Origin: Psychrobacter sp. ANT_WB68
Lineage (GTDB): Bacteria; Pseudomonadota; Gammaproteobacteria; Pseudomonadales; Moraxellaceae
Length of the DNA: 64,000 nucleotides
Direction of reading: 5' to 3'
NCBI RefSeq assembly: GCF_008369115.1
Contig: NZ_VOAZ01000004.1
Coordinates: 1 to 64,000, forward strand
Below, piece by piece: positions 1 to 64,000 of the stretch; within the stretch, counting starts at the first letter, position 1, and every line of letters starts with the position of its first letter. The notes below the pieces were generated by a model. It did not search any database. It was not told the origin of the DNA and was given only the letters and a program-made list of their open reading frames with translations. The position numbers and the translations under genes were made by a program.

Positions 1-4
1 CTAA

Positions 5-36
5 ACCCCCTTGCACTTTGTGTAAGGGGGTTTTCT
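5..36. terminator. Hairpin terminator at the left edge
   Basis: A run of five C and a run of five G enclose an imperfect stem with a TTG-type loop, followed on the + strand by TTTT. It probably ends a gene lying left of the window. It could also serve the minus-strand gene that ends at 113, but the minus-strand tail has few U residues. Confidence 0.6.
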
Positions 37-112
37 TTGTCTGCGGATTTGGGTTTTAAGGGCAAACTCTCTTATTTGAGCTTGGTGAGCTTTATATCAT
101 AATATTTATCTC

Positions 113-373
113 TTAAAACAATTCATCCGTCTCTACTACTTCTTCAAAATCGAAGCCTAACTGCTCACCTTTACGCTGTCTCATCTGTTCAATACGCAGC
201 TTACGTCCAGAGACTAGCCGTAACACCTCACGGCGCTGCTCTGTCGTCATCTCATGCCATAATTGACGCTCAGGTCGACTACGCAAGCAGCCAAAGCAGT
301 AGCCTTTTTTATTGCTCTGACACACACCAATGCATGGATTGGCAATCTCAAACAGTTCGAACTGCTGGTTCAT
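113..373 (-). CDS. DUF1289 family small Cys-rich protein
   Basis: An 86-residue protein with the compact DUF1289 pattern: the sequence NPCIGVC near residue 12, then a GYCFGC pair, then WHEMTTEQR. The four cysteines are spaced like a small metal or Fe-S site, but no biochemical function is established for the family. The ATG at 373 is the only good start. The gene is divergent from the esterase gene at 560, so the 190 bases between them must hold both promoters. The C-terminal 25 residues are acidic (EEVVETDELF). Family assignment is firm and function unknown. Confidence 0.8.
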   Translation of the reverse strand: MNQQFELFEIANPCIGVCQSNKKGYCFGCLRSRPERQLWHEMTTEQRREVLRLVSGRKLRIEQMRQRKGEQLGFDFEEVVETDELF

Positions 374-559
374 GGCGGCTCCATCGCTATTTTTGTTATT
401 CTTTCAACGTGCGTAAGCTCATTGTAAAACACTATTATGTCGTAAACGCTGAATAATCATGCGCGGTTTTATTGTTACTGTTTTTATTGACTCAATGCTA
501 TGCTGAATTTTATTATCCATATACAGCAATCATAACAAAATTAATAAGTGAGATTATAC

Positions 560-1216
560 GTGAACATTATTTATATTCATGGGCTAGACAGTGATGCTAA
601 CTCTACTAAAGGAAGGTTGTTAGAGGATTATTGCCGCCAATATCATTCTGATATCAATGTAGTGCGCCCTGACTTGAACAAAACACCAGATGAAGTCTTT
701 AGTCAGATATTGTCGTTAATCAAAAACTTGAACAATAATAAAAATGTTGAAGATGAACCGTTTAAATTGTCAAAAACGGTGTTGGTCGGCAGTTCATTAG
801 GTGGTTATTTTTCTACGTTAGTTAGTAACCATATTTGCTGCCCAGCTCTACTATTAAACCCTAGCACGCAGCCACATGTTACCCTACAGCGATTTGCTAA
901 GAATTTGGCGTTAAAAAATGCTGTCAAAGATGAGTATTTGAGTAATCAAGTTATTTACTCGACAGCGGGCGGTTGGAATATTACTAATGCAGATTTGCAA
1001 TGGTTTGAAGCGCATCAGTTATTAGAAGTTAATTGCCCTGATAAGGTTTCTGTGTTAATCAAAGAAGGCGATGAGCTGTTAAATCCAAAGTTGTCTGAAC
1101 AGTTTTATACGGAGCAGGGAGCGACGGTAACGGTACAAGCGGGTGGCGACCATCGGTTTAGTGATTTTGGTGAGCAATTGCCTATGGTGATTGATATGCT
1201 ACAGCAGTTAATTTAA
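560..1216 (+). CDS. YqiA-type alpha/beta-hydrolase esterase (UPF0227)
   Basis: A protein of about 218 residues with the YqiA layout: a short N-terminal beta strand running into YIHGLDS, the nucleophile elbow GSSLGGY near residue 81, and a late Asp and His (GGDHRFSDF) completing a Ser-Asp-His triad. YqiA-like enzymes are soluble esterases that cleave short acyl esters and are often linked to parE, which is the next gene here. No ATG start is available. GTG at 560 places the first strand at the expected distance and has an AGTGAG sequence upstream. GTG at 548 would add four residues. The natural substrate is unknown. Confidence 0.8.
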   Translation: MNIIYIHGLDSDANSTKGRLLEDYCRQYHSDINVVRPDLNKTPDEVFSQILSLIKNLNNNKNVEDEPFKLSKTVLVGSSLGGYFSTLVSNHICCPALLLNPSTQPHVTLQRFAKNLALKNAVKDEYLSNQVIYSTAGGWNITNADLQWFEAHQLLEVNCPDKVSVLIKEGDELLNPKLSEQFYTEQGATVTVQAGGDHRFSDFGEQLPMVIDMLQQLI

Positions 1217-1323
1217 ATGTTAATAAACCTGATATAGAAGCCGATATAGAATTTCGCCTAGAAAGAGACGACATTATCTGACGTGAGCGACTGACTATTA
1301 CCGTTACCGTCGCTATTTTTCGT

Positions 1324-1329
1324 TATAAT
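1324..1329 (+). promoter_or_regulatory. Candidate -10 box for parE
   Basis: A perfect TATAAT lies 44 bases before the parE start codon. No convincing -35 hexamer sits at 16-18 bases, so this is a candidate only. Confidence 0.35.
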
Positions 1330-1373
1330 GCTTTAATAGAATCAATCGCACATGAATAGTTAAGGATGCATTT

Positions 1374-3260
1374 GTGAGTCAATATAATGCGCAATCGTTA
1401 GAAGTTTTAGAAGGACTTGAGCCAGTACGTCGCCGTCCTGGGATGTATACCGATACCACTCGCCCTAACCATTTAGCCCAAGAGGTCATTGATAACTCAG
1501 TTGATGAAGCGTTGGCTGGTTATGCTAAAACGATTAAAGTCCAATTGCACAGTGATGGGTCGCTATCAGTTGAAGATGATGGCCGCGGTATGCCAACCGA
1601 TATTCACCCTGAGTTCGGTCAAACAGGTATTGAGCTAATTTTAACCCGCTTACATGCCGGTGGTAAATTTTCGACCTCCAATTATGAGGTTTCAGGTGGT
1701 TTACACGGCGTGGGTATCTCTGTCGTTAATGCGCTATCAACGCGAGTAGAAGTGACCGTATGGCGTGATAGTACACAGTTCGAAATGGCGTTCGAGAATG
1801 GCGCCGCAGTCACACCTTTAACCGAAACTGTTAGCTCAAATAAACGTAAGCGCGGTACCAAAGTACACTTTTGGGCTGATGGCAGCTTTTTTGATACGCC
1901 GAAATTTAACGTTAAACAGCTTAAGCACAATCTAAAAGCCAAAGCGGTTTTGGCCGCAGGACTGACGATTGAGTTTGTTGATGATATTAATAATGAAAAA
2001 GTCATTTGGCAGTTCGCTGATGGTGTCGTTGAATACTTAAACGAGCAGTTAGATGGTCTTGAAACTCTACCTGAAGCACCGTTCTATTATAATCACGATG
2101 CGAAAACGGGTGAGCGTGCAGGTATCACCTTTGCACTTTCTTGGCTGCCTGATGGCGGTACGCCTATTCAAGAAAGCTATGTCAATCTTATCCCGACTGC
2201 TCAAGGCGGTACCCACGTTAATGGCTTGCGTACCGGTATTTTAGAGGCACTACGCGAGTTTTGTGATATTCATAACTTATTGCCGCGCAGTGTTAAGCTG
2301 ACCGCAGAAGATGTATGGGATGGGGTCAATTATATCTTGTCGCTTAAATTTTCTGAGCCTCAGTTTTCCGGTCAAACCAAAGAGCGTTTATCAAGTCGTG
2401 AGGCAGCGGCGGCGGTACAAACTTTGGCAAAAGATGCTTTTAGCTTGTGGTTAAACCAGCATGCGGATATGGGTGCACAAATTGCAGAGCTGGCCATTAA
2501 TAAAGCGGGCCGCCGTCTTAAATCTGCAAAGAAGGTTGCGCGTAAGAAAATCACTCAAGGGCCTGCGTTACCGGGTAAGTTAGCGGATTGTCGTGGGGAT
2601 TTACGTGATGGCGCAGAGCTATTCTTGGTAGAAGGCGATTCTGCGGGTGGTAGTGCCAAACAAGCACGCGACCGTCATTATCAGGCGATATTGCCTTTGC
2701 GCGGTAAGATTCTAAATACCTGGGAAGTATCGTCAGATACGGTGTTATCGAGTCAGGAAATTCATGATATCGCCATCGCTATCGGTGTCGATCCTGCTTC
2801 AGATGATTTGTCTGAGCTGCGCTATGATAAGGTGTGTATCTTGGCAGATGCAGACTCTGATGGTCTGCATATTGCGACATTAATTTGCGCACTGTTTGTG
2901 AAGCATTTTCCTGCCTTGGTTGATGCCGGTCATTTATTTGTGGCAATGCCGCCTTTATACCGTGTTGATGTGGGTAAAGAGGTGCATTATGCGCTCGATG
3001 AGCCCGAGCTTGCACATATTTTGGCCAATGTGCCAGGCAATAAGAAAGCCCAAATCACGCGCTTTAAGGGCTTGGGTGAAATGAGTGCGGAGCAATTGCG
3101 TGAGACAACCATGAACCGAGACACTCGGCGTTTAGTTCAGCTAGATATGGATGATATGGTGCTTACTAACAGTGTGATGGATATGCTATTGGCCAAAAAA
3201 CGCGCGGCAGATCGCAAATCTTGGCTTGAGAACAAAGGAAACTTAGCAGATATTCCCTAA
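1374..3260 (+). CDS. parE: DNA topoisomerase IV subunit B
   Basis: ATPase subunit of topoisomerase IV, which decatenates daughter chromosomes with ParC. The 628-residue length is typical of gammaproteobacterial ParE and shorter than GyrB, because the large GyrB insertion is missing. Visible in order: the GHKL ATPase motifs (RRRPGMYTDT, EVIDNSVDEA, DDGRGMP, GGLHGVGISVVNAL), the transducer, then the TOPRIM domain with LVEGDSAGGSA and the metal-binding DADSDG. It ends with the RFKGLGEM and TMNRDTR regions typical of the type IIA B subunit. The GTG start at 1374 has AAGGATG 6 bases upstream. ParC is not in the window. Confidence 0.97.
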   Translation: MSQYNAQSLEVLEGLEPVRRRPGMYTDTTRPNHLAQEVIDNSVDEALAGYAKTIKVQLHSDGSLSVEDDGRGMPTDIHPEFGQTGIELILTRLHAGGKFSTSNYEVSGGLHGVGISVVNALSTRVEVTVWRDSTQFEMAFENGAAVTPLTETVSSNKRKRGTKVHFWADGSFFDTPKFNVKQLKHNLKAKAVLAAGLTIEFVDDINNEKVIWQFADGVVEYLNEQLDGLETLPEAPFYYNHDAKTGERAGITFALSWLPDGGTPIQESYVNLIPTAQGGTHVNGLRTGILEALREFCDIHNLLPRSVKLTAEDVWDGVNYILSLKFSEPQFSGQTKERLSSREAAAAVQTLAKDAFSLWLNQHADMGAQIAELAINKAGRRLKSAKKVARKKITQGPALPGKLADCRGDLRDGAELFLVEGDSAGGSAKQARDRHYQAILPLRGKILNTWEVSSDTVLSSQEIHDIAIAIGVDPASDDLSELRYDKVCILADADSDGLHIATLICALFVKHFPALVDAGHLFVAMPPLYRVDVGKEVHYALDEPELAHILANVPGNKKAQITRFKGLGEMSAEQLRETTMNRDTRRLVQLDMDDMVLTNSVMDMLLAKKRAADRKSWLENKGNLADIP

Positions 3261-3429
3261 GGCGGTAGGAGAGAAGCCGTAATGGTGTTATTTTTGCAGG
3301 CTTTATTTATATAGAGTCATATATGTAAATAATTGAGTAAGCTATCACGTAATAAAAGCCTGTAAAATTCAGCTAAGTGGCACAAGCTTAATGTTATTAT
3401 GTAGCTATCTTTTATTACATGGTGCCGTT

Positions 3430-4125
3430 ATGACATCAAAGCTATTTAATCGTTCTAAATCAAACGCTTCTAAGCCTATGCGCTCGAAAGTATTACCGAC
3501 ATTGAGCAAAAAGAAATTGGGTAATTTGGTCCCAAGGCGTGGGAATAAAGTCGCGCCAATTATCGGGTCGGCGTTATTAAAAGCCGCTGGTTGGCGTACG
3601 GTTGGCGAAATTCCAAATATCCCACAGGCGGTGGTATTGGCGCTGCCGCACACCTCTAACGTCGATGGTATTTATGCGATTCCGAGCTTATTTGCCCTAG
3701 ATTTAAAAATTAGCATCATGGGCAAGCACACGTTATTTAAAATACCAGGAGTCGCACAATTGATGCATTGGATAGGAGTTATTCCTATCGATCGCAGCAA
3801 TAAAGGCTCAGTGCTGCAAGCCAGTATCGATAAATTCAAAACAGGTAAGCCGCTATTTTTGGGATTAGCGCCAGAAGGTACGCGGCAATATACCAAAGAT
3901 TGGAAATCTGGCTTTTATTATTTGGCAGTAGGCGCTGGTGTGCCGATTTTGCCGGTAGCGATGGATTATAAAACCAAGGAAATACGTTTTATGTCGTTGG
4001 TTTATCCAAGCGGTGATATTGATGCTGATCTGCCGAAAATATATGCACAATATCAAGGGGTGATGCCAAGACATCCGGAGCGCTTATCGCAACCGCTACA
4101 GGATATTAATAATTCCATTGATTAA
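3430..4125 (+). CDS. 1-acyl-glycerol-3-phosphate acyltransferase family protein (PlsC-like)
   Basis: Carries the PlsC/LPLAT acceptor motif HTSNVD (HX4D, with the catalytic His) and, further on, the substrate-binding motif PEGTR. It probably transfers an acyl chain to a lysophospholipid or related acceptor at the inner membrane. The order of the motifs and the spacing between them match small bacterial acyltransferases. I prefer ATG 3430 (231 residues), because the region around the earlier ATG at 3391 contains TATTAT and looks like promoter. Starting at 3391 would add 13 hydrophobic residues. The N-terminal 40 residues are rich in Lys, Arg and Ser. It is not the main plsC by any evidence here, and the acceptor is unknown. 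Confidence 0.8.
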   Translation: MTSKLFNRSKSNASKPMRSKVLPTLSKKKLGNLVPRRGNKVAPIIGSALLKAAGWRTVGEIPNIPQAVVLALPHTSNVDGIYAIPSLFALDLKISIMGKHTLFKIPGVAQLMHWIGVIPIDRSNKGSVLQASIDKFKTGKPLFLGLAPEGTRQYTKDWKSGFYYLAVGAGVPILPVAMDYKTKEIRFMSLVYPSGDIDADLPKIYAQYQGVMPRHPERLSQPLQDINNSID

Positions 4126-4161
4126 AGGTTTTAGCTTTGTTATTAAACCTTTATCACAATT

Positions 4162-4199
4162 AAAGAAGCCCTTGATATCAAAATATCAAGGGCTTCTTT
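4162..4199. terminator. Bidirectional terminator between convergent genes
   Basis: A 17-bp perfect stem (4162-4178 with 4183-4199) has a 4-base loop, an A-run on the left and a T-run on the right, so it works in both directions. It separates the acyltransferase gene from the convergent dehydrogenase gene. Confidence 0.9.
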
Positions 4200-4236
4200 T
4201 AATGTTAACTCGAAAATATTCGAGTCAGATTATTGC

Positions 4237-5019
4237 TTAGAAATGTGGCTGACCGTTTGATGCGCTGACACCGCCATCAACTGGCAAGTTAACACCAGTA
4301 ATCATCGAGGCGTCATCGCTGGCTAAAAAAGTAATGGCGGCAGCAATATCCTCTGGCGTTGCAAGACGTCCGAGCGGGCAGCGATCTAAAAACTTATCGG
4401 TTTTACTAGTGTCATCTTGAATGGCACTGGTCATATCGGTCTTAGTAACACTTGGGTTAACGGCGTTGACGCGCACGCCGTCAGCCCCATGATCTAAGGC
4501 CAGTGTACGCGTTAGATTAGTAACGCCAGCTTTAGCAGCATTGTATGCGGCCATATTCCAGTCACCACCGATTCCAGATAGCGACGAGACATTGATGATA
4601 TTGCCTTTGGTCGTAATCAAATGTGGCATAGCAGCCTGACAGACATAAAAAGTGCCATTTAAGTTCATATCGATGGCCGACTTCCAGTCTTCAGAAGACA
4701 GCTCAGTGATTTTTCCTTGCATGGCTTTACCGGCATTATTTACCAAAACGTCTATCCTCTCAAACTTGTCGATGACTCTTTTCATCATTTCTTGTACTTG
4801 AGCTTCTACGCTGATGTCACAAACGACGGTCAAAAAATTATCGGTATGAATCCAAGTTCGATCCTGCGGAAACGCTTCAGCGGTTTCCTGTAAGGTGTCA
4901 GCGGTACGTCCGACTAAAACAACGTTAGCGCCTTCGTTTGCAAAGCGAATGGCGGTCGCGCGGCCAATACCTGAGCCCGCACCGGTGACGATAACGGTTT
5001 TTTCTTTAAAGCGTTTCAT
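4237..5019 (-). CDS. Short-chain dehydrogenase/reductase (SDR)
   Basis: A 260-residue classical SDR. The Rossmann nucleotide-binding motif TGAGSGIG is at residues 12-19 and NNAG at 94-97. The catalytic residues are Ser146, Tyr159 and Lys163 in the pattern YNAAK. The C-terminal PVDGGVSA is the usual SDR tail. The Arg after VLVG (residue 38) would favour NADP(H), but cofactor choice is inferred. It resembles general glucose/3-oxoacyl-type dehydrogenases and the substrate cannot be read from the sequence. It stands alone, convergent with the acyltransferase gene, with its own upstream region. Confidence 0.9.
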   Translation of the reverse strand: MKRFKEKTVIVTGAGSGIGRATAIRFANEGANVVLVGRTADTLQETAEAFPQDRTWIHTDNFLTVVCDISVEAQVQEMMKRVIDKFERIDVLVNNAGKAMQGKITELSSEDWKSAIDMNLNGTFYVCQAAMPHLITTKGNIINVSSLSGIGGDWNMAAYNAAKAGVTNLTRTLALDHGADGVRVNAVNPSVTKTDMTSAIQDDTSKTDKFLDRCPLGRLATPEDIAAAITFLASDDASMITGVNLPVDGGVSASNGQPHF

Positions 5020-5713
5020 GATGTTCAGTCCTTGTTATCATATGAGTGTCATTATATAGAGAAGCTTGTTAAACCTGCGCTAGAATGTTTTATACGCTAG
5101 CGCGAATGTGATGGCTTTTATGACATCATAACAACTCATTGCTATGAAAGCGACCGTGTATAATTGCGTTTATATTGTTTAATCTCTTGCATAAAAGCTA
5201 TGCCAACGGAGATTACACTAGCATACTGTGTATCAATCACAAGGCATGCGCTGTCATATGTATTTGATATTAAAAGGTTGGGACTGTATCCAATTCGACT
5301 ACTATAATTCCTAATAAACACAATCTCGGCGATGAGTTAGCCTGCTGTTTGCAGCCCGATGCGTTATAGATGGTACTACCTAATATTCAAGCGCCTAAAA
5401 CATGGTTTTCCTGCCCGTTATTTTATGGAAGATTTAACTATAGATATGAGTGATGGTGGGCAGCTTAGCAAGCAAATACAATGCTTACAGCAGCAGAGCT
5501 AGAAATAAAACGACAAGGAAGTCAGTACGTTGATTAGCTAGTAGGAATAGGCTTAAAGATTGTTATTTCAGCATGCAATGACGAATTTAAATATAGGAAG
5601 TTTGAATAGCAAAACTTCAAATAAAATACTTAATCAGCAACCATAAAAAAAGACAGCCTAAGCTGTCTTTTTTTGTAAATGAAACTAATAACTATGCACT
5701 ACCACCTGATAAA
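5020..5713. other. Gene-poor 0.7-kb interval
   Basis: No intact gene of ordinary size is visible. Several short open stretches on the + strand (about 5260-5515) are interrupted by stops and shift frame. One reads from ATG 5370 for 27 codons; another gives 30-odd codons before the stop near 5500. They could be a decayed gene, but I recognise no family. The interval should also hold the promoter of the dehydrogenase gene near 5030-5100. Confidence 0.4.
5645..5674. terminator. Terminator of the channel-like gene
   Basis: A 7-bp stem AGACAGC/GCTGTCT with a 4-base loop, flanked by A-runs and T-runs. It lies 40 bases after the stop of the minus-strand gene at 5714 and is symmetrical enough to stop transcription from both sides. 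Confidence 0.85.
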
Positions 5714-7486
5714 TTATTTCAGGTTATCGTTGTCTTTATTGGTAGTGAAACCGCTATTGTTGATATTATTATCATCCGTTTCAATATGATTAATATCAAC
5801 CGTGTCAGACCCTAAATGATTGTCTGTACCCAAGTCGCTGCTTGAACCTAAATGACTAGGCGCACTAGTTTGTGAACTTAAGTTATTATTTGGTGTTGTA
5901 GTGGCAGGGGTTGTTGATACTGTTGATGCAGGCATCGTGTTGCTAGCTGCATTTGGTGTATTCTCACGAACTGCTGCCGCGAATTTATCTTGAGTTGACG
6001 TGTTAGGTTTCAAAGCAGACTTCACTTTTGCTTCATCACGTTCTCTATCCATTTTATCCTGCATCTTGCGTAGGAAACGAGCTGCTGCTTCTTGACCACC
6101 AAGACCAAATGATAGGGCAAATGCCACCGCAACCGCACCTAGGGTTAAACCAAAGGCTAAGTTAACAATAGAATCCGCAATGCCCATCGCTTTAAGACCC
6201 ATGGCTAGTACTAAGCCCATGATCAATACACGCACGATATTTGCTAAGAACTGTGAACCTTGCTCCGAACGCTCAACGACACCCGCGATGATATTGGCAA
6301 GCCAAAAGCCAATAAATAGAATAACTGCACCTAGGATGATGTTGGCACCAAAAGCGATAAACATCGTGATGATGGCCGAGATAGGCTCAAAACCTAGTAA
6401 ATCAGCGGCAGCGATAGCAGCAAACAACATCGCAAAGAAGATAATCGCATAACCGACTAGGTCAGAGATTTTCTTATCGCCCATCGTCTGTTCTAAACCA
6501 ACTTTCGCAGGCAGTTGATTGACTTGAGTGTTTTCAAGTAGCCCTTTGATGATGTTGGCGACCATACGTACCACATAGAAGGTCACGATTAAAATCGCAG
6601 CTGCCATAAAGATGTTTGGCAAGGCTTCCATGATTTTGTTGAGCATGTTGGTAGCAGGGCGAGCAATTACATCGATTTGCAGAGCATTTAAAGCAGCGAT
6701 AATCGTTGGGATAATAACCACTAAAAATGCTAGTGAACCAGCAATATTAGGTAAGCTGTTCTGCTCGCTTAAACCTGCTTTTGACGCCAGTTTTTGCACA
6801 TCAAAAGTAGAAACCAAATTGGTCACAATGCCGCGTACGACTTTGGCGATGATATAACCCACCACAAAGACCACACCAGCGATGAGAATATTAGGAATAA
6901 AGCTGAAGATTTTATCAACCATATTGGTCAATGGTGCAAATAAACCATTAAGCTGTAGCTGACCAAGTACCATAGTCAATACAATCAATAAGATAAACCA
7001 GTAAACCATATCAGCAATGGTACTGCTCAATGGTTTAACACCAGCTTTGGCACTTAAACGCTCATCCATCGAGGTTTTTGCTAGCGCCGCGTTAATCGCC
7101 GTACGAACAACGGTGGCAATCACCCAACCAATCACACCAACTGCAATCGCAGCAATGATATTAGGTATAAAGGTCAAGACTTGATTGACCATGTTAGCAA
7201 ATGGGGTTGAAATAGAATTTAGATTTAGTTGACTGAGCGCGCCAGCGATGGCGATGATGAAAATAAACCAAAAAACGATTTTTGAGATAATACCCTCTAA
7301 ATCGTAGCTTTTACCAGTGGAAGAACTCATCTGCTGGTTGAGATTTACCTTCGATAACACACCACGTACAAGGGCAGCGATACCCAATGCCACGAGCCAG
7401 CCAATGATGAAAATTAGAATAGCGCCGATGATGGAGCCAATAGGGCCACCCAGATAACCGTTGAACGATGTATACATTGGATTCAT
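5714..7486 (-). CDS. Mechanosensitive-channel-like protein with repeated conserved TM helices (CmpX-like)
   Basis: A 590-residue inner-membrane protein. It holds several copies of a roughly 80-100-residue unit: hydrophobic helices rich in Ile and Gly, then a segment such as TMVDKIFSFIPNILIA or ANMVNQVLTFIPNI, then a helix and a charged linker. This is the conserved TM-helix repeat found in MscS-related proteins such as Pseudomonas CmpX. The last membrane unit ends in ALSFGLGGQEAAARFL, which resembles the MscS pore-helix exit. The last 110 residues are a hydrophilic Thr/Ser/Asn-rich tail. The start is firm: AAGGAGGA lies 5 bases upstream of ATG 7486. Gating and ion specificity are unknown. Confidence 0.8.
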   Translation of the reverse strand: MNPMYTSFNGYLGGPIGSIIGAILIFIIGWLVALGIAALVRGVLSKVNLNQQMSSSTGKSYDLEGIISKIVFWFIFIIAIAGALSQLNLNSISTPFANMVNQVLTFIPNIIAAIAVGVIGWVIATVVRTAINAALAKTSMDERLSAKAGVKPLSSTIADMVYWFILLIVLTMVLGQLQLNGLFAPLTNMVDKIFSFIPNILIAGVVFVVGYIIAKVVRGIVTNLVSTFDVQKLASKAGLSEQNSLPNIAGSLAFLVVIIPTIIAALNALQIDVIARPATNMLNKIMEALPNIFMAAAILIVTFYVVRMVANIIKGLLENTQVNQLPAKVGLEQTMGDKKISDLVGYAIIFFAMLFAAIAAADLLGFEPISAIITMFIAFGANIILGAVILFIGFWLANIIAGVVERSEQGSQFLANIVRVLIMGLVLAMGLKAMGIADSIVNLAFGLTLGAVAVAFALSFGLGGQEAAARFLRKMQDKMDRERDEAKVKSALKPNTSTQDKFAAAVRENTPNAASNTMPASTVSTTPATTTPNNNLSSQTSAPSHLGSSSDLGTDNHLGSDTVDINHIETDDNNINNSGFTTNKDNDNLK

Positions 7487-7902
7487 CCTGTCCTCCTTGA
7501 ATATTCATGTATCAGCTGTCAAATAATGCATGTTATTGAATATAAACAGTACTATTTGCAGAAAACACATAGCCAATTATTAGTATTTTTAATTTAAATT
7601 ATTTAAAAAGCGCTTCTAAACACATAACAGTCAATAACTTATACTGATTGTTAACAATATCTACGTTCTGTTACTTCATACCTTAACCAATTTAGCTTAG
7701 CTGATGTAATGATGGATTTAAAGATAGAAAGCTTAACTACTTACTATAGTTGTGTGATAAGTTGTTATTTTTGTGGCAAATATTAACATAGACTGTACAT
7801 TTGACCGATAATTTCAAGGGAATCATAGCTCCCAAAACTAAGATTTGTTATGATAGAAGAATGTGACATCTTGCCACTATCCTTATAATTTGAGAGTATT
7901 CT
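7487..7902. other. Divergent regulatory interval between the channel-like gene and the FKBP gene
   Basis: A 416-bp A+T-rich interval with no credible gene. It must carry the promoters of both divergent genes. TTGACC at 7801 is a possible -35 box, but no matching -10 follows at the right distance. Confidence 0.4.
7846..7854 (+). promoter_or_regulatory. Extended -10 element upstream of the FKBP gene
   Basis: TG-T-TATGAT matches the extended -10 pattern TGnTATAAT with one change. It lies 49 bases before the start codon. Confidence 0.4.
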
Positions 7903-8634
7903 ATGAAAAAAATTACTACCTTAAGCATTAGTGCCCTTGCTAGTGCGATGTTATTAATCACCGGCTGTAACGCTAGCAATGGTAATAAAGAAAGCGCCAG
8001 CAAAAGCGTTTCAGTGACTGAAAAAAGCCCTGCTAATGAAAAAGTGGGTTACAGCTTGGGTTATATGATGGCAGAAGGTAATAAAGAAGCGGTCGGCGAT
8101 CTGAATCTTGATACCTTTGAAAAAGGCTTCCGTGACGGCTATGAAGGCAAAGATGCAGCATTGACGCAAGAACAAATGCAAGAAGTATTGATGACCTATC
8201 AAAAAGAGCAAGAAGAGAAATTTGTTAAAGATATGGAAACAAAGGCTGGAGAAAATAAAACCAAAGGTGCGGCATTCTTAGCAGAAAATGGCAAAAAAGC
8301 AGGCGTGAAAACCACCGCTTCTGGCTTACAATACAAAGTATTAACCGCTGGAACGGGCAAATCACCAAAAGCCACTGACGTGGTTGAAGTCAACTACGAA
8401 GGTAAATTGATTGATGGTACGGTATTTGATAGCTCTTATGAGCGCGGTGAACCAATCGAATTCCCACTAAACCAAGTCATTGCTGGCTGGACTGAAGGCC
8501 TACAGTTGATGAAAGAGGGCGGCAAATACGAGTTCTACATCCCATCAGATATCGCTTATGGCGAGGCAGGTAACGCAGGTATCGAGCCAAACAGCACGCT
8601 TATCTTTACCGTTGAGCTATTAAAAGTAAAATAA
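7903..8634 (+). CDS. FKBP-type peptidyl-prolyl cis-trans isomerase lipoprotein (FkpA/Mip-like)
   Basis: Envelope folding factor. A lipoprotein signal with lipobox ITGC places the acylated cysteine at residue 22. Residues about 35-125 are the helical FKBP N-terminal dimerisation domain (VGYSLGYMMAEGNK, then a long charged helix). Residues about 130-243 are the catalytic FKBP domain with VEVNYEGKLIDGTVFDSS, VIAGWTEGLQLM and IPSDIAYGEAG. Length (243 residues) and domain order match FkpA and Mip rather than the short cytoplasmic SlyD type. It is monocistronic: upstream is a divergent interval and downstream a strong terminator. Membrane of destination is inferred to be the outer membrane, with Asn at +2 giving no retention signal. 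Confidence 0.92.
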   Translation: MKKITTLSISALASAMLLITGCNASNGNKESASKSVSVTEKSPANEKVGYSLGYMMAEGNKEAVGDLNLDTFEKGFRDGYEGKDAALTQEQMQEVLMTYQKEQEEKFVKDMETKAGENKTKGAAFLAENGKKAGVKTTASGLQYKVLTAGTGKSPKATDVVEVNYEGKLIDGTVFDSSYERGEPIEFPLNQVIAGWTEGLQLMKEGGKYEFYIPSDIAYGEAGNAGIEPNSTLIFTVELLKVK

Positions 8635-8675
8635 GGCGTTATTGGTCTTTTAATCAATAGCAATTAGGAAAAATA

Positions 8676-8707
8676 AAAAAGCCCTCATACATTATGAGGG
8701 CTTTTTG
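8676..8707. terminator. Terminator after the FKBP gene
   Basis: An 8-bp GCCCTCAT/ATGAGGGC stem with a short loop, with AAAAAA before and TTTTT after. It lies between the FKBP gene and convergent argA and fits both. Confidence 0.9.
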
Positions 8708-8788
8708 CTGCGTGGTAGTTAATGGTTAATTATCAATTGATTGATGAATGGCTAACTCACTGACGCGTGGCTTATCGGTTTTTTTAAA

Positions 8789-10111
8789 TTATAAAGTCTT
8801 TTGGAATACTTTAGAGTTACGACCGTTATTATATTTCTCACGGCGCGCTTCAGGAAGAGCGCTCGCCTCAACTTCAGCAAAACCTTGCTCGACAAACCAA
8901 TGCGCGGTACGAGTGGTCAGAACAAATAACTTATGCAAACCATGGCTGCGTGCTTGCTGCTCTAAAAATGCCAATAAGTCAGCACCGCGGCTGCCGCTAC
9001 GGTATTCAGGATGTACCGCCACACAAGCCACTTCTGCCGAATCCGCATCTAACGGATATAGCGCAGCACAGCCTAAAATCATGCCATCACGCTCAATGAC
9101 GCTATAGTGATCAATCTCTTGTTCTAAGCGCTCGCGTGAGCGGCTGACCAAGATACCTTGTTCTTCTAGCGGTGATAATAGCTCAATCAGCCCGACCACA
9201 TCGTCGATATTGGCGCGGCGAATCTCTTCATAAGGGTCATGACTAATCAAAGTGCCAGAACCATCGCGGGTAAATAGCTCTTCGAGTAGCGCCCCATCTT
9301 TGGCATATGAGATGATATGGGTGCGATGAACCCCTTGGCGGCAAGCAGTACTGGCGCAGCTTAAGAAGTAATTAATCTCACAATTTAAATCACGATCCCG
9401 TAAGAAGCGATCGACTTCATTTGGAATCATCTCACGCAGCAAGCGGTTATCATGATTGATACCGGCTTCTTCGCCCAAAAATATCAGCTTATCGGCACCA
9501 AGCGCCACAGCGGCACTGAGGGCGACATCTTCAGCCAATAAGTTAAACACTTCACCAGTTGCTGAGTAACCCATAGAACCTAAAATTACGATATGGTCAT
9601 GTAAAAGGTTGTTTTTAATGGCTTCAACATCGATAGAGCGCACTTCACCTGTCATCTGATAATCAACGCCATCACGAATACCATAAGGACGAGCGGTGAC
9701 AAAATTACCCGAGACCGCATCAATGCGCGAACCATACATGGGTGAGTTTGCCAATCCCATCGACAACTGGGCTTCGATTTGCAAACGAATCGCGCCAACC
9801 GCTTGTAAGATAGAAGGCATTGCGGCGCGCGGGGTCACGCGGATGTCTTGATGCAATGGCGAGGTAATCTCTGCGTCTTTAAGGTTTTTTTCGATTTGCG
9901 GTCGTGCTCCGTGCACTAATACCAGCTTGATACCCAAGCTATGCAATAAAGCAAAGTCATGAATCAGCGTACTGAAATTGGGATGATTAACCGCCTCACC
10001 GCCAAACATAATCACGAAAGTCTTACCGCGATGGGTATTAATGTAAGGGGCAGAGTTACGGAACCAATGAACGTATTCAGGATTAATCTGTGGCATGGCG
10101 CTAGTAGTCAT
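8789..10111 (-). CDS. argA: Amino-acid N-acetyltransferase (N-acetylglutamate synthase)
   Basis: First step of arginine synthesis: acetyl-CoA plus glutamate gives N-acetylglutamate. The 440-residue length is typical of classical bacterial ArgA. Residues about 20-290 are an amino-acid-kinase fold (VIMFGGEAVNHP, LVLVHGARPQI, VILGSMGYSATGEVFN), which binds arginine for feedback. Residues about 295-440 are a GNAT acetyltransferase domain with the acetyl-CoA loop region VAVHPEYRSGSRGADLL. The ATG at 10111 has no clear Shine-Dalgarno sequence. A second ATG six codons in is possible. The gene has no arg neighbours. Confidence 0.95.
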   Translation of the reverse strand: MTTSAMPQINPEYVHWFRNSAPYINTHRGKTFVIMFGGEAVNHPNFSTLIHDFALLHSLGIKLVLVHGARPQIEKNLKDAEITSPLHQDIRVTPRAAMPSILQAVGAIRLQIEAQLSMGLANSPMYGSRIDAVSGNFVTARPYGIRDGVDYQMTGEVRSIDVEAIKNNLLHDHIVILGSMGYSATGEVFNLLAEDVALSAAVALGADKLIFLGEEAGINHDNRLLREMIPNEVDRFLRDRDLNCEINYFLSCASTACRQGVHRTHIISYAKDGALLEELFTRDGSGTLISHDPYEEIRRANIDDVVGLIELLSPLEEQGILVSRSRERLEQEIDHYSVIERDGMILGCAALYPLDADSAEVACVAVHPEYRSGSRGADLLAFLEQQARSHGLHKLFVLTTRTAHWFVEQGFAEVEASALPEARREKYNNGRNSKVFQKTL

Positions 10112-10569
10112 AATGGGAGCAATAGTCGTTAGAATAAGAAAAGGAGCGTGACAGAAAAAGCCTGTCGCTAATGAATTACCATAGCAAAAAACGTCGTTAT
10201 GAGCTATCTTTTATTTCAGCCGTGTTAACGAATTTTGGTAGTAAATGGATGATATACACAACCTCAACACGGGATTAGTGTACCACTAAACGCTTTTTGT
10301 TATGCTAAGTGCTATTGCTTTACCGATAGCTTACGCAGATAATTGATAAAAATAACAACGGCAAAAATTTCACAGTAACAACCGTGACGATATATGATGC
10401 TACTTAAGCAATAACATAACCGTTTGAGCAATAGGATAGCTGCTTGCTTAGCAGCAAATACTTTTAAAAACCGTTTGGTTGTATCAGTTGTTCTATATTT
10501 TATTGACGTGTTTTTATGAATATATGATTTTGTTAAAAGATTGTTTTATCGATACATTAACTAGGGATA
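10112..10569. other. Divergent 0.46-kb interval without a gene
   Basis: Lies between argA (minus) and the secreted hypothetical gene (plus). No ORF of credible length is visible. A loose GCTGC/GCAGC hairpin occurs near 10440-10456. It should hold the argA promoter. I saw no convincing ARG box. Confidence 0.35.
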
Positions 10570-11166
10570 ATGAATGTCATGAAGAAAAGTAACCATTTTG
10601 CAAACCCGTTCAGTGCATGGAGCGGACACCGCTTATTTCATGTTGTCGCCGGTACGCTCGTTGGCGTAATGGCAGTGACACAAGCATCAGCGATGTTGCC
10701 AACGCCAGAGCAAGCCGTTGATAATTCATTGGTATTGCAGGCGAATGCCAACCAAGGTAGTGGCTCAAATGCGCAAGCGGTCAATAGCAAAATCACCGCG
10801 TCACTGATTAGTGTTGATGCAAATGGTCAGGAACTGTTGGTGCCAGTTAATGCCAATACGCGTTTGCAGTCAGGTAACGTCTTAGAGTATCAAGGATATT
10901 TTACCAATACCAATGCCGATCGTGTTCGTAAAATGACGGTCACCATGAGTATTCCAGAGCAAGTAGAATTGCTACGTGCGGTATCACCTGATTTTCCATA
11001 CGGCAGTGCCGATGGCAATACTTTTGCCCGTATGCCATTACGTGGCAAGGTTGATAATCAACTGCAAGAAATCCCATTAAAATTCTATAAAGCGGTACGT
11101 TGGGATTTAGAAGGCGTTGGCCTTAATGATACGGTGGTAGTGAAATATCGTGCACGCGTTAAATAA
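10570..11166 (+). CDS. Secreted protein of unknown function
   Basis: 198 residues. An unusually long signal peptide: about 25 polar residues (with a second Met at residue 4), then the hydrophobic VVAGTLVGVMAVT, then cleavage after QASA. The mature part has beta-rich character (ITASLISVD, LEYQGYFTN, KMTVTMSIPEQVELL) and resembles the DUF11/conserved-repeat style of envelope proteins that carry a sentence-like beta sandwich, but I do not recognise the family. AGGGA lies 5 bases before ATG 10570. It is transcribed alone and closed by a terminator. Location is probably periplasm or cell surface. Confidence 0.65.
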   Translation: MNVMKKSNHFANPFSAWSGHRLFHVVAGTLVGVMAVTQASAMLPTPEQAVDNSLVLQANANQGSGSNAQAVNSKITASLISVDANGQELLVPVNANTRLQSGNVLEYQGYFTNTNADRVRKMTVTMSIPEQVELLRAVSPDFPYGSADGNTFARMPLRGKVDNQLQEIPLKFYKAVRWDLEGVGLNDTVVVKYRARVK

Positions 11167-11191
11167 GTTAATTCTTTAAATTTGCTGGATT

Positions 11192-11228
11192 AAAAAAGCA
11201 CCACAGTTAACGCTGCGGTGCTTTTTTA
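11192..11228. terminator. Terminator after the secreted hypothetical gene
   Basis: A stem GCACCACAG/CTGCGGTGC (one G-U pair) around a TTAACG loop, with six A before and six T after. It can also serve the convergent patatin gene. Confidence 0.9.
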
Positions 11229-11317
11229 TCATCGATTTTTTAAAGTATATATAAGAAGATATAGATTTGGCAGGATGGCTTTTTATACTTGCTGTTTACT
11301 TATCAATTAAGGAGCTG

Positions 11318-12352
11318 CTAAAGAGTCGCATATTTACTCTGTGCTTTTTCTTTAAGTGATTGTTCTTTAATAAGTTGTTTAATTGCAGCAATTTGCGGCA
11401 TAGTGGCTTGTGTGCCAGCCGTCATTAGAGCGCGTCGCTGGCTGGTATCTAGCGAGCTAATATGACTGACATTTGGGATAATGATAATATCAGCGCTATC
11501 ACGTTCACGGCGCATCGATGCAGAACGAATGCTACTTGCTTTACCAGTATCAGAAACATTAGTAGCGTTAGAAAAATTTGCTACCATATTGCTCTCAAGA
11601 AAGCCCCAAAAACTGGTTAATGAATTGATAGTCGGCACTTTATTGTTAGTAGAACTATTAACGTTAGCAGCAGTCACATCAACGGCGATAATAATATCGG
11701 CACCCAAATCACGTGCGGTATCGACCGGTACTAAGCTGACCACACCGCCATCGATATATTTTTTACCGACCTGTTCGGGAATGCGCGGGGCAATAAAAAT
11801 ATTGGGCACACTACAGGAGGCTTGCACCGCAAGACCCGCATCGCCACTGCTAAAAACGGCCTTTTTTAGCGTGTGTTTTTCGGCAGCGACTGCGGCAAAG
11901 CTGATCGGAAAGTCCTCTATAGCGCGTCCGCTTACTTTTGTATTAATAAAGCTTTTTAACTTAATACCTTCGATAAAGCCTTGGTTGGATAAGGTGAAAT
12001 CTGTCAATTCGCTATCAGAAGTGTTTAGTGCTAAGCGTTCAAGCTGTTTGGCGTTATAACCACTGGCATATAAGCTGCCAACTAGACTACCGACACTGGT
12101 GCCGACTACTAGCGTCGGCGTGATACCATTTTCTTCTAACGCTTTAATCACCCCGATATGGGCAAAGCCTTTCGCACCGCCGCCGCCTAAGACTAAGGCA
12201 ACTTTTGGTTGATTGTTTATAGGCGTGACTGTCTCAGCAACTGGTGTCAGACTCTGACACGCGCTAATAAATAGTCCTAATATGCTGAGCATGCTGAATC
12301 GTAATAATCGTGATAAATGACGATAGGGGTAATGGTTAGCAGGTGAAAACAT
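11318..12352 (-). CDS. Patatin-like phospholipase lipoprotein (RssA/NTE family)
   Basis: About 344 residues. An N-terminal lipoprotein signal ends in FISAC, so the protein should be acylated. The patatin domain follows: oxyanion loop GGGGAKGFAHIG, nucleophile GTSVGS, and the catalytic Asp in YIDGGVVS, giving the Ser-Asp dyad. The family hydrolyses acyl esters of phospholipids. Related outer-membrane or periplasmic members exist, and the lipobox argues that this one acts in the envelope, not the cytoplasm. I chose ATG 12352, which has TAAGG 7 bases upstream. TTG 12367 would add five residues. Confidence 0.87.
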   Translation of the reverse strand: MFSPANHYPYRHLSRLLRFSMLSILGLFISACQSLTPVAETVTPINNQPKVALVLGGGGAKGFAHIGVIKALEENGITPTLVVGTSVGSLVGSLYASGYNAKQLERLALNTSDSELTDFTLSNQGFIEGIKLKSFINTKVSGRAIEDFPISFAAVAAEKHTLKKAVFSSGDAGLAVQASCSVPNIFIAPRIPEQVGKKYIDGGVVSLVPVDTARDLGADIIIAVDVTAANVNSSTNNKVPTINSLTSFWGFLESNMVANFSNATNVSDTGKASSIRSASMRRERDSADIIIIPNVSHISSLDTSQRRALMTAGTQATMPQIAAIKQLIKEQSLKEKAQSKYATL

Positions 12353-12482
12353 AAAAAACCTTAGCAAAAATCATCATGTAAAATAAAAGGCTGCGTGGTA
12401 AACCCATCATTAATAGCTTATGCAGAAATCAGCTAGACGCCGTATTGCTAAATAGCTTAGCATAAGCAAGTCGCTTGTCCGT

Positions 12483-12488
12483 TATAAT
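12483..12488 (+). promoter_or_regulatory. Candidate -10 box upstream of recG
   Basis: A perfect TATAAT in the divergent patatin/recG interval, 131 bases before recG. No good -35 partner was seen. Confidence 0.25.
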
Positions 12489-12619
12489 CATTATGACTGA
12501 GTGTTTTATAGCAGATTCATGATTATAACTTTTATAAGTCGGCACAGACTTTAAAACATATACTTTAAAATAAGACCGTTAATTAGATAGTATTTACCTT
12601 TATATCATTAGGATGATTG

Positions 12620-14929
12620 ATGCCCATATCGGTTAAGCACACGACAGTGAATCCATCAGACCGTATAAGATCTGATATGCCCGTTTCGGCGCTCGATATG
12701 CCGGTGACGGCGCTGGCGGGTGTGGGATCAAAAGTGGCCGAGCAATTAGCCCAATTGGGTATTGAACGTATTTTTGACTTGTTGCTGCATCTGCCGCGCG
12801 ATTACGAAGATCGTAGCCGACTGCTATCGATAGCCGATGTGGCGCATGGCCAAGCCGCCTTGATTACCGGGCGGGTGGTGCATGTCGATACCAAGCGTAG
12901 TGGTATGACAGTGGTGGTAGATGATGATACTGGCACGATATCGCTGCGTTTTTTTAAGGTGTATCAAGGTCTTGCGCAAACGATGAGTCTTGGCACACAG
13001 CTGCAAATATTTGGTGAAGTTAAAGTCAGTCGTTACGGCAAACAGATACATCATCCTGAATATCAAATTATTAGCAGCAATGAGGCCGTCGTCAATACGG
13101 GATTACAGCCGATTTATCCTAGCGTTAAAGGCTTGCATCAAAATAAGCTGCGCACGCTAATCAAACTTGCGCTGCAAACGGTTCGTGCTCAAGGTTTACC
13201 GATGACCTTGTTCACGCCTGCTGACTTTGACGTTGTCGCTGATTTACCATTAGCACCTTTTGAGCCTGCTAAATCCTTGGTTGTAGAAACAGAGTATGCA
13301 GACGATATATTTTCAACGCTCGCGCGTAGTGTGCCCGATAATAGTGTAAATAATGAAGTTAAGTCAGAGACTGTAAGCACGACTCATAATAATGTCTACA
13401 ATTTAACCATATTTGAAGCCTTAGTATTGCTGCATACGCCGCCTACCTATACCGACGCGGGGCGACAATATCAACTGCTGACGCAATTAAGTGCCCGCAC
13501 CCATCCTGCCTGTCAGCGTTTAATCATTGAAGAATTGACCGCGCATCAGCTCAGTTTATTATATCGCCGTCAGCAATTACATCAGTATAAAGCACCCAAA
13601 TGCGCCACCCAAAGCCCGCTTGCCGATAAATTATTTAGTGCGCTACCATTTGATTTAACCGGCGCACAAAAAAGAGTCATGAAAGATATAACGGCTGATA
13701 TGGCGACCTCTATTCCGATGCTACGATTGGTACAAGGTGATGTTGGCGCAGGCAAAACCCTAGTCGCGGCAGGAGCAGCGGGCTATGCACTCGATAGCGG
13801 TTGGCAAGTAGCGGTCATGGCACCGACAGAAATTTTAGCAGAGCAGCATTTGGTTAATTTTAAACAATGGTTTGAACCGCTAGGCGTCGGTGTCGGCTGG
13901 CTCGCTGGCAAGCAAACGGCAAAGCAGCGTCGCGAAGCGCTAGAGGCGGTAAGCGAGAACAGCGTGCAAGTGGTGGTTGGCACTCATGCACTATTTCAGG
14001 AGCAAGTACAGTTTGCCAAATTAGGACTGGTCATTATCGATGAACAGCACCGCTTTGGCGTTGAGCAGCGCATGGCCTTGACTAATAAGGGCGTGGCAAA
14101 TAGCACGCCGCATCAGCTGATTATGACCGCAACCCCGATTCCGCGTACGTTAGCGATGAGCGTCTATGGTGACATGGATACCTCTATCATTGATGAGTTA
14201 CCACCTGGACGTACGCCAATTACTACAGTGACCATTGACCGTAACCGCCGTGATGAAGTGATTGAACGTATTGCGGTTAATTGTGAGGCAGGCAGGCAAG
14301 CGTATTGGGTATGTTCATTGGTAGAAGAGTCTAGCGTCCTTGATGCACAAGCGGCGGAAGCGACTTATGAAGATTTAAATGAGCGCTTGGATATTCGCAT
14401 TGGCTTGGTGCATGGCAAAATGAAATCTGCGGACAAACAAGCCATCATGCAAGAGTTTAAAGCCGGTAACCTTGACTTGTTGATTGCCACCACGGTCATT
14501 GAAGTTGGCGTTGATGTACCTAATGCTTCACTCATGGTCATCGAAAATGCCGAGCGCTTGGGATTATCGCAATTGCATCAATTGCGCGGGCGAGTAGGGC
14601 GTGGTTCGACCAAAAGCTATTGTGTACTGCTATATCAAAAGCCGTTGTCGGAGACAGGCACTGAGCGCTTAAATGTCCTGCGCGAAAGTACTGATGGTTT
14701 TGTCATTGCGCAAAAAGATTTAGAGCTGCGTGGACCTGGTGAGCTATTAGGTAAACGCCAAACTGGTAACGTCGGTTATTATTTGGCGGACCTTATTCGG
14801 GATGAGCAGTTATTTGCCATTGCGCAGCGCTTAGCGAGGCATCTTATTGCTGACCCAACACGTAAAGCAGACGTAAGCCAATTGATACACCGCTGGATGC
14901 CAGAGGCCAGTCGATATACCAATGCTTAG
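12620..14929 (+). CDS. recG: ATP-dependent DNA helicase RecG
   Basis: Branched-DNA helicase that remodels stalled forks and Holliday junctions. Order: a wedge/OB domain (residues about 60-180, ALITGRVVHVDTKRSGMTV), then helicase domain 1 with Walker A GDVGAGKT and the DExH box IIDEQHRFG, TATPIPRTLA (motif III), then domain 2 with ATTVIEVGVDVPNASLM and QLRGRVGRGS, and the RecG C-terminal RRE-like block (DLELRGPGELLGKRQTG). 769 residues, slightly longer than E. coli RecG because of a polar insertion near residues 210-260. ATG 12620 is preferred over TTG 12617 because TAGGA is well spaced. Other helicase-like candidates (Mfd, PriA) are excluded by the domain set. Confidence 0.96.
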   Translation: MPISVKHTTVNPSDRIRSDMPVSALDMPVTALAGVGSKVAEQLAQLGIERIFDLLLHLPRDYEDRSRLLSIADVAHGQAALITGRVVHVDTKRSGMTVVVDDDTGTISLRFFKVYQGLAQTMSLGTQLQIFGEVKVSRYGKQIHHPEYQIISSNEAVVNTGLQPIYPSVKGLHQNKLRTLIKLALQTVRAQGLPMTLFTPADFDVVADLPLAPFEPAKSLVVETEYADDIFSTLARSVPDNSVNNEVKSETVSTTHNNVYNLTIFEALVLLHTPPTYTDAGRQYQLLTQLSARTHPACQRLIIEELTAHQLSLLYRRQQLHQYKAPKCATQSPLADKLFSALPFDLTGAQKRVMKDITADMATSIPMLRLVQGDVGAGKTLVAAGAAGYALDSGWQVAVMAPTEILAEQHLVNFKQWFEPLGVGVGWLAGKQTAKQRREALEAVSENSVQVVVGTHALFQEQVQFAKLGLVIIDEQHRFGVEQRMALTNKGVANSTPHQLIMTATPIPRTLAMSVYGDMDTSIIDELPPGRTPITTVTIDRNRRDEVIERIAVNCEAGRQAYWVCSLVEESSVLDAQAAEATYEDLNERLDIRIGLVHGKMKSADKQAIMQEFKAGNLDLLIATTVIEVGVDVPNASLMVIENAERLGLSQLHQLRGRVGRGSTKSYCVLLYQKPLSETGTERLNVLRESTDGFVIAQKDLELRGPGELLGKRQTGNVGYYLADLIRDEQLFAIAQRLARHLIADPTRKADVSQLIHRWMPEASRYTNA

Positions 14930-14946
14930 CAGAGGTTTTAGTAAAT

Positions 14947-14980
14947 AAAAAAGAGGATAGCTAGTGCTATCCTCTTTCGT
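14947..14980. terminator. Hairpin terminator between recG and the Lys-rich small gene
   Basis: A 9-bp perfect stem AGAGGATAG/CTATCCTCT with a 6-base loop. Read on the minus strand it is followed by TTTTTTATTT, so it is strongest as the terminator of the minus-strand small gene ending at 15023. On the plus strand the tail is only CTTTCG. Confidence 0.8.
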
Positions 14981-15022
14981 GTCTAAAAGATAATATTCTT
15001 AAAGAAACGTTCAAAAGAAAAA

Positions 15023-15187
15023 TTATTTATCTTTCTTTTCATTCTTATCTTTTTTCTCAGGCTTTTCTTTTTTTGCCCTTTTTACATCTTTTTTAAGATC
15101 TTTAAGCTTTTTCTTTTGCTTCTCAATCTTCGCTTTAGTATCTTTGATATCTTTTTTGAGATCTTTTACTTTCTCTTTATTAGCCAT
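15023..15187 (-). CDS. 54-residue lysine-rich coiled-coil protein, unknown function
   Basis: A small gene with strong support: AAGGAG lies 5-6 bases before ATG 15187, it ends in TAA at 15023, and a minus-strand terminator follows 45 bases on. I count 25 Lys in 54 residues. A perfect heptad pattern runs through the middle: positions Val7, Ile14, Ile21, Leu28, Val35 as one core line and Leu10, Thr17, Gln24, Leu31, Ala38 as the other. This predicts an amphipathic coiled coil of about 35 residues, then a charged tail of Lys, Glu and Asp after Pro43. No signal peptide. It could be a nucleic-acid- or ribosome-associated factor, but that is a guess from charge alone. Confidence 0.7.
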   Translation of the reverse strand: MANKEKVKDLKKDIKDTKAKIEKQKKKLKDLKKDVKRAKKEKPEKKDKNEKKDK

Positions 15188-15832
15188 AATTGACTCCTTG
15201 GTTTGTGATTCGAACTACTGTTTACCAGTTGTCTTAGCATCATTACAAAGTCAAAGCAGCCTAAGACTAAACTGTTCTACTAATTGATTATATCACCATG
15301 ACAGTATAATGGTTTTAATGAGTACATTACTGATACTAGCAGATTGCAAAAATAACTCAATATTAAACTGTAGCTAGCGTGTAAGTTTTTCTAAATATAC
15401 TTTATAGTTGATTTTATTGCTTTAAATTTATCATTACTATTTATCGATAACTTTCATCGATACTTTTTATTGATGCTATTGTAATAGGCATAATCAAAGT
15501 TGGCTCGAAGCGGAAATAAAGTAAAGTACGTGTAGCGCTAAGCAAGTTGGTCGTCTCAAACTTACCGAAGATGGCATAGAAGATTAATAACCATAGTAGT
15601 CAGTAGTAATTTTTCAATTAGATTCAGTAGCTTGCTTTATAGTCTTGGCATAAAAATATAGACTCGAAAGATATCTGTACTTATTGACGCGCTGATGAGA
15701 TAAGCTACAATGTCCAAAATCTATCACTATTTTCAGCCTAGTTTTTAACCTTATCATTAGCTATTTTTATAATAGTAAAATGGTGAGTAGTAGCTAGATA
15801 TTCATTATTGCTCTTATTTATAGAGACCGTTT
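15188..15832. other. 0.65-kb interval before the RND operon
   Basis: No credible ORF. The left part must hold the promoter of the small minus-strand gene and the right part that of the efflux operon. TTTTTATAATAGTAAAATGG near 15763-15782 contains TATAAT, a possible -10 for the adaptor gene, but no -35 is obvious. I saw no dyad operator and no TetR-type regulator gene beside the pump. Confidence 0.4.
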
Positions 15833-17191
15833 ATGAGTGATCTTCAAGACCCTAATGACAAGCCAGTAGTCGATGCTGATGCGATTAGCAAAGCAGAGCT
15901 GCCGCCATACCGCCAAGCTGATACGCGAGCGCCTAAACCATCATCAAAATTCCCGTTATGGTTATTGCCAGTATTGGCTATCGTACTTGTCATTGGGGTG
16001 TTGGTTGGTAAATACTGGGGCGGCGATAAAGCAGCGAGTGATGAGTTACCAGCGGCTAGCAGTGCGCAAAGCGCAACTGCCGACCCAAAAGATAGCAGCA
16101 ACCAGCAAGCGGTATTATCAGTCGAAACAGTATCGCCAAGCCAAGACAGTATTGGTAACACGCTGAGTGCGGATGGCACCATCAACGCTAAAGATGTCGC
16201 TAATGTCAGCGCCAAAGTAAACGGCGTTGCTATCGAACGTATATTGGTCCAAGAGGGCGATCGCGTCAAAGCGGGGCAAGTACTGGCGATATTTGATACC
16301 GATGCCATGGAGCAACAAGTCTTGCAAGCTGAGGCAGATGTTGCCGAAGCAGAAGCAACCCTTGCCAATGCGACTGCCGATGCAGCTCGTGTCCTGCCGC
16401 TGATTGAGATAGATGCCATTAGTAGACAAGAAGCGGATCGCTATCGCACCTCTAAACTGCAAGCACAGGCGGCACTACAAGCGTCCAAAGCGCGCCTCAG
16501 TACCCAGCGTTTAAGTGTCAATAATGCCAATGTAGTCGCACCGGTCAGTGGTGTTATCAGTGAAAAAATGGCTGAAGTTGGCATGGTTGCTGGTGGTGAG
16601 CCATTATTTACCATTATTAAAGGTGGTGTTTTAGAGTGGCGCGCGGATATCGATCCTAAACTCCTTGGTGAAGTCAATGTCGGCACGCAAGTGCGTGTCA
16701 GCTTACCGGGTGGCGATTCTGTGATGGGGCAAGTAAGCCGTATTGCACCAACGGCCGATAATAACCGTCAAATCACTATTTATGCTAGCCTCGCTGCTAA
16801 CTCAAAAGTGCGTGCTGGCATGTACCAAACGGGTGAATTTCTATTGGGTAGTACTAGTGCTCAGACCGTACCGAATAGTGCCATTGTCAGCAATGATGGC
16901 TATGATTATGTGATGCTAGTGACCAATGTCAGTAGCCAAGACGGTAAAAACATAGGACGTATCAAACAACAACGCGTGACCCTTGGCGAACGTTTTGGCG
17001 ATAGTGTTGCGCTGACAGAACCACTGCCTGCAGAAAGTCGACTTGTGAAGCAAGGTGGTAGCTTCCTAAACGATGGGGACTTGGTACGGGTTGTTAATAG
17101 CATTAATACAGCTAATGATAAATCGGGTAGCCAAGCTGGTAAAACGGCAAACACCGCAACCAATGGCATAGCCACGCAGGCGCGTTCATGA
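15833..17191 (+). CDS. RND efflux periplasmic adaptor (membrane fusion protein)
   Basis: 452 residues. A cytoplasmic N-terminus of about 40 residues precedes one TM helix (about 41-59, WLLPVLAIVLVIGVLVG), so it is anchored rather than a lipoprotein. Next come the beta-barrel/lipoyl parts split around a helical hairpin: VNGVAIERILVQEGDRVKAGQ (first lipoyl half), then Ala/Gln/Glu-rich helices, then ANVVAPVSGVISEK (second lipoyl half), followed by the barrel and membrane-proximal regions. It links the permease encoded next to an outer-membrane channel. Its stop codon overlaps the permease start by 4 bases (ATGA), which implies coupled translation. No outer-membrane factor gene is adjacent. Confidence 0.93.
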   Translation: MSDLQDPNDKPVVDADAISKAELPPYRQADTRAPKPSSKFPLWLLPVLAIVLVIGVLVGKYWGGDKAASDELPAASSAQSATADPKDSSNQQAVLSVETVSPSQDSIGNTLSADGTINAKDVANVSAKVNGVAIERILVQEGDRVKAGQVLAIFDTDAMEQQVLQAEADVAEAEATLANATADAARVLPLIEIDAISRQEADRYRTSKLQAQAALQASKARLSTQRLSVNNANVVAPVSGVISEKMAEVGMVAGGEPLFTIIKGGVLEWRADIDPKLLGEVNVGTQVRVSLPGGDSVMGQVSRIAPTADNNRQITIYASLAANSKVRAGMYQTGEFLLGSTSAQTVPNSAIVSNDGYDYVMLVTNVSSQDGKNIGRIKQQRVTLGERFGDSVALTEPLPAESRLVKQGGSFLNDGDLVRVVNSINTANDKSGSQAGKTANTATNGIATQARS

Positions 17192-20100
17192 GTTTAAATG
17201 TCTCCGCTTACTCGATTAGAAATCCTTTAGTAGCTATTCTGCTGTTTGTACTGCTGACCTTGGGCGGCCTCTACGGTTTTATGCAAATGAAGGTGCAGCA
17301 GTTTCCTGATATTGACCTGCCAGCGGTGGTAGTTACCGTTACCTTACCGGGTGCCGCGCCATCGCAGCTCGAAAATGATATTGCAAAAAAAGTTGAAAAT
17401 AAGCTCACCAGTATTGAGGGAGTCAAGCATATTCGCACCACCCTACAGACGGGCGCTGCGACCATGGTCACCGAGTTTGTCTTGGAAAAAGACATTCAAG
17501 AAGCGGTTGACGATGTGCGTTCGGCAGTCGGTGAAGTGCGTGGCGATTTGCCAGCTGCAGCCAATGACCCCATCATTACCAAGGTTTCAACCTCAGGATT
17601 TCCCGTTGTTACCTATTCTGTTGCGTCTGAAAATATGAATGTGGAAGACTTGTCTTGGTTCGTTGATGATACGGTTACCAAGCGTCTCTCCGACATACCG
17701 GGTGTCAGTACCGTCAGCCGCATCGGTGGGCTACAGCGAGAGATTACGGTTGCTGCTGACCCTATTACCTTAAGTGGTCTTAAGCTTTCTATCACTCAGT
17801 TATCCAATCAAATCACCGGTATCCAGCAAGACAGCTCTGGCGGTGAAGCAGAAGTGGGCAAAACCACACAGACTATTCGTGTGCTTGGCGCCGTTGAGCG
17901 CGCCAGCGATTTAAATAATTTACAAGTCGCTGTTCCTACTGGCGGTACGCAAGCACTTGGGCGTATGGCGCAAATCACCGATGGCGCTGCTGATCCAAGC
18001 TCTATTGCCAAGCTCGATGGGCAAACGGTAGTCGCATTTAATATTACACGTTCGCGCGGTGCTAGTGAAGTTGAAGTCATGGAGTTGGTTGACGCAGAGT
18101 TAGCCAAGTTGTCAGCCGATGTCGGCAATATCGATATTGAAAAAGTCTATGATCGAGCCACACCCATTGCCGAAGACTATCAAGCGTCCTTACGCATGCT
18201 GATAGAAGGTGGTTTGCTAGCTGTAGTGGTAGTATTCTTATTTTTGCGCAATATCCGTGCCACCTTTGTGGCTGCAGTGGCATTGCCGTTGTCCGTTATC
18301 CCGACGTTTTTGGGCATGTACTTATTTGGCTTTAGTCTTAATATTATTTCGCTCTTGGCACTATCACTGGTCATTGGCGTACTGGTCGATGATGCGATTG
18401 TGGAAGTCGAAAATATCATCCGCCATTTGCGTATGGGTAAGACGCCTTATGAAGCCGCTATGGAAGCGGCTGACGAGATTGGCTTAGCAGTAGTCGCGAC
18501 CACCTTTACCTTAATTGCGGTATTTTTACCGACTGCCTTTATGGGCGGTATCGTTGGACAGTTTTTCCGTCAGTTTGGTTGGACAGCAGCACTATCAATA
18601 TTCGCATCATTAATGGTCGCGCGCCTTATTACCCCAATGATGGCTGCTTATATATTACGCCCAGAAAAAAAGCACGTCGAAAAACAAAGCGCGTTGATGG
18701 ACTGGTATCTTAAAGTAGTCTCATGGACATTGCATCATCGCTGGATTACGATGGCTGCGACTTTACTATTGTTCGTGGCATCGTTGGCGTTGGTGAAATT
18801 ATTACCAACCTCTTTTATTCCTGATAATGATATTGATCAGACGCGGGTTGAGATTGAGCTGACCCCTGATGTGGCACTAGAAGATACCGAGCGTGTTGCG
18901 GCGCTGGCCAGCGAGCGCATCTTAGCCATGCCTGAAGTGACTCATATCTTTACCTCGGTAGGAGAAGCACAGGCGGCAATGGAAGCCGGCTCTGGCGGTA
19001 AGGCTGAAAATATTGCGGGTTTGGATGTGGTGCTTGCTCCGAGAGCAGAACGTGGCTCTAAGCAAGAAATTGAGCGTAAAATCAGTAGTATGTTGTCAGA
19101 AGTGCCGGGTGCGCGCTTTACCGTTGGTTTATCGAGTGGCGGTGAGACGGGTTATAATTTTTCTTTGACTAGTACCGACCCACAATTGCTTGAACAGACA
19201 GCTCAGCAAATGATGGCAGAGATTCGGGCGTTACCAAGCTCGGGTGCTGTTACCAGTGATCGCAGTCTGCCACGCCAAGAGCTGACAGTGACGCCAGACA
19301 GGCTAGCAATGGCCGATAAAGGCGTGACGACACAAGATATCGCCACCACCTTACGGGTGGCGACCGTTGGGGATTATGAGCAGCGTTTATCTAAGCTTAA
19401 TTTGGATACGCGGCAGATACCCATAGTGGTACGTTTACCTGATATTGCCAAGCAAAATGTCAGTCAGTTAGAAGGCTTATATGTACCGAGTGCCTTACCA
19501 GCGGGACAAGGCGTGCGTGTAGGTGAAGTGGCGTCATTAGATTTTGGTACTGGCCCTGCGCAAATCAGCCGCCTCGATCGTGAGCGGGCGATTAGTATTA
19601 CCGTTCAGCCTGCCAATGGTGAGCTGGGCGACTTGGTACAAGCGGTTAAGAGCATACCAAGTATGCAGCAGTTGCCAGCCTCTATTACTATTATTGACCA
19701 AGGGCAAGCAGAAAACATGGCTGAGTTATTCAGTGGCTTTGTGATTGCGATGTCGGTCGGTGTGGTCTGTATTTTAGGAGTGCTTATTTTATTGTTTGGT
19801 CGTATCTTGCAGCCTTTTACCATTTTGATGGCGTTACCATTGTCTATCGGTGGCGCTTTTGTCGGCTTGGTGATTACTAATAGCAGTCTATCGATGCCAT
19901 CGATGATTGGTTTTATTATGCTGATGGGTATTGCGACCAAAAACTCTATCTTATTGGTCGATTATGCATTGATTGCTCAACGTCGAGGCTTGGCGCGTTT
20001 TGATGCCATTATTGATTCGTGCCGTAAGCGTGCGCGGCCAATTATTATGACCACCATTGCGATGGGCGCGGGCATGATGCCTTTGGTCTTTGGTTGGGGC

Positions 20101-20286
20101 GATGCTGATCCCACCTTTCGCCGTCCGATGGCTGCAGCGGTATTGGGCGGTTTGGTTACCTCAACGTTATTAAGCCTGGTGGTCATACCCGTAGTGTATA
20201 CCTTGATGGATGACTTATCAGGATGGTTTGGCAAATGGTTGATACCGCATGGCAAAGATAAGGAAAGCACAGTTATCGAAAAATAA
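17188..20286 (+). CDS. RND family efflux permease (HAE1-like)
   Basis: Inner-membrane proton-driven exporter of 1032 residues, the normal HAE1 size. TM1 is at about residues 11-29. The porter domain starts with the typical QFPDIDLPAVVVTVTLPGA and NDIAKKVENKLTSIEGV blocks. TM4 carries the proton-relay pair Asp401-Asp402 in IGVLVDDAIVEVENI. A second porter domain and TM7-12 follow, including GIATKNSILLVDYA with Lys and Asn of the relay. Start overlaps the adaptor stop (ATGA). It is closer to the MdtB/MexF-type general pumps than to heavy-metal CusA, but the substrate cannot be read. The operon has no third gene, so the outer-membrane channel must be encoded elsewhere. Confidence 0.95.
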   Translation: MSLNVSAYSIRNPLVAILLFVLLTLGGLYGFMQMKVQQFPDIDLPAVVVTVTLPGAAPSQLENDIAKKVENKLTSIEGVKHIRTTLQTGAATMVTEFVLEKDIQEAVDDVRSAVGEVRGDLPAAANDPIITKVSTSGFPVVTYSVASENMNVEDLSWFVDDTVTKRLSDIPGVSTVSRIGGLQREITVAADPITLSGLKLSITQLSNQITGIQQDSSGGEAEVGKTTQTIRVLGAVERASDLNNLQVAVPTGGTQALGRMAQITDGAADPSSIAKLDGQTVVAFNITRSRGASEVEVMELVDAELAKLSADVGNIDIEKVYDRATPIAEDYQASLRMLIEGGLLAVVVVFLFLRNIRATFVAAVALPLSVIPTFLGMYLFGFSLNIISLLALSLVIGVLVDDAIVEVENIIRHLRMGKTPYEAAMEAADEIGLAVVATTFTLIAVFLPTAFMGGIVGQFFRQFGWTAALSIFASLMVARLITPMMAAYILRPEKKHVEKQSALMDWYLKVVSWTLHHRWITMAATLLLFVASLALVKLLPTSFIPDNDIDQTRVEIELTPDVALEDTERVAALASERILAMPEVTHIFTSVGEAQAAMEAGSGGKAENIAGLDVVLAPRAERGSKQEIERKISSMLSEVPGARFTVGLSSGGETGYNFSLTSTDPQLLEQTAQQMMAEIRALPSSGAVTSDRSLPRQELTVTPDRLAMADKGVTTQDIATTLRVATVGDYEQRLSKLNLDTRQIPIVVRLPDIAKQNVSQLEGLYVPSALPAGQGVRVGEVASLDFGTGPAQISRLDRERAISITVQPANGELGDLVQAVKSIPSMQQLPASITIIDQGQAENMAELFSGFVIAMSVGVVCILGVLILLFGRILQPFTILMALPLSIGGAFVGLVITNSSLSMPSMIGFIMLMGIATKNSILLVDYALIAQRRGLARFDAIIDSCRKRARPIIMTTIAMGAGMMPLVFGWGDADPTFRRPMAAAVLGGLVTSTLLSLVVIPVVYTLMDDLSGWFGKWLIPHGKDKESTVIEK

Positions 20287-20460
20287 TCAGTATTGCTAAA
20301 GTAGTTTTTAGGTCAATCACACAGGAAGTGGTTGACCTATAATATTTAAGCGCAGTTTTGCTGAATTGTTCTCCACTCAAATACTGTTTGTCTAAAAATA
20401 GCTTATTTAACAAAAAGCTGAATGGGCAACTGCTCATACCCCACGACAAGGGACTGTCTC

Positions 20461-21111
20461 ATGTCTATTTTCCTAGTGAATCATACATCATCTGGATATC
20501 TTCAGCGTTATACTTATCCATTAGCCATCGTCTCATTATCGGCAGCTGCTCTCGTAAGTACGGTCAGTAGTCAGGCAGCTACTTATCATCTCGATTCTAC
20601 TCATAGCAATGTTCGCTTTGCCATCGACCATTTTAATACCTCGACCAATACCGGTGGTTTTTATAACTTAACTGGTCAGCTCGAATATGACAAAGCTGCT
20701 AAGACAGGTTATATAGCGCTTACTATTCCTTTAAATAGCTTAAATACGGGCAATAAAGCCTTTGATATTACCCTTAAAAGCGCAGATTTTTTTGATATTG
20801 AAAAATTTCCATTGGCGCATTTTGAGTCGACTCAATGGCATTTTTCGACTGATAAAGCCAGCTCTGATAAAGACAGCGCAGCTGTCAGTCAAGTGGATGG
20901 CATGCTAACGCTACATGGTAAAACCAATCCTATTACCCTTACCGCCATCAAGTTTAATTGCTATTTCAATCCGATACTAAAAAAATCGGTGTGTGGGGGC
21001 GATTTTACGACGACTATTGATCGGACAAAGTGGGGTATCAGTAAATACACCTTATTGGGTATGACGGAAAAGGTTGAGTTGAATATTCAGATTGAGGCAG
21101 TCAAGCAATAA
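20461..21111 (+). CDS. Secreted YceI-family protein (full-length copy)
   Basis: About 216 residues. Signal peptide to SSQAA, then the YceI lipocalin-like barrel beginning TYHLDSTHSNVRFAIDHF. Family members bind long isoprenoid-type lipids in the periplasm. The ligand here is unknown. ATG 20461 has CAAGGGA 7 bases upstream. ATG 20422 would add 13 residues and has no such site. The barrel part from 20621 onward is repeated at 25988, where the 5' third of the gene is missing. This copy differs from the second at Ile (ATC) versus Thr (ACC) near the middle. The stop codon lies just inside the right end of the repeat. Confidence 0.9.
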   Translation: MSIFLVNHTSSGYLQRYTYPLAIVSLSAAALVSTVSSQAATYHLDSTHSNVRFAIDHFNTSTNTGGFYNLTGQLEYDKAAKTGYIALTIPLNSLNTGNKAFDITLKSADFFDIEKFPLAHFESTQWHFSTDKASSDKDSAAVSQVDGMLTLHGKTNPITLTAIKFNCYFNPILKKSVCGGDFTTTIDRTKWGISKYTLLGMTEKVELNIQIEAVKQ

Positions 21112-21113
21112 TT
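20621..21113 (+). repeat. 493-bp direct repeat, copy 1 (3' two-thirds of yceI)
   Basis: Begins CCATCGACC and ends TCAAGCAATAATT, two bases past the yceI stop. Aligned by eye to 25988-26480: same length, no gaps, and two mismatches (C/T and T/C, in ACCGCCATC versus ACTGCCACC). Confidence 0.95.
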
Positions 21114-21383
21114 GTTATTAAATGTTAATTATTATGATTTGAACTAGATATTTGGCAATCAGATAGTTGTTCATGATTCAGAGAGATGTTTTTAAATGCT
21201 TACTTTTTCATAGAACATTGAATCTGCATGGGAATTAGGATATATATTTTACAAATAAATGATCGTAGATCGATAAAAGTGTTGAACTTAACCAAATATT
21301 GTTTTATTGTAGCGCTATAAATTTCACTGAAAATTATAATGATATAACGCAATATTACTGATGTTGCCTTATAGAATTTTACG

Positions 21384-21412
21384 TTGACATAAAGTATACG
21401 GTTTGGTAGTCT
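21384..21412 (+). promoter_or_regulatory. Candidate promoter of the surface-lipoprotein gene
   Basis: TTGACA at 21384-21389, a 17-base spacer, then TAGTCT at 21407-21412. The -35 is perfect and the -10 is poor. It lies 100 bases before the start codon. The leader from 21114 to 21512 has no ORF. Confidence 0.4.
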
Positions 21413-21512
21413 TAACGTTAAACCGAGCTGTTGCTACTAGCTGTAGCTGATGGTGAAATATACAGTACTGTCTACACATGAGTAGTTCTTACATAGATAT
21501 AAGGAAATGAAC

Positions 21513-23060
21513 ATGAAACAAAAGTATTTAGCAGTAGCCCTGAGTGCTGTTTTTGCAGCAACGGCTTTAACAGGTTGTGGTAGCGATAACGACAGCAACT
21601 ACGTTCCACAGTTGCCAACTCCTACGCCAACTCCTACGCCAACTCCTACGCCAACTCCTACGCCAACTCCTACGCCAACTCCTACGCCAACTCCTACGCC
21701 AACTCCAGGCCAAGGTGATGAAGACAATACTGGTGCGGCAGCAGAAGGTAATCTAGATCTTAAGAAAGAAACGACAGTTGGTGGCCAACAGTACGTACGC
21801 GGAACTGAAGCTGAGTTCGATCGTGAGTTGAACCCTGCAGATGCTAAGACTGGTAATGCTACTGTTTTGAATGGTATTAACATCCAAAATAAAAAGCTTA
21901 ACAACATCGTTATCGGTCGTGAAACTGTTAAACGTGTTGAAGGTGATCAAGCATTAATTCGTTATGCTGGTGAAGCTGTAGAAGGATTCTCTAAAGAGAG
22001 CCCTGCAGATACTAAAGAGCTTCAAGAATATAACGTTGCTAACGGTGTTGACGTAGCAAGTGCTAATAATAGCTTGAATGGTTTAGTTGTTATCAGTAAA
22101 GGTGACACTGATACGAACTTCACCGTTGAAGGTCAGGAAAACGATTCAGCTGCTAAAAACAATATCAACGCAATTACTGGTTCGAAATTGAATACTCGCA
22201 TTTTCGGTAATAAATACCGTAACACTGATAACAGTGCAACTAATAATGCTTCTGACAAAAACAGTGTTCGCTTTGTAACTACTACAAATGCTGCAGGTAA
22301 TTTGGTAGTGAACACGACTGATAAGCCATCATTTAAAGCTATTAAGCTTGACGATGTTCAGTACGGCCGTGTTACTTCAAATATTGACAAGTTGACAGAC
22401 GCTGAACTTGAAGGTAAAGAGTACAAGTACTATCAATCTGTTATATCAGATGCTCAAGATAGAGATTCTGCAGGAACTGCTGGTAAAGAAACAGTAGATA
22501 CCTACTTCTATCGCGGTACTAACGAAACTACTATCGCTCAGATGGATGCTTTGCAAGCCAAAGGCGGCAAAGTTAGCTATGCTGGCCATGCGTTAATGTA
22601 TGGTATCGATAACTCATATCATGGCGACAAAGGTGATCCAAACAGTAACTCGTTTGGCGGTGGTAATACAGCAGTGAATGGTCAAGGCAACTATGTCCAA
22701 GCTACTGTAGATATGGGTGATAGAACTATCGCTGGTAATATCTTCAATGTATGGGAAGTCAAACCAGCTGAAGGCGCAAATGTCTTTAAACAAGATAAAC
22801 TTGTAAACTTCAATGGTAAAGTATTTGGTAATACTGCTAAAGGTGAATCACAGTTAGCTTATGGTTCTAACAAAGATAAAGGTACATTCAAAGGTACTTT
22901 CTTTGGAAAGAATGCTGATGAGCTTGGTGGTGCTGTAAACTCTGTTAATTCAGGATATGGTAATGCAGCTTGGGGCGGTGTGTTTGGTGCAGAGAAAGTT
23001 GTTGCTCCAACTACGCCAGTTGAGCCACCAAAAGATGGTAACGCTAACCAAACTGAATAA
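21513..23060 (+). CDS. Slam-type surface lipoprotein with TbpB-like C-terminal barrel
   Basis: About 515 residues. The lipobox LTGC gives an acylated cysteine at residue 22, with Gly at +2, so there is no inner-membrane retention signal. A Pro-Thr tandem linker (about 30 residues) follows the N-terminal acylated peptide. Residues about 80-270 are an Asn/Asp-rich region of unknown fold. The C-terminal half has hallmarks of the TbpB beta-barrel domain: TYFYRGTNETT, a VDMGDRTIAGNIFNVWE strand pair, FNGKVFGNTAKG and the paired motif GTFKGTFFGKNADELGG, with WGGVFGAEK closing it. Such domains bind host or environmental iron carriers or similar ligands. The ligand here is unknown. AAGGA at 21501 favours ATG 21513 over 21507. 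The adjacent slam gene is the likely exporter. Confidence 0.82.
   Translation: MKQKYLAVALSAVFAATALTGCGSDNDSNYVPQLPTPTPTPTPTPTPTPTPTPTPTPTPTPTPTPGQGDEDNTGAAAEGNLDLKKETTVGGQQYVRGTEAEFDRELNPADAKTGNATVLNGINIQNKKLNNIVIGRETVKRVEGDQALIRYAGEAVEGFSKESPADTKELQEYNVANGVDVASANNSLNGLVVISKGDTDTNFTVEGQENDSAAKNNINAITGSKLNTRIFGNKYRNTDNSATNNASDKNSVRFVTTTNAAGNLVVNTTDKPSFKAIKLDDVQYGRVTSNIDKLTDAELEGKEYKYYQSVISDAQDRDSAGTAGKETVDTYFYRGTNETTIAQMDALQAKGGKVSYAGHALMYGIDNSYHGDKGDPNSNSFGGGNTAVNGQGNYVQATVDMGDRTIAGNIFNVWEVKPAEGANVFKQDKLVNFNGKVFGNTAKGESQLAYGSNKDKGTFKGTFFGKNADELGGAVNSVNSGYGNAAWGGVFGAEKVVAPTTPVEPPKDGNANQTE
21615..21706 (+). repeat. 12-bp tandem repeat encoding a Pro-Thr linker
   Basis: Seven perfect copies of CCAACTCCTACG (21615-21698) followed by a partial eighth. 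Each copy encodes Pro-Thr-Pro-Thr. Because the unit is a multiple of three, changes in copy number lengthen or shorten the linker and do not shift the frame. Confidence 0.97.
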
Positions 23061-23091
23061 TAGTTAGATTGATACCTAATAGTTAGTAAAC

Positions 23092-23117
23092 AAGCGGCCA
23101 CCTTAGAGTGGTCGTTT
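23092..23117 (+). terminator. Intercistronic stem-loop between lipoprotein and slam
   Basis: A 10-bp stem (23092-23101 with 23108-23117, two G-U pairs) around a 6-base loop. The U-run after it is short (TTTGTG), so it probably attenuates or protects mRNA rather than ending it fully. It could let the lipoprotein be made in excess over its exporter. Confidence 0.4.
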
Positions 23118-23156
23118 GTGCATCTGGTAATTAACAATTAACTGATTGGAACCTTT

Positions 23157-24650
23157 ATGCAATATTTTCGACACTCTACTATGTATACTGCCTTAATTTT
23201 GATTTCAGGTTGTTATTCTGTAAGTTCTTTGGCTATTGGTGCTCCTCTAGCTCCTCAAGACAATTCTATTGAGTCTATTAATAAAGAGATAGGTGAAGTA
23301 CGTCCTGATAATTTCGAGACTTTATCTACTGATTTGCCTTCTAATGATTCAGGGCCACAAATGAGCAAGGAAGAGACTATTGTGTATCTTCGTGCCAACC
23401 CTGAAGAATTTGAAAATTTATTGTCAATCCTATTAAAACAAGGTAATGCTGATTCTTTAGAAGAATTACTGCCCTACTATAAGCAAGTACCTAACTATGA
23501 CCCCTCTGTTATTGATTGGGGTAATGCTATTATTGCTGCTAAAAAGGGTGATTTTGACGAAGCAGTAAATATTTACCGAAAAGTAAATGCACAGCTGCCT
23601 GAGGTTGAAATTCTAAGGTTTCAATTAGCAATGGCCCTATTTTATAATCGTCAGTTTGATGCAGCGCAATCAGAGTTTGAAAGACTACGTAGTGATGCTA
23701 CTACGGAAGGCGATGTACAGGTTATTAATAAATATTTAGATTCTATCAACTCTCAAAATCGTTGGAGCTTCAATGGATCTGTCTCTTATGTAAATGATAA
23801 CAATATCACTAATTCTCCTAAACAGGGAACCAGTATAATCAGAGAGGACGGATCAGTACTTACCTATACCTCTCCAAGAGAATCAGGAAAGGGCTTAAAT
23901 TTTAGTTTAAATGGTGACAGAAAGTGGTTGTATGATAATAAAATGTATACGGCTTTGCATCTTAATAGCTATGGTCAATACTACTGGGATAATAAGAACT
24001 ACAACGATATTACCGCGGGTATCGGTGTGGGAGTAGGTTACCAGAATTCAACTACCGAAGTAGAATTAGTACCATTTTATAATAAACGTTTATATGCTCA
24101 AGGCAGAAGTGGAGATGGTGATTTAAAAAGTTATGCTGATACTACAGGTATTAGGGTTAACTTAAATCAATGGCTCAGTCCAAAAGTACGCTATCAAGGC
24201 TTAGCGCGTTATGCAAATTCAGAATATATTGATCTTTATGATTATAATGATGGTGAAGATTGGTTATTAGCCAATACTGCTATATATTTTCCAAATGGGC
24301 AGCAATTTTGGACATTTGGGGTAGATTATTCCACTAGAGATTCTGAAGATGATTCGCTAGCTTATGATCGTCCAGGTGTTAGAGTAGGTTGGGGTCAGAC
24401 GTGGCCAAAAGGATATACTACCAGGCTAGACTTTGGTTATGCGGAACGCAATTTCGATGGTGAAGATTTCTTTGGTATTCAGCGTGAAAACAAAGAATAT
24501 AGTGCTGGTATTACAGCATGGAATAGAGGATTCTCTTTCTTAGGCTTAACCCCAAGACTAAGCTGGAATTATAATAAAGTAACCAGTAATTCGCCTTTTG
24601 AAGAGTACGATAAAAATGACGTATCAGTCGAATTGACTAAAACGTTCTAA
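23157..24650 (+). CDS. Slam-type surface lipoprotein assembly modulator (DUF560)
   Basis: Outer-membrane protein that moves lipoproteins to the cell surface. 497 residues, the usual Slam length. A signal peptide (about 1-27, with ISGC inside it) precedes an N-terminal helical TPR-like domain (to about residue 190: WGNAIIAAKKGDFDEAVNIY, then LRFQLAMALFYNRQFDAAQ). Next is the junction NRWSFNGSVSYVNDNNITN that opens the DUF560 beta-barrel. Regularly alternating beta strands continue to the last residues ELTKTF, whose final Phe is the usual outer-membrane barrel end. The barrel would be about 300 residues, consistent with 14 strands. Placed 97 bases after the lipoprotein gene in the same direction, which makes that lipoprotein its probable client. 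Confidence 0.87.
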   Translation: MQYFRHSTMYTALILISGCYSVSSLAIGAPLAPQDNSIESINKEIGEVRPDNFETLSTDLPSNDSGPQMSKEETIVYLRANPEEFENLLSILLKQGNADSLEELLPYYKQVPNYDPSVIDWGNAIIAAKKGDFDEAVNIYRKVNAQLPEVEILRFQLAMALFYNRQFDAAQSEFERLRSDATTEGDVQVINKYLDSINSQNRWSFNGSVSYVNDNNITNSPKQGTSIIREDGSVLTYTSPRESGKGLNFSLNGDRKWLYDNKMYTALHLNSYGQYYWDNKNYNDITAGIGVGVGYQNSTTEVELVPFYNKRLYAQGRSGDGDLKSYADTTGIRVNLNQWLSPKVRYQGLARYANSEYIDLYDYNDGEDWLLANTAIYFPNGQQFWTFGVDYSTRDSEDDSLAYDRPGVRVGWGQTWPKGYTTRLDFGYAERNFDGEDFFGIQRENKEYSAGITAWNRGFSFLGLTPRLSWNYNKVTSNSPFEEYDKNDVSVELTKTF

Positions 24651-24688
24651 TTTAGCTATCCATACATACAGATAAGAGATATTAACTT

Positions 24689-25963
24689 ATGCGCCGTTCC
24701 CTGCCCATTTTTATAGGATTGCGCTTTACCCGTTCAGAAAGTTCCAATAAGTTTCTATCTTTTATATCTTTAGTATCTATGGCTGGTTTAATACTGGGTG
24801 TTGCTGCATTAATCGTAGTGACATCAGTTTTGAATGGTTTTGAAGAAGTACTGTCTAAGAAAATATTAGGAATGGTGCCACAGGCAGCAGTTTATTCGTC
24901 CATTCCTCTCAATGATTGGAACTCGTTTGCAAAAATCATAGAAAAAAACGATAGCAATGTAATAGCTACGGCACCTTTTGTTCAGGCTCGAGGTATGTTG
25001 TCACTAGAGGGAGAGGTTAACAGCACCATAATAAATGGTATAGAGCCTGAATCCCATGCTAAAGTTTCTATTCTTAGACAAAGTATGGTAGAAGGTAGTT
25101 TCTATAGTTTGAATACTGGTAGTAATAATATTATCCTTGGTGAATATGTCGTCGATAAATATGCTCTGAAACTTGGCGATGAAGTTGGTATTATAATCTC
25201 TAAGCCCTCTAGCTCTACAGTCGGTATTACACCTACATTTCACACCTATACCCTCACTGGCGTATTTCATGTCAGCCAAGAGATAGATAAGTGGATGAGT
25301 TATGTTTCCATGGACGGTGCTTCTGACGTAGTGGGCTTAAATCATGGTGCTACTGGTATCCGCCTAAATTTAAGAGATGTTTTCCTCTCTCAAGATTCCG
25401 CCCAAAAAGCATTGGCAAGTATTTCTGATCAAGCTGTACTACTCCAGAGTTCCCAAGAAAATCTTGCATTCTCGAGTGGTGATTGGACACAGACTCATGG
25501 CAGCTTGTATACTTCCATTCGTATGCAAAAAACTATGATGTCGTTACTATTATTTCTTATTATTTTAGTTGCGGCGTTTAATGTTATTTCAACATTGGTG
25601 ATGAGCGTGACAGAGAAGAGGTCAGATGTTGCAATATTAAAAACCTTTGGCGCCTCACCCAGTCTTATTTCACGTATATTTATAGTTCAAGGCGCTATCA
25701 TTGGCGTCTTCGGTATATTCATTGGTCTAGCCTTAGGAATTACACTTTCGCTTAGCATTCCTAGCGTATCAGCTTGGATCAATGTCACTTTTGATTTGGG
25801 GCTTTTTGATAATTACTTCGTTGAATCGCTCCCTTCTAAAATTAAGCTCATAGATATCGTACTTATTTTAGTCTCTGCGCTAATTGTTGTCTTATTGTCT
25901 ACTATTTATCCCGCATATAGTGCTGCTAGAACTGAGCCTGTAAAAATACTGAAGGGTGAGTAA
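24689..25963 (+). CDS. LolC/LolE-family lipoprotein-releasing permease
   Basis: 424 residues with the Lol topology: one TM helix at the start (ISLVSMAGLILGVAALIVVTSVLNGF), a large periplasmic domain (about 50-275), then three C-terminal TM helices (MMSLLLFLIILVAAFNV, IFGIF-type, VLILVSALIVVLL) and the FtsX coupling segment EKRSDVAILKTFGAS. In the periplasmic part a loop with SKPSSSTVGITPTFH lies where LolC carries its LolA-binding hook. The canonical partner ATPase LolD is missing here. Its position beside slam and a lipoprotein suggests a dedicated release step, but it may also be a LolF-like paralog using the chromosomal LolD. The gene is visibly A+T-rich. Confidence 0.82.
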   Translation: MRRSLPIFIGLRFTRSESSNKFLSFISLVSMAGLILGVAALIVVTSVLNGFEEVLSKKILGMVPQAAVYSSIPLNDWNSFAKIIEKNDSNVIATAPFVQARGMLSLEGEVNSTIINGIEPESHAKVSILRQSMVEGSFYSLNTGSNNIILGEYVVDKYALKLGDEVGIIISKPSSSTVGITPTFHTYTLTGVFHVSQEIDKWMSYVSMDGASDVVGLNHGATGIRLNLRDVFLSQDSAQKALASISDQAVLLQSSQENLAFSSGDWTQTHGSLYTSIRMQKTMMSLLLFLIILVAAFNVISTLVMSVTEKRSDVAILKTFGASPSLISRIFIVQGAIIGVFGIFIGLALGITLSLSIPSVSAWINVTFDLGLFDNYFVESLPSKIKLIDIVLILVSALIVVLLSTIYPAYSAARTEPVKILKGE

Positions 25964-25987
25964 TAGACCATGATAACGTATGCTTAC

Positions 25988-26478
25988 CCATCGACCATTT
26001 TAATACCTCGACCAATACCGGTGGTTTTTATAACTTAACTGGTCAGCTCGAATATGACAAAGCTGCTAAGACAGGTTATATAGCGCTTACTATTCCTTTA
26101 AATAGCTTAAATACGGGCAATAAAGCCTTTGATATTACCCTTAAAAGCGCAGATTTTTTTGATATTGAAAAATTTCCATTGGCGCATTTTGAGTCGACTC
26201 AATGGCATTTTTCGACTGATAAAGCCAGCTCTGATAAAGACAGCGCAGCTGTCAGTCAAGTGGATGGCATGCTAACGCTACATGGTAAAACCAATCCTAT
26301 TACCCTTACTGCCACCAAGTTTAATTGCTATTTCAATCCGATACTAAAAAAATCGGTGTGTGGGGGCGATTTTACGACGACTATTGATCGGACAAAGTGG
26401 GGTATCAGTAAATACACCTTATTGGGTATGACGGAAAAGGTTGAGTTGAATATTCAGATTGAGGCAGTCAAGCAATAA
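25988..26478 (+). pseudogene. 5'-truncated second copy of yceI
   Basis: Holds the barrel part of YceI in frame from the codons for Ile-Asp-His-Phe to the stop. It lacks the signal peptide, the first strand and any start codon or ribosome site. The in-frame sequence upstream enters the cassette boundary. It is 493 bp of direct repeat with the intact gene. A TTG at 26179 could start a 99-residue fragment, but nothing supports translation there. Confidence 0.85.
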
Positions 26479-26480
26479 TT
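25988..26480 (+). repeat. 493-bp direct repeat, copy 2
   Basis: Same sequence as 20621-21113 with two mismatches. Flanks differ from the other copy on both sides: TTAC before and TTGCTCG after, against TTTG before and GTTATT after. Confidence 0.95.
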
Positions 26481-26748
26481 TGCTCGTTTTAGCATTTTAG
26501 CGTTGAAGGATTTTAACAAGCTACTGGAATTAATAACAACTTTACATTTAAGTGGTATGTTTATAGTGATCTATTAATAGGTTTAAAGAGCGAAATGAAT
26601 GGTTCCTTTGGGTTATCTTAAAATTGAGGTATCTTAAAATAAGACTAGCATTCAAAGCATCCGGTTCATTAATCGCTAAGATAGTGTCCTTGCTACACTC
26701 TTTTAAAGTGCTGTTACCTAAAAGTATTTTAGACAGTGAATAGACCTC

Positions 26749-27504
26749 ATGAAAAATATTGAGCCAATAAATCATTTATTTATCAGGACCTATGACAGCC
26801 AACTTGAAGGTCATACTCATGATTACCATCAAATTCTTATACCATTGATGGGTGACATTAGAATGGTCATTAGCAATCAGACCATTAATGTTTCTTATGG
26901 AGAAGCATTGGTTATCAAAAAAGGTATTCACCATCAATTTCAGGCGAGAGAAGACTTTCGTTTTTTAGTAATAAATATAGAGGATATAGGTTTTTTAGGG
27001 TCGACATTAAATGAAGCGCATTTTTCAATGGACGAAAAAACCTTGTTATATATCTCTTTTGTTGAAAAGCAATTGACCTCTGCTTACAACCAACAGATAG
27101 AAGGGATAATGTTTGAGTTATTAAAACAGCTTCTTGGACATATGCAGATGAGTAAGAGACTGGATACTCGCTTAACTGCCGTTGTTCACACTATCAAGAA
27201 TGATATCGCCGCTAACCACACGATAAAGTCACTTGCTGACATTGCCTGTCTGAGCGAAAGTCAGTTCAAGGTGTTATTCAAAGAGCATGTTGGTTGTACG
27301 CCCCACGCTTATATTACCAACCTTCGTATGAAATCTGCCCTTGGCCTCATTCTAAATACTGACACACCTATTACGATTGTGGCTGAGAAGTGTGGTTACG
27401 ATAATGTGTCTGCCTTCATACGTCGTTTTTCTAGCGTCTATCATCAGACACCATACAGACTTCGTTGTAGCAATCAAAATATGAAGCACCAAAGAATCGG
27501 CTGA
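26749..27504 (+). CDS. AraC-family transcriptional regulator with N-terminal cupin
   Basis: 251 residues. Residues about 15-95 look like the cupin sensor domain, with the HTHDYHQI pattern that opens many AraC sensor pockets and the GIHHQF strand. The C-terminal 100 residues hold two helix-turn-helix motifs: IKSLADIACLSESQFKVLFKEH, then the signature TPITIVAEKCGYDNVSAFIRRFSSVYHQTPYRLR. It likely controls a nearby gene, most simply the EamA transporter that starts 96 bases downstream. No good Shine-Dalgarno is seen before ATG 26749. The inducer is unknown. The gene sits just right of the yceI repeat and is A+T-rich like the cassette. Confidence 0.88.
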   Translation: MKNIEPINHLFIRTYDSQLEGHTHDYHQILIPLMGDIRMVISNQTINVSYGEALVIKKGIHHQFQAREDFRFLVINIEDIGFLGSTLNEAHFSMDEKTLLYISFVEKQLTSAYNQQIEGIMFELLKQLLGHMQMSKRLDTRLTAVVHTIKNDIAANHTIKSLADIACLSESQFKVLFKEHVGCTPHAYITNLRMKSALGLILNTDTPITIVAEKCGYDNVSAFIRRFSSVYHQTPYRLRCSNQNMKHQRIG

Positions 27505-27600
27505 TCAGCATATATTCCAATCTATTCCAACAAACTCTGGAGAATCAATTTTATTATCATAGCGGCATCATTCAAATGCACGCTGCTCAAGGATATAAAA

Positions 27601-28485
27601 TTGAATTTTCACACCCAATCAAAGCAGGATATTGTAAATCTTGCTGCACCTATAGGATTTTTGGCAATATGGAGTGGCGGAGCCATCTTTGCAAAAGTTG
27701 GTTTGCAATATACTGACTCTTGGAGCTTTTTATTTTTAAGATCAGCAATCGCTTTGTCATTGCTACTAGCCATCTATCTAAAATCTGCCCATAAGAAGAT
27801 AGCTATCACTGAGCTTAAGAAAGACCAGCTCAAAGGCATTATATTTTCAGGTCTGTTGCTACAAGTATTCTATTTAACCTTTTACTTCTCAGCTATTAAT
27901 ACGGGGCTATCCCTTGGAATCATTATACTGGTTCTTGGTATGCAGCCAATTATAACGTCACTATTAAGTGCAAACACGGTTAGCGTTAAAAACTTAATAC
28001 TACTAGCGATTTGTTTTTCAGGCTTAGTTTTATCAACATTGGGCTATCATAGCGTTGATAAGATAAATGCTTTAGGTATGATACTTTCCACACTGGCATT
28101 ACTCTCCATCACGTTTGGTGCTATTGCTCAAGCTAACGTTAAAACGCCGCCTATCTTAACCTTGTTAATTCAGACTATATTTTCATTTTTGATATTCTCC
28201 GCGGTGATTGTTTATAAAGGATTATCCTTTGAGGTCAATGCTTCCTCTTTACTATCATTAGTATGGATGGGCGCAGTGGTTTCTGTAGGGGCATATTTAT
28301 TATTGATGCTTATGCTCAAATATAGCTCCGCAGATAAAGTAAGCACCTTGTTCTTCTTGCTGCCTTTATTAACGATGATATTAGAGAGTTTGGTTTTTGA
28401 TAGCACTTTGAGCGCATTAACTATTTTCGGTGCTATTTTGGTGTGCGTAAGCTTGTTTATTTATCAGACTCAAAAACCTTCTTAA
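27601..28485 (+). CDS. EamA/DMT-superfamily transporter
   Basis: 294 residues with about ten hydrophobic helices arranged as two five-helix repeats, the EamA fold, starting with the LAAPIGFLAIWSGGAIFAKVG block. Members export amino acids, metabolites or drugs. The AraC regulator upstream suggests an inducible exporter, in the style of RhtA or YdcZ-type exporters, but the substrate is unknown. The start is TTG at 27601. CAAGGA lies 8 bases upstream and supports it. No ATG is available in the right position. Confidence 0.87.
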   Translation: MNFHTQSKQDIVNLAAPIGFLAIWSGGAIFAKVGLQYTDSWSFLFLRSAIALSLLLAIYLKSAHKKIAITELKKDQLKGIIFSGLLLQVFYLTFYFSAINTGLSLGIIILVLGMQPIITSLLSANTVSVKNLILLAICFSGLVLSTLGYHSVDKINALGMILSTLALLSITFGAIAQANVKTPPILTLLIQTIFSFLIFSAVIVYKGLSFEVNASSLLSLVWMGAVVSVGAYLLLMLMLKYSSADKVSTLFFLLPLLTMILESLVFDSTLSALTIFGAILVCVSLFIYQTQKPS

Positions 28486-28566
28486 GATAGGAAATGCTTT
28501 TGGAGTAGGTCAGTATCGTATTTTAAATTAAAGATAACTGAATTTATCCTCATAAATATAAATCTT

Positions 28567-28674
28567 TTACAGGCTTTGTATCTCATCAAGTAATCCGGCA
28601 AATTCTCTACTATCCAATCCAGTTTTACCAACATGAATCTTACTCATCTTTAATTTAAATACTATCATTTTCAT
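28567..28674 (-). other. Short minus-strand ORF of 35 residues, possible remnant
   Basis: Opens at ATG 28674 and ends at TAA 28567. The translated string has a protein-like second half (HVGKTGLDSREFAGLLDEIQ), but there is no Shine-Dalgarno sequence and no terminator. It may be the tail of a lost gene. I do not recognise it. Confidence 0.25.
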
Positions 28675-28690
28675 TCATGTATTGGTTGAG

Positions 28691-28708
28691 GTATGATTCA
28701 TCTCATAC
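28691..28708. promoter_or_regulatory. Inverted repeat upstream of mesX
   Basis: GTATGA, six bases, TCATAC: a perfect 6-bp dyad 54 bases before the start codon. A second overlapping pair, TGAG with CTCA, sits in the same place with an 11-base spacer. LysR-type sites have this scale, so it may be an operator for a MetR-like protein, though it does not match the MetR consensus. Confidence 0.35.
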
Positions 28709-28761
28709 ACAAATTTGGTTTTATCTCAAATAATGAGAGTAGATTAGGGTAGCGGATCACC

Positions 28762-29799
28762 ATGAGTAAAGAATTTAGCTGTTCAATTAAGCGTATACGT
28801 TTTGATGAAAACTATCATCCTGCAGACAGCACGCGTCTGACTACTAACTTTGCGAACTTGGCGCGTGGCGAGCATCGTCAAGAGAACTTACGCAAAACCT
28901 TAAGAATGATCAATAATCGTTTTAACGCCTTGGCACATTGGGATAATCTGACCGCAGACCGTTATTCTGTCGAGGTCGATATCATTTCTGTCGATATGGA
29001 TGTTGAGGGTAATGGTCATACATTCCCTATCATCGAAACACTGCAAACAACGATTGTTGACCATAAAGAGAATACCCGTATTGATGGTATGATTGGCAAC
29101 AGTTTCTCCTCTTACGTGCGCGATTATGACTTTAGCGTCGTCCTGCCGGAGTATTTCGATAAAAATCCGAAATCTGCACCGCCACAGGATTTTGGTGATT
29201 TACATGGCAAGCTGTTTCAATACTTATTGAACTCAGAAGCCTATCAAGCCAACTTTACTAAAAAACCGGTGATTTGCCTGAGTGTGTCTACCAGTAAAAC
29301 CTATCATCGTACGACCAATCAGCATCCCGTATTAGGGATCGAGTATAGACAAGATGACTATTCGTTGACCGATGACTATTTCCATAAAATGGGCTTAACC
29401 GTTCGCTACTTTAAGCCTACAGATAGTGCGGCGCCTTTAGCGTTTTATTTTGCCGGTGACTTGCTAAGTGATTACACCGACCTTGAGCTAATCAGTGCAA
29501 TCAGTACCATGGAGACTTTCCAAAAAATTTACCGACCTGAAATTTACAATGCCAACTCTACCGCAGGTCAGGTGTATCAACCCAGCTTGAAGTACCAAGA
29601 TTATTCATTGACGCAAATTGTCTATGACCGTGAAGAGCGTAGCCAGATGGCAGTAAAGCAAGGCAAATTTACTGAAGAGCAGTTCATCAAGCCATATCAA
29701 GCCATTCTTGAAGAATGGTCGGCAAGCTATGATGTTGCAAGCGAGACTGTTCAAAGAGAAGCGGATCAAAAAGAAACGGCTAAAAAACAGGCAGCCTAA
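28762..29799 (+). CDS. mesX: DUF1852 protein, partner of folate-independent methionine synthase (MesX-like)
   Basis: 345 residues of the DUF1852 family, recognisable by its tight pairing with a short MetE homologue just downstream. In Acinetobacter the pair was described as MesX with MesD, where methionine formation requires MesX and oxygen. I recall this from the literature and have not checked it. I see no signal peptide or TM helix, so it is cytoplasmic. The C-terminal 30 residues are Lys/Ala/Glu-rich. GCGGATC before ATG 28762 is a weak ribosome site. The gene ends 33 bases before mesD and the two are surely cotranscribed. Confidence 0.82.
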   Translation: MSKEFSCSIKRIRFDENYHPADSTRLTTNFANLARGEHRQENLRKTLRMINNRFNALAHWDNLTADRYSVEVDIISVDMDVEGNGHTFPIIETLQTTIVDHKENTRIDGMIGNSFSSYVRDYDFSVVLPEYFDKNPKSAPPQDFGDLHGKLFQYLLNSEAYQANFTKKPVICLSVSTSKTYHRTTNQHPVLGIEYRQDDYSLTDDYFHKMGLTVRYFKPTDSAAPLAFYFAGDLLSDYTDLELISAISTMETFQKIYRPEIYNANSTAGQVYQPSLKYQDYSLTQIVYDREERSQMAVKQGKFTEEQFIKPYQAILEEWSASYDVASETVQREADQKETAKKQAA

Positions 29800-29832
29800 G
29801 CAATCTAACTCTAGCCAAAATATAGAATACAA

Positions 29833-30900
29833 ATGAATAAGAAGATGAATCCCATGACAATATTATTACCGACACAAAAATTATTACCGACGTCAACTGC
29901 GGGCAGCTTACCGAAACCTTCTTGGCTAGCAGAACCTGAGAAAATCTGGTCACCTTGGGCATTAGAAGGCGAGCAATTGCTTGAAGCCAAACAAGATGCG
30001 CTACGTTTAACATTACAAGAACAACGTCATGCAGGGATTGATATTGTCAGTGATGGCGAGCAGACCCGCCAGCATTTTGTGACCACCTTTATTGAACATC
30101 TTGATGGTGTCGATTTTGAAAAGCGTGAGACCGTGCGCATTCGTAATCGCTATGATGCGAGTGTACCGTCAGTCGTGGGTAGCGTAAGCCGTCAAAAACC
30201 TGTATTTGTGGAAGATGCGAAGTTTTTACGCCAGCAAACGGATCAGCCGATCAAATGGGCGCTGCCGGGCCCAATGACGATGATTGACACGCTATATGAT
30301 GGTTATTATAAAAGTCGTGAAGAATTGGCTTGGGAATTTGCTAAAATTCTGAATCAAGAAGCCAGAGAATTAGAAGAGGCTGGCGTGGATATTATCCAAT
30401 TCGATGAGCCTGCTTTTAATGTGTTCTTTGATGACGTCAACGATTGGGGTATCGCCACGTTAGAGCGAGCCATCGAAGGTCTAAAATGTGAAACGGCGGT
30501 GCATATCTGCTACGGCTATGGTATCAAAGCCAATACCGATTGGAAAAAGACACTGGGTTCAGAATGGCGTCAATATGAACAAGCGTTTCCGAAATTACAA
30601 CAGTCTAATATCGATATTGTCTCACTTGAATGTCAAAACTCACATGTACCCATGGAATTGATTGAATTGATTCGCGGTAAAAAAGTAATGATCGGTGCCA
30701 TTGATGTAGCAACCAATACCATTGAGACGCCTGAAGAGGTGGCCAATACGCTACGCAAAGCCCTGCAATTTGTCGATGCGGATAAGCTCTATCCTTCGAC
30801 TAATTGCGGCATGGCACCGTTGTCTCGCCAAGTGGCACAAGGCAAATTGAAAGCATTAAGCGCGGGCGCAGAGATCGTTCGTCAAGAACTGACTGCTTAG
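29833..30900 (+). CDS. mesD: Core MetE-type methionine synthase (MesD-like)
   Basis: 355 residues, half the size of E. coli MetE: only the C-terminal catalytic barrel is present. It starts TAGSLPKPSWLA, the usual barrel opening. All four zinc ligands are visible: His and Cys in AVHICYGYG, Glu in SLECQNSH, and Cys in STNCGMAPL. It should methylate homocysteine to methionine without a folate-binding N-terminal half. The methyl donor is not known from sequence. The DUF1852 gene upstream and the flavin reductase downstream fit the oxygen-dependent MesD type. Start is uncertain among three ATGs (29833, 29845, 29854). The third places the conserved opening closest to the N-terminus. Confidence 0.85.
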   Translation: MNKKMNPMTILLPTQKLLPTSTAGSLPKPSWLAEPEKIWSPWALEGEQLLEAKQDALRLTLQEQRHAGIDIVSDGEQTRQHFVTTFIEHLDGVDFEKRETVRIRNRYDASVPSVVGSVSRQKPVFVEDAKFLRQQTDQPIKWALPGPMTMIDTLYDGYYKSREELAWEFAKILNQEARELEEAGVDIIQFDEPAFNVFFDDVNDWGIATLERAIEGLKCETAVHICYGYGIKANTDWKKTLGSEWRQYEQAFPKLQQSNIDIVSLECQNSHVPMELIELIRGKKVMIGAIDVATNTIETPEEVANTLRKALQFVDADKLYPSTNCGMAPLSRQVAQGKLKALSAGAEIVRQELTA

Positions 30901-30961
30901 TATTTGCCACTACTTGCCAACTATACCTGTATTTACCGAGCTCAAATTTAGGATTCAAGCG

Positions 30962-31477
30962 ATGATTAAAGATATGATTGAAGCAACCGACTTTAGAAAT
31001 GCCATGTCTTTATTAACAACGGCGGTTAATGTAATCACTACCAAAGGTAGCTCTGGTGCTCATGGATTTACCGCTTCGGCGGTATGTAGCGTCACTGATA
31101 CACCGCCAACCTTGCTTGTGTGTATGAAACAGACATCGCGCTCACATGCCCATTTTATCGAAAATAAAACCTTAAGTGTCAATGTGCTAGGTGCACAGCA
31201 TGAACAATTATCTAATGCCTTTGCCTCGAAATTGAGTTCGGAAGAGCGTTTTGCATATGGCTCTTGGACGCAATTACAAACGGGAGCTCCTGTTTTAGAG
31301 GACGCGTTGGTGAATTTTGACTGTGAGATTGAGCACATTCAGGAAGTTGGCACGCACAGTATTTTTATGTGCCGAGTTGTCGCCATTAAAAAAGCTGAGC
31401 AACAAGGCGGTATCGATGAAAGTTTGGTTTATTTTAATCGTGCTTATCATCAAGTTGGTCAAGTAGAAATCGCTTAA
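30962..31477 (+). CDS. Flavin reductase family protein
   Basis: About 171 residues with the flavin reductase-like (FMN-binding split barrel) pattern: FRNAMSLLTTAVNVITTKG, GHGFTASAVCSVTDTPPTLLVCM, VNVLGAQHEQLS and a FDCEIEH strand. Such proteins deliver reduced FMN to two-component oxygenases. Its position after mesX and mesD suggests that it feeds reduced flavin to that oxygen-dependent step, which is an inference. ATG 30962 has AGGAT 8 bases upstream. The more distal TTG at 30914 is unlikely. Confidence 0.87.
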   Translation: MIKDMIEATDFRNAMSLLTTAVNVITTKGSSGAHGFTASAVCSVTDTPPTLLVCMKQTSRSHAHFIENKTLSVNVLGAQHEQLSNAFASKLSSEERFAYGSWTQLQTGAPVLEDALVNFDCEIEHIQEVGTHSIFMCRVVAIKKAEQQGGIDESLVYFNRAYHQVGQVEIA

Positions 31478-31552
31478 GTCAGTGCTTTAATAAATTGTCA
31501 TTTAGCAAAAATAACTTTTTAACCCATCATTTAAACGAGAAGTAATTATCCT

Positions 31553-32365
31553 GTGGAATTAATCATTTTCTTAATAATAGGCGCTCTAGCAGGATTTGCT
31601 GCGGGTCTTTTTGGAGTGGGTGGTGGAACGATTATCGTACCACTATTATTTATCGTCTTTACCCAAATGGGTTACAGTCCTGATAATATCATGCATTTGG
31701 CTTTAGGTACTTCACTGGCGACCATTATCGTCACGTCTATCAGCTCGTTAATGGCACACAATAAAAAGGGCGCAGTCATGTGGCCTGTCTTTAAAAATCT
31801 GGCACCAGGTTTAGCGATTGGCTGTTTTTTAGGGGCAGGGATTGCAGGACAGATATCTGGGCTGTACCTTCAGCTCGTTGTTGGGGTGTTTTTGCTGTGG
31901 GTCGCCTATAAGATGTTTACGGGAGGCAATAAGAGGATAGATAGCAATATTAATGATAATACAGCCCTTCCTTCAAAACCTAAGCAATTAGCGGCAGGCG
32001 GGGTTATCGGTGTGGCTTCTGCCATTTTTGGTATCGGCGGCGGCAGCTTAACGGTACCTTATCTCACACGTTATGGGGTGGTCATGCAAAAAGCAGTTGG
32101 CACCTCAGCGGCTTGTGGCTTGCCTATCGCCATTGCCGGTGCATTAGGGTTTATGATTTTTGGGCTGCAGCAGCAAGTCAATGTGCCCAATACGATTGGC
32201 TTTGTGCACATTTATGCTTTTTTAGGCATTAGCATTATGAGTTTTTTCACCGCTAAGTTAGGTGCAAAAGTCGCTCATATATTATCACCACGACTATTAA
32301 AAAAATGTTTTGCGGTATTATTAACCGTCGTGGGATGTTACTTCCTTTTTAAAGGAATGATTTAA
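31553..32365 (+). CDS. TauE/SafE-family membrane permease (TSUP)
   Basis: 270 residues with about eight hydrophobic segments. The family signature GFAAGLFGVGGGTIIVPLL appears at the N-terminus and its internal repeat VASAIFGIGGGSLTVPYL near residue 150, which shows the two-fold repeat. TSUP proteins move sulfite, sulfoacetate or other sulfur-containing anions. Here it may export sulfite or a sulfur compound linked to the methionine locus. GTG 31553 is the start. The gene ends just ahead of a long terminator. Confidence 0.88.
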   Translation: MELIIFLIIGALAGFAAGLFGVGGGTIIVPLLFIVFTQMGYSPDNIMHLALGTSLATIIVTSISSLMAHNKKGAVMWPVFKNLAPGLAIGCFLGAGIAGQISGLYLQLVVGVFLLWVAYKMFTGGNKRIDSNINDNTALPSKPKQLAAGGVIGVASAIFGIGGGSLTVPYLTRYGVVMQKAVGTSAACGLPIAIAGALGFMIFGLQQQVNVPNTIGFVHIYAFLGISIMSFFTAKLGAKVAHILSPRLLKKCFAVLLTVVGCYFLFKGMI

Positions 32366-32399
32366 TTTCATTTTATTATAAATATTACTGCCCATAAAA

Positions 32400-32447
32400 A
32401 AATCCTTTGCCATCTCATTAATATGAGATGGCAAAGGATTTAGTATC
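32400..32447. terminator. Long-stem bidirectional terminator
   Basis: A 19-bp perfect stem (32400-32418 with 32423-32441) with a TAAT loop. A-runs lie to the left and a T-containing tail to the right. It separates the TSUP gene from convergent glmS. Confidence 0.9.
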
Positions 32448-32499
32448 ACTCAGTATGATACTTTATTACTCGCTGACATATAATCGAAATAAGTAAATA

Positions 32500-34344
32500 T
32501 TATTCGACTGTCACGCTCTTGGCCAAATTTCTAGGCTGATCCACGTCCGTTCCGCGCATAACCGCCACATGATACGATAACAGCTGTACAGGGACACTGT
32601 AGACGATAGGGGCAAGCGTCTCACAAACATCAGGCACATAGACCACGTGCAATCTGTCTTCTGCAACCATTTGACTGGACTCACTGGCAAATACAAACAA
32701 CTCACCGTGACGCGCATGTACCTCTTGCATATTGGCTTTGAGTTTATCAAACATACTGTCTTTCGGTGCCAGCACCACGATAGGCATGTCTTTATCAACC
32801 AACGCTAACGGTCCGTGTTTCAGTTCGCCTGCTGCATAACCTTCGGCGTGAATATAAGAGATTTCTTTTAGCTTTAGTGCACCTTCTAAGGCAATAGGGA
32901 ACTGCAAACCACGACCTAGAAATAAGCAGCTTTTCTTATATTCAAAATGCTCACTCATAACTTTGATAGGCGCATCGAGGTTCAAGCTAGCATGTAGCTG
33001 ACCAGGCAACTGTTGTAATTGACCAATTAAGGTCGTTAAGTTTTCGCTCGTCATACGTTGCTGAACCACACCTACTTTTAAGATCAATAACATCAAAGCT
33101 GCAAGCTGGGTTGTAAAGGCTTTGGTAGAAGCAACCCCAATCTCAGGACCAGCAAGCGTTGGTAAGAATATATCCGTCTCACGCACTAAAGACGATGTTG
33201 GGACATTACATAAGGCTAAGCTCACTAGACCTACTGGCGTATTCTTTTGAATATCACGTAGCGCCGATAAAGTGTCTGCTGTTTCACCAGATTGCGAAAT
33301 ACAAATCACTAAGGAGTTATCGATTACGACCGGATTGCGGTAGCGGAATTCACTAGCGACTTCAACCGAGCAAGGCACACGGATAAGGCTCTCAAACCAA
33401 TATTTGGCGACCAAACCTGAGTGATAACTGGTACCACAAGCGATGACTTGAACGTGTTTAATGCCTTTTAATTGCGCTTCATGACGCTGTAAAAAATCGT
33501 CGCGCAGTTTAGATGGCTTGTCGCTATCTAACGCCATTTCAAGGGTACGTCTAACAGCATCTGGCTGCTCATAGATTTCTTTGAGCATATAATGCTTAAA
33601 CTCACCTTTATCTGCGTTGTGCTGTGCCGCATCAATTTCATGTATTTGACGTTTAACCTCAATACCATCCGCATAAACCTGAATACTATTACGCGTTAAT
33701 CTGGCAATATCACCTTCTTCTAGATACATAAAACGATTGGTCACTGGCAAAAGTGCCAATTGATCAGAGGCGATGAAGTTTTCACCGATACCAACGCCAA
33801 TCACCAAAGGCGAGCCTAAACGGACGGTAATCAGCTCTTCTGGGCAGTCGATATGGACGATGCCAAGGGCAAAGGCGCCATGTAATAAAGGAATAACCGC
33901 ACGAACTGCTTCCAGCAAATCAGGGGTGTTTTTGTAGATATCATTGATTAAATGGGCGACAACTTCGGTATCAGTTTGCGACGTAAACTCGTAGCCTTTA
34001 GCAATTAAATCTTCTTTTAATTCGGCATAGTTTTCAACGATACCATTGTGTACCACCGCTATTTTGCCTGATACGTGCGGATGCGCATTACGCTGTGCCG
34101 GCTCGCCATGCGTTGCCCAGCGTGTATGCGCAATACCGATATGACCGTCGAAAAATTCAGGATTGACTGCGACGGCATCGACCAGTGCTTGTACTTTGCC
34201 CACTTGACGCTCACGGTGAAGCTCGCCATCACGAATGACGACCAGGCCGGCAGAGTCATAACCGCGGTATTCTAGACGTTTAAGACCTTCAAGTAAGATA
34301 TTGGCGATATTACGCTCAGCTACTGCTCCAACGATTCCACACAT
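32500..34344 (-). CDS. glmS: Glutamine-fructose-6-phosphate aminotransferase (isomerizing)
   Basis: Makes glucosamine-6-phosphate from fructose-6-phosphate and glutamine, opening the UDP-GlcNAc pathway. 614 residues. MCGIVGAV places the N-terminal nucleophile Cys after Met. Residues 1-240 form the class II amidotransferase (HTRWATHGEP, HNGIVENY). The rest holds two SIS sugar-isomerase domains (CGTSYHSG, SQSGETADT, and the C-terminal LAKSVTVE end). It lies downstream of glmU on the same strand with 241 bases between. No glmS ribozyme is expected in this group, and none was seen. Confidence 0.97.
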   Translation of the reverse strand: MCGIVGAVAERNIANILLEGLKRLEYRGYDSAGLVVIRDGELHRERQVGKVQALVDAVAVNPEFFDGHIGIAHTRWATHGEPAQRNAHPHVSGKIAVVHNGIVENYAELKEDLIAKGYEFTSQTDTEVVAHLINDIYKNTPDLLEAVRAVIPLLHGAFALGIVHIDCPEELITVRLGSPLVIGVGIGENFIASDQLALLPVTNRFMYLEEGDIARLTRNSIQVYADGIEVKRQIHEIDAAQHNADKGEFKHYMLKEIYEQPDAVRRTLEMALDSDKPSKLRDDFLQRHEAQLKGIKHVQVIACGTSYHSGLVAKYWFESLIRVPCSVEVASEFRYRNPVVIDNSLVICISQSGETADTLSALRDIQKNTPVGLVSLALCNVPTSSLVRETDIFLPTLAGPEIGVASTKAFTTQLAALMLLILKVGVVQQRMTSENLTTLIGQLQQLPGQLHASLNLDAPIKVMSEHFEYKKSCLFLGRGLQFPIALEGALKLKEISYIHAEGYAAGELKHGPLALVDKDMPIVVLAPKDSMFDKLKANMQEVHARHGELFVFASESSQMVAEDRLHVVYVPDVCETLAPIVYSVPVQLLSYHVAVMRGTDVDQPRNLAKSVTVE

Positions 34345-34506
34345 AACGATTCCTTAAATTCGATGTTTCATGTTTTGATTTTTCGATGCTTAACAGATCA
34401 AATGCTTCGAGATACGATAATGTTCCGTGAATAAATAATAGAAAGTTACACTAGGATGGCTTTTATGAGCTTTTATGCTAACAATCCTGACTCTATAAAT
34501 ATAAGG

Positions 34507-34537
34507 AAGCAGCATCACAAAAGTTGTCATGCTGCTT
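34507..34537. terminator. Stem-loop between glmU and glmS
   Basis: A 9-bp stem AAGCAGCAT/ATGCTGCTT with an extra inner 4-bp stem. It lacks a convincing U-run on either strand, so it may be a weak terminator or a processing element that separates glmU and glmS. Confidence 0.4.
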
Positions 34538-34585
34538 GGTATTACTTCAATAAACGGTATTCAAAGTATTCTTGATTGACGATTA

Positions 34586-35968
34586 CTATTTTGACTTTTT
34601 AGTCGGACGCTGGAAGTCATCTTTCTGGGTTTGTCGCGCTCGTCCAAAAGCCAAGGCACGGGCATCAACGTCTTTAGTGATCACTGAACCTGCGGCAACA
34701 GTAGCGGTATCACCAATCGTTACGGGAGCAACCAAACTGACGTTAGAGCCAATAAATGCATTGTCTTCGATAATGGTTTGTGATTTGTTTACACCATCAT
34801 AATTACAGGTAATGACACCCGCGCCGATATTAACGTCGGTTCCGACCGTTGCATCGCCGACGTAGCTTAAGTGATTAACCTTGCTGCCATGACCAATAGT
34901 CGATTTTTTAATCTCGACAAAATTACCGACCTTACTGTTGTCAGACAATATCGTTTCAGGACGCAAATGGGCGAAAGGACCAACGTCAACGCCTGCACCA
35001 ATCTCAGCGCGATCAATCACGCAATAAGGTTTGATATGGCAAGCATTACCAATGTGGGCATTTTTAATCACACAGCCCGCTTCGATATAGACGTTATCAC
35101 CTAAGACGCAATCGCCCTCAAATACCACGCCAACATCAACAAACACATCTTGACCGGCAGTTAAGGTACCACGAATATCAACGCGACTCGGGTCTGCAAA
35201 CTGGACACCGGCTTCTTGCAGGTCTGCAACCAGTTTGCCCTGCCAAGTGCGCTCTAAGTTGGCAAGCTGTTGGCGGTTATTGACGCCTTCAATCTCAAAG
35301 GTATGTTCAGGCTCAATGGCGACAATATTAATGCCGTCAGCAACTGCCATTTTAACAATATCAGTTAGGTAGTATTCTTGCTGCGCGTTGTCATTAGACA
35401 GCTTAGGTAGGTATTTGTGCAATAACGCATTATCGACGCAGTAGATACCGCTATTAATCTCTTGGATTTTCTGCTCATCAGCACTGGCGTCTTTTTGCTC
35501 AACGATGGCTTCGATATTGCCCTCTTTATCACGTTTGATACGACCGAGACCAAAGGGGTTTTCAACCGTTAGAGTCAACATCGACATGCCGTCGGTATTG
35601 GCCGTTTGTAGCGTCGCTAGCGTCTGGCAACTGACCAATGGCACATCACCATACAGAATCAGACTTTGTCCTTCTTTTGGTAAATCAGACAGGGTAACTT
35701 TTACCGCATGTCCTGTCCCCAATTGCTCAGTTTGGGCAACCCAAGTAATAGGCAGATGCGCATATTGCTCATTAATATTTGCTTGGACTTGCTCGCCGCC
35801 AAAACCATGCACAATGATGGTGTCATCAACCGTTAATTGATGACAGGTGTCAAGCACATGACCCAATAACGACTTGCCAGCCAGTGTCTGCAGCACTTTT
35901 GGCTTAGCCGACTGCATACGCGTGCCTTTGCCCGCAGCGAGGATGATTACCGAAAGAGGAGAAGTCAT
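34586..35968 (-). CDS. glmU: Bifunctional UDP-GlcNAc pyrophosphorylase / GlcN-1-P acetyltransferase
   Basis: Last two steps to UDP-GlcNAc. 460 residues. The N-terminal uridyltransferase domain carries LAAGKGTRMQSAKPKVL and LYGDVPLV. The C-terminal half is a left-handed beta-helix made of hexapeptide repeats (GDNVYIEAGCVIKN, GNFVEIKKSTIG, GDATVGTDVNIGAG). The repeat GSNVSLVAPVTIG is near the end, and the tail is basic. Together with glmS it supplies precursors for the wall genes at 53-62 kb. Confidence 0.97.
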   Translation of the reverse strand: MTSPLSVIILAAGKGTRMQSAKPKVLQTLAGKSLLGHVLDTCHQLTVDDTIIVHGFGGEQVQANINEQYAHLPITWVAQTEQLGTGHAVKVTLSDLPKEGQSLILYGDVPLVSCQTLATLQTANTDGMSMLTLTVENPFGLGRIKRDKEGNIEAIVEQKDASADEQKIQEINSGIYCVDNALLHKYLPKLSNDNAQQEYYLTDIVKMAVADGINIVAIEPEHTFEIEGVNNRQQLANLERTWQGKLVADLQEAGVQFADPSRVDIRGTLTAGQDVFVDVGVVFEGDCVLGDNVYIEAGCVIKNAHIGNACHIKPYCVIDRAEIGAGVDVGPFAHLRPETILSDNSKVGNFVEIKKSTIGHGSKVNHLSYVGDATVGTDVNIGAGVITCNYDGVNKSQTIIEDNAFIGSNVSLVAPVTIGDTATVAAGSVITKDVDARALAFGRARQTQKDDFQRPTKKSK

Positions 35969-36002
35969 AATAGCCTACAAATGTAACAAAATATAAGCTT
36001 AA

Positions 36003-36008
36003 ATTATA
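36003..36008 (-). promoter_or_regulatory. Candidate -10 box for glmU
   Basis: A minus-strand TATAAT, with TTGGTT 16 bases upstream, 35 bases before the glmU start. A plausible but unproven sigma-70 promoter. Confidence 0.35.
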
Positions 36009-36175
36009 ACGCAAATCGTCATTTAACCAAAATGTTATGTCGTGACATCTTTGTAACCTTCATTGCTTGTGACTTGCTGATGAATAGGCCATCGTCACCA
36101 ATGCATAACTACAAAAAGCAGGTAGATTAAAAAAACAATGGATTATAAAAGAGGAAGGCGTGGCTAATTCGCCAG

Positions 36176-36754
36176 TTAAAGGATAGTGGTATAAATAGCG
36201 ACCCAAACGGCTGCTGCCATAATACCTGCGATAATGTCATCCAGCATAATACCTAGACCGCCAGCGACTTTTTTGTCCGCCCAACTAATCGGTGGCGGTT
36301 TAATAATGTCAAAAAAGCGAAAGAGTATAAAAGCGATAATCAGAGCAGCGATAGAAAAAGGTTGCGAGATATTGTGCCAAAAATTACCATTAGCAACGCC
36401 CATATAAGACAACGGCAATAAGGTAATCCACATGCCTGCCCATTCATCCCAAACAATGTGCGGGTTATCATGACCGCCCATCAGCTCTGAGGTACGACCG
36501 CATATCGAATTACCAAGCAAACAAGCTAAAATGGTAATAGTCAAAAACGGCACGAAACCTAAACTTAATAATGGTATTGCAACGATTAAACTTCCAACCG
36601 TGCCCCAAGTGCCGGGTGCACGGCGGGGCAGACCACTTCCTAGACCAATACCAAGCCAATAAACCAAACGATCAGGCAGACTCGCATTGTTGGGTAAAGG
36701 TGGGCAGTCATTGGCTTTACGGATATCAGGTTTAGATAGGTTGTGATCAATCAT
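36176..36754 (-). CDS. pgpA: Phosphatidylglycerophosphatase A
   Basis: 192 residues, membrane protein that removes phosphate from phosphatidylglycerophosphate to give phosphatidylglycerol. Recognised by RRAPGTWGTVGSL, VWDEWAGMW and the RFFDIIKPPPI-GGLGIMLDDIIAG region, with about four hydrophobic helices. It starts 3 bases after the thiL stop, so translation is coupled in the run ribH-nusB-thiL-pgpA. The order nusB-thiL-pgpA is conserved in many gammaproteobacteria, which supports the call. Confidence 0.94.
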   Translation of the reverse strand: MIDHNLSKPDIRKANDCPPLPNNASLPDRLVYWLGIGLGSGLPRRAPGTWGTVGSLIVAIPLLSLGFVPFLTITILACLLGNSICGRTSELMGGHDNPHIVWDEWAGMWITLLPLSYMGVANGNFWHNISQPFSIAALIIAFILFRFFDIIKPPPISWADKKVAGGLGIMLDDIIAGIMAAAVWVAIYTTIL

Positions 36755-36757
36755 GGC

Positions 36758-37786
36758 TTAACCTGCAAAATGTTGGTAACCCGTCAGATTGGGCCAAGTA
36801 GGAAAGGGGGCGGGATGAGTGGGTGTAACTGGCTGTCCTTGATAAAAAATATCAGGACGTAAATTCGTAGCAGCATCAGTCCTGTTTGCCACGGCTATCA
36901 CTTCGCCGATACAGGTGACAGGTATGTTGGCGCTATTATTAATAGGTGGCTCGATATGGGAAGGCAAGGTAAAAGCCAGCTCATAGTCGTCACCGCCAGC
37001 CAGCTGATACAATAAGCGCTCAGTTAACTCAGCGTTTGCCAATGCTTTGCTGGTAGGTAGCTGATCGAGATGAATACGCATGCCAACAGCGCTTTGTTCG
37101 CAGATATGTCCAAGGTCTTGATAAAGACCGTCAGAGATATCTATCATCGCAGTCGCACCAAGTTTGGCAAGTGCTGCACCTAATTGAATACGCGGCGTTG
37201 GCATATGTAGACGATGCGCAAGCTCAATACCGATGGTATTATCAGGGTGCTGTAATGCATAAGCGGCATCACCCAATGTACCTGAGACATAGACTTTATC
37301 ACCGACTTGCGCACCTGAGCGGTAAACAGCTGGTGTGTTGGCATCCAGTAATCCTTGCGCGCTGACACTCAGTATTAAGTTATCACTGCGCGTGGTATCA
37401 CCACCAATAAGCGTCACACCAAATAGCTGGCAGGCATGAAATAAACCTTTGGCAAATTCGGTCAGCCATGGCTCATTTGCCAAACGCTCAGGTAAGGCTA
37501 ATGCCAATAAAATACTATGCGGGGTCGCGCCCATTGCGGAAATATCTGAGACATTCACCGCCACCGCTTTATAACCGATGGTAAATGCCAGCTTATTTAC
37601 TTGTTCCCAATCGGCGCTAAAGTGTCGACCTTGAACGAGGGTATCAATGCAGCTGACCAAACGCGCGCCTGCCGGCAAGCTTATCACCGCTGCATCATCA
37701 CCAATGCCTTTTTCGACATCGTTGGACAATGATTGCGCGGCTTGCATTTGGGAAAATATGCGCTCGATCAGCTCAAATTCGTTCAT
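36758..37786 (-). CDS. thiL: Thiamine-monophosphate kinase
   Basis: Phosphorylates thiamine monophosphate to thiamine diphosphate. 342 residues. GIGDDAAVI lies at about residue 27, followed by the AIR-synthase-like fold with DISAMGATPHSILLALALP and GGDTTRSDNLILSV, and later ATAMIDISDGLYQDLGHI. A GGDDYELAFT motif closes the nucleotide site. It begins 2 bases after the nusB stop. Confidence 0.95.
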   Translation of the reverse strand: MNEFELIERIFSQMQAAQSLSNDVEKGIGDDAAVISLPAGARLVSCIDTLVQGRHFSADWEQVNKLAFTIGYKAVAVNVSDISAMGATPHSILLALALPERLANEPWLTEFAKGLFHACQLFGVTLIGGDTTRSDNLILSVSAQGLLDANTPAVYRSGAQVGDKVYVSGTLGDAAYALQHPDNTIGIELAHRLHMPTPRIQLGAALAKLGATAMIDISDGLYQDLGHICEQSAVGMRIHLDQLPTSKALANAELTERLLYQLAGGDDYELAFTLPSHIEPPINNSANIPVTCIGEVIAVANRTDAATNLRPDIFYQGQPVTPTHPAPFPTWPNLTGYQHFAG

Positions 37787-37788
37787 GA

Positions 37789-38898
37789 TTAGTCTTTGCT
37801 TTTTGTATCAGTAACATCTGACGCAGTGTCGTCTGATGTAGTATTGTCTAACTCAGTATTATCTAACAAGCTGATATCTGAGGTAGCTTCATCTGAGTCG
37901 GCGTTGACGATATTAGAGTCGTGTAGTCCAGCATCTGCTGCGCTATTATTCTCAGCATTGTCCTCATTAGCATCTACATTGCCGCCTTCGCTAATAGCAT
38001 TGTTATCAGCACTACTTTTTTCGACAGGTTTTTCATCAACGATAGTGTCGGCAACAACCACATCTTTTGCCGCTTCATTTTGCTTACTTATCTTATAATC
38101 AATGATATTTGCTAATGCTTTACTGGCGCTATTGCGTTTAACACTGGCATTATTGGCACTGATACGTGGCTTGTTTGACGCCGTTGCTTCTTCTACAACG
38201 GTATTCGTATCGATGTTGATACTGCTGTTTGCACTGTCATCAGTTTTGACTGCAGGCTTAGCCGCCGCTTTTTGTGAGGTACGCAGATTAGCTTTGCTAT
38301 CCGACTCTACTTCAAGCGCACGCAGCTCAACTGCCATTCTATCCAGTACCGCATTAATCAATTTATGCGCATCCGTGGCACCAAAATGATTGTTCAGCTT
38401 CATTGCCTCATCAAGCACGACTTTATACGGAATCTCTAAGCGGTTTTGTAGCTCATAAGTACCAATTAAAAGGATGGCGTGCTCTACGGTATCAAGCTTA
38501 TTGATTTCACGATCTAGGTACTGGCTAATTAACGCATCTAGGGCGTCAATCTGTTCTGGGATATCGCGCATCATTTCATGATAATAGCCGATATGTACGG
38601 TATGCATGGCATTGGTCGCACGTGTACGGGCAGCGATATCATGTGGGGCATTGGCCTTCCAGCCAAGTTTGCCATCGATATCAAAACGACGGTCAGTGAC
38701 CAGCCATTCATATAGACCTTGCATGGCGAAGCGACGAGCCTTACGGACAGCGGTGTGGCTGGTCTTATAAGTGGTTTCACTCATATCGAAGGTTTGATCG
38801 CCCGCACTACTGCTTGCGATACGCGTCGCTTCAGCTTGCCCATCAGTGAGTTGTGCGGCTTGCGCAGCGCTAATAGCGCGCTTGAGTTGGTCAGTCAT
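37789..38898 (-). CDS. nusB: Transcription antitermination factor NusB with long acidic C-terminal extension
   Basis: Residues about 45-195 are the NusB all-helical domain ([60 protein letters not shown]), which binds boxA RNA with S10 in antitermination of rRNA operons. NusB is normally about 140-160 residues, but this ORF has 369. The first 45 residues are polar. Residues about 196-369 are disordered-looking and rich in Asp, Asn, Ser, Ala and Thr, with strings such as [16 protein letters not shown]. The extension is a single open frame to thiL, so it is probably real, although a frameshift fusion is not excluded. Confidence 0.9.
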
Positions 38899-39109
38899 AA
38901 GGGGTTTGTACCTAGGTTTTAAGATAATAAGTTTAAAAATAAGATGTTAAATAGTAGTCGGCTGGCAAATGTTGCCAGTCAGTTTTGGAGATGGTTGTTC
39001 GATACTAATGTTAAATACTAATATCAAGTACGGAGGGCTATCGTTATAACCATAGCCCCGTTTCAAACAATAAAAATAATACTCACCTGTGCATTAGTAA
39101 TGAGTGCAA

Positions 39110-39631
39110 TTAAGCGTCATCACTAGCATCATCGATATCTAACTGTGATAGTACCGCAAGCATTTCTAGTACAACCATAGCCGCTTCTGAGCCTTTGTTA
39201 CCGGCTTTGGTACCAGCACGTTCAATCGCTTGCTCGATGCTGTCAGTGGTCAATACGCCATTCGCTACTGGAATATTATAATCCATGGCCACACTGCTTA
39301 AGCCTTTTGCTGATTCGCTGGCGACAAAGTCAAAATGCGGCGTGCTACCACGGATAATCGCGCCTAAGGCAACAATAGCGTCAAAGCGGTCAGATTCAGC
39401 AGCGCGTTGGGCAACCAATGGCAACTCAAACGCACCGGGTACACGAATCACGGTGATGTTGCTACCTAAGACGCCATGACGCAGCAGCGCATCAATCGCA
39501 CCATCAACCAATGACTCAACGACAAAACCGTTAAAACGACCGACGACGATACCGATACGCACGTCTTCATTTTGATGTAAATTACCATCGATATGGGTCA
39601 CGTCATTACGCTGCTGTTGTAAATTTGACAT
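39110..39631 (-). CDS. ribH: 6,7-dimethyl-8-ribityllumazine synthase
   Basis: Penultimate riboflavin step, joining the dihydroxybutanone phosphate and ribitylaminopyrimidine. 173 residues. [57 protein letters not shown], and the C-terminal [13 protein letters not shown] are the family blocks. Catalytic His is in GSTPHFDF. It leads the nusB-thiL-pgpA run, with 211 bases before nusB, so a second promoter for nusB is possible in that gap. Confidence 0.96.
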
Positions 39632-39836
39632 AAAAAATCCTTTGCCGAATAGGCTATTAATAGAAGTATAAGAATCTAAGTATTAGGAATCTAAATATAT
39701 TGCTAGGTTCAAATAGCTTATTTAACTGGCTAGTTATCAGATAAATAAGCAGTTAAATGAACGAAAACCAAATGATAATAAGTAGTTAGCGCTATGATAA
39801 CATTTTTTGCGGCTATATTTGTATTTTACCAACGTC

Positions 39837-40619
39837 TTACAAACGCATTTGTATGCCTTGCGCTGCCATATATTCTTTGGCTTCCTGAATAGTATACTCA
39901 CCAAAGTGAAAAATACTGGCAGCAAGAACGGCATCGACGCCGCCTTCTAATACCCCTTCGGCTAAATGTTGTAAATTACCGACGCCACCTGAAGCGATCA
40001 CAGGTACATTCACACGACTGGTAATTTGCTTCATGAGTGCCAAATCATAGCCTTTTTTGGTACCATCACCATCCATCGAGGTCACCAATAACTCACCAGC
40101 ACCAAGCTCAGCCATTTTGCTTGCCCAAGCGAGCGCATCAATACCCGTTGGCTTACGACCACCGTGAGTAAATATTTCCCAACGCGGCATGATGATGCCA
40201 TCAACCTCAATATTAGCGACGCGCTTGGCATCGATAGCAACCACAATACATTGATTACCAAATTTTTGCGCCGCTTCACCAACGAACTCAGGAGTAAATA
40301 CCGCTGCTGAGTTAATCGCCACTTTATCGGCGCCCGCATTGAGCAAATTACGAATATCGGCAATCTTACGCACACCGCCGCCGACGGTTAACGGCACAAA
40401 TACCGTTTCTGCCATGCGCTCAACCGTATGATACGTCGTATCACGCTCGTCATTGGTTGCCGTAATGTCCAAAAAAGTAATCTCATCAGCGCCCTGTTCA
40501 TTGTAGCGTTTTGCTACTTCGACAGGATCGCCTGCGTCTTTAATATCGACAAATTGTACGCCTTTGACCACACGGCCATTATCAACGTCCAAACAAGGAA
40601 TGATACGCTTTGCTAACAT
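39837..40619 (-). CDS. hisF: Imidazole glycerol phosphate synthase cyclase subunit
   Basis: Cyclase half of the HisFH enzyme in histidine synthesis. 260 residues in a (beta/alpha)8 barrel. The catalytic Asp11 lies in [13 protein letters not shown]. The second, near residue 130, is in VVAIDAKR. Phosphate-binding Gly motifs VGGGVR and ASGGVGNLQ mark both half-barrels. HisH and the other his genes are not nearby. Confidence 0.97.
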
Positions 40620-40807
40620 AGGGACTTTCGCCTTATAATCAATTCATTCTATAAGCGCTAGTCTAGCAAAATCATCGCCATCTCAGGCAGGTTTTCGCAA
40701 GATTAATGTGCTTTTAAGCAAAGTTTATCTATAAGCGGTGCAATCATTGCCATCACCGTCGATATTTATCCTATCTACCTTTTTTTAATTGCCATAAGTG
40801 AGATGTC

Positions 40808-42010
40808 ATGTCCGTCTATACCCAGTTAACCGATGACCAGTTTGCCGCTTTTTGCCAACGTTTTGGCGTGTCATTTGCACGTGCCATTCCGATTACCCAA
40901 GGTATCAAAAACTCTAACTGGTTTATTCAGACGACTGACGATGTGGATGGCGCACACTCTTATGTATTTACGCTATTTGAAGAGCGTCCACCAGAAGACA
41001 TCGAAAAAATGGCGGTTATTTTAAATCAATTAGACGGTAAGTTACCGGTTGCCGCGCCATTAGCCATTATCGATTCTGTTGCTTCGAAAAGCGACGCTAA
41101 TAATAATGATGTTAACGACAATGCAAAGCGCTATGTTATCCATTATGACAATAAAGCGATTACGTTAGTGCCTTGCTTGGCAGGCGCGCATCCACAGCAA
41201 ATCACGCAGGCCATGTGCCACGAAATTGGCGCCGCTTTAGCGATGCTGCATGAAACGTTGCAAGCGCTGCAACCAAGTGAGCAATATGGCGTCCCTTTAT
41301 ACCCATGGAGCGATGTGCGCGATCGTGAAAGGCTGTTTATGCCTGGTGATGAGGCCAAGCTGATGAGCGATATTTGGCAGTCTTATGAAGATTTGCCGCT
41401 TGCTACTTTGCCAAAAGGCTTATGTCATTTAGATATGTTTGCCGACAATACGCTATGGAATCTACAAAAAGGGGAAGAGCGCTTAACGGGGCTGTTGGAC
41501 TTTACTGAAGTCAGCGTCGAGCATTATGTGATGGATATTGCCATTACTATTAATGACTTTTGTACCACGTGGGGCGATGCAGAGCACGGTGAAAGTGTTC
41601 GTTTTGACCGCAGTAAAATGGCGGCCTTTTTACAAGGCTATGAGTCGAAACGCCCACTTGGCGACGATGAAAAATGTGCCTTACCGGTAATGTTGGCAAA
41701 AGCGGCGGTTATCTTTTGGCTGCTACGTTTAAACGTTATTCATTATAACCGTACCGAAGGACGTACCGGCGACAATATCATGGTTAAAAATCCTGACCTC
41801 ATGAAGCGTTTAGCTGCTTATCATTGGTCGCATGTCGAAAAAGCACAAAATACGGTGTTTGTATTGTTAGATAATCAATCAGCAGCTCAAAAAGATACTC
41901 AGATAATCGGTATTTTTAGCAATATCACCCAAGCTGAGCAAGCACGTGATAAGTTAAGTAAGAGTCGTTATTTAGCCATTAAAAAATATACGCTCGATCA
42001 ATTAGCATAA
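40808..42010 (+). CDS. thrB: Homoserine kinase of the phosphotransferase type, with C-terminal extra domain
   Basis: Phosphorylates homoserine on the threonine pathway. This is the aminoglycoside-phosphotransferase-fold type used by Pseudomonas and relatives, not the GHMP type of E. coli. Motifs: GIKNSNWFI at the N-terminus and catalytic loop HLDMFADN (His207, Asp209, Asn214), then a metal-binding Asp near LLDFTEVSVEHYVMDIA. After the kinase, about residues 345-400 form a separate short domain (FVLLDNQS, IIGIFSNITQAEQARDKL, IKKYTLDQL) not part of the usual 316-residue enzyme. It is followed by a DUF2007 gene and an amidotransferase gene in the same direction. Confidence 0.9.
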   Translation: MSVYTQLTDDQFAAFCQRFGVSFARAIPITQGIKNSNWFIQTTDDVDGAHSYVFTLFEERPPEDIEKMAVILNQLDGKLPVAAPLAIIDSVASKSDANNNDVNDNAKRYVIHYDNKAITLVPCLAGAHPQQITQAMCHEIGAALAMLHETLQALQPSEQYGVPLYPWSDVRDRERLFMPGDEAKLMSDIWQSYEDLPLATLPKGLCHLDMFADNTLWNLQKGEERLTGLLDFTEVSVEHYVMDIAITINDFCTTWGDAEHGESVRFDRSKMAAFLQGYESKRPLGDDEKCALPVMLAKAAVIFWLLRLNVIHYNRTEGRTGDNIMVKNPDLMKRLAAYHWSHVEKAQNTVFVLLDNQSAAQKDTQIIGIFSNITQAEQARDKLSKSRYLAIKKYTLDQLA

Positions 42011-42059
42011 ATCGTTTTTGTTCGACCATTCTTCTATCAAAACCATAAAGGCGGATTCT

Positions 42060-42371
42060 ATGACCGATCAAGTTGATAACTGGCACAAACTGGCACGTTA
42101 CGATACTAATATCCAAGGCGAGCTGCATGCCAATCTGCTGCGTAATAATGGCATTACCGTTTCTTTACAACCGCTAAGTGCGATGCCCGGTATGAATTCA
42201 GGTATTGTGCTATGGGTACAAGATACCGATGTGGCACATGCCAAACGTATTTTGGATAGTATTGATACCGATGCAGACACGCCTTATGAGATATTTGATG
42301 AATCAACAGAAACTGTCTCAAGCAGCGATTTAAATCCTGAACCAGACGACAATAACGGCGGTAATCAATAA
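42060..42371 (+). CDS. DUF2007 domain protein
   Basis: 103 residues. The pattern WHKLARYDTNIQGELHANLLRNNGI, then VLWVQDTDVAHAKRIL, is the DUF2007 ferredoxin-like fold, a small putative signal-transducing domain. The C-terminal 30 residues are acidic and look disordered. ATG 42060 has AAGG 8 bases upstream. The longer frame from 42018 lacks support. It lies directly before the amidotransferase gene: its stop is adjacent to the next ATG. Function is unknown. Confidence 0.8.
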   Translation: MTDQVDNWHKLARYDTNIQGELHANLLRNNGITVSLQPLSAMPGMNSGIVLWVQDTDVAHAKRILDSIDTDADTPYEIFDESTETVSSSDLNPEPDDNNGGNQ

Positions 42372-43268
42372 ATGTGTCAACTTTTAGGTATGAACTGTAA
42401 TACCCCAACCGATATTGGTTTTAGCTTTGCAGGGTTTCGGCGTCGCGGCGGCATGACCGACAGCCATGAAGATGGCTTTGGTATAGCGTTCTTTGAGCGT
42501 AGCGAATGCGATTCGGGTAATGCTTCGACTGGCCTACGTCTGTTTCATGACAATAAACCAAGCCATTTATCGCCTGTTGCCGATTTGGTAAATAATTATC
42601 CCATTAAAGCGATGAACGTCATTGCTCATATTCGTAAAGCGACTCAAGGTCAGAATTGTTTGGCGAATACCCATCCTTTTGTCCGTGAAGTGTGGGGCGA
42701 ACAATGGGTATTTGCCCATAACGGGCAGATGAATAGCGAATTTATTAAACGCTGTCAGCGCCTGCAAGACAATGGTAATGCCTCACATTGTCAGCCAGTC
42801 GGTTCAACCGATTCTGAAATGGCGTTTTGCTACCTCGTTAATCGCCTGAAAAGCAGCTTCAAAACTCGCCCCGATGACCAAACACTGTTCAATTTTTTGA
42901 CTACTCAATGTCGTTATTTATCCGCTAATGGATTGTTTAATTGCTTAATATCAAATGGTCAATGGCAATTGGCTTATGCTGGTAGCTTACTGTTTTATCT
43001 CACGCGTAAAGCGCCGTTTGGTGAAGCGAAATTAGCAGATGATGATTTAGCCATTAACTTTAGCGATGTGACCACAGACACCGATAAAGTTACGATTCTA
43101 GTGACTGTGCCACTCACTGAAAATGAAAAATGGCAACAGTTAGCCGTCAATGAATGCTTGATATTCCAAGATGGCGATGTCATTTATAAAGACAGCCCAA
43201 GCCAGCGCAAGTTTTTGACCATTGAAGAAGGCATCGCGGTAGCAAGAGCTGTTGGAGCGAGTGTTTAG
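42372..43268 (+). CDS. Class II glutamine amidotransferase (YafJ-like)
   Basis: 298 residues, a stand-alone Ntn amidotransferase domain. MCQLLGMNCN gives the N-terminal nucleophile Cys2 after Met removal. GFRRRGGMTDSHEDGFGIAF, IAHIRKATQG and FAHNGQM are the glutaminase blocks. Homologues include YafJ. The acceptor substrate is not known. The gene starts immediately after the DUF2007 stop, so the two are coupled and may work together, but that is inferred from spacing only. Confidence 0.9.
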   Translation: MCQLLGMNCNTPTDIGFSFAGFRRRGGMTDSHEDGFGIAFFERSECDSGNASTGLRLFHDNKPSHLSPVADLVNNYPIKAMNVIAHIRKATQGQNCLANTHPFVREVWGEQWVFAHNGQMNSEFIKRCQRLQDNGNASHCQPVGSTDSEMAFCYLVNRLKSSFKTRPDDQTLFNFLTTQCRYLSANGLFNCLISNGQWQLAYAGSLLFYLTRKAPFGEAKLADDDLAINFSDVTTDTDKVTILVTVPLTENEKWQQLAVNECLIFQDGDVIYKDSPSQRKFLTIEEGIAVARAVGASV

Positions 43269-43302
43269 AGTTGGAAAATAGTTAATATTGGTTAAATATC
43301 AG

Positions 43303-43854
43303 TTAGATATAAGCACCACAACAGCGCTTAAACTTCTCACCCGAACCACAAATACACGGCTGTTTCTGTGTGACAGACATAGAAACGGTCGGATCTAAAA
43401 AGTACCAACTCGCATCATTATCAGCTTTGTTTTTTGTTTTTACAAAAGCAGATAATTCATGATGCGCCTGTAATCCTTCAGGCGTCTTGAAGTAAGCCTT
43501 AAATTCAACTTGCGCATGGCGTTTACCTAGCTTTGGCATATGCGTGACGATTTGGAGTCCCGCCCAATCTGTCTCTTTTGCCCAACTCTTAATAGCCTTT
43601 ATGTCTAGCAAGTTTTGCTGCGCCGGCAGTGTAGTTTTGACGATGTACTCTGGCTTGACCAAGACAAAGGCGCTATAGCGCGACCGCATAAGACGTTCAG
43701 CAGTGTCCGCTTTTATGCCGTCTAACTTATCAAAGTCTTTATCAAAAAGCCCGTTATGGTAAGGCTGGCAGCACTCCTTATAAAGTAGTGGTGAGCCTAT
43801 ATCATCTGATGACGGGTTAATCTGGCAAGGGCAGGTTTGTATGGAAATCGACAT
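43303..43854 (-). CDS. YchJ-family SEC-C motif protein (UPF0225)
   Basis: 183 residues. Cys-rich zinc-type motifs occur at both ends: YKECCQPYH near the N-terminus and the C-terminal CICGSGEKFKRCCG, the SEC-C pattern. The middle holds the SRYSAFV and DPT blocks of YchJ proteins. Family function is unknown. The N-terminal motif is split by a short insert (CPCQINPSSDDIGSPL). It is convergent with the amidotransferase gene. Confidence 0.88.
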   Translation of the reverse strand: MSISIQTCPCQINPSSDDIGSPLLYKECCQPYHNGLFDKDFDKLDGIKADTAERLMRSRYSAFVLVKPEYIVKTTLPAQQNLLDIKAIKSWAKETDWAGLQIVTHMPKLGKRHAQVEFKAYFKTPEGLQAHHELSAFVKTKNKADNDASWYFLDPTVSMSVTQKQPCICGSGEKFKRCCGAYI

Positions 43855-43898
43855 TATTTACTCAAGTTATTATTTGTTTTTTAGTAGCGTTACAAATT

Positions 43899-44615
43899 TT
43901 ATTGCAGCCAATTTTTGATCATTTCTGGCCACAGCCCGATTTTTAGCTGAGCCCAAGGCGCTGGGTCACTCAGCTGCTCCCAAAACCCATCAAACGGTGG
44001 CGCAAAATATACCAAGAGTACAAGGATGACGTACAGTAGCAGATACCACCATTTGTCTTTATGTTGATAGAACTTCATGGCGGTACCCGATGAGCGCTTC
44101 ATTTTCATGCCCATCAAGTTGACGCTATATAACTCATCCAATGCCAAATGCACCATCGCGCCGCCGAATAAAAACAAGCCGTAGAACCAGCTAACCGTTA
44201 ACGGTAAGTTTAAAATATCATAGCTTAAATAGGTCATTCCAAGCCCCAGTATCGCCATATAGGGTACAGAATGAATGACACCGCGATGGACGGTCATGTT
44301 GGTAAAAATAGAGAATACGACATAACGCATAAAGCCGTATCCTGCTAGCCATAACGCTATCAGTGCCAGCAAACTCAGCTCACTACGCCAATGCATCACG
44401 AGACCAAAGGCAAAAATAAATGAGGTAATGTTAAACCCAAGCTTAATCGGCGTTGAGTTATCAGAATCCAAATCAGGTAATAATCCCCCAATTGTACCAA
44501 GCGCCACGCACATTAAAAACCCGGAATCATCAATCAATCCCGCTTTGTAAACAGTCAAACTCATCGTACCACTGACCATGAATGCGACATTTAAGTGGGT
44601 GTTAAAATTAGCCAT
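43899..44615 (-). CDS. DUF457 inner-membrane metal-dependent hydrolase-like protein (YdjM-like)
   Basis: 238 residues with five or six hydrophobic segments. The polar motifs typical of the family are present: GGLLPDLDSDNSTP, a loop with HRGVIHSVP and LALDELYSVN. The Asp and His residues in these motifs could bind a metal, in the way proposed for YdjM-like proteins. The family is linked in some bacteria to DNA damage (LexA control), but I saw no clear LexA box here. Confidence 0.8.
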   Translation of the reverse strand: MANFNTHLNVAFMVSGTMSLTVYKAGLIDDSGFLMCVALGTIGGLLPDLDSDNSTPIKLGFNITSFIFAFGLVMHWRSELSLLALIALWLAGYGFMRYVVFSIFTNMTVHRGVIHSVPYMAILGLGMTYLSYDILNLPLTVSWFYGLFLFGGAMVHLALDELYSVNLMGMKMKRSSGTAMKFYQHKDKWWYLLLYVILVLLVYFAPPFDGFWEQLSDPAPWAQLKIGLWPEMIKNWLQ

Positions 44616-44729
44616 AAAAACTCATCAATAAATAGCGCGCGAAAACGTCATTTCGAGCGGCTCGTCTAGCTGTAAAAAAGCGCTCCATGATACCATAGAC
44701 ACGCCAGTCGTCTAATAGAGATAGTCAAT

Positions 44730-45743
44730 ATGACCACCACTGATCTACCTGCTAAGCATTATCAAACTGCATCTTTTGATGCTTCTACCAATAACCCATC
44801 TGCATGTAATAGTACGCTTGACGACAGCTTTGCTGCTATTGATTGGCAAGCACCGTGGCTCTGTCACTTAAACCAGTTAGGCTATATTAGTAAAATCATC
44901 ATTCAATTAAGTGGCTTAAATAATGAGCCTGCTCAGACAGACAAAATAGAACATACGCCTGATATTATCGCCAAGGTTTTAAATACAGCATTGCAGCAAC
45001 AGGCTAACGACCTACAACAGTCACTACCGCAAACAAAACCTGCGCTCAATAATCAAGCTAAAACCTTACGATTTGTCTCACAAGATGCGCTACCAGAAGG
45101 CGAGGCGTACGAGAGCTTTATCGGTACGACCGGTAATATTCCGACGCGTGATAATTTGCATGATTTATTTAACGGCAGTATTTGGCTAACCTTTCCCAAA
45201 ACTAAAGCGCTGCTCAATTACTATCATATGCTTGAAATTGAGCAGCAAGGTATTGGGAGCAGTCGAGGACGCGTTCGCGATACTATTACGGTGTTTGATG
45301 AAAATGGCGCAATATTGGTGACAGCTGAGTCTAGTATTGGTGAAGCGCTGATTAATTTTGATTGGCAGGGAAGTTTGGTTGCACCGCGTGACAAATGGGA
45401 TAAATCCAAGCAATCGAATAACCAGTCTCAAGCGGCGGTTTATATTTTTGGTCATGCACTGTTAGAAAAGCTACTACAACCGCGCAAAGCATTATGCGCT
45501 CATAGTATTGTTATTCATGTCGCGCAAGACTTTTTTACCTTATCGTTATCTGAGCGTATCGGTCACTTGGATCAGAAAGTAACTGACTATATGGACGCTC
45601 TATTATCACAGCCAGATGTAACACCGCGCAAACTGTCTCCATTACCTATTTTGGGTGTGCCACACTTTTGGGCGGAGAATGCCAATCCTAGCTTTTATGA
45701 GGATTGCCAAGTCTTTCGGAGCGGTCGTCGCCGTCAAAAGTAA
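44730..45743 (+). CDS. DUF3025 family protein
   Basis: 337 residues. I recognise the DUF3025 blocks: LRFVSQDALPEGEAYESFI, GNIPTRDNLHDLFNGSIWL, TFPKTKALLNYYH and, further on, VYIFGHALLEKLL. The family function is unknown. A polar N-terminal segment of about 40 residues precedes the first block. No signal peptide or TM segment. It is divergent from the DUF457 gene, with 115 bases between. Confidence 0.8.
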   Translation: MTTTDLPAKHYQTASFDASTNNPSACNSTLDDSFAAIDWQAPWLCHLNQLGYISKIIIQLSGLNNEPAQTDKIEHTPDIIAKVLNTALQQQANDLQQSLPQTKPALNNQAKTLRFVSQDALPEGEAYESFIGTTGNIPTRDNLHDLFNGSIWLTFPKTKALLNYYHMLEIEQQGIGSSRGRVRDTITVFDENGAILVTAESSIGEALINFDWQGSLVAPRDKWDKSKQSNNQSQAAVYIFGHALLEKLLQPRKALCAHSIVIHVAQDFFTLSLSERIGHLDQKVTDYMDALLSQPDVTPRKLSPLPILGVPHFWAENANPSFYEDCQVFRSGRRRQK

Positions 45744-46098
45744 AAGACAAGTAAATACCTTGATAATCGAGTGCTAAAGCATTGTTACGTTTACGATTGT
45801 GCCACGATTTGACTACGTCTAGACGTTAACAAAGCACGGGTTATTTGTTATGGTAAAAGGGCGTTACTGTTAAACGCTAGAGAGATGCTTATATCTTTTG
45901 TTAATGCCGCTCTTACTAATATAACAACACAGCTGGCTATTTCTATTAGCTACTATTATCAGCTACTAAGCTCTAGCCATTAAACGTAATGACATTCATT
46001 TAATAAAAATTTAAGTACCAGCTATTTAGCCACCAATTATCTGCATAAACTCATAACGATTTATGTCAAGGATATATAACAACGATAAGGAAGCTACC
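45744..46098. other. Upstream region of acnA
   Basis: A 355-bp interval without a credible ORF. It must hold the acnA promoter. No clear sigma-70 pair, FNR or CRP site was convincing by eye. Confidence 0.35.
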
Positions 46099-48906
46099 AT
46101 GAGTGATATTTTTAATGTAAAAGACACCATTTCGGTCGCGGGCAAGGAACATGCCTATTACAGTTTACCGAAGCTGACTGAAACTTTCGAGCACATCAGC
46201 AAACTGCCATTTTGCATGAAAATCGTCTTAGAAAACCTATTACGTAATGAAGACGACGGTCAATCTGTCGGCAAAAAGCATATTGAGGCGGTTGCCAATT
46301 GGGACGCGGGGGCAGAAGCGTCAAAAGAAATTGCCTTTATGCCCGCCCGCGTCGTCTTGCAAGATTTTACTGGCGTGCCGTCAGTGGTCGACTTAGCAGC
46401 CATGCGTGATGCGGTGGTGAAGCTTGGCGGCAAAGCGGATCAAATCAATCCCTTTATCCCGAGTGAATTGGTCGTTGACCATTCTGTGCAAGTTGACGCC
46501 TATGGTCGCGAAGATGCACTAGATTTAAACGAAAAGATTGAATTTAAACGTAACAATGAGCGTTATGAGTTTTTGCATTGGGGTAAGAATGCCTTTAAAA
46601 ACTTCGTTGTTGTTCCACCAGCGACCGGTATTGTGCATCAGGTTAACTTAGAATACTTGGCGCGCGTGGTGATGGCGGCTGATGTCGATGGCGAGCTGAC
46701 CGCTTATCCTGACACCGTATTTGGTACTGACAGTCATACCACCATGATTAATGGTATTGGTGTCCTTGGTTGGGGTGTCGGTGGTATTGAAGCGGAAGCG
46801 GCGATGCTCAATCAACCATCATCGATGCTGATTCCACAAGTCGTTGGTTTTGAGCTAAAGGGTAAGCTCACCGAAGGCGTTACCGCCACAGACTTGGTAT
46901 TACGCGTGGTTGAAATGTTGCGTGCGCATGGTGTGGTTGGTAAGTTCGTCGAGTTTTATGGCGAAGGTCTACACAGTATGCCGCTTGCTGATCGAGCCAC
47001 CATTGCCAATATGGCGCCCGAGTATGGCGCAACCTGCGGTATTTTCCCGATTGATCAAATGGCGATTGATTATCTGCGTCTGTCAGGTCGAGAAGAGAGC
47101 CAGATTGAGCTGGTCGAGAAATACGCTAAGGCGCAGGGTCTATGGCACGATGCTGATACCCCAGTAGCAACTTATTCAAGTAAGTTGGAATTGGACTTAT
47201 CATCCGTTCAACCCGCACTGGCTGGCCCAAACTTGCCACAACAGCGTATCAATCTGTCTGATATGCACGAAAAATTTGGTGAAACCCTGAAAGTGATGAC
47301 CAAAGACCGTAAGAAGGAAATTGAAGCCAAGGTTCGCTTTGATGAAGAAGGCGGTAAGCAAGAGCAAGCCAAATATTTGGCGGCAAAACCCAAGCCTTTC
47401 TGTGCTGAGGGCAGTACTTACTGCACGGTTAAAATTGAGGATGAAGAGTATCAATTGCGTGATGGCTCTGTCGTTATTGCGGCCATTACTTCTTGTACCA
47501 ACACTTCAAATCCCGCTGTAATGATTGGCGCAGGTTTAGTGGCTAAAAAAGCCGCGGCAAAAGGTCTAACGGCTAAACCTTGGGTTAAGACATCTCTTGC
47601 TCCAGGCTCTAAAGTGGTGACTGATTACCTTGAAAAAGCCAAATTGATGGATGAGCTCGAGAAAGTGGGCTTTTACTTAGTTGGCTATGGCTGCACCACT
47701 TGTATCGGTAACTCAGGTCCGCTGTTAGAGGCAATCGAAGGCGCTATCGAAGAAGGCGATTTGGTTGCCGCTGCCGTACTATCAGGCAACCGTAACTTTG
47801 AAGGTCGCATTCACTCGCATGTTAAGGCAAGCTACTTGGCATCGCCTCCGTTAGTGGTTGCTTATGCGCTGGCAGGTACGGTCGATATTGACTTGACCAC
47901 CCATCCGCTAGGACAAGACCTAGACGGTAATGATGTCTTCCTAAAAGACATCTGGCCGACGTCAGATGAGATTAATGAGCTGATTGCCAATAATATCGAC
48001 GCTGATATGTTCCGTAAAAACTACGGTGAAGTGTTTGACGGTAGTGCCGCATGGAACGCCATTAGCTCAGCTGATAGCCAGTTGTATCCATGGAGCGAAG
48101 CGTCTACTTATATCAAAAATCCGCCATTCTTTGATGGTATGACCATGGAGCCAGAAGGTATCCCTGATATCGAAGGCGCGCGTATCTTGGGTTTATTTGG
48201 TGATTCAATCACTACTGACCATATCTCACCAGCTGGTAATATCGATCCAGACTCGCCAGCAGGTAAATACTTACAAGAGCGTGGCGTGCTACAAGCCGAC
48301 TTCAACAGCTATGGCTCACGCCGTGGTAATGACGCGGTCATGACGCGCGGTACCTTTGCCAATATCCGTATCAAAAACACCATGATGGCTGGCAAAGAGG
48401 GCGGTTATACCTATTACTTCAACGGTGATAGCGCCACGCTACAAGACGGCGAAGAAATGGCCATTTATGATGCGGCAATGAAGTATAAAGAAGACAAGCG
48501 TCCGCTCGTAGTCCTTGGTGGAGCAGAATATGGCTCTGGCTCTAGTCGTGACTGGGCAGCTAAAGGGACAATCTTACTCGGGGTAAAAGCGGTATTGACT
48601 AGCTCGTTTGAGCGTATTCACCGCTCAAACCTAGTTGGTATGGGTGTGTTGCCACTGACCTTTAAAGCAGGCGAAAATGCTGCGACTTATAATCTAGATG
48701 GTTCTGAGGTGCTTAGCATTACAGGTCTAGATAATGGTGAGAGCAAGACCGCAAAAGTCACGGCCACACGTGCAGATGGTTCGTCTGAGAGCTTTGATGT
48801 CAACGTCATGCTACAGACGCCAAAAGAGCGCGAATACGTGCGTCACGGCGGTGTACTGCACTATGTACTACGTCAATTGGCAGCTGAGAGTAAAAACGCT
48901 GCGTAA
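46099..48906 (+). CDS. acnA: Aconitate hydratase A
   Basis: Converts citrate to isocitrate in the TCA cycle through a [4Fe-4S] cluster. 935 residues, AcnA/IRP type. Cluster ligands are visible in SCTNTSNP and the CTTCIGNSGPL pair. Other blocks are DSHTTMINGIGVLGWGVGG, the TCA-site AGNIDPDSPAGKYL, GGAEYGSGSSRDWAAKG and SNLVGMGVLPL. ATG 46099 has AAGGA 8 bases upstream and is preferred over the ATG at 46063. An internal charged linker near residues 400-440 (KKEIEAKVRFDEEGGKQEQA) is longer than usual. Confidence 0.96.
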   Translation: MSDIFNVKDTISVAGKEHAYYSLPKLTETFEHISKLPFCMKIVLENLLRNEDDGQSVGKKHIEAVANWDAGAEASKEIAFMPARVVLQDFTGVPSVVDLAAMRDAVVKLGGKADQINPFIPSELVVDHSVQVDAYGREDALDLNEKIEFKRNNERYEFLHWGKNAFKNFVVVPPATGIVHQVNLEYLARVVMAADVDGELTAYPDTVFGTDSHTTMINGIGVLGWGVGGIEAEAAMLNQPSSMLIPQVVGFELKGKLTEGVTATDLVLRVVEMLRAHGVVGKFVEFYGEGLHSMPLADRATIANMAPEYGATCGIFPIDQMAIDYLRLSGREESQIELVEKYAKAQGLWHDADTPVATYSSKLELDLSSVQPALAGPNLPQQRINLSDMHEKFGETLKVMTKDRKKEIEAKVRFDEEGGKQEQAKYLAAKPKPFCAEGSTYCTVKIEDEEYQLRDGSVVIAAITSCTNTSNPAVMIGAGLVAKKAAAKGLTAKPWVKTSLAPGSKVVTDYLEKAKLMDELEKVGFYLVGYGCTTCIGNSGPLLEAIEGAIEEGDLVAAAVLSGNRNFEGRIHSHVKASYLASPPLVVAYALAGTVDIDLTTHPLGQDLDGNDVFLKDIWPTSDEINELIANNIDADMFRKNYGEVFDGSAAWNAISSADSQLYPWSEASTYIKNPPFFDGMTMEPEGIPDIEGARILGLFGDSITTDHISPAGNIDPDSPAGKYLQERGVLQADFNSYGSRRGNDAVMTRGTFANIRIKNTMMAGKEGGYTYYFNGDSATLQDGEEMAIYDAAMKYKEDKRPLVVLGGAEYGSGSSRDWAAKGTILLGVKAVLTSSFERIHRSNLVGMGVLPLTFKAGENAATYNLDGSEVLSITGLDNGESKTAKVTATRADGSSESFDVNVMLQTPKEREYVRHGGVLHYVLRQLAAESKNAA

Positions 48907-48926
48907 TGATTAGTTATATTTAGAAT

Positions 48927-48970
48927 AAAAAAAGCCCAGTCCCAGTTAAAGTATGGGATTGGGCTTTTTT
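48927..48970. terminator. Terminator after acnA
   Basis: A 12-bp stem, with A-runs before and TTTTTT after, around a 9-base loop. One G-U pair. It can serve the convergent minus-strand gene as well. Confidence 0.88.
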
Positions 48971-49019
48971 ATTATCTGGGAAAACAGAAAGCAAGTATTT
49001 GAAATTTTATTTTCATTGG

Positions 49020-49478
49020 TTATCTAAAGTTCTCATTCCAGCTCTCCTTAAATATTGTATTTAAGAATTTTTCTTTATCAATGCTGCCGTCAGTGTTCAA
49101 GCAAGTCTTATCGACGAAAAGATAATTCGTCCAGCTAATATCAGGAGATAGTGAATTAATTTCATTTACGATATCAACTTCGCTAATTTCAGAAAAATCT
49201 CTAATAACGAGTTTTTGTGCTAGCTCTAAAATGCGCCTCTTTGTTTTATACTCATTAGAATTTGGATACTCAGTAATTTTGTCAAAAAATCCCTCATAAT
49301 TTATACTTAAGTCTTCGTTTACATACGTCTCACTCCAGAATATATAATCACTCCAAAAAGGGTCGGGAGACAGTTTATTTAGTTCAATATTTATTTCTAT
49401 TTGCCTAGATTCTGAGCAGGTTGCGTTAATTAACTCTTCCAGTAATAAAGTAAATTTTTTCTTGGTATCATCGTTCAT
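49020..49478 (-). CDS. Hypothetical protein made of two tandem repeats
   Basis: About 152 residues, A+T-rich and acidic. It contains two copies of a roughly 60-residue unit. Each unit ends with the pattern INxLSPDxxWxxYxF, then a Lys/Asp-rich acidic segment with NxDGSIxxEKF or NEDLSINYEGFF. The two pairs that line up best are ELNKLSPDPFWSDYIFWSE and EINSLSPDISWTNYLFVDK. No signal peptide or TM segment. AGGAA at 49485 sits 6 bases before ATG 49478, so I preferred this start to the upstream ATG at 49496. I do not recognise the family. It stands alone, convergent with acnA. Confidence 0.65.
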   Translation of the reverse strand: MNDDTKKKFTLLLEELINATCSESRQIEINIELNKLSPDPFWSDYIFWSETYVNEDLSINYEGFFDKITEYPNSNEYKTKRRILELAQKLVIRDFSEISEVDIVNEINSLSPDISWTNYLFVDKTCLNTDGSIDKEKFLNTIFKESWNENFR

Positions 49479-49798
49479 TATTATTTCCTGTATCATTTAT
49501 TTCAATTGTTTTAACCCTTCTCACATACCCGTAAATAACAATTATGATAAATCAACAGGCAACCTACTAAATGTCTATCAAAGCGTTTATGATAAGAGTA
49601 AGAGACATTAATCATAGCTTAATTCTTAATTCACCTCACAAATAATAATATTAGAAACCATTAGATATGACTTACCTTTACTCTTTATAAGAAATTGATC
49701 AAACCAAAATATTTTATACAAAATGCATAATAGGTCATAGGCGTTTTTGCTACGATAGCAAAAACGTATCAAGTATTTATTGATAAAAGGAAGTTGAG
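49479..49798. other. Divergent interval with a strong hairpin
   Basis: 320 bp, A+T-rich and without a gene. Apart from the hairpin at 49742-49766 I see no clear site. Confidence 0.35.
49742..49766 (+). promoter_or_regulatory. Perfect 11-bp hairpin upstream of the SH3-like gene
   Basis: CGTTTTTGCTA, three bases, TAGCAAAAACG. It lies 32 bases before ATG 49799 and has no trailing U-run, so it is not a terminator. It could be an operator dyad or an mRNA 5' stabilising hairpin. Confidence 0.5.
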
Positions 49799-50098
49799 AT
49801 GAAACGATTGATTGGTATATTCGCCCTATCTATTTTTACTATCACAGCTGGGATGGGGGCGGCGCATGCAGAGCAGGTTTGTAAAGTAACCGATCCTACT
49901 GGCACGCCATTAAATATTCGTGATAAACCGAATGGTAAGATTATCAATAAACTACGCAACGATCGTGAAGTTTATATCACAGAAACCACTTACGATAATA
50001 AAGACCGTCCGTGGGTGTATCTAGAAGGGTACTATCAAGGAGAATACAGACAATGGGGTTGGGCGATTAGAGAGTTTGTTTCTTGTTATGGTCGTTAG
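49799..50098 (+). CDS. Secreted small SH3-like protein
   Basis: 99 residues. Signal peptide MKRLIGIFALSIFTITAGMG ending at HAEQ. The mature part has an SH3b-like pattern (LNIRDKPNGKIINKLRNDREVYITE, then WVYLEG and WGWAIREFVSC), with Cys near both ends that could pair. Such domains in bacteria bind peptidoglycan or other surface ligands, but no enzyme domain is attached here. AAGGA precedes ATG 49799. The role is unknown. Confidence 0.8.
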   Translation: MKRLIGIFALSIFTITAGMGAAHAEQVCKVTDPTGTPLNIRDKPNGKIINKLRNDREVYITETTYDNKDRPWVYLEGYYQGEYRQWGWAIREFVSCYGR

Positions 50099-50465
50099 TG
50101 TGAGCACTAAAGGTTGTTCTTAATATAGCAATAGGCAAATTGAGTACCTTTCTAATGCCAATGTAAAAGAAATCGAGACTGGTAAAATATTTGGCATAAA
50201 TAAAACGCAGATACTCTCTATACTCGACGATGAATTAAAATACCTAATGAAGTAGCTTGAGTAGTTTTTAATCACCCTGTGCTCTGAGCTTTTAATAAAG
50301 CTAGCCCGTCTCACATTAAAGCATCTAAATAATGATTAACAGCAATTTGAAGAAATGACAGACATAAAAAAGCCCAGTCACCATATGATGATTGGGCTTT
50401 TTTATTGTTCGCTTATTAGTCTAATCTGATGCTAAGCAAAAGTGCTAATAAGTGACGCCGGATAG
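50099..50465. other. Interval between the SH3-like gene and tRNA-Glu
   Basis: 367 bp. Apart from the terminator at 50366-50404 no feature is clear. A 64-codon ORF here on the minus strand has no ribosome site and a low-complexity Ser/Leu composition, and I reject it. Confidence 0.4.
50366..50404. terminator. Hairpin terminator before tRNA-Glu
   Basis: Stem AGCCCAGTCA/TGATTGGGCT with one G-U pair, flanked by A-runs and T-runs. It resembles the acnA terminator in sequence. On the minus strand it ends the tRNA transcript. Confidence 0.8.
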
Positions 50466-50541
50466 TGGCGTCCCCAGGGGGATTCGAACCCCCGTTACCG
50501 CCGTGAAAGGGCGGTGTCCTAGGCCTCTAGACGATGGGGAC
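50466..50541 (-). tRNA. tRNA-Glu (anticodon TTC)
   Basis: 76 bases on the minus strand including encoded CCA. Acceptor GTCCCCA/TGGGGAC, anticodon loop with TTC inside the CGCCC/GGCGG region and the T-loop GGTTCGAATCC are clear. The run continues with tRNA-Ala upstream and then gltX. Confidence 0.95.
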
Positions 50542-50698
50542 GCATAGAGTGTTATAACCAGTGGTTACAACGGTACTTCACAATATCAGAGAGCTTATCT
50601 ATTGATAATAGAGCAAGCTGTGCCTAGGTGCTGATATCGTCCTACTAGCGAGTATTTATATCAATTTTCAGTAATACTGAGCGTTGCAATAAATAGTA

Positions 50699-50774
50699 TG
50701 GTGGAGCTAAACGGAGTCGAACCGTTGACCCCTTGCATGCCATGCAAGTGCTCTACCAACTGAGCTATAGCCCC
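50699..50774 (-). tRNA. tRNA-Ala (anticodon GGC)
   Basis: 76 bases including CCA. Starts GGGGCTATAGCTCAG, anticodon stem CTTGC/GCAAG with loop ATGGCAT (anticodon GGC), T-loop GGTTCGACTCC. Matches the typical proteobacterial tRNA-Ala(GGC) closely. Confidence 0.95.
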
Positions 50775-50896
50775 TCGCTAAGAGTGTGCGTATTTTATGT
50801 AAGACCAGCAGTCTTGTCAACTGCTATTTTCAAAATAATTGATAAATATGCGAAAAAATATGATTAATGGTGTTTTATCGACTTATTAAGCCCAAA

Positions 50897-51262
50897 TTAG
50901 CGTGGGTTTTGCTGACTAGCGATCTCTTTAATGGCTTTATCAGTAAAAAATTCTTCTTCTGTACCATCTGAAAAAATAACTGCAGCACATTCTGTGGGGA
51001 TATATTGCCCACCCTTTTGTTGTACTGTGCTGATGCCTTTAAAGCCAACGATGTCAGATTCTTTTAATAGTTCTACATTCTGCTTGGTGTAATTGCAGTA
51101 AGTGGTGTATATCCACTTTAGGTCTTCAAAGTCTTGACCAGTTGTAAGGGTTAGCTGGGCATTGTATAGCTCTTTTACGATGGCATCATAGTATCTTTGC
51201 GCTTCTTTTAGCGTGTTAAAGACATAATCTTTGCTTTCGATGGTGACGGTTTTAGCGCTCAT
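50897..51262 (-). CDS. DUF3223-like hypothetical protein
   Basis: About 121 residues, cytoplasmic. The first part (VTIESKDYVFNTLKEAQRYY, then a helix) resembles DUF3223 proteins, a small fold seen in bacteria and plant RNA polymerase V subunits. The middle half carries DIVGFKGISTVQQKGG and an acidic FSDGTEEEFF strand. ATG 51262 has GGAA upstream and is preferred to TTG 51274. The role is unknown. Confidence 0.6.
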   Translation of the reverse strand: MSAKTVTIESKDYVFNTLKEAQRYYDAIVKELYNAQLTLTTGQDFEDLKWIYTTYCNYTKQNVELLKESDIVGFKGISTVQQKGGQYIPTECAAVIFSDGTEEEFFTDKAIKEIASQQNPR

Positions 51263-51325
51263 TTTTATTTCCAATTGAGAGTTTAAATAAATAATATTCG
51301 TATGCCAGTGCTGAGATTAACGTAA

Positions 51326-51359
51326 AGAGGGGTCAGTATGAGCCTGACCCCTCTTTTTT
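51326..51359. terminator. Terminator between the DUF3223-like gene and gltX
   Basis: An 11-bp stem GAGGGGTCAG-type (51326-51336 with 51344-51354), with a TATGAGC loop. The strong U-run (TTTTTTA) is on the plus strand. On the minus strand, where gltX ends at 51404, the tail is weaker (CTTTACG). It may still act as a gltX terminator. Confidence 0.75.
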
Positions 51360-51403
51360 ATTCACTAATAATATTATGAATCAATAGTGTTATTAACAAA
51401 CAA

Positions 51404-52930
51404 CTATTCCGCTGCCAAAAAGTCTGGCAATTCCGCTGCTTGTTTCTCTATTTTTTTAAGTTTCTTTTTACCCAAGCCGCCCAATACATCAATGGCATGA
51501 CGCAAACGTATCAGCGTCATATCGGCACCGATAATCGCCATAGAGTTCATGACCGGCGTCGATGAGGTGCTACCAGCAATGGCGACAAAGAAAGGCGCCA
51601 TAAAGTCGCGCATTTTAATATCAAGATGGGCAGCAAGACCTTTTAGGGTGGCGTAGATATTTTCTTCCGACCACGTCGGTAAGGTTTCTAACTGCCAAAG
51701 CGCCAGTTGTAGCATCTCTATGATTTGCTCAGCCGTTAGTGACTTATGGGTAAAGCTCTCAGCATTGATATCTGGTAAGTTTTGGAAATAAAAGCCACCC
51801 CAATTAACCGCATCAGACAGTAATTCGATACGTGGCTGAATCGCCGCTGCGATCGCGGTTAATTTGTCACTGTTACTCGCCCAATCGAGGATTTTATTTT
51901 TGAGTTCTTCAGGGGTAAGTGCGCGTAGCCATTCTGCATTAAGCCAGTTCAGTTTTTCGATATCGAAAATAGGACCGCCAAGTGACACGCGCTGAATATC
52001 AAAGCTGGCAATCATTTCCTCTAAGGTGAATTTCTCTGCTTCGTCAGGCATAGAGTAGCCCATACGGCCGAGGTAATTTAGCAGGGCTTCAGGTAGCACT
52101 CCGGCATCACGATAGTAGGTGATAGAAGTTGGGTTTTTACGCTTAGACAGTTTTGATTTATCTGGATTACGCAGTAATGGCATATGGCATAGTACTGGCA
52201 TCTTCCAACCAAAATATTCATAAAGCAGCTGATGTTTCGGCGCAGAGTTGAGCCATTCTTCACCGCGCAATACGTGACTGATGTCCATCAAATGGTCATC
52301 GACGACGTTTGCTAAGTGATAAGTCGGCATACCGTCGGTTTTTAGCAGCACTTGCATATCCACTTGTGTCCAAGGAATCTCAACCGTGCCACGTAGCATA
52401 TCTTGTACCTGACAGACACCTTCGGTTGGCACACGCATACGAATGACGTGCGGTTTACCCTCATTGACCAATTGCTCGGTTTTCTCTGCAGCTAAATGAG
52501 CACAGCGACCGTCGTAACGTGGGGTTTCGCCATTGGCCATTTGCTCAGCGCGCATGGCATCCAGCTCTTCACTGCTACAAAAGCACCGAAAGGCATGATC
52601 GTTTTCAATAAGCTGTTCAGCATGCTTTTTATAAATCTCACTACGCTCGCTCTGACGATAAGGTGCGTGCGGACCGCCGATATCTGGACCTTCCGCCCAG
52701 TCAAGACCGACCCAGCGCAGCGCATCCAAAATCATTTTTTCAGATTGCTCCGTTGAGCGGGTTTGGTCGGTATCTTCGATACGTAAAATAAACTCGCCAC
52801 CATGGGCTTTAGCAAAGGCTAAATTAAAGAGCGCGATATAAGCGGTGCCGACATGCGGAAAGCCAGTAGGCGATGGCGCAATACGAGTACGGATAGGACG
52901 GGTGCTGTTAGCAGTAGAGGTTTGCATCAT
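51404..52930 (-). CDS. gltX: Glutamyl-tRNA synthetase
   Basis: Charges tRNA-Glu, the tRNA encoded nearby. 508 residues, class I. The HIGH-type motif is PHVG at residues 25-28, followed by YIALFNLAF. The KMSKS-type site is [18 protein letters not shown]-type connector and the zinc-like CFCSSEELD segment are present, and the C-terminal anticodon-binding helices end near [13 protein letters not shown]. The discriminating motif matches non-mitochondrial GluRS rather than GlnRS. Two adjacent ATGs at 52930 and 52927 are both possible starts. Upstream it is divergent from rsmH. Confidence 0.96.
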
Positions 52931-53253
52931 AAGAATCTCAGAATGTGGTAGTTAATGAATATGGCAGTAAAAGCTGATAATAAAAAATAGCGGTTAAAGA
53001 TAGTAACGACAAATATGAATCAAAGGTTTTAGTAAAAAATACGGGTGAAACAATAACCGTCCATAGTGAAAAATAGCGTAAAATATAGCGCTAGTATAAC
53101 AGAGAGACGGGATATTTTTAACGAAATGCCCCTCTAGCGCTTGACTACCAGTGTATCCTTGCGATAATAATGTGAAGTAAGTCATAACTTGTTTATTTTC
53201 ATCTGATTTTTTACTATTACCGGTCAAAATGACCGTCATTTACTGAGTCGTTT
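52931..53253. other. Divergent interval between gltX and rsmH
   Basis: 323 bp without a credible gene. It holds a short hairpin CGGTCA-AAA-TGACCG at 53221-53235, about 18 bases before the rsmH GTG, which may affect translation or bind a regulator. No mraZ gene is present. Confidence 0.4.
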
Positions 53254-54405
53254 GTGTCCATATCGAATAATAAGCCAAAAAATAAGCAAAACTCTAAAAC
53301 CACCTCTTCTGCAGTCATTGATAATGCTGAGTCAGAAGTTCATTCGTCTACTGTCGAAAACGATGTTGCTAAGCAGCCTGCTCAAGAGTCTGTTACAGAT
53401 AAAACCACCGCTGATGAATTAAGTTTTGTCCATGATGCGGTGCTGTTACAAGAAACGGTCGCTGCAGTGTTGGGTGTTAAATCTTTACCTAAGCAAACAG
53501 ACAGTGCAGACCAAAATAGCTTAAAAATAAGTGGCATCTATGTTGATGCAACCTTTGGCCGTGGTGGCCATAGTCGCTTGCTATTAAGCCAACTTGCCGA
53601 TGATGCAACGTTGATTGTGTTTGATAAAGACCCGACGGCGATTGCTGTTGCTCGCGAATTGGCAAATACCGATAGCCGCGTAAAAGTGGTGCATGACAGC
53701 TTTGCGACCTTGACCGACAGTTTAGCAGCAATGGGTATCACGAAAGTTGACGGTCTGATGGCGGATTTGGGTATTTCATCGCCACAGATTGATGACGGTA
53801 GTCGCGGTTTTAGTTTTATGCGTGATGGCGCGGTTGATATGCGTATGGATACCAGTCGTGGGCAGTCGGTCGCTGAGTGGCTTGAGACGGTCGCTGAGGA
53901 AACCTTGGCCAATGTGCTCTATGAGTTTGGTGAAGAGCGTCATAGCCGCCGTATAGCGCGTGCGATTAAGCAGATGGACAGTTATACCTCTACGCTTGAG
54001 CTGGCAGAGGTGATAAAAGTTGCCCATCCCAATTGGCAGCGTGGCAAGCATCCGGCGACCCAGAGTTTTCAAGCCATGCGAATTTTTATCAATAATGAGC
54101 TTGGCGATGTTGATAGCTTTTTAGAACAAAGTATTCCTATTTTAAAGTCGGGTGGGCAGTTGGCAGTCATTAGTTTTCATTCCTTAGAAGATCGCCGCAT
54201 CAAGCAGTTTTTGCAGCGTCATAGTAAAGGGCAGTATCCAGAAGATGAAAACTTACCGATGCCGCCGAAGCGCCCACGTTACTTTAGTAAGCCTAAACGC
54301 GTCGGTCCTAGCAAGGCAGAAATCAGCCAAAACCCACGCTCACGTAGCGCGTGGTTGCGCATGGCCACCCGTACCGATATTGACTATGTACCGGTCGATG
54401 AGTAA
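53254..54405 (+). CDS. rsmH: 16S rRNA (cytosine-1402-N4) methyltransferase
   Basis: N4-methylates C1402 of 16S rRNA, first gene of the division/cell-wall cluster. SAM-binding glycine motif VDATFGRGGHSRLLL, LMADLGISSPQIDDGSRGFSF, and FHSLEDRRIKQF with the later RPRYFSKPKR-type tail match the family. At 383 residues it is about 70 longer than E. coli RsmH: a polar N-terminal 50-residue extension (Asn/Ser/Thr/Glu/Lys-rich) and a 17-residue insert at KSLPKQTDSADQ. GTG 53254 is the only start that reads into the frame with the extension. A start within the extension cannot be excluded. Confidence 0.93.
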   Translation: MSISNNKPKNKQNSKTTSSAVIDNAESEVHSSTVENDVAKQPAQESVTDKTTADELSFVHDAVLLQETVAAVLGVKSLPKQTDSADQNSLKISGIYVDATFGRGGHSRLLLSQLADDATLIVFDKDPTAIAVARELANTDSRVKVVHDSFATLTDSLAAMGITKVDGLMADLGISSPQIDDGSRGFSFMRDGAVDMRMDTSRGQSVAEWLETVAEETLANVLYEFGEERHSRRIARAIKQMDSYTSTLELAEVIKVAHPNWQRGKHPATQSFQAMRIFINNELGDVDSFLEQSIPILKSGGQLAVISFHSLEDRRIKQFLQRHSKGQYPEDENLPMPPKRPRYFSKPKRVGPSKAEISQNPRSRSAWLRMATRTDIDYVPVDE

Positions 54406-54725
54406 TCAAATATTTATGGCTTGCATGTAGGTTTGCAAAGGTAAGTGTTAATCAGTTTTTTGATGATGAATTTTAGTGATTCAATCAAATTATTAAGTCG
54501 CGTACGAATTAGGCATACGCAATCAGTAGAAATAGCGAAATGTCTTAATACTTACGCGGCTGTTAAAAAGCTGTAAACATTATCTGCTAGGCTCAGCAGT
54601 TACTTTTTTGCTTGGTTTTGTTTCTGCTCGTTTTTTTATTGATGGTGCTGATGGCTCATGAGAGTGTGATCACTCATAAATGGTTGTCGCTTTTTATATT
54701 TTGAAGTTCACTTTTTGAGATCGTC
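54406..54725. other. rsmH-ftsL intercistronic region
   Basis: 320 bp, long for this cluster. It may carry an internal promoter for ftsL-ftsI-murE. A GAGTG/CACTC dyad with TGAT in the loop occurs near 54662-54676. No ORF is convincing. Confidence 0.35.
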
Positions 54726-55259
54726 ATGGCAATATCTGACAAACCTGTAAACCGTCGCGCCGCAATGCCTCCTAATACCGATGTTGGCGAATTATTCGTG
54801 CGTCGATTTAATGTGGTCAGTATTTATGTGGCCATATTACTACTATTAGCGGCAGCCATCATCTGGAGCGGTATTAAAACTGCCGAAGGCGTTCAGCAAT
54901 ATCATCAGGATTATAAAACCTTGCAAGACATGAAAAAACAAGAGCGTAAGTTGCAAGTAGAACATCAGCGTTTGCTCATCGAACAGCAGACCTTTAGTGC
55001 GACCCCGCAAATCGCCAGTCGTGCCGTTGCCGAACTGGGTATGTTTTCGCCAACCCTTAAAGATAAGCTGATTATTCAACCGGGCGCCGCGGTCGCGCTA
55101 GCGCCAGTTGAGTCAGATGAGTCAGATGCGGTGGCAACCAATGACTCAGATGTTGTTAATTCAAATACTGTTAATAACGTCGCCAGCACCGACTTATCCC
55201 CCGAGGTAACGCCTGACAGTGCGACAAACGATGCTGATGTAGCGGAGGCTGGACGATGA
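54726..55259 (+). CDS. ftsL: Cell division protein FtsL with acidic C-terminal tail
   Basis: 177 residues. One TM helix near residues 33-52 (VVSIYVAILLLLAAAIIWSGI), then a leucine/glutamine coiled-coil (KTLQDMKKQERKLQVEHQRLLIEQQTF) that binds FtsB, which matches bacterial FtsL although the family is weakly conserved. The remaining 60 residues are Asp/Asn/Ala-rich and look disordered. Placed between rsmH and ftsI, as in other gammaproteobacteria. Its stop overlaps the ftsI start by 4 bases. Confidence 0.9.
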   Translation: MAISDKPVNRRAAMPPNTDVGELFVRRFNVVSIYVAILLLLAAAIIWSGIKTAEGVQQYHQDYKTLQDMKKQERKLQVEHQRLLIEQQTFSATPQIASRAVAELGMFSPTLKDKLIIQPGAAVALAPVESDESDAVATNDSDVVNSNTVNNVASTDLSPEVTPDSATNDADVAEAGR

Positions 55260-57364
55260 GCGATAAAAAAGCCAATGCCAACAGTGGTAAAGCTGCTGCT
55301 AAAAATAGCAGTAAAAAACCAGCCAGCGGTAAAGTCACCAAGCCATTACGCCGCGCCAGTGCCGCCAAATCTGGGCAAACAAGCAGCAAACCTGATAATA
55401 AATCGAGTGATGGCCGTAAAGCCAAGCTGTTTAGTCGCCTCAAAAAGAACGAAGAGCAGGGCGCTTATACCAGTGTTAAAAACCTAAAAAGCAAAAGAGC
55501 ATTTTTGGGTAAAGCGTCTGGTGCATCCTCTCGCGGTGGTGTCGAGCAAGATAAAAACCGCTTTCGTACGATTTGGGCACTGGCACTGCTGATTTTAGTG
55601 GGCCTTATCGGTCGTGCTTATTATTTACAAGTGGCCAATGCTCAATTTTACCAAGACAAAGGTAATGAGCTCATCACCAGCGTCCGTACGCAAAAATCTT
55701 ATCGCGGCATGATTACCGATCGTAATGATTTGCCATTAGCGGTCAGTGCGCCACTAGCGACAGTCTCCTTTAGTCCGCATGATTATGCGCGCGAATATTA
55801 CGAGCTTAAACGCATTATTTTGACCAATCCCGATAGTCCAAAGCTGGTCGCGCGTATGCAAAAGCGCTTGGATAATATGGATTTGACCACGCTTGCAGCA
55901 GCAGCCAATATCTCCGTTACTGAGCTAAAAAAAGTCACGGCTATCGACGATAGTATCGATGTGACCGATGAAGCAGCGGTTAAAGCGGCGTTGCCATCGG
56001 GCGCAGGCTCACATTATCTGCCGCTACTCAATAAAGTCACGCCTGAGATTGCTCAGAGTGTCAGCTCGCTTGATTTTCCGGGCGTCTATGAGAAAAACTT
56101 CTTCCAGCGCTATTACCCACAGCCGCAACCAAATTCGCAGCTGTTAGGTTTTATGGGGCAAAATGCCAGTGACCCTGAAGGAGGCTATGAAGGGCGTGCA
56201 GGTATCGAACGTCAGTATGAAAAAGAGCTGGCGGGCGATGATGGTAAGGTGTTAGTCCTTAAAGATGCCAAGCAAAATAGCCTTAAAGAAATCAAACAGA
56301 TTGAACCAGAAGTACCCGGTAAAGATGTCGCGTTAACGATTGATTCACGTTTGCAGTACTTGCTTTATAAAGAGTTAGAAAAGGCCGGTCGCTTGCAAAA
56401 AGCGCGCTGGTCAACGGGTATGATTGTGGATGTGCAAACCGGTCAAGTGCTTGCACTCTCGACGTGGCCATCCTTTAACTCCAATAATCTCAATGAGATG
56501 ACAGGTGAAAACCAACGTAACCGTGCGCTGCTTGATGTTTTTGAGCCCGGTTCGGTCATGAAACCATTTACCGTTGCCGCCGCTTTAGATTCAGGTAAAT
56601 ATACGACGACTTCTCTAATCGATACCAATCCTGGTTCTATCCGTGTCCGTGGTTATACCATCCGTGACCATAATAATCTGGGACGGATTACTTTGGCGAC
56701 ACTCCTGCAAAAATCTAGTAACGTCGCCTCGACTAAGATTGCTTTATCCTTACCACCTGATGCCATTACCAATATGCAAAGGCAGTTTGGTTTTGGTGCG
56801 AAAACACCGCTGCAATTCCCCGGTGAAGGCAGTGGTCTGGTGGTGACGCCAAAAGAGAAAGAAACCTCACGCCGTGCGACGGTCAGTTATGGTTATGGTC
56901 TGCAAGTGACACTCGCGCAGGTAGCGCAAGCCTATTCAGCGCTGGCAGCAGGTGGCGTGATGCATCCATTAACCCTGATTAAAGATGGCCCGCCACAGCC
57001 AAGCAAGCGTATCATGGCACATGAACAAGCCATGTCTATCGTACAGATGATGGAAAGTGTCACTGAGCCTGGCGGTACGGCTAAGGGTGCTGCAATTGAT
57101 GGTTACCGCGTCGCTGGTAAAACAGGAACGTCGCGCCGTATTAACCCTAAAGGTGGCTACTATACCGACCAGTATCGCAACGTCTTTGCAGGTATGGCGC
57201 CAGCGTCCAATCCTAAGCTGGTCGGTGTGATGCTCATCGAAGACCCGCGTGGTCAGATTTATGCCGGCTTAACAGTGGCTCCTGTCTTTCATAATGTCAT
57301 GAAGGAGGCGCTGCGTTTGTATAATGTGCCACTAGATAAGCCGTTAAAAACTGAAGACCAGTAG
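55256..57364 (+). CDS. ftsI: Penicillin-binding protein 3 (septal transpeptidase)
   Basis: Cross-links septal peptidoglycan. 702 residues, longer than the 588 of E. coli, with the difference in a basic N-terminus of about 95 residues before the TM helix (RTIWALALLILVGLIGRAYYLQV). The non-catalytic domain follows, then the transpeptidase motifs: Ser433 and Lys436 in PGSVMKPF, SSN at 487-489, and KTGTS starting at Lys622. The start overlaps the ftsL stop (ATGA). The last residues run close to the stop without a further domain. Confidence 0.96.
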   Translation: MSDKKANANSGKAAAKNSSKKPASGKVTKPLRRASAAKSGQTSSKPDNKSSDGRKAKLFSRLKKNEEQGAYTSVKNLKSKRAFLGKASGASSRGGVEQDKNRFRTIWALALLILVGLIGRAYYLQVANAQFYQDKGNELITSVRTQKSYRGMITDRNDLPLAVSAPLATVSFSPHDYAREYYELKRIILTNPDSPKLVARMQKRLDNMDLTTLAAAANISVTELKKVTAIDDSIDVTDEAAVKAALPSGAGSHYLPLLNKVTPEIAQSVSSLDFPGVYEKNFFQRYYPQPQPNSQLLGFMGQNASDPEGGYEGRAGIERQYEKELAGDDGKVLVLKDAKQNSLKEIKQIEPEVPGKDVALTIDSRLQYLLYKELEKAGRLQKARWSTGMIVDVQTGQVLALSTWPSFNSNNLNEMTGENQRNRALLDVFEPGSVMKPFTVAAALDSGKYTTTSLIDTNPGSIRVRGYTIRDHNNLGRITLATLLQKSSNVASTKIALSLPPDAITNMQRQFGFGAKTPLQFPGEGSGLVVTPKEKETSRRATVSYGYGLQVTLAQVAQAYSALAAGGVMHPLTLIKDGPPQPSKRIMAHEQAMSIVQMMESVTEPGGTAKGAAIDGYRVAGKTGTSRRINPKGGYYTDQYRNVFAGMAPASNPKLVGVMLIEDPRGQIYAGLTVAPVFHNVMKEALRLYNVPLDKPLKTEDQ

Positions 57365-57434
57365 ACATAAAAGTAAGTTTTTAAATATTCAGCCCTTAAC
57401 TATTTGATGTGTTTTAACCGTTTAGGAATTGCCA

Positions 57435-59174
57435 ATGACCCCGTCTATTTCGTCGCCAAGCAGCACCACAGTCACCTTGCAACAGCTGATTGAAGCTAGT
57501 GGCAACGATAAAGATAGGCAGAGTCATAGTCAAAACCACAAAGATAAACATAGTCTAGCGCAGGCATTGACAACGATGCTAGCAGCATCTAGCAGTCAGT
57601 TATCCAATCTAAAAAGTTCGGTTGCCAATATCCCATTTCATCAATTCTGCTTAGACAGCCGTCAGTTAGCAGCTAACGATGTCTTTATGTTATTAAAAAG
57701 TCATACGCCAAATTGTCAAAAAAGTCGTGACTATCTTTATCAAGCCGCTCAACATGCGGCTTTTATCCTATCAGAAATTGACCCCATCGCTTTGCTTACT
57801 ACGGCTAATGTACCGCCGCATGCCAACATTGAATTGATTGATAATGCTCAAGCTATGGCGCAGCAGCAATTAGATGCCTTGCCTTGCCCGGTATTATATG
57901 TGCCCAATATCCGTGATTTTTTAGGCGACTTGATTCAAGCGCGTTTGCAATATCAGAAGGCTGTGATCTTGCCAAAGGTTGTCGCGGTGACAGGCACCAA
58001 TGGCAAAACCACTATCAGCCAATTGGTGGCGCAGTTAACGCAGCTGACCGGTATGAGCAGCGCAGTAATGGGTACAGCGGGTAATGGCAGACTTGGCGCT
58101 CTAGTGCAAGCCAGTCATACCACTGGTGATGCTTTAGCGGTACAGCAGTTCTTATATCAAATGGGTACAGAGAATGCTGAACTATTGGCATTGGAAGCCA
58201 GTTCGCACGGTTTGGATCAGCAGCGTTTGCAGGGTATGCCTGTATCAGTGGCTATTTATACCAACTTAAGCCGTGATCATCTGGATTATCATACCGATAT
58301 GGCAGAGTATGCCGCGGCAAAAGCCAAGCTGTTTGATAAAGCACATTTTCCAGATTTGACCCACGCTATTGTCAATATTGATGATGAGCATGCACAGATG
58401 ATGCTCGACACAGCGTACGCTAGCAATTTAACAGTATGGACTTATAGTTTAGATCCAGCGAAAGCCGCCACTTTTGTTGCCGCTGACATCACGCCAAGCT
58501 TACAAGGTGTTGAGATTAGCCTGCGTACCGAGCTTACCAATCTTACCAATGAAAAAAACCATAGCATAACGATTGTCAGCCCATTATTGGGGCGCTTTAA
58601 CGTTGCCAATTTACTCGCCGCGATTGCCGCAGCGGTAGCCTTAGGGATGAGTCTGGAGCGCATTGCAGCCGTCGTCCCGCAGCTACAAGGTGCCGTAGGG
58701 CGTATGCAACGTGTGCCGTCTATCAATGGCTGTTTTATTGTTGATTATGCCCATACGCCTGATGCGCTCAGTCAGGTACTTGCCAGTCTAAAAACCCATT
58801 GTAACGGTCAGCTTTGGGCGGTGTTTGGCTGTGGTGGCGATCGTGATGCGGGTAAGCGCCCGTTGATGGCGCAAGCGGGATTGGCGGGTGCAGATAAAGT
58901 CGTATTGACGGCAGACAATCCACGTACCGAAGACCCCAATGCAATTTTGCAAGATATGCAAGCGGGTATGACAAGCGAGCAATATCAGCGCACCCATATT
59001 GAACCTGCGCGCCAAACAGCCATCGAATATGCGGTCAATCAAGCAGCGGCTGATGATATTGTCGTTATCGCTGGCAAGGGTCATGAAACCTATCAAGAAA
59101 TTAACCATGTTCGTTATGACTTTGACGACCGTGTTGTTTTGCAAAACGCTTTACAGCAAGCAGGACGCGTATAG
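57435..59174 (+). CDS. murE: UDP-MurNAc-L-Ala-D-Glu:meso-diaminopimelate ligase
   Basis: Adds meso-DAP to the UDP-MurNAc dipeptide. About 579 residues. GTNGKTT at the ATP site, then EASSHGLDQ, YTNLSRDHLDYH and the Mur ligase C-terminal VVDYAHTPDAL and GCGGDRD. The DNPRTEDP motif is the DAP-specifying pattern, so a DAP-type Gram-negative wall is implied. The N-terminus is about 60 residues longer than usual and low in complexity (Ser, Thr, Gln). ATG 57435 has AGGA 8 bases upstream and is preferred to TTG 57429. Confidence 0.95.
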   Translation: MTPSISSPSSTTVTLQQLIEASGNDKDRQSHSQNHKDKHSLAQALTTMLAASSSQLSNLKSSVANIPFHQFCLDSRQLAANDVFMLLKSHTPNCQKSRDYLYQAAQHAAFILSEIDPIALLTTANVPPHANIELIDNAQAMAQQQLDALPCPVLYVPNIRDFLGDLIQARLQYQKAVILPKVVAVTGTNGKTTISQLVAQLTQLTGMSSAVMGTAGNGRLGALVQASHTTGDALAVQQFLYQMGTENAELLALEASSHGLDQQRLQGMPVSVAIYTNLSRDHLDYHTDMAEYAAAKAKLFDKAHFPDLTHAIVNIDDEHAQMMLDTAYASNLTVWTYSLDPAKAATFVAADITPSLQGVEISLRTELTNLTNEKNHSITIVSPLLGRFNVANLLAAIAAAVALGMSLERIAAVVPQLQGAVGRMQRVPSINGCFIVDYAHTPDALSQVLASLKTHCNGQLWAVFGCGGDRDAGKRPLMAQAGLAGADKVVLTADNPRTEDPNAILQDMQAGMTSEQYQRTHIEPARQTAIEYAVNQAAADDIVVIAGKGHETYQEINHVRYDFDDRVVLQNALQQAGRV

Positions 59175-59282
59175 CATTTATAGATAAACAATTGCGCCTG
59201 CCACTCATTTCTTATGCTTTTTAAACAATAGATATCATTAAATATCAAAGATAAGTAGTCATCATATAATAAGGTACTCATT

Positions 59283-60737
59283 ATGACAGCCGACAACGAT
59301 AACAGTATGCAGTCGCAAGGGCTGTATGTTTGGCAAGTAGACAATCTGCTCGCGGCGACCGCAACACTCGATGGACACTGGCAATTTGAAGGTCAAGCGA
59401 CATCAAGCAATGACGATACGGATACAAGCAAATCAATTACCAGCACTCGTATCGCTACCGATACCCGCACCATAAAAACCGGTGATATCTTTTTAGCCTT
59501 AACCGGTGAGAGTTTTGATGGTCACGATTACATCGCTACTGCTATAGAACAAGGTGCGGTCGCGGCCATCGTTTCACATCGCATTTCTGCTGATATTCCG
59601 CAATTAGTCGTTAATGACACGCGTTTAGCGCTAGGACAATTGGCTGCGTATCGTCGCCAGCAGCATAAAAACTTAACCGTCATTGCTATTACTGGCTCTA
59701 GCGGCAAGACCACTTGCAAAGAGATGCTCGGTAGTATCTTTGGACGCCTAGCGCCGACGCTGATTACCCGTGGCAACCTAAATAATGACTTGGGTGTGCC
59801 GATGATGTTGCTCGAATTATCCGATCATCATCGTTATGCCATCCTAGAGCTTGGCGCAAACCACATTGGTGAGATTGCTTATACTACTGAGATTGTAAAG
59901 CCGGATGTGGCTTGTATTCTCAATATTGGTACTGCGCATTTGGGTGAGTTTGGTAGCCGTGATGGCATTTGCCAAACCAAAGCAGAGATTTATAGCACCT
60001 TGACCGATGATCAATTTGCCATTGTTCCTGACAAAGACGACTTTACCAATAAGCTGCGCCGTATCGCAGAGCAGCATACATCACACGTGATTGGCTTTGG
60101 TAATACCGATGTCAGTGCCAGCCATTTAGATGTTGAGCCTGAGCGCAGTGAGTTTAAGTTGCATATTGGCAACCAAGTCCATGATATCAATCTGCCACTA
60201 GCGGGCGAGCATAATGTCAATAATGCTTTGGCCGCTGCTGCTTGTGCCCATGCGCTAAATATCGATATTAGTGATATCGTCGTCGGACTTGAAAACGCCC
60301 GTCCTGCTAAAGGGCGCTTAAATAGCCAGCTACTGGGTATGCATCGTTTAATCGATGATACTTATAACGCCAATCCGCATTCGGTGCGGGCAGCAGCTAA
60401 GGTATTGGCGGCGCAAACGGGTACGCAAGTGATGGTATTGGGTGATATTGCGGAGCTAGGAGAGGCGGCGGTTAGCGAGCATCAAAGCTTAGGACGTACC
60501 ATTGCGACTGCAGGTATCGATGTTCTGCTTTGTGTCGGTGAATACGCGCCTTATACGGTGGCAGGCGCGCAAGAAATTGCGGAAATCAGTGCCCATGCTT
60601 TTGCTGATAAAGACAGCTTATTGGCGTATTTACAGCCTTATTTACAAGCACAGCAAGCGCAGCCTTGTACGGTGCTCTTTAAAGGCTCGCGTTCCATGGA
60701 AATGGAAACACTTATTAATGCGCTAGTCGAGGAGTAG
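59283..60737 (+). CDS. murF: UDP-MurNAc-tripeptide:D-Ala-D-Ala ligase
   Basis: Last cytoplasmic step of the muropeptide. 484 residues. ATP loop GSSGKTTCKEM, GNLNNDLGVPMMLLEL, then ELGANHIGEI, LNIGTAHLGEFGS and YNANPHSVRAAAKVL are family blocks. AAGG precedes ATG 59283. The 108 bases between murE and murF show no terminator, so they are probably one transcript. Confidence 0.96.
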   Translation: MTADNDNSMQSQGLYVWQVDNLLAATATLDGHWQFEGQATSSNDDTDTSKSITSTRIATDTRTIKTGDIFLALTGESFDGHDYIATAIEQGAVAAIVSHRISADIPQLVVNDTRLALGQLAAYRRQQHKNLTVIAITGSSGKTTCKEMLGSIFGRLAPTLITRGNLNNDLGVPMMLLELSDHHRYAILELGANHIGEIAYTTEIVKPDVACILNIGTAHLGEFGSRDGICQTKAEIYSTLTDDQFAIVPDKDDFTNKLRRIAEQHTSHVIGFGNTDVSASHLDVEPERSEFKLHIGNQVHDINLPLAGEHNVNNALAAAACAHALNIDISDIVVGLENARPAKGRLNSQLLGMHRLIDDTYNANPHSVRAAAKVLAAQTGTQVMVLGDIAELGEAAVSEHQSLGRTIATAGIDVLLCVGEYAPYTVAGAQEIAEISAHAFADKDSLLAYLQPYLQAQQAQPCTVLFKGSRSMEMETLINALVEE

Positions 60738-60740
60738 GCG

Positions 60741-61859
60741 GTGTTAGTTTGGTTATTTAGTTGGCTCGGTCAGTACTATACGCCGTTTTACGCGGTTTCT
60801 TCGTTGACGCTGCGCGCGTTACTGGCGGTCATTACCGCCCTTGCCTTTAGCATGGTTTTTGGTGGGCGCGTTATTCGACGTTTGCGTGCGCTGAAGTACG
60901 GTCAGGCGATTCGTAATGACGGTCCGCAGTCGCATTTAGTCAAAACTGGTACCCCGACCATGGGTGGGGTGCTGATTCTGAGCGCGATAGGCGTGTCTAC
61001 CTTACTGTGGGCAAGATTGAACAATCCTTATGTGTGGATTTTGCTTATCGTCATGATTATCTTTGGCGCGGTTGGTTGGGCAGATGATTGGCTTAAGATT
61101 AAGTATAAAGATCCCAAAGGCTTAATCGCCCGTAAGAAATATTTTTGGCTTTCCATGGGCGCGTTATTTGTCGGGATTTCTTTATATTACATCGCCACTT
61201 TACAGCCTGATATTAACACCACGCGTGAAATGCAGGATTTGTTGTTACCAATTTTTAAAGATTGGATGATTCCCTTCTCAGCAGTGCCATTTGGTATTGG
61301 TTTTATCATCTTTACCTACTTTGTGATTAACGGCGCCTCTAACGCCGTCAACTTAACCGATGGCTTGGACGGTTTAGCCATTTTGCCGGTGGTCTTGGTC
61401 GCGGCAGGTTTAGGTGCGATGGCTTATGTGTCCGGTGACGTGCGCTTTGCTGATTACCTGCATGTGCCTTATATTGCCTATAACTCGGAAGTAATTATTG
61501 TTTGCGGCGCGATGATTGGGGCAGGGCTAGGCTTCTTATGGTTTAACGCCCATCCAGCTCAAGTATTTATGGGCGATGTTGGAGCGCTTGCCCTCGGGGC
61601 AATGCTCGGTACGATTGCGGTGATGACCCGTCAAGAGATTGCCTTTGCTATTATGGGTGGTTTATTTGTCGCTGAAGCATTGTCGGTCATGTTACAGGTT
61701 GGCTCGTATAAGCTGCGTAAAAAACGTGTCTTCCGGATGGCACCACTACACCATCACTTCGAAGAGATTGGTTGGAAAGAAACGCAAGTGGTGGCAAGGT
61801 TTTGGATTATTGCCATTATCCTTGTGATTCTCGGGCTGATGACCTTAAAACTTCGTTAA
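60741..61859 (+). CDS. mraY: Phospho-N-acetylmuramoyl-pentapeptide transferase
   Basis: Inner-membrane enzyme making lipid I. 372 residues with about ten hydrophobic helices. [12 protein letters not shown], the [14 protein letters not shown] segment, the catalytic [13 protein letters not shown], the [11 protein letters not shown] site and the LHHHFE motif are all visible. The start is GTG 60741, three bases after the murF stop. A GGAG within the end of murF at about 60731 is a good ribosome site. A strong terminator follows at 61903, so the wall-gene cluster ends here. Confidence 0.97.
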
Positions 61860-61902
61860 GACAGTCATCTCGTTCGAAAGTTAATATAAGTATCCTGTAT
61901 TA

Positions 61903-61937
61903 AAAGCCATCTCATCCTAAATGAGGTGGCTTTCTTG
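61903..61937 (+). terminator. Terminator after mraY
   Basis: A 13-bp stem (61903-61915 with 61921-61933, one G-U pair) with a CCTAA loop, followed by TTTCTTG. It closes the rsmH-to-mraY cluster. Confidence 0.85.
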
Positions 61938-62046
61938 TTGGTTGTTGACCATTTATTTACTGCGCTTTTTATCGCCCCTTTTTATCACGCAGTAAGCCTG
62001 AATTTTGTTAAAATGGCAGCCATATTGCGATGACTTTGAGATACTT

Positions 62047-62982
62047 GTGAGCTTATTTATTTGTCCCCTTTGCCAGTCACCCTTACAGCCCGCTGCAGAT
62101 ACATGGCGCTGCGATGGCAGCTTGCACCCAAAACAAACTGCTCATCCTTTTGATGTGGCACGTCAGGGTTACGTCAATTTACTACCCGTTCAACAAAAAA
62201 AGTCCAAAGCACCAGGTGACAGTCAGCAATCTATTGAGGCGCGCAAGCGGTTTTTGCAGGCGGGACATTATCAGCCGTTAAATGACTTGATTTGCCAAAA
62301 GATGACGATGTTACTGACGGCAAAAAAAGCCAAACTTAATCAGAAAGACCAGTCCATCAATTGGCTAGATATCGGTTGTGGCGAAGGCTATTACACCCAA
62401 GCAATGGCTCAGACGGGCATGGATACACTTATTGCGGCGGATATCAGTAAACCTGCCGTCGTCGAGCTTGCGAAAAGCAGTAAGGCTTTAGGTCGTCTTT
62501 GGTATCAGCAATATAAAGACAGTGCTACTAAGGCGACCACCATCTATCCGCTGGTCACCAGCGCTGCAAATCTGCCATTACGTGCGCATAGTATGACGGG
62601 TATCAGCAGTATTTTTAGCCCAATCTTGCCAGAAGCGTTTAATGCAGTATTAGGGGATGAGGGGTATTTACTCATTGCCAAGCCCGATAGGAGGCATTTA
62701 GCGACGATGCGCGAGGCGTTATTTGATAGTGTCCGTGAGCACGACTCTGATAAGTTTTTAGACGAATTGGCTCCTTATTTTCAGCTTTTAGAGACACATT
62801 ACGTTAGTACCCATCTAAGTTTATCAGCAGAGGAGTTGGCAGATTTAATGACCATGACCCCTTATGCATACCGTGCACGTAGCGATAAAAGACAGGCGCT
62901 GCTAGCAGAGGTTGCAATAAAACCATTTGAGACTGAAGCCAATTTTGTTATCTATATTCTACAAAAAACGGCCGCTCAATAG
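62047..62982 (+). CDS. rlmA: 23S rRNA (guanine-745-N1)-methyltransferase type protein
   Basis: About 311 residues. The N-terminal zinc-binding motif CPLCQSPLQ with a second Cys/His region (WRCDGSLHPKQTAHPFDVARQGYVNLL) is the RlmA hallmark. A class I SAM-binding site follows (LDIGCGEGYYTQAM). The family methylates G745 or G748 of 23S rRNA. Which of the two applies cannot be told here. GTG 62047 is chosen because RlmA proteins start with this zinc motif. TTG 62005 would add 14 unusual residues. It is transcribed after the mraY terminator, convergent with the cls gene. Confidence 0.88.
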   Translation: MSLFICPLCQSPLQPAADTWRCDGSLHPKQTAHPFDVARQGYVNLLPVQQKKSKAPGDSQQSIEARKRFLQAGHYQPLNDLICQKMTMLLTAKKAKLNQKDQSINWLDIGCGEGYYTQAMAQTGMDTLIAADISKPAVVELAKSSKALGRLWYQQYKDSATKATTIYPLVTSAANLPLRAHSMTGISSIFSPILPEAFNAVLGDEGYLLIAKPDRRHLATMREALFDSVREHDSDKFLDELAPYFQLLETHYVSTHLSLSAEELADLMTMTPYAYRARSDKRQALLAEVAIKPFETEANFVIYILQKTAAQ

Positions 62983-63045
62983 GATTGCTGCATGCTATTT
63001 AATGAAAATTTTTTATCCTGACTGAGTTTTTTAAGAAGGGTTATT

Positions 63046-64000
63046 CTATAAAACCGGGCCCATGGTGGCAATGATGTTATTCCAAATACGATAGGACAGC
63101 GGCCAGTTTTTGACTTCTTCACGCGTCACTTCATCGGAGTCAGTGATATATTGATATTGGCGCTCGATAATATCAGCGGTGAGCGCTTTATTACTAAAGA
63201 CAACGTTGTTTTCATAATTCAAATCAAAGCTGCGTAAGTCTAAATTGGTTGAGCCAATCAAGCTGATTTCACCATCGACAGTCAGGGTTTTGGCATGTAG
63301 CAGCCCAGGCTTATACTCGTAGATTTTCACGCCTGCCTCAAGCAATTGCCAGTAGTAACTATGACTGGTCGCGGCAACGATAAATGAATCGTTTTTCTTA
63401 GGGAAAATCATCGTCACTTCAACCCCGCGATAGGCCGTCGCACATAGGATGCTCACCAGTGAATAATCAGGCACAAAATAAGGCGTAGAAATGATGAGCG
63501 TCTGCTGGGCTTGGCTAATCAAGGCACCCAAAAACTGTGGCGTGGTACCGTGGCGCTGGGTTGGACCGTCCGAAAATACTTGGGCGGGGAAGCCTTCAGG
63601 CTTTGGCGTGCTGTCGTAATAAAAAGTATCAAGCGAGGTATTGGGGTTTTCAGACAGCCAATCGCTGGCAAATAGCATCTGATTTTGCGCAACGATGGGC
63701 CCCTCGATACGTAGCATAATATCAACCCAAGGGGCATATTTTGGTTTCACCAGAAACTCTGGGTCGGCACAGTTACGGCTACCAGAATAGCCAATCTTGC
63801 CATCAATCACGGTAATTTTGCGGTGATTACGCAAGTCAATACGGCTGAACAGCAGCACTTTGAATATATTTTTTAAAGGCAGAGCAACACTAAGCTGTAC
63901 ACCCGCGTCCTTCATTTCTTGCCATATCTTTGAGCCGACCATCTTACGCGAGCCCATACTGTCAACCATTGCTCGACAAGTGACGCCGCGTTTTGCTGCG
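63046..64000 (-). CDS. cls: Cardiolipin synthase (phospholipase D family), 5' end beyond the window
   Basis: The frame is open through the right edge, so only the C-terminal 318 residues are visible. Both HKD motifs are present: the first is NHRKITVIDGKIGYSGSRN and the second HAKTLTVDGEISLIGSTN. Blocks RGVTCRAMVDSMGSR and QRHGTTPQFLGALISQA flank them. It joins phosphatidylglycerol units into cardiolipin at the membrane. It may be ClsA or ClsB in type. The N-terminal TM part that would decide this is outside the window. The ATG at 63969 is internal and not the start. Confidence 0.9.
   Translation of the reverse strand, partial: AAKRGVTCRAMVDSMGSRKMVGSKIWQEMKDAGVQLSVALPLKNIFKVLLFSRIDLRNHRKITVIDGKIGYSGSRNCADPEFLVKPKYAPWVDIMLRIEGPIVAQNQMLFASDWLSENPNTSLDTFYYDSTPKPEGFPAQVFSDGPTQRHGTTPQFLGALISQAQQTLIISTPYFVPDYSLVSILCATAYRGVEVTMIFPKKNDSFIVAATSHSYYWQLLEAGVKIYEYKPGLLHAKTLTVDGEISLIGSTNLDLRSFDLNYENNVVFSNKALTADIIERQYQYITDSDEVTREEVKNWPLSYRIWNNIIATMGPVL

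Follow-up and report, generated by a model that had tools for sequence, protein, structure and literature searches.

A second, divergent LolF permease accompanies one clade of Slam translocons and their client lipoproteins in Moraxellaceae

The stretch of DNA analyzed here (the window, 64,000 nucleotides) comes from contig NZ_VOAZ01000004.1 of Psychrobacter sp. ANT_WB68. Three co-directional genes lie together on its forward strand at 21507 to 25963, separated by intergenic gaps of 96 and 38 nt. The first (21507 to 23060) encodes a lipoprotein, hereafter the client, with an LTGC lipobox, a disordered (PT)n linker, and a C-terminal TbpB-like eight-stranded barrel, for which we obtained a single match to TbpB_B_D (PF01298; 5e-20). 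The second (23157 to 24650) encodes a Slam, the T11SS outer-membrane translocon, with a periplasmic TPR domain (PF24575; 9e-29) and a barrel (SlipAM, DUF560, PF04575; 1.5e-81). The third (24689 to 25963) encodes a LolC/E-family permease that scored 385 bits against TIGR02212 lolCE, where the curated cutoff is 362. A preliminary description of this DNA had proposed just these three kinds of gene in one direction, and the open reading frames and family matches bear it out. The flanking genes are on the same strand. Genes for an RND efflux adaptor and pump (15833 to 20286), a terminator hairpin 3' of the RND gene (20309 to 20339), and a full yceI gene for a periplasmic YceI-family protein (20422 to 21111; family match, 9e-38) lie to the left. 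Beyond the permease are a partial yceI (25988 to 26480), genes for an AraC-type regulator and an EamA transporter (26749 to 28485), and the mesX-mesD methionine synthase genes (28762 to 30900).

Upstream of the client gene, a consensus match to a sigma-70 promoter (TTGACA-17-TAGTCT, forward strand, 21384 to 21412) is conserved in the alignment with genomes G024 and G025, both P. immobilis, and is likely the promoter of the unit. Between the client and Slam genes, at about 23091 to 23120 on the same strand, there is a stem-loop followed by a T-rich stretch. It is conserved in relatives, with 12 consensus pairs over six sequences; two of the pairs carry changes on both sides. This is a possible attenuator, which could lower expression of slam and the permease relative to the client.

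The structure model of the client had a mean pLDDT of 46 and was poor outside the barrel. The C-terminal barrel itself (approximately residues 331 to 496) was mostly at pLDDT 57 to 88, except for a loop at 367 to 388, and it matched the lobes of LbpB, TbpB, fHbp, and NHBA (best, 9e-9). The model and the Pfam match thus agree on the TbpB-like C-terminal domain that the preliminary description had assigned. Comparison by sequence to solved structures gave a meaningful match for the PT-repeat region only and was thus uninformative. The linker varies by genome, being built of PT, PET, or other repeats. In the window, the (PT)n linker is encoded by a 12-bp tandem repeat (21614 to 21706) whose length differs among the window, G024, and G025. 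Since such changes are always in frame, they alter the length of the linker and do not switch the gene off. A role in iron uptake gained no support, as inspection by eye of the upstream block common to G024 and G025 revealed no obvious Fur-type site and the unit has no TonB-dependent receptor.

The two yceI copies share a direct repeat of 493 bp with two mismatches (20621 to 21113 and 25988 to 26480), which is far above chance. As first described, the right copy starts 24 bases past the permease stop; it lacks the first 199 nt of the gene and is presumably without function. The left gene begins at 20422, and the start originally given for it, 20461, is an internal ATG. The statement that the three genes sit exactly between the copies is right for the repeat and wrong for the genes. 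The left repeat ends 2 nt past the yceI stop, and the first cassette gene starts 395 nt later (21507), with the candidate promoter in the gap.

A repeat of this length and identity predicts RecA-dependent loss of 5,367 bp that would leave one intact yceI, which fits a mobile cassette whose insertion and excision depend on recombination of the bracketing yceI copies. As a general mechanism, however, this is very unlikely. A second yceI is missing from all seven other copies of the unit: at this site, yceI is absent from the P. immobilis copies, and in G082 a single one lies to the right. Nor is yceI present at the closest empty site (G031), no integrase or transposase reading frame was present in 20287 to 26760, and the independent copies of the unit have no terminal repeats in common, the yceI repeat being private to the window. 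The yceI frame is therefore incidental to the unit. The duplication of yceI arose locally, for example when incoming DNA crossed over inside yceI; a single crossover and one-ended illegitimate joining both fit. The idea of one transferable unit covering the whole pathway also had to be given up. The three-gene cassette has neither LolD nor LolA and is therefore not self-sufficient. What did stand is the unit itself: client, Slam, and Lol-family permease belong together and are conserved as such, and neither of the two findings named beforehand as refuting the description was made.

Between the RND pump and mesX lies a variable hotspot, for which the RND pump is the left border at the loci compared. 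In G031, araC and eamA come immediately after the RND gene, and both yceI and the unit are missing. The window and G031 are homologous up to about 20339, where the RND terminator hairpin ends, and again from about 26565. Compared to this closest empty site, the insertion spans approximately 20340 to 26564, yceI included, and the block common to independent copies of the unit is approximately 21270 to 25964. At the same site, other genomes carry nothing (G014 and G089), yceI only (G010), yceI with another gene (G069), the unit only (G024 and G025), or the unit with a single full yceI behind it (G082); yceI is a frequent neighbor here in relatives. Three further Psychrobacter genomes (G054, G055, and G036; loci L110, L111, and L112) have yceI there, accompanied by another kind of Slam and an fHbp-like client that point the opposite way. 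Two unrelated Slam systems thus occupy one chromosomal site. The mesX-mesD right border might contribute to the co-occurrence of T11SS and one-carbon metabolism reported in PMC12282271. When we looked for the unit on plasmids, only distant LolF and Slam matches were found, and the unit itself was absent.

Elsewhere in the genome there is a housekeeping lolF (491 bits, compared to 385 for the window permease) with lolD beside it. The window permease is therefore a second, divergent copy, which we call LolF', and not the only LolC/E gene of the genome. Nearly all of 105 genomes of the genus had a housekeeping LolF, and six had a second LolF, which in 6/6 was directly downstream of the highest-scoring Slams and on the same strand. 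We extended the search to 349 Moraxellaceae at a cutoff of 1e-80, at which more divergent copies could be missed, and found 12 genomes outside the genus with a second strong LolF. Nine of these have a tandem lolF-lolD-lolF2, one (G346) has a copy with its own lolD, and two (G297 and G328) have divergent copies that also directly follow a lipoprotein and a Slam. A divergent second LolF is thus linked to the lipoprotein-Slam pair in 8/8 cases, in three genera, and the order lipoprotein-Slam-permease is not incidental. Relatives without this Slam lack LolF' as well. LolF was not beside other Slams at the Moraxellaceae loci checked outside the clade, and no permease adjoined the Slams of Pasteurellaceae (35 to 39% identity) or of three genomes from other families.

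The nine genomes with the tandem arrangement belong to another genus, likely Acinetobacter; we set their loci aside as housekeeping loci unrelated to Slam and used them as our control. One such locus was examined in full (L071, 3226 to 6371), and the other eight show an identical spacing of 1,910 bases; L045, L049, L056, L057, and L063 are among the tandem loci, and LolF2 retains the Hook. The second LolF of G346 was rejected as a member of the unit, having its own adjoining lolD and no Slam. Some genomes also hold Slams of other kinds. On another contig of the window genome (L042, 480 to 5447), a second, distant Slam adjoins a candidate surface lipoprotein of 1,087 amino acids with GATGATG-type repeats, without a permease. 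In P. lutiphocae, about 8 kb from the unit, another Slam is accompanied by a short lipoprotein of its own but by no LolF (L040, 1540 to 4021), and this Slam groups with those of Pasteurellaceae. Finally, the record BMPS01000016.1 (L120, G297:C16), titled Streptomyces cinereus JCM 3040, carries the unit in a genome placed in Moraxellaceae and is mislabeled or contaminated.

In a tree of 31 Slams (quick method), the eight linked Slams formed one clade (SH-aLRT, 99). The eight LolF' proteins formed one group apart from 24 other LolF proteins (support, 89/95), although a single origin is less sure for LolF' than for Slam, since the G297 and G328 proteins are on long branches. Branching order was the same in both trees: (G297, G328), (G032, G047), and the window with G082, G024, and G025. 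Between the window and G024, the dN/dS of LolF' was 0.10, indicating purifying selection. Over the same pair, dS was 0.86 for LolF', 0.19 for housekeeping LolF, and 0.40 for the RND pump; a LolF' value well above both others suggests exchange of the unit between strains. G024 and G025 differ little in Slam (dS, 0.05) and LolF' (0.07) and more in the flanking RND gene (0.35). Their clients are only 71.5% identical (dS, 0.70; dN/dS, 0.30; L038, 5143 to 9624, versus L039, 5800 to 10317). Here the machinery is kept and the cargo varies.

An apparently exchanged unit in a variable hotspot is also what would be expected if the permease had been captured once beside slam and kept by linkage in a recombining region, with no role in display of the client. 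We believe this to be quite unlikely. The gene is kept with an intact frame in 8/8 cases across deep divergence and several chromosomal settings, it is under purifying selection (dN/dS as above), and the Slam and LolF' trees are congruent.

All eight genomes have one LolD above the cutoff, beside the housekeeping lolF, and one LolA; no lolD adjoins the LolF' gene. If LolF' uses ATP in this way, it must therefore use the common LolD. To see which parts of LolF' have changed, we took as reference the 181 residues invariant across 20 housekeeping LolF proteins. The coupling loop facing LolD (residues 303 to 326; 25595 to 25666) retained 15/17 of these in the window protein. In the segment of residues 167 to 187 (25187 to 25249), which aligns with the Hook (167 to 179) and Pad of E. 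coli LolC that dock LolA (PMC10865981), only 4/17 were retained, compared to 113/164 elsewhere in the protein (Fisher P = 4e-4). When only the other periplasmic residues served for comparison, P was 0.012. Retention was 3 to 8 of 17 in the other LolF' proteins, and the contrast was significant in six of the eight, which are not independent. When retention was scanned over the entire protein in windows of 21 residues, the minimum fell at and just before the Hook/Pad segment, making it one of the least retained stretches. The LolF2 control kept 16/17. The Lys at the position of LolC R182, invariant in 23 LolF proteins, is H, Y, T, or Q in LolF', and the Lys-Arg pair invariant in housekeeping LolF (LolF' positions 185 and 186) is replaced in 8/8. 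In the window, G024, G025, and G082, LolF' also has a 12-residue insertion in the region (residues 231 to 265; 25379 to 25483) aligned with the LolE substrate cleft (231 to 253; PMC12846838). The predicted model of LolF' (pLDDT, 70) matches the LolE/LolC fold, with the best Foldseek match to LolE (6e-31). By these comparisons of sequence, LolF' has kept its LolD-facing residues and lost most of the invariant residues of the LolA-docking Hook/Pad.

The unchanged fold and family, the conserved LolD-facing loop, and the retention of Hook length and of Pro182 would suit a permease that merely adds dose. LolF'2-LolD2 would then be an ordinary transporter handing all lipoproteins to LolA, and it would sit near slam because an abundant surface lipoprotein loads the Lol pathway. 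Such a transporter should have kept the LolA-docking residues, as the tandem LolF2 did (16/17, against 4/17), and this reading also fits poorly with the loss of the Lys-Arg pair and with a remodeled substrate-cleft region in the LolF' proteins near that of the window. We consider it improbable. Loss of docking is a separate matter, for in E. coli the Hook is tolerant of substitutions, and its sequence differs from one species to another (PMC10865981). With Hook length kept, docking of LolA may therefore survive in LolF'.

Taken together, we believe that the three genes probably form one Slam (T11SS) pathway unit in which LolF' is a dedicated inner-membrane release subunit for the client, borrowing the housekeeping LolD. 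In support of this, we observed the gene order, a second LolF in genomes with one LolD and one LolA, inheritance of LolF' together with a single clade of Slams, purifying selection on the window LolF', the conserved LolD-facing loop, the altered Hook/Pad, the insertion in the cleft region, and the TbpB-like barrel of the client. The eight examples are all from Moraxellaceae. In our model, the client would be exported by Sec and lipidated, carrying its long disordered linker and C-terminal barrel. We infer that LolF' binds LolD and takes the client as its substrate, so that the cell's single LolD would drive extraction of the client from the inner membrane. LolF' may act as a homodimer or as a LolF-LolF' heterodimer in which it has the substrate-binding, LolE-like role. 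The client would then pass to Slam as the presumed next partner, and the TPR domain and barrel would carry it to the surface, where the unit is expected to function. A private permease is not needed in general, because known Slam systems use the ordinary Lol pathway, LolA, and Skp, and reconstitution of Slam is reported to use LolA and Skp (PMC9090332).

Two narrower versions of this model differ in what happens to LolA. LolF' may act in the heterodimer only, with the Hook of LolF recruiting LolA and LolF' contributing the cleft for the substrate, so that labor would be divided anew as it is between LolC and LolE. A lost Hook/Pad signature next to a retained coupling loop, and a LolF with an intact Hook in all eight genomes, agree with this, and E. 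coli LolC and LolE are specialized in just such a manner (PMC10865981, PMC12846838). Homodimers of LolF' could form as well, however, and we regard the strict version as possible at best. Alternatively, since the LolA-docking signature is lost and coupling to LolD is kept, LolF' might start a LolA-independent route in which the client is passed to the TPR domain of Slam or to a holdase. A path independent of LolA and LolB below LolCDE has been described in E. coli, according to work cited in PMC7857515. We find such a bypass rather doubtful here; if it is true, one branch of Slam has its own two-membrane lipoprotein secretion path, apart from the shared Lol pathway.

If one Slam clade has a Lol permease of its own, Slam clients would be sorted from ordinary outer-membrane lipoproteins at the inner membrane, and our data suggest that some surface proteins have a dedicated route that begins there. 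The unit is a small natural system of three genes: client, release subunit, and translocon. Paired strains exist in which the client has changed and Slam and LolF' have not, and a second LolF beside the housekeeping one is a natural experiment on the roles of the Hook, Pad, and cleft. In a search of the main text of freely accessible papers, we found no publication on a Slam locus joined to a Lol permease paralogue. The main text of two T11SS surveys (PMC12282271 and PMC8406197) names no Lol permease partner, and the cutoff of 25 co-occurrences in PMC12282271 would hide a case as rare as this one.

The unit resembles the Slam1-TbpB and Slam2-HpuA systems of Neisseria and Moraxella in its DUF560 barrel, periplasmic TPR domain, and adjoining client with a TbpB-type barrel. 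It differs from them by adding a private LolF paralogue, and surface display of the client is here a prediction. The client is also like known lipoproteins with proline-threonine-type repeats ahead of TbpB-type domains, except that it has one TbpB_B_D match only and that its linker may be PT, PET, or other. Compared to LolF-LolD, of which LolF has been solved (9w2w and 9w35 to 9w37), LolF' is homologous over its full length (358 to 361 bits), with four transmembrane helices and a MacB-like periplasmic domain. Unlike LolF, it has no adjoining lolD, is dispensable by distribution, and has lost Hook/Pad residues and gained 12 residues in the cleft region. E. coli LolC-LolE offers the parallel of two different permease subunits per cell on one LolD, one of them without a LolC-type Hook sequence; those subunits, however, are essential, share an operon with lolD, and serve all outer-membrane lipoproteins. 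The Borrelia BBJ23-29 locus (PMC13078400) has likewise been proposed to serve export, with a LolE-like permease coupled to TPR proteins and a barrel of the outer membrane, but that barrel is of the unrelated Omp85 family and the locus has its own ATPase and its own LolA homologue. Every part of the unit is thus of a known kind; what is new, so far as the tests reach, is that the parts come in one fixed combination and that the Hook is altered.
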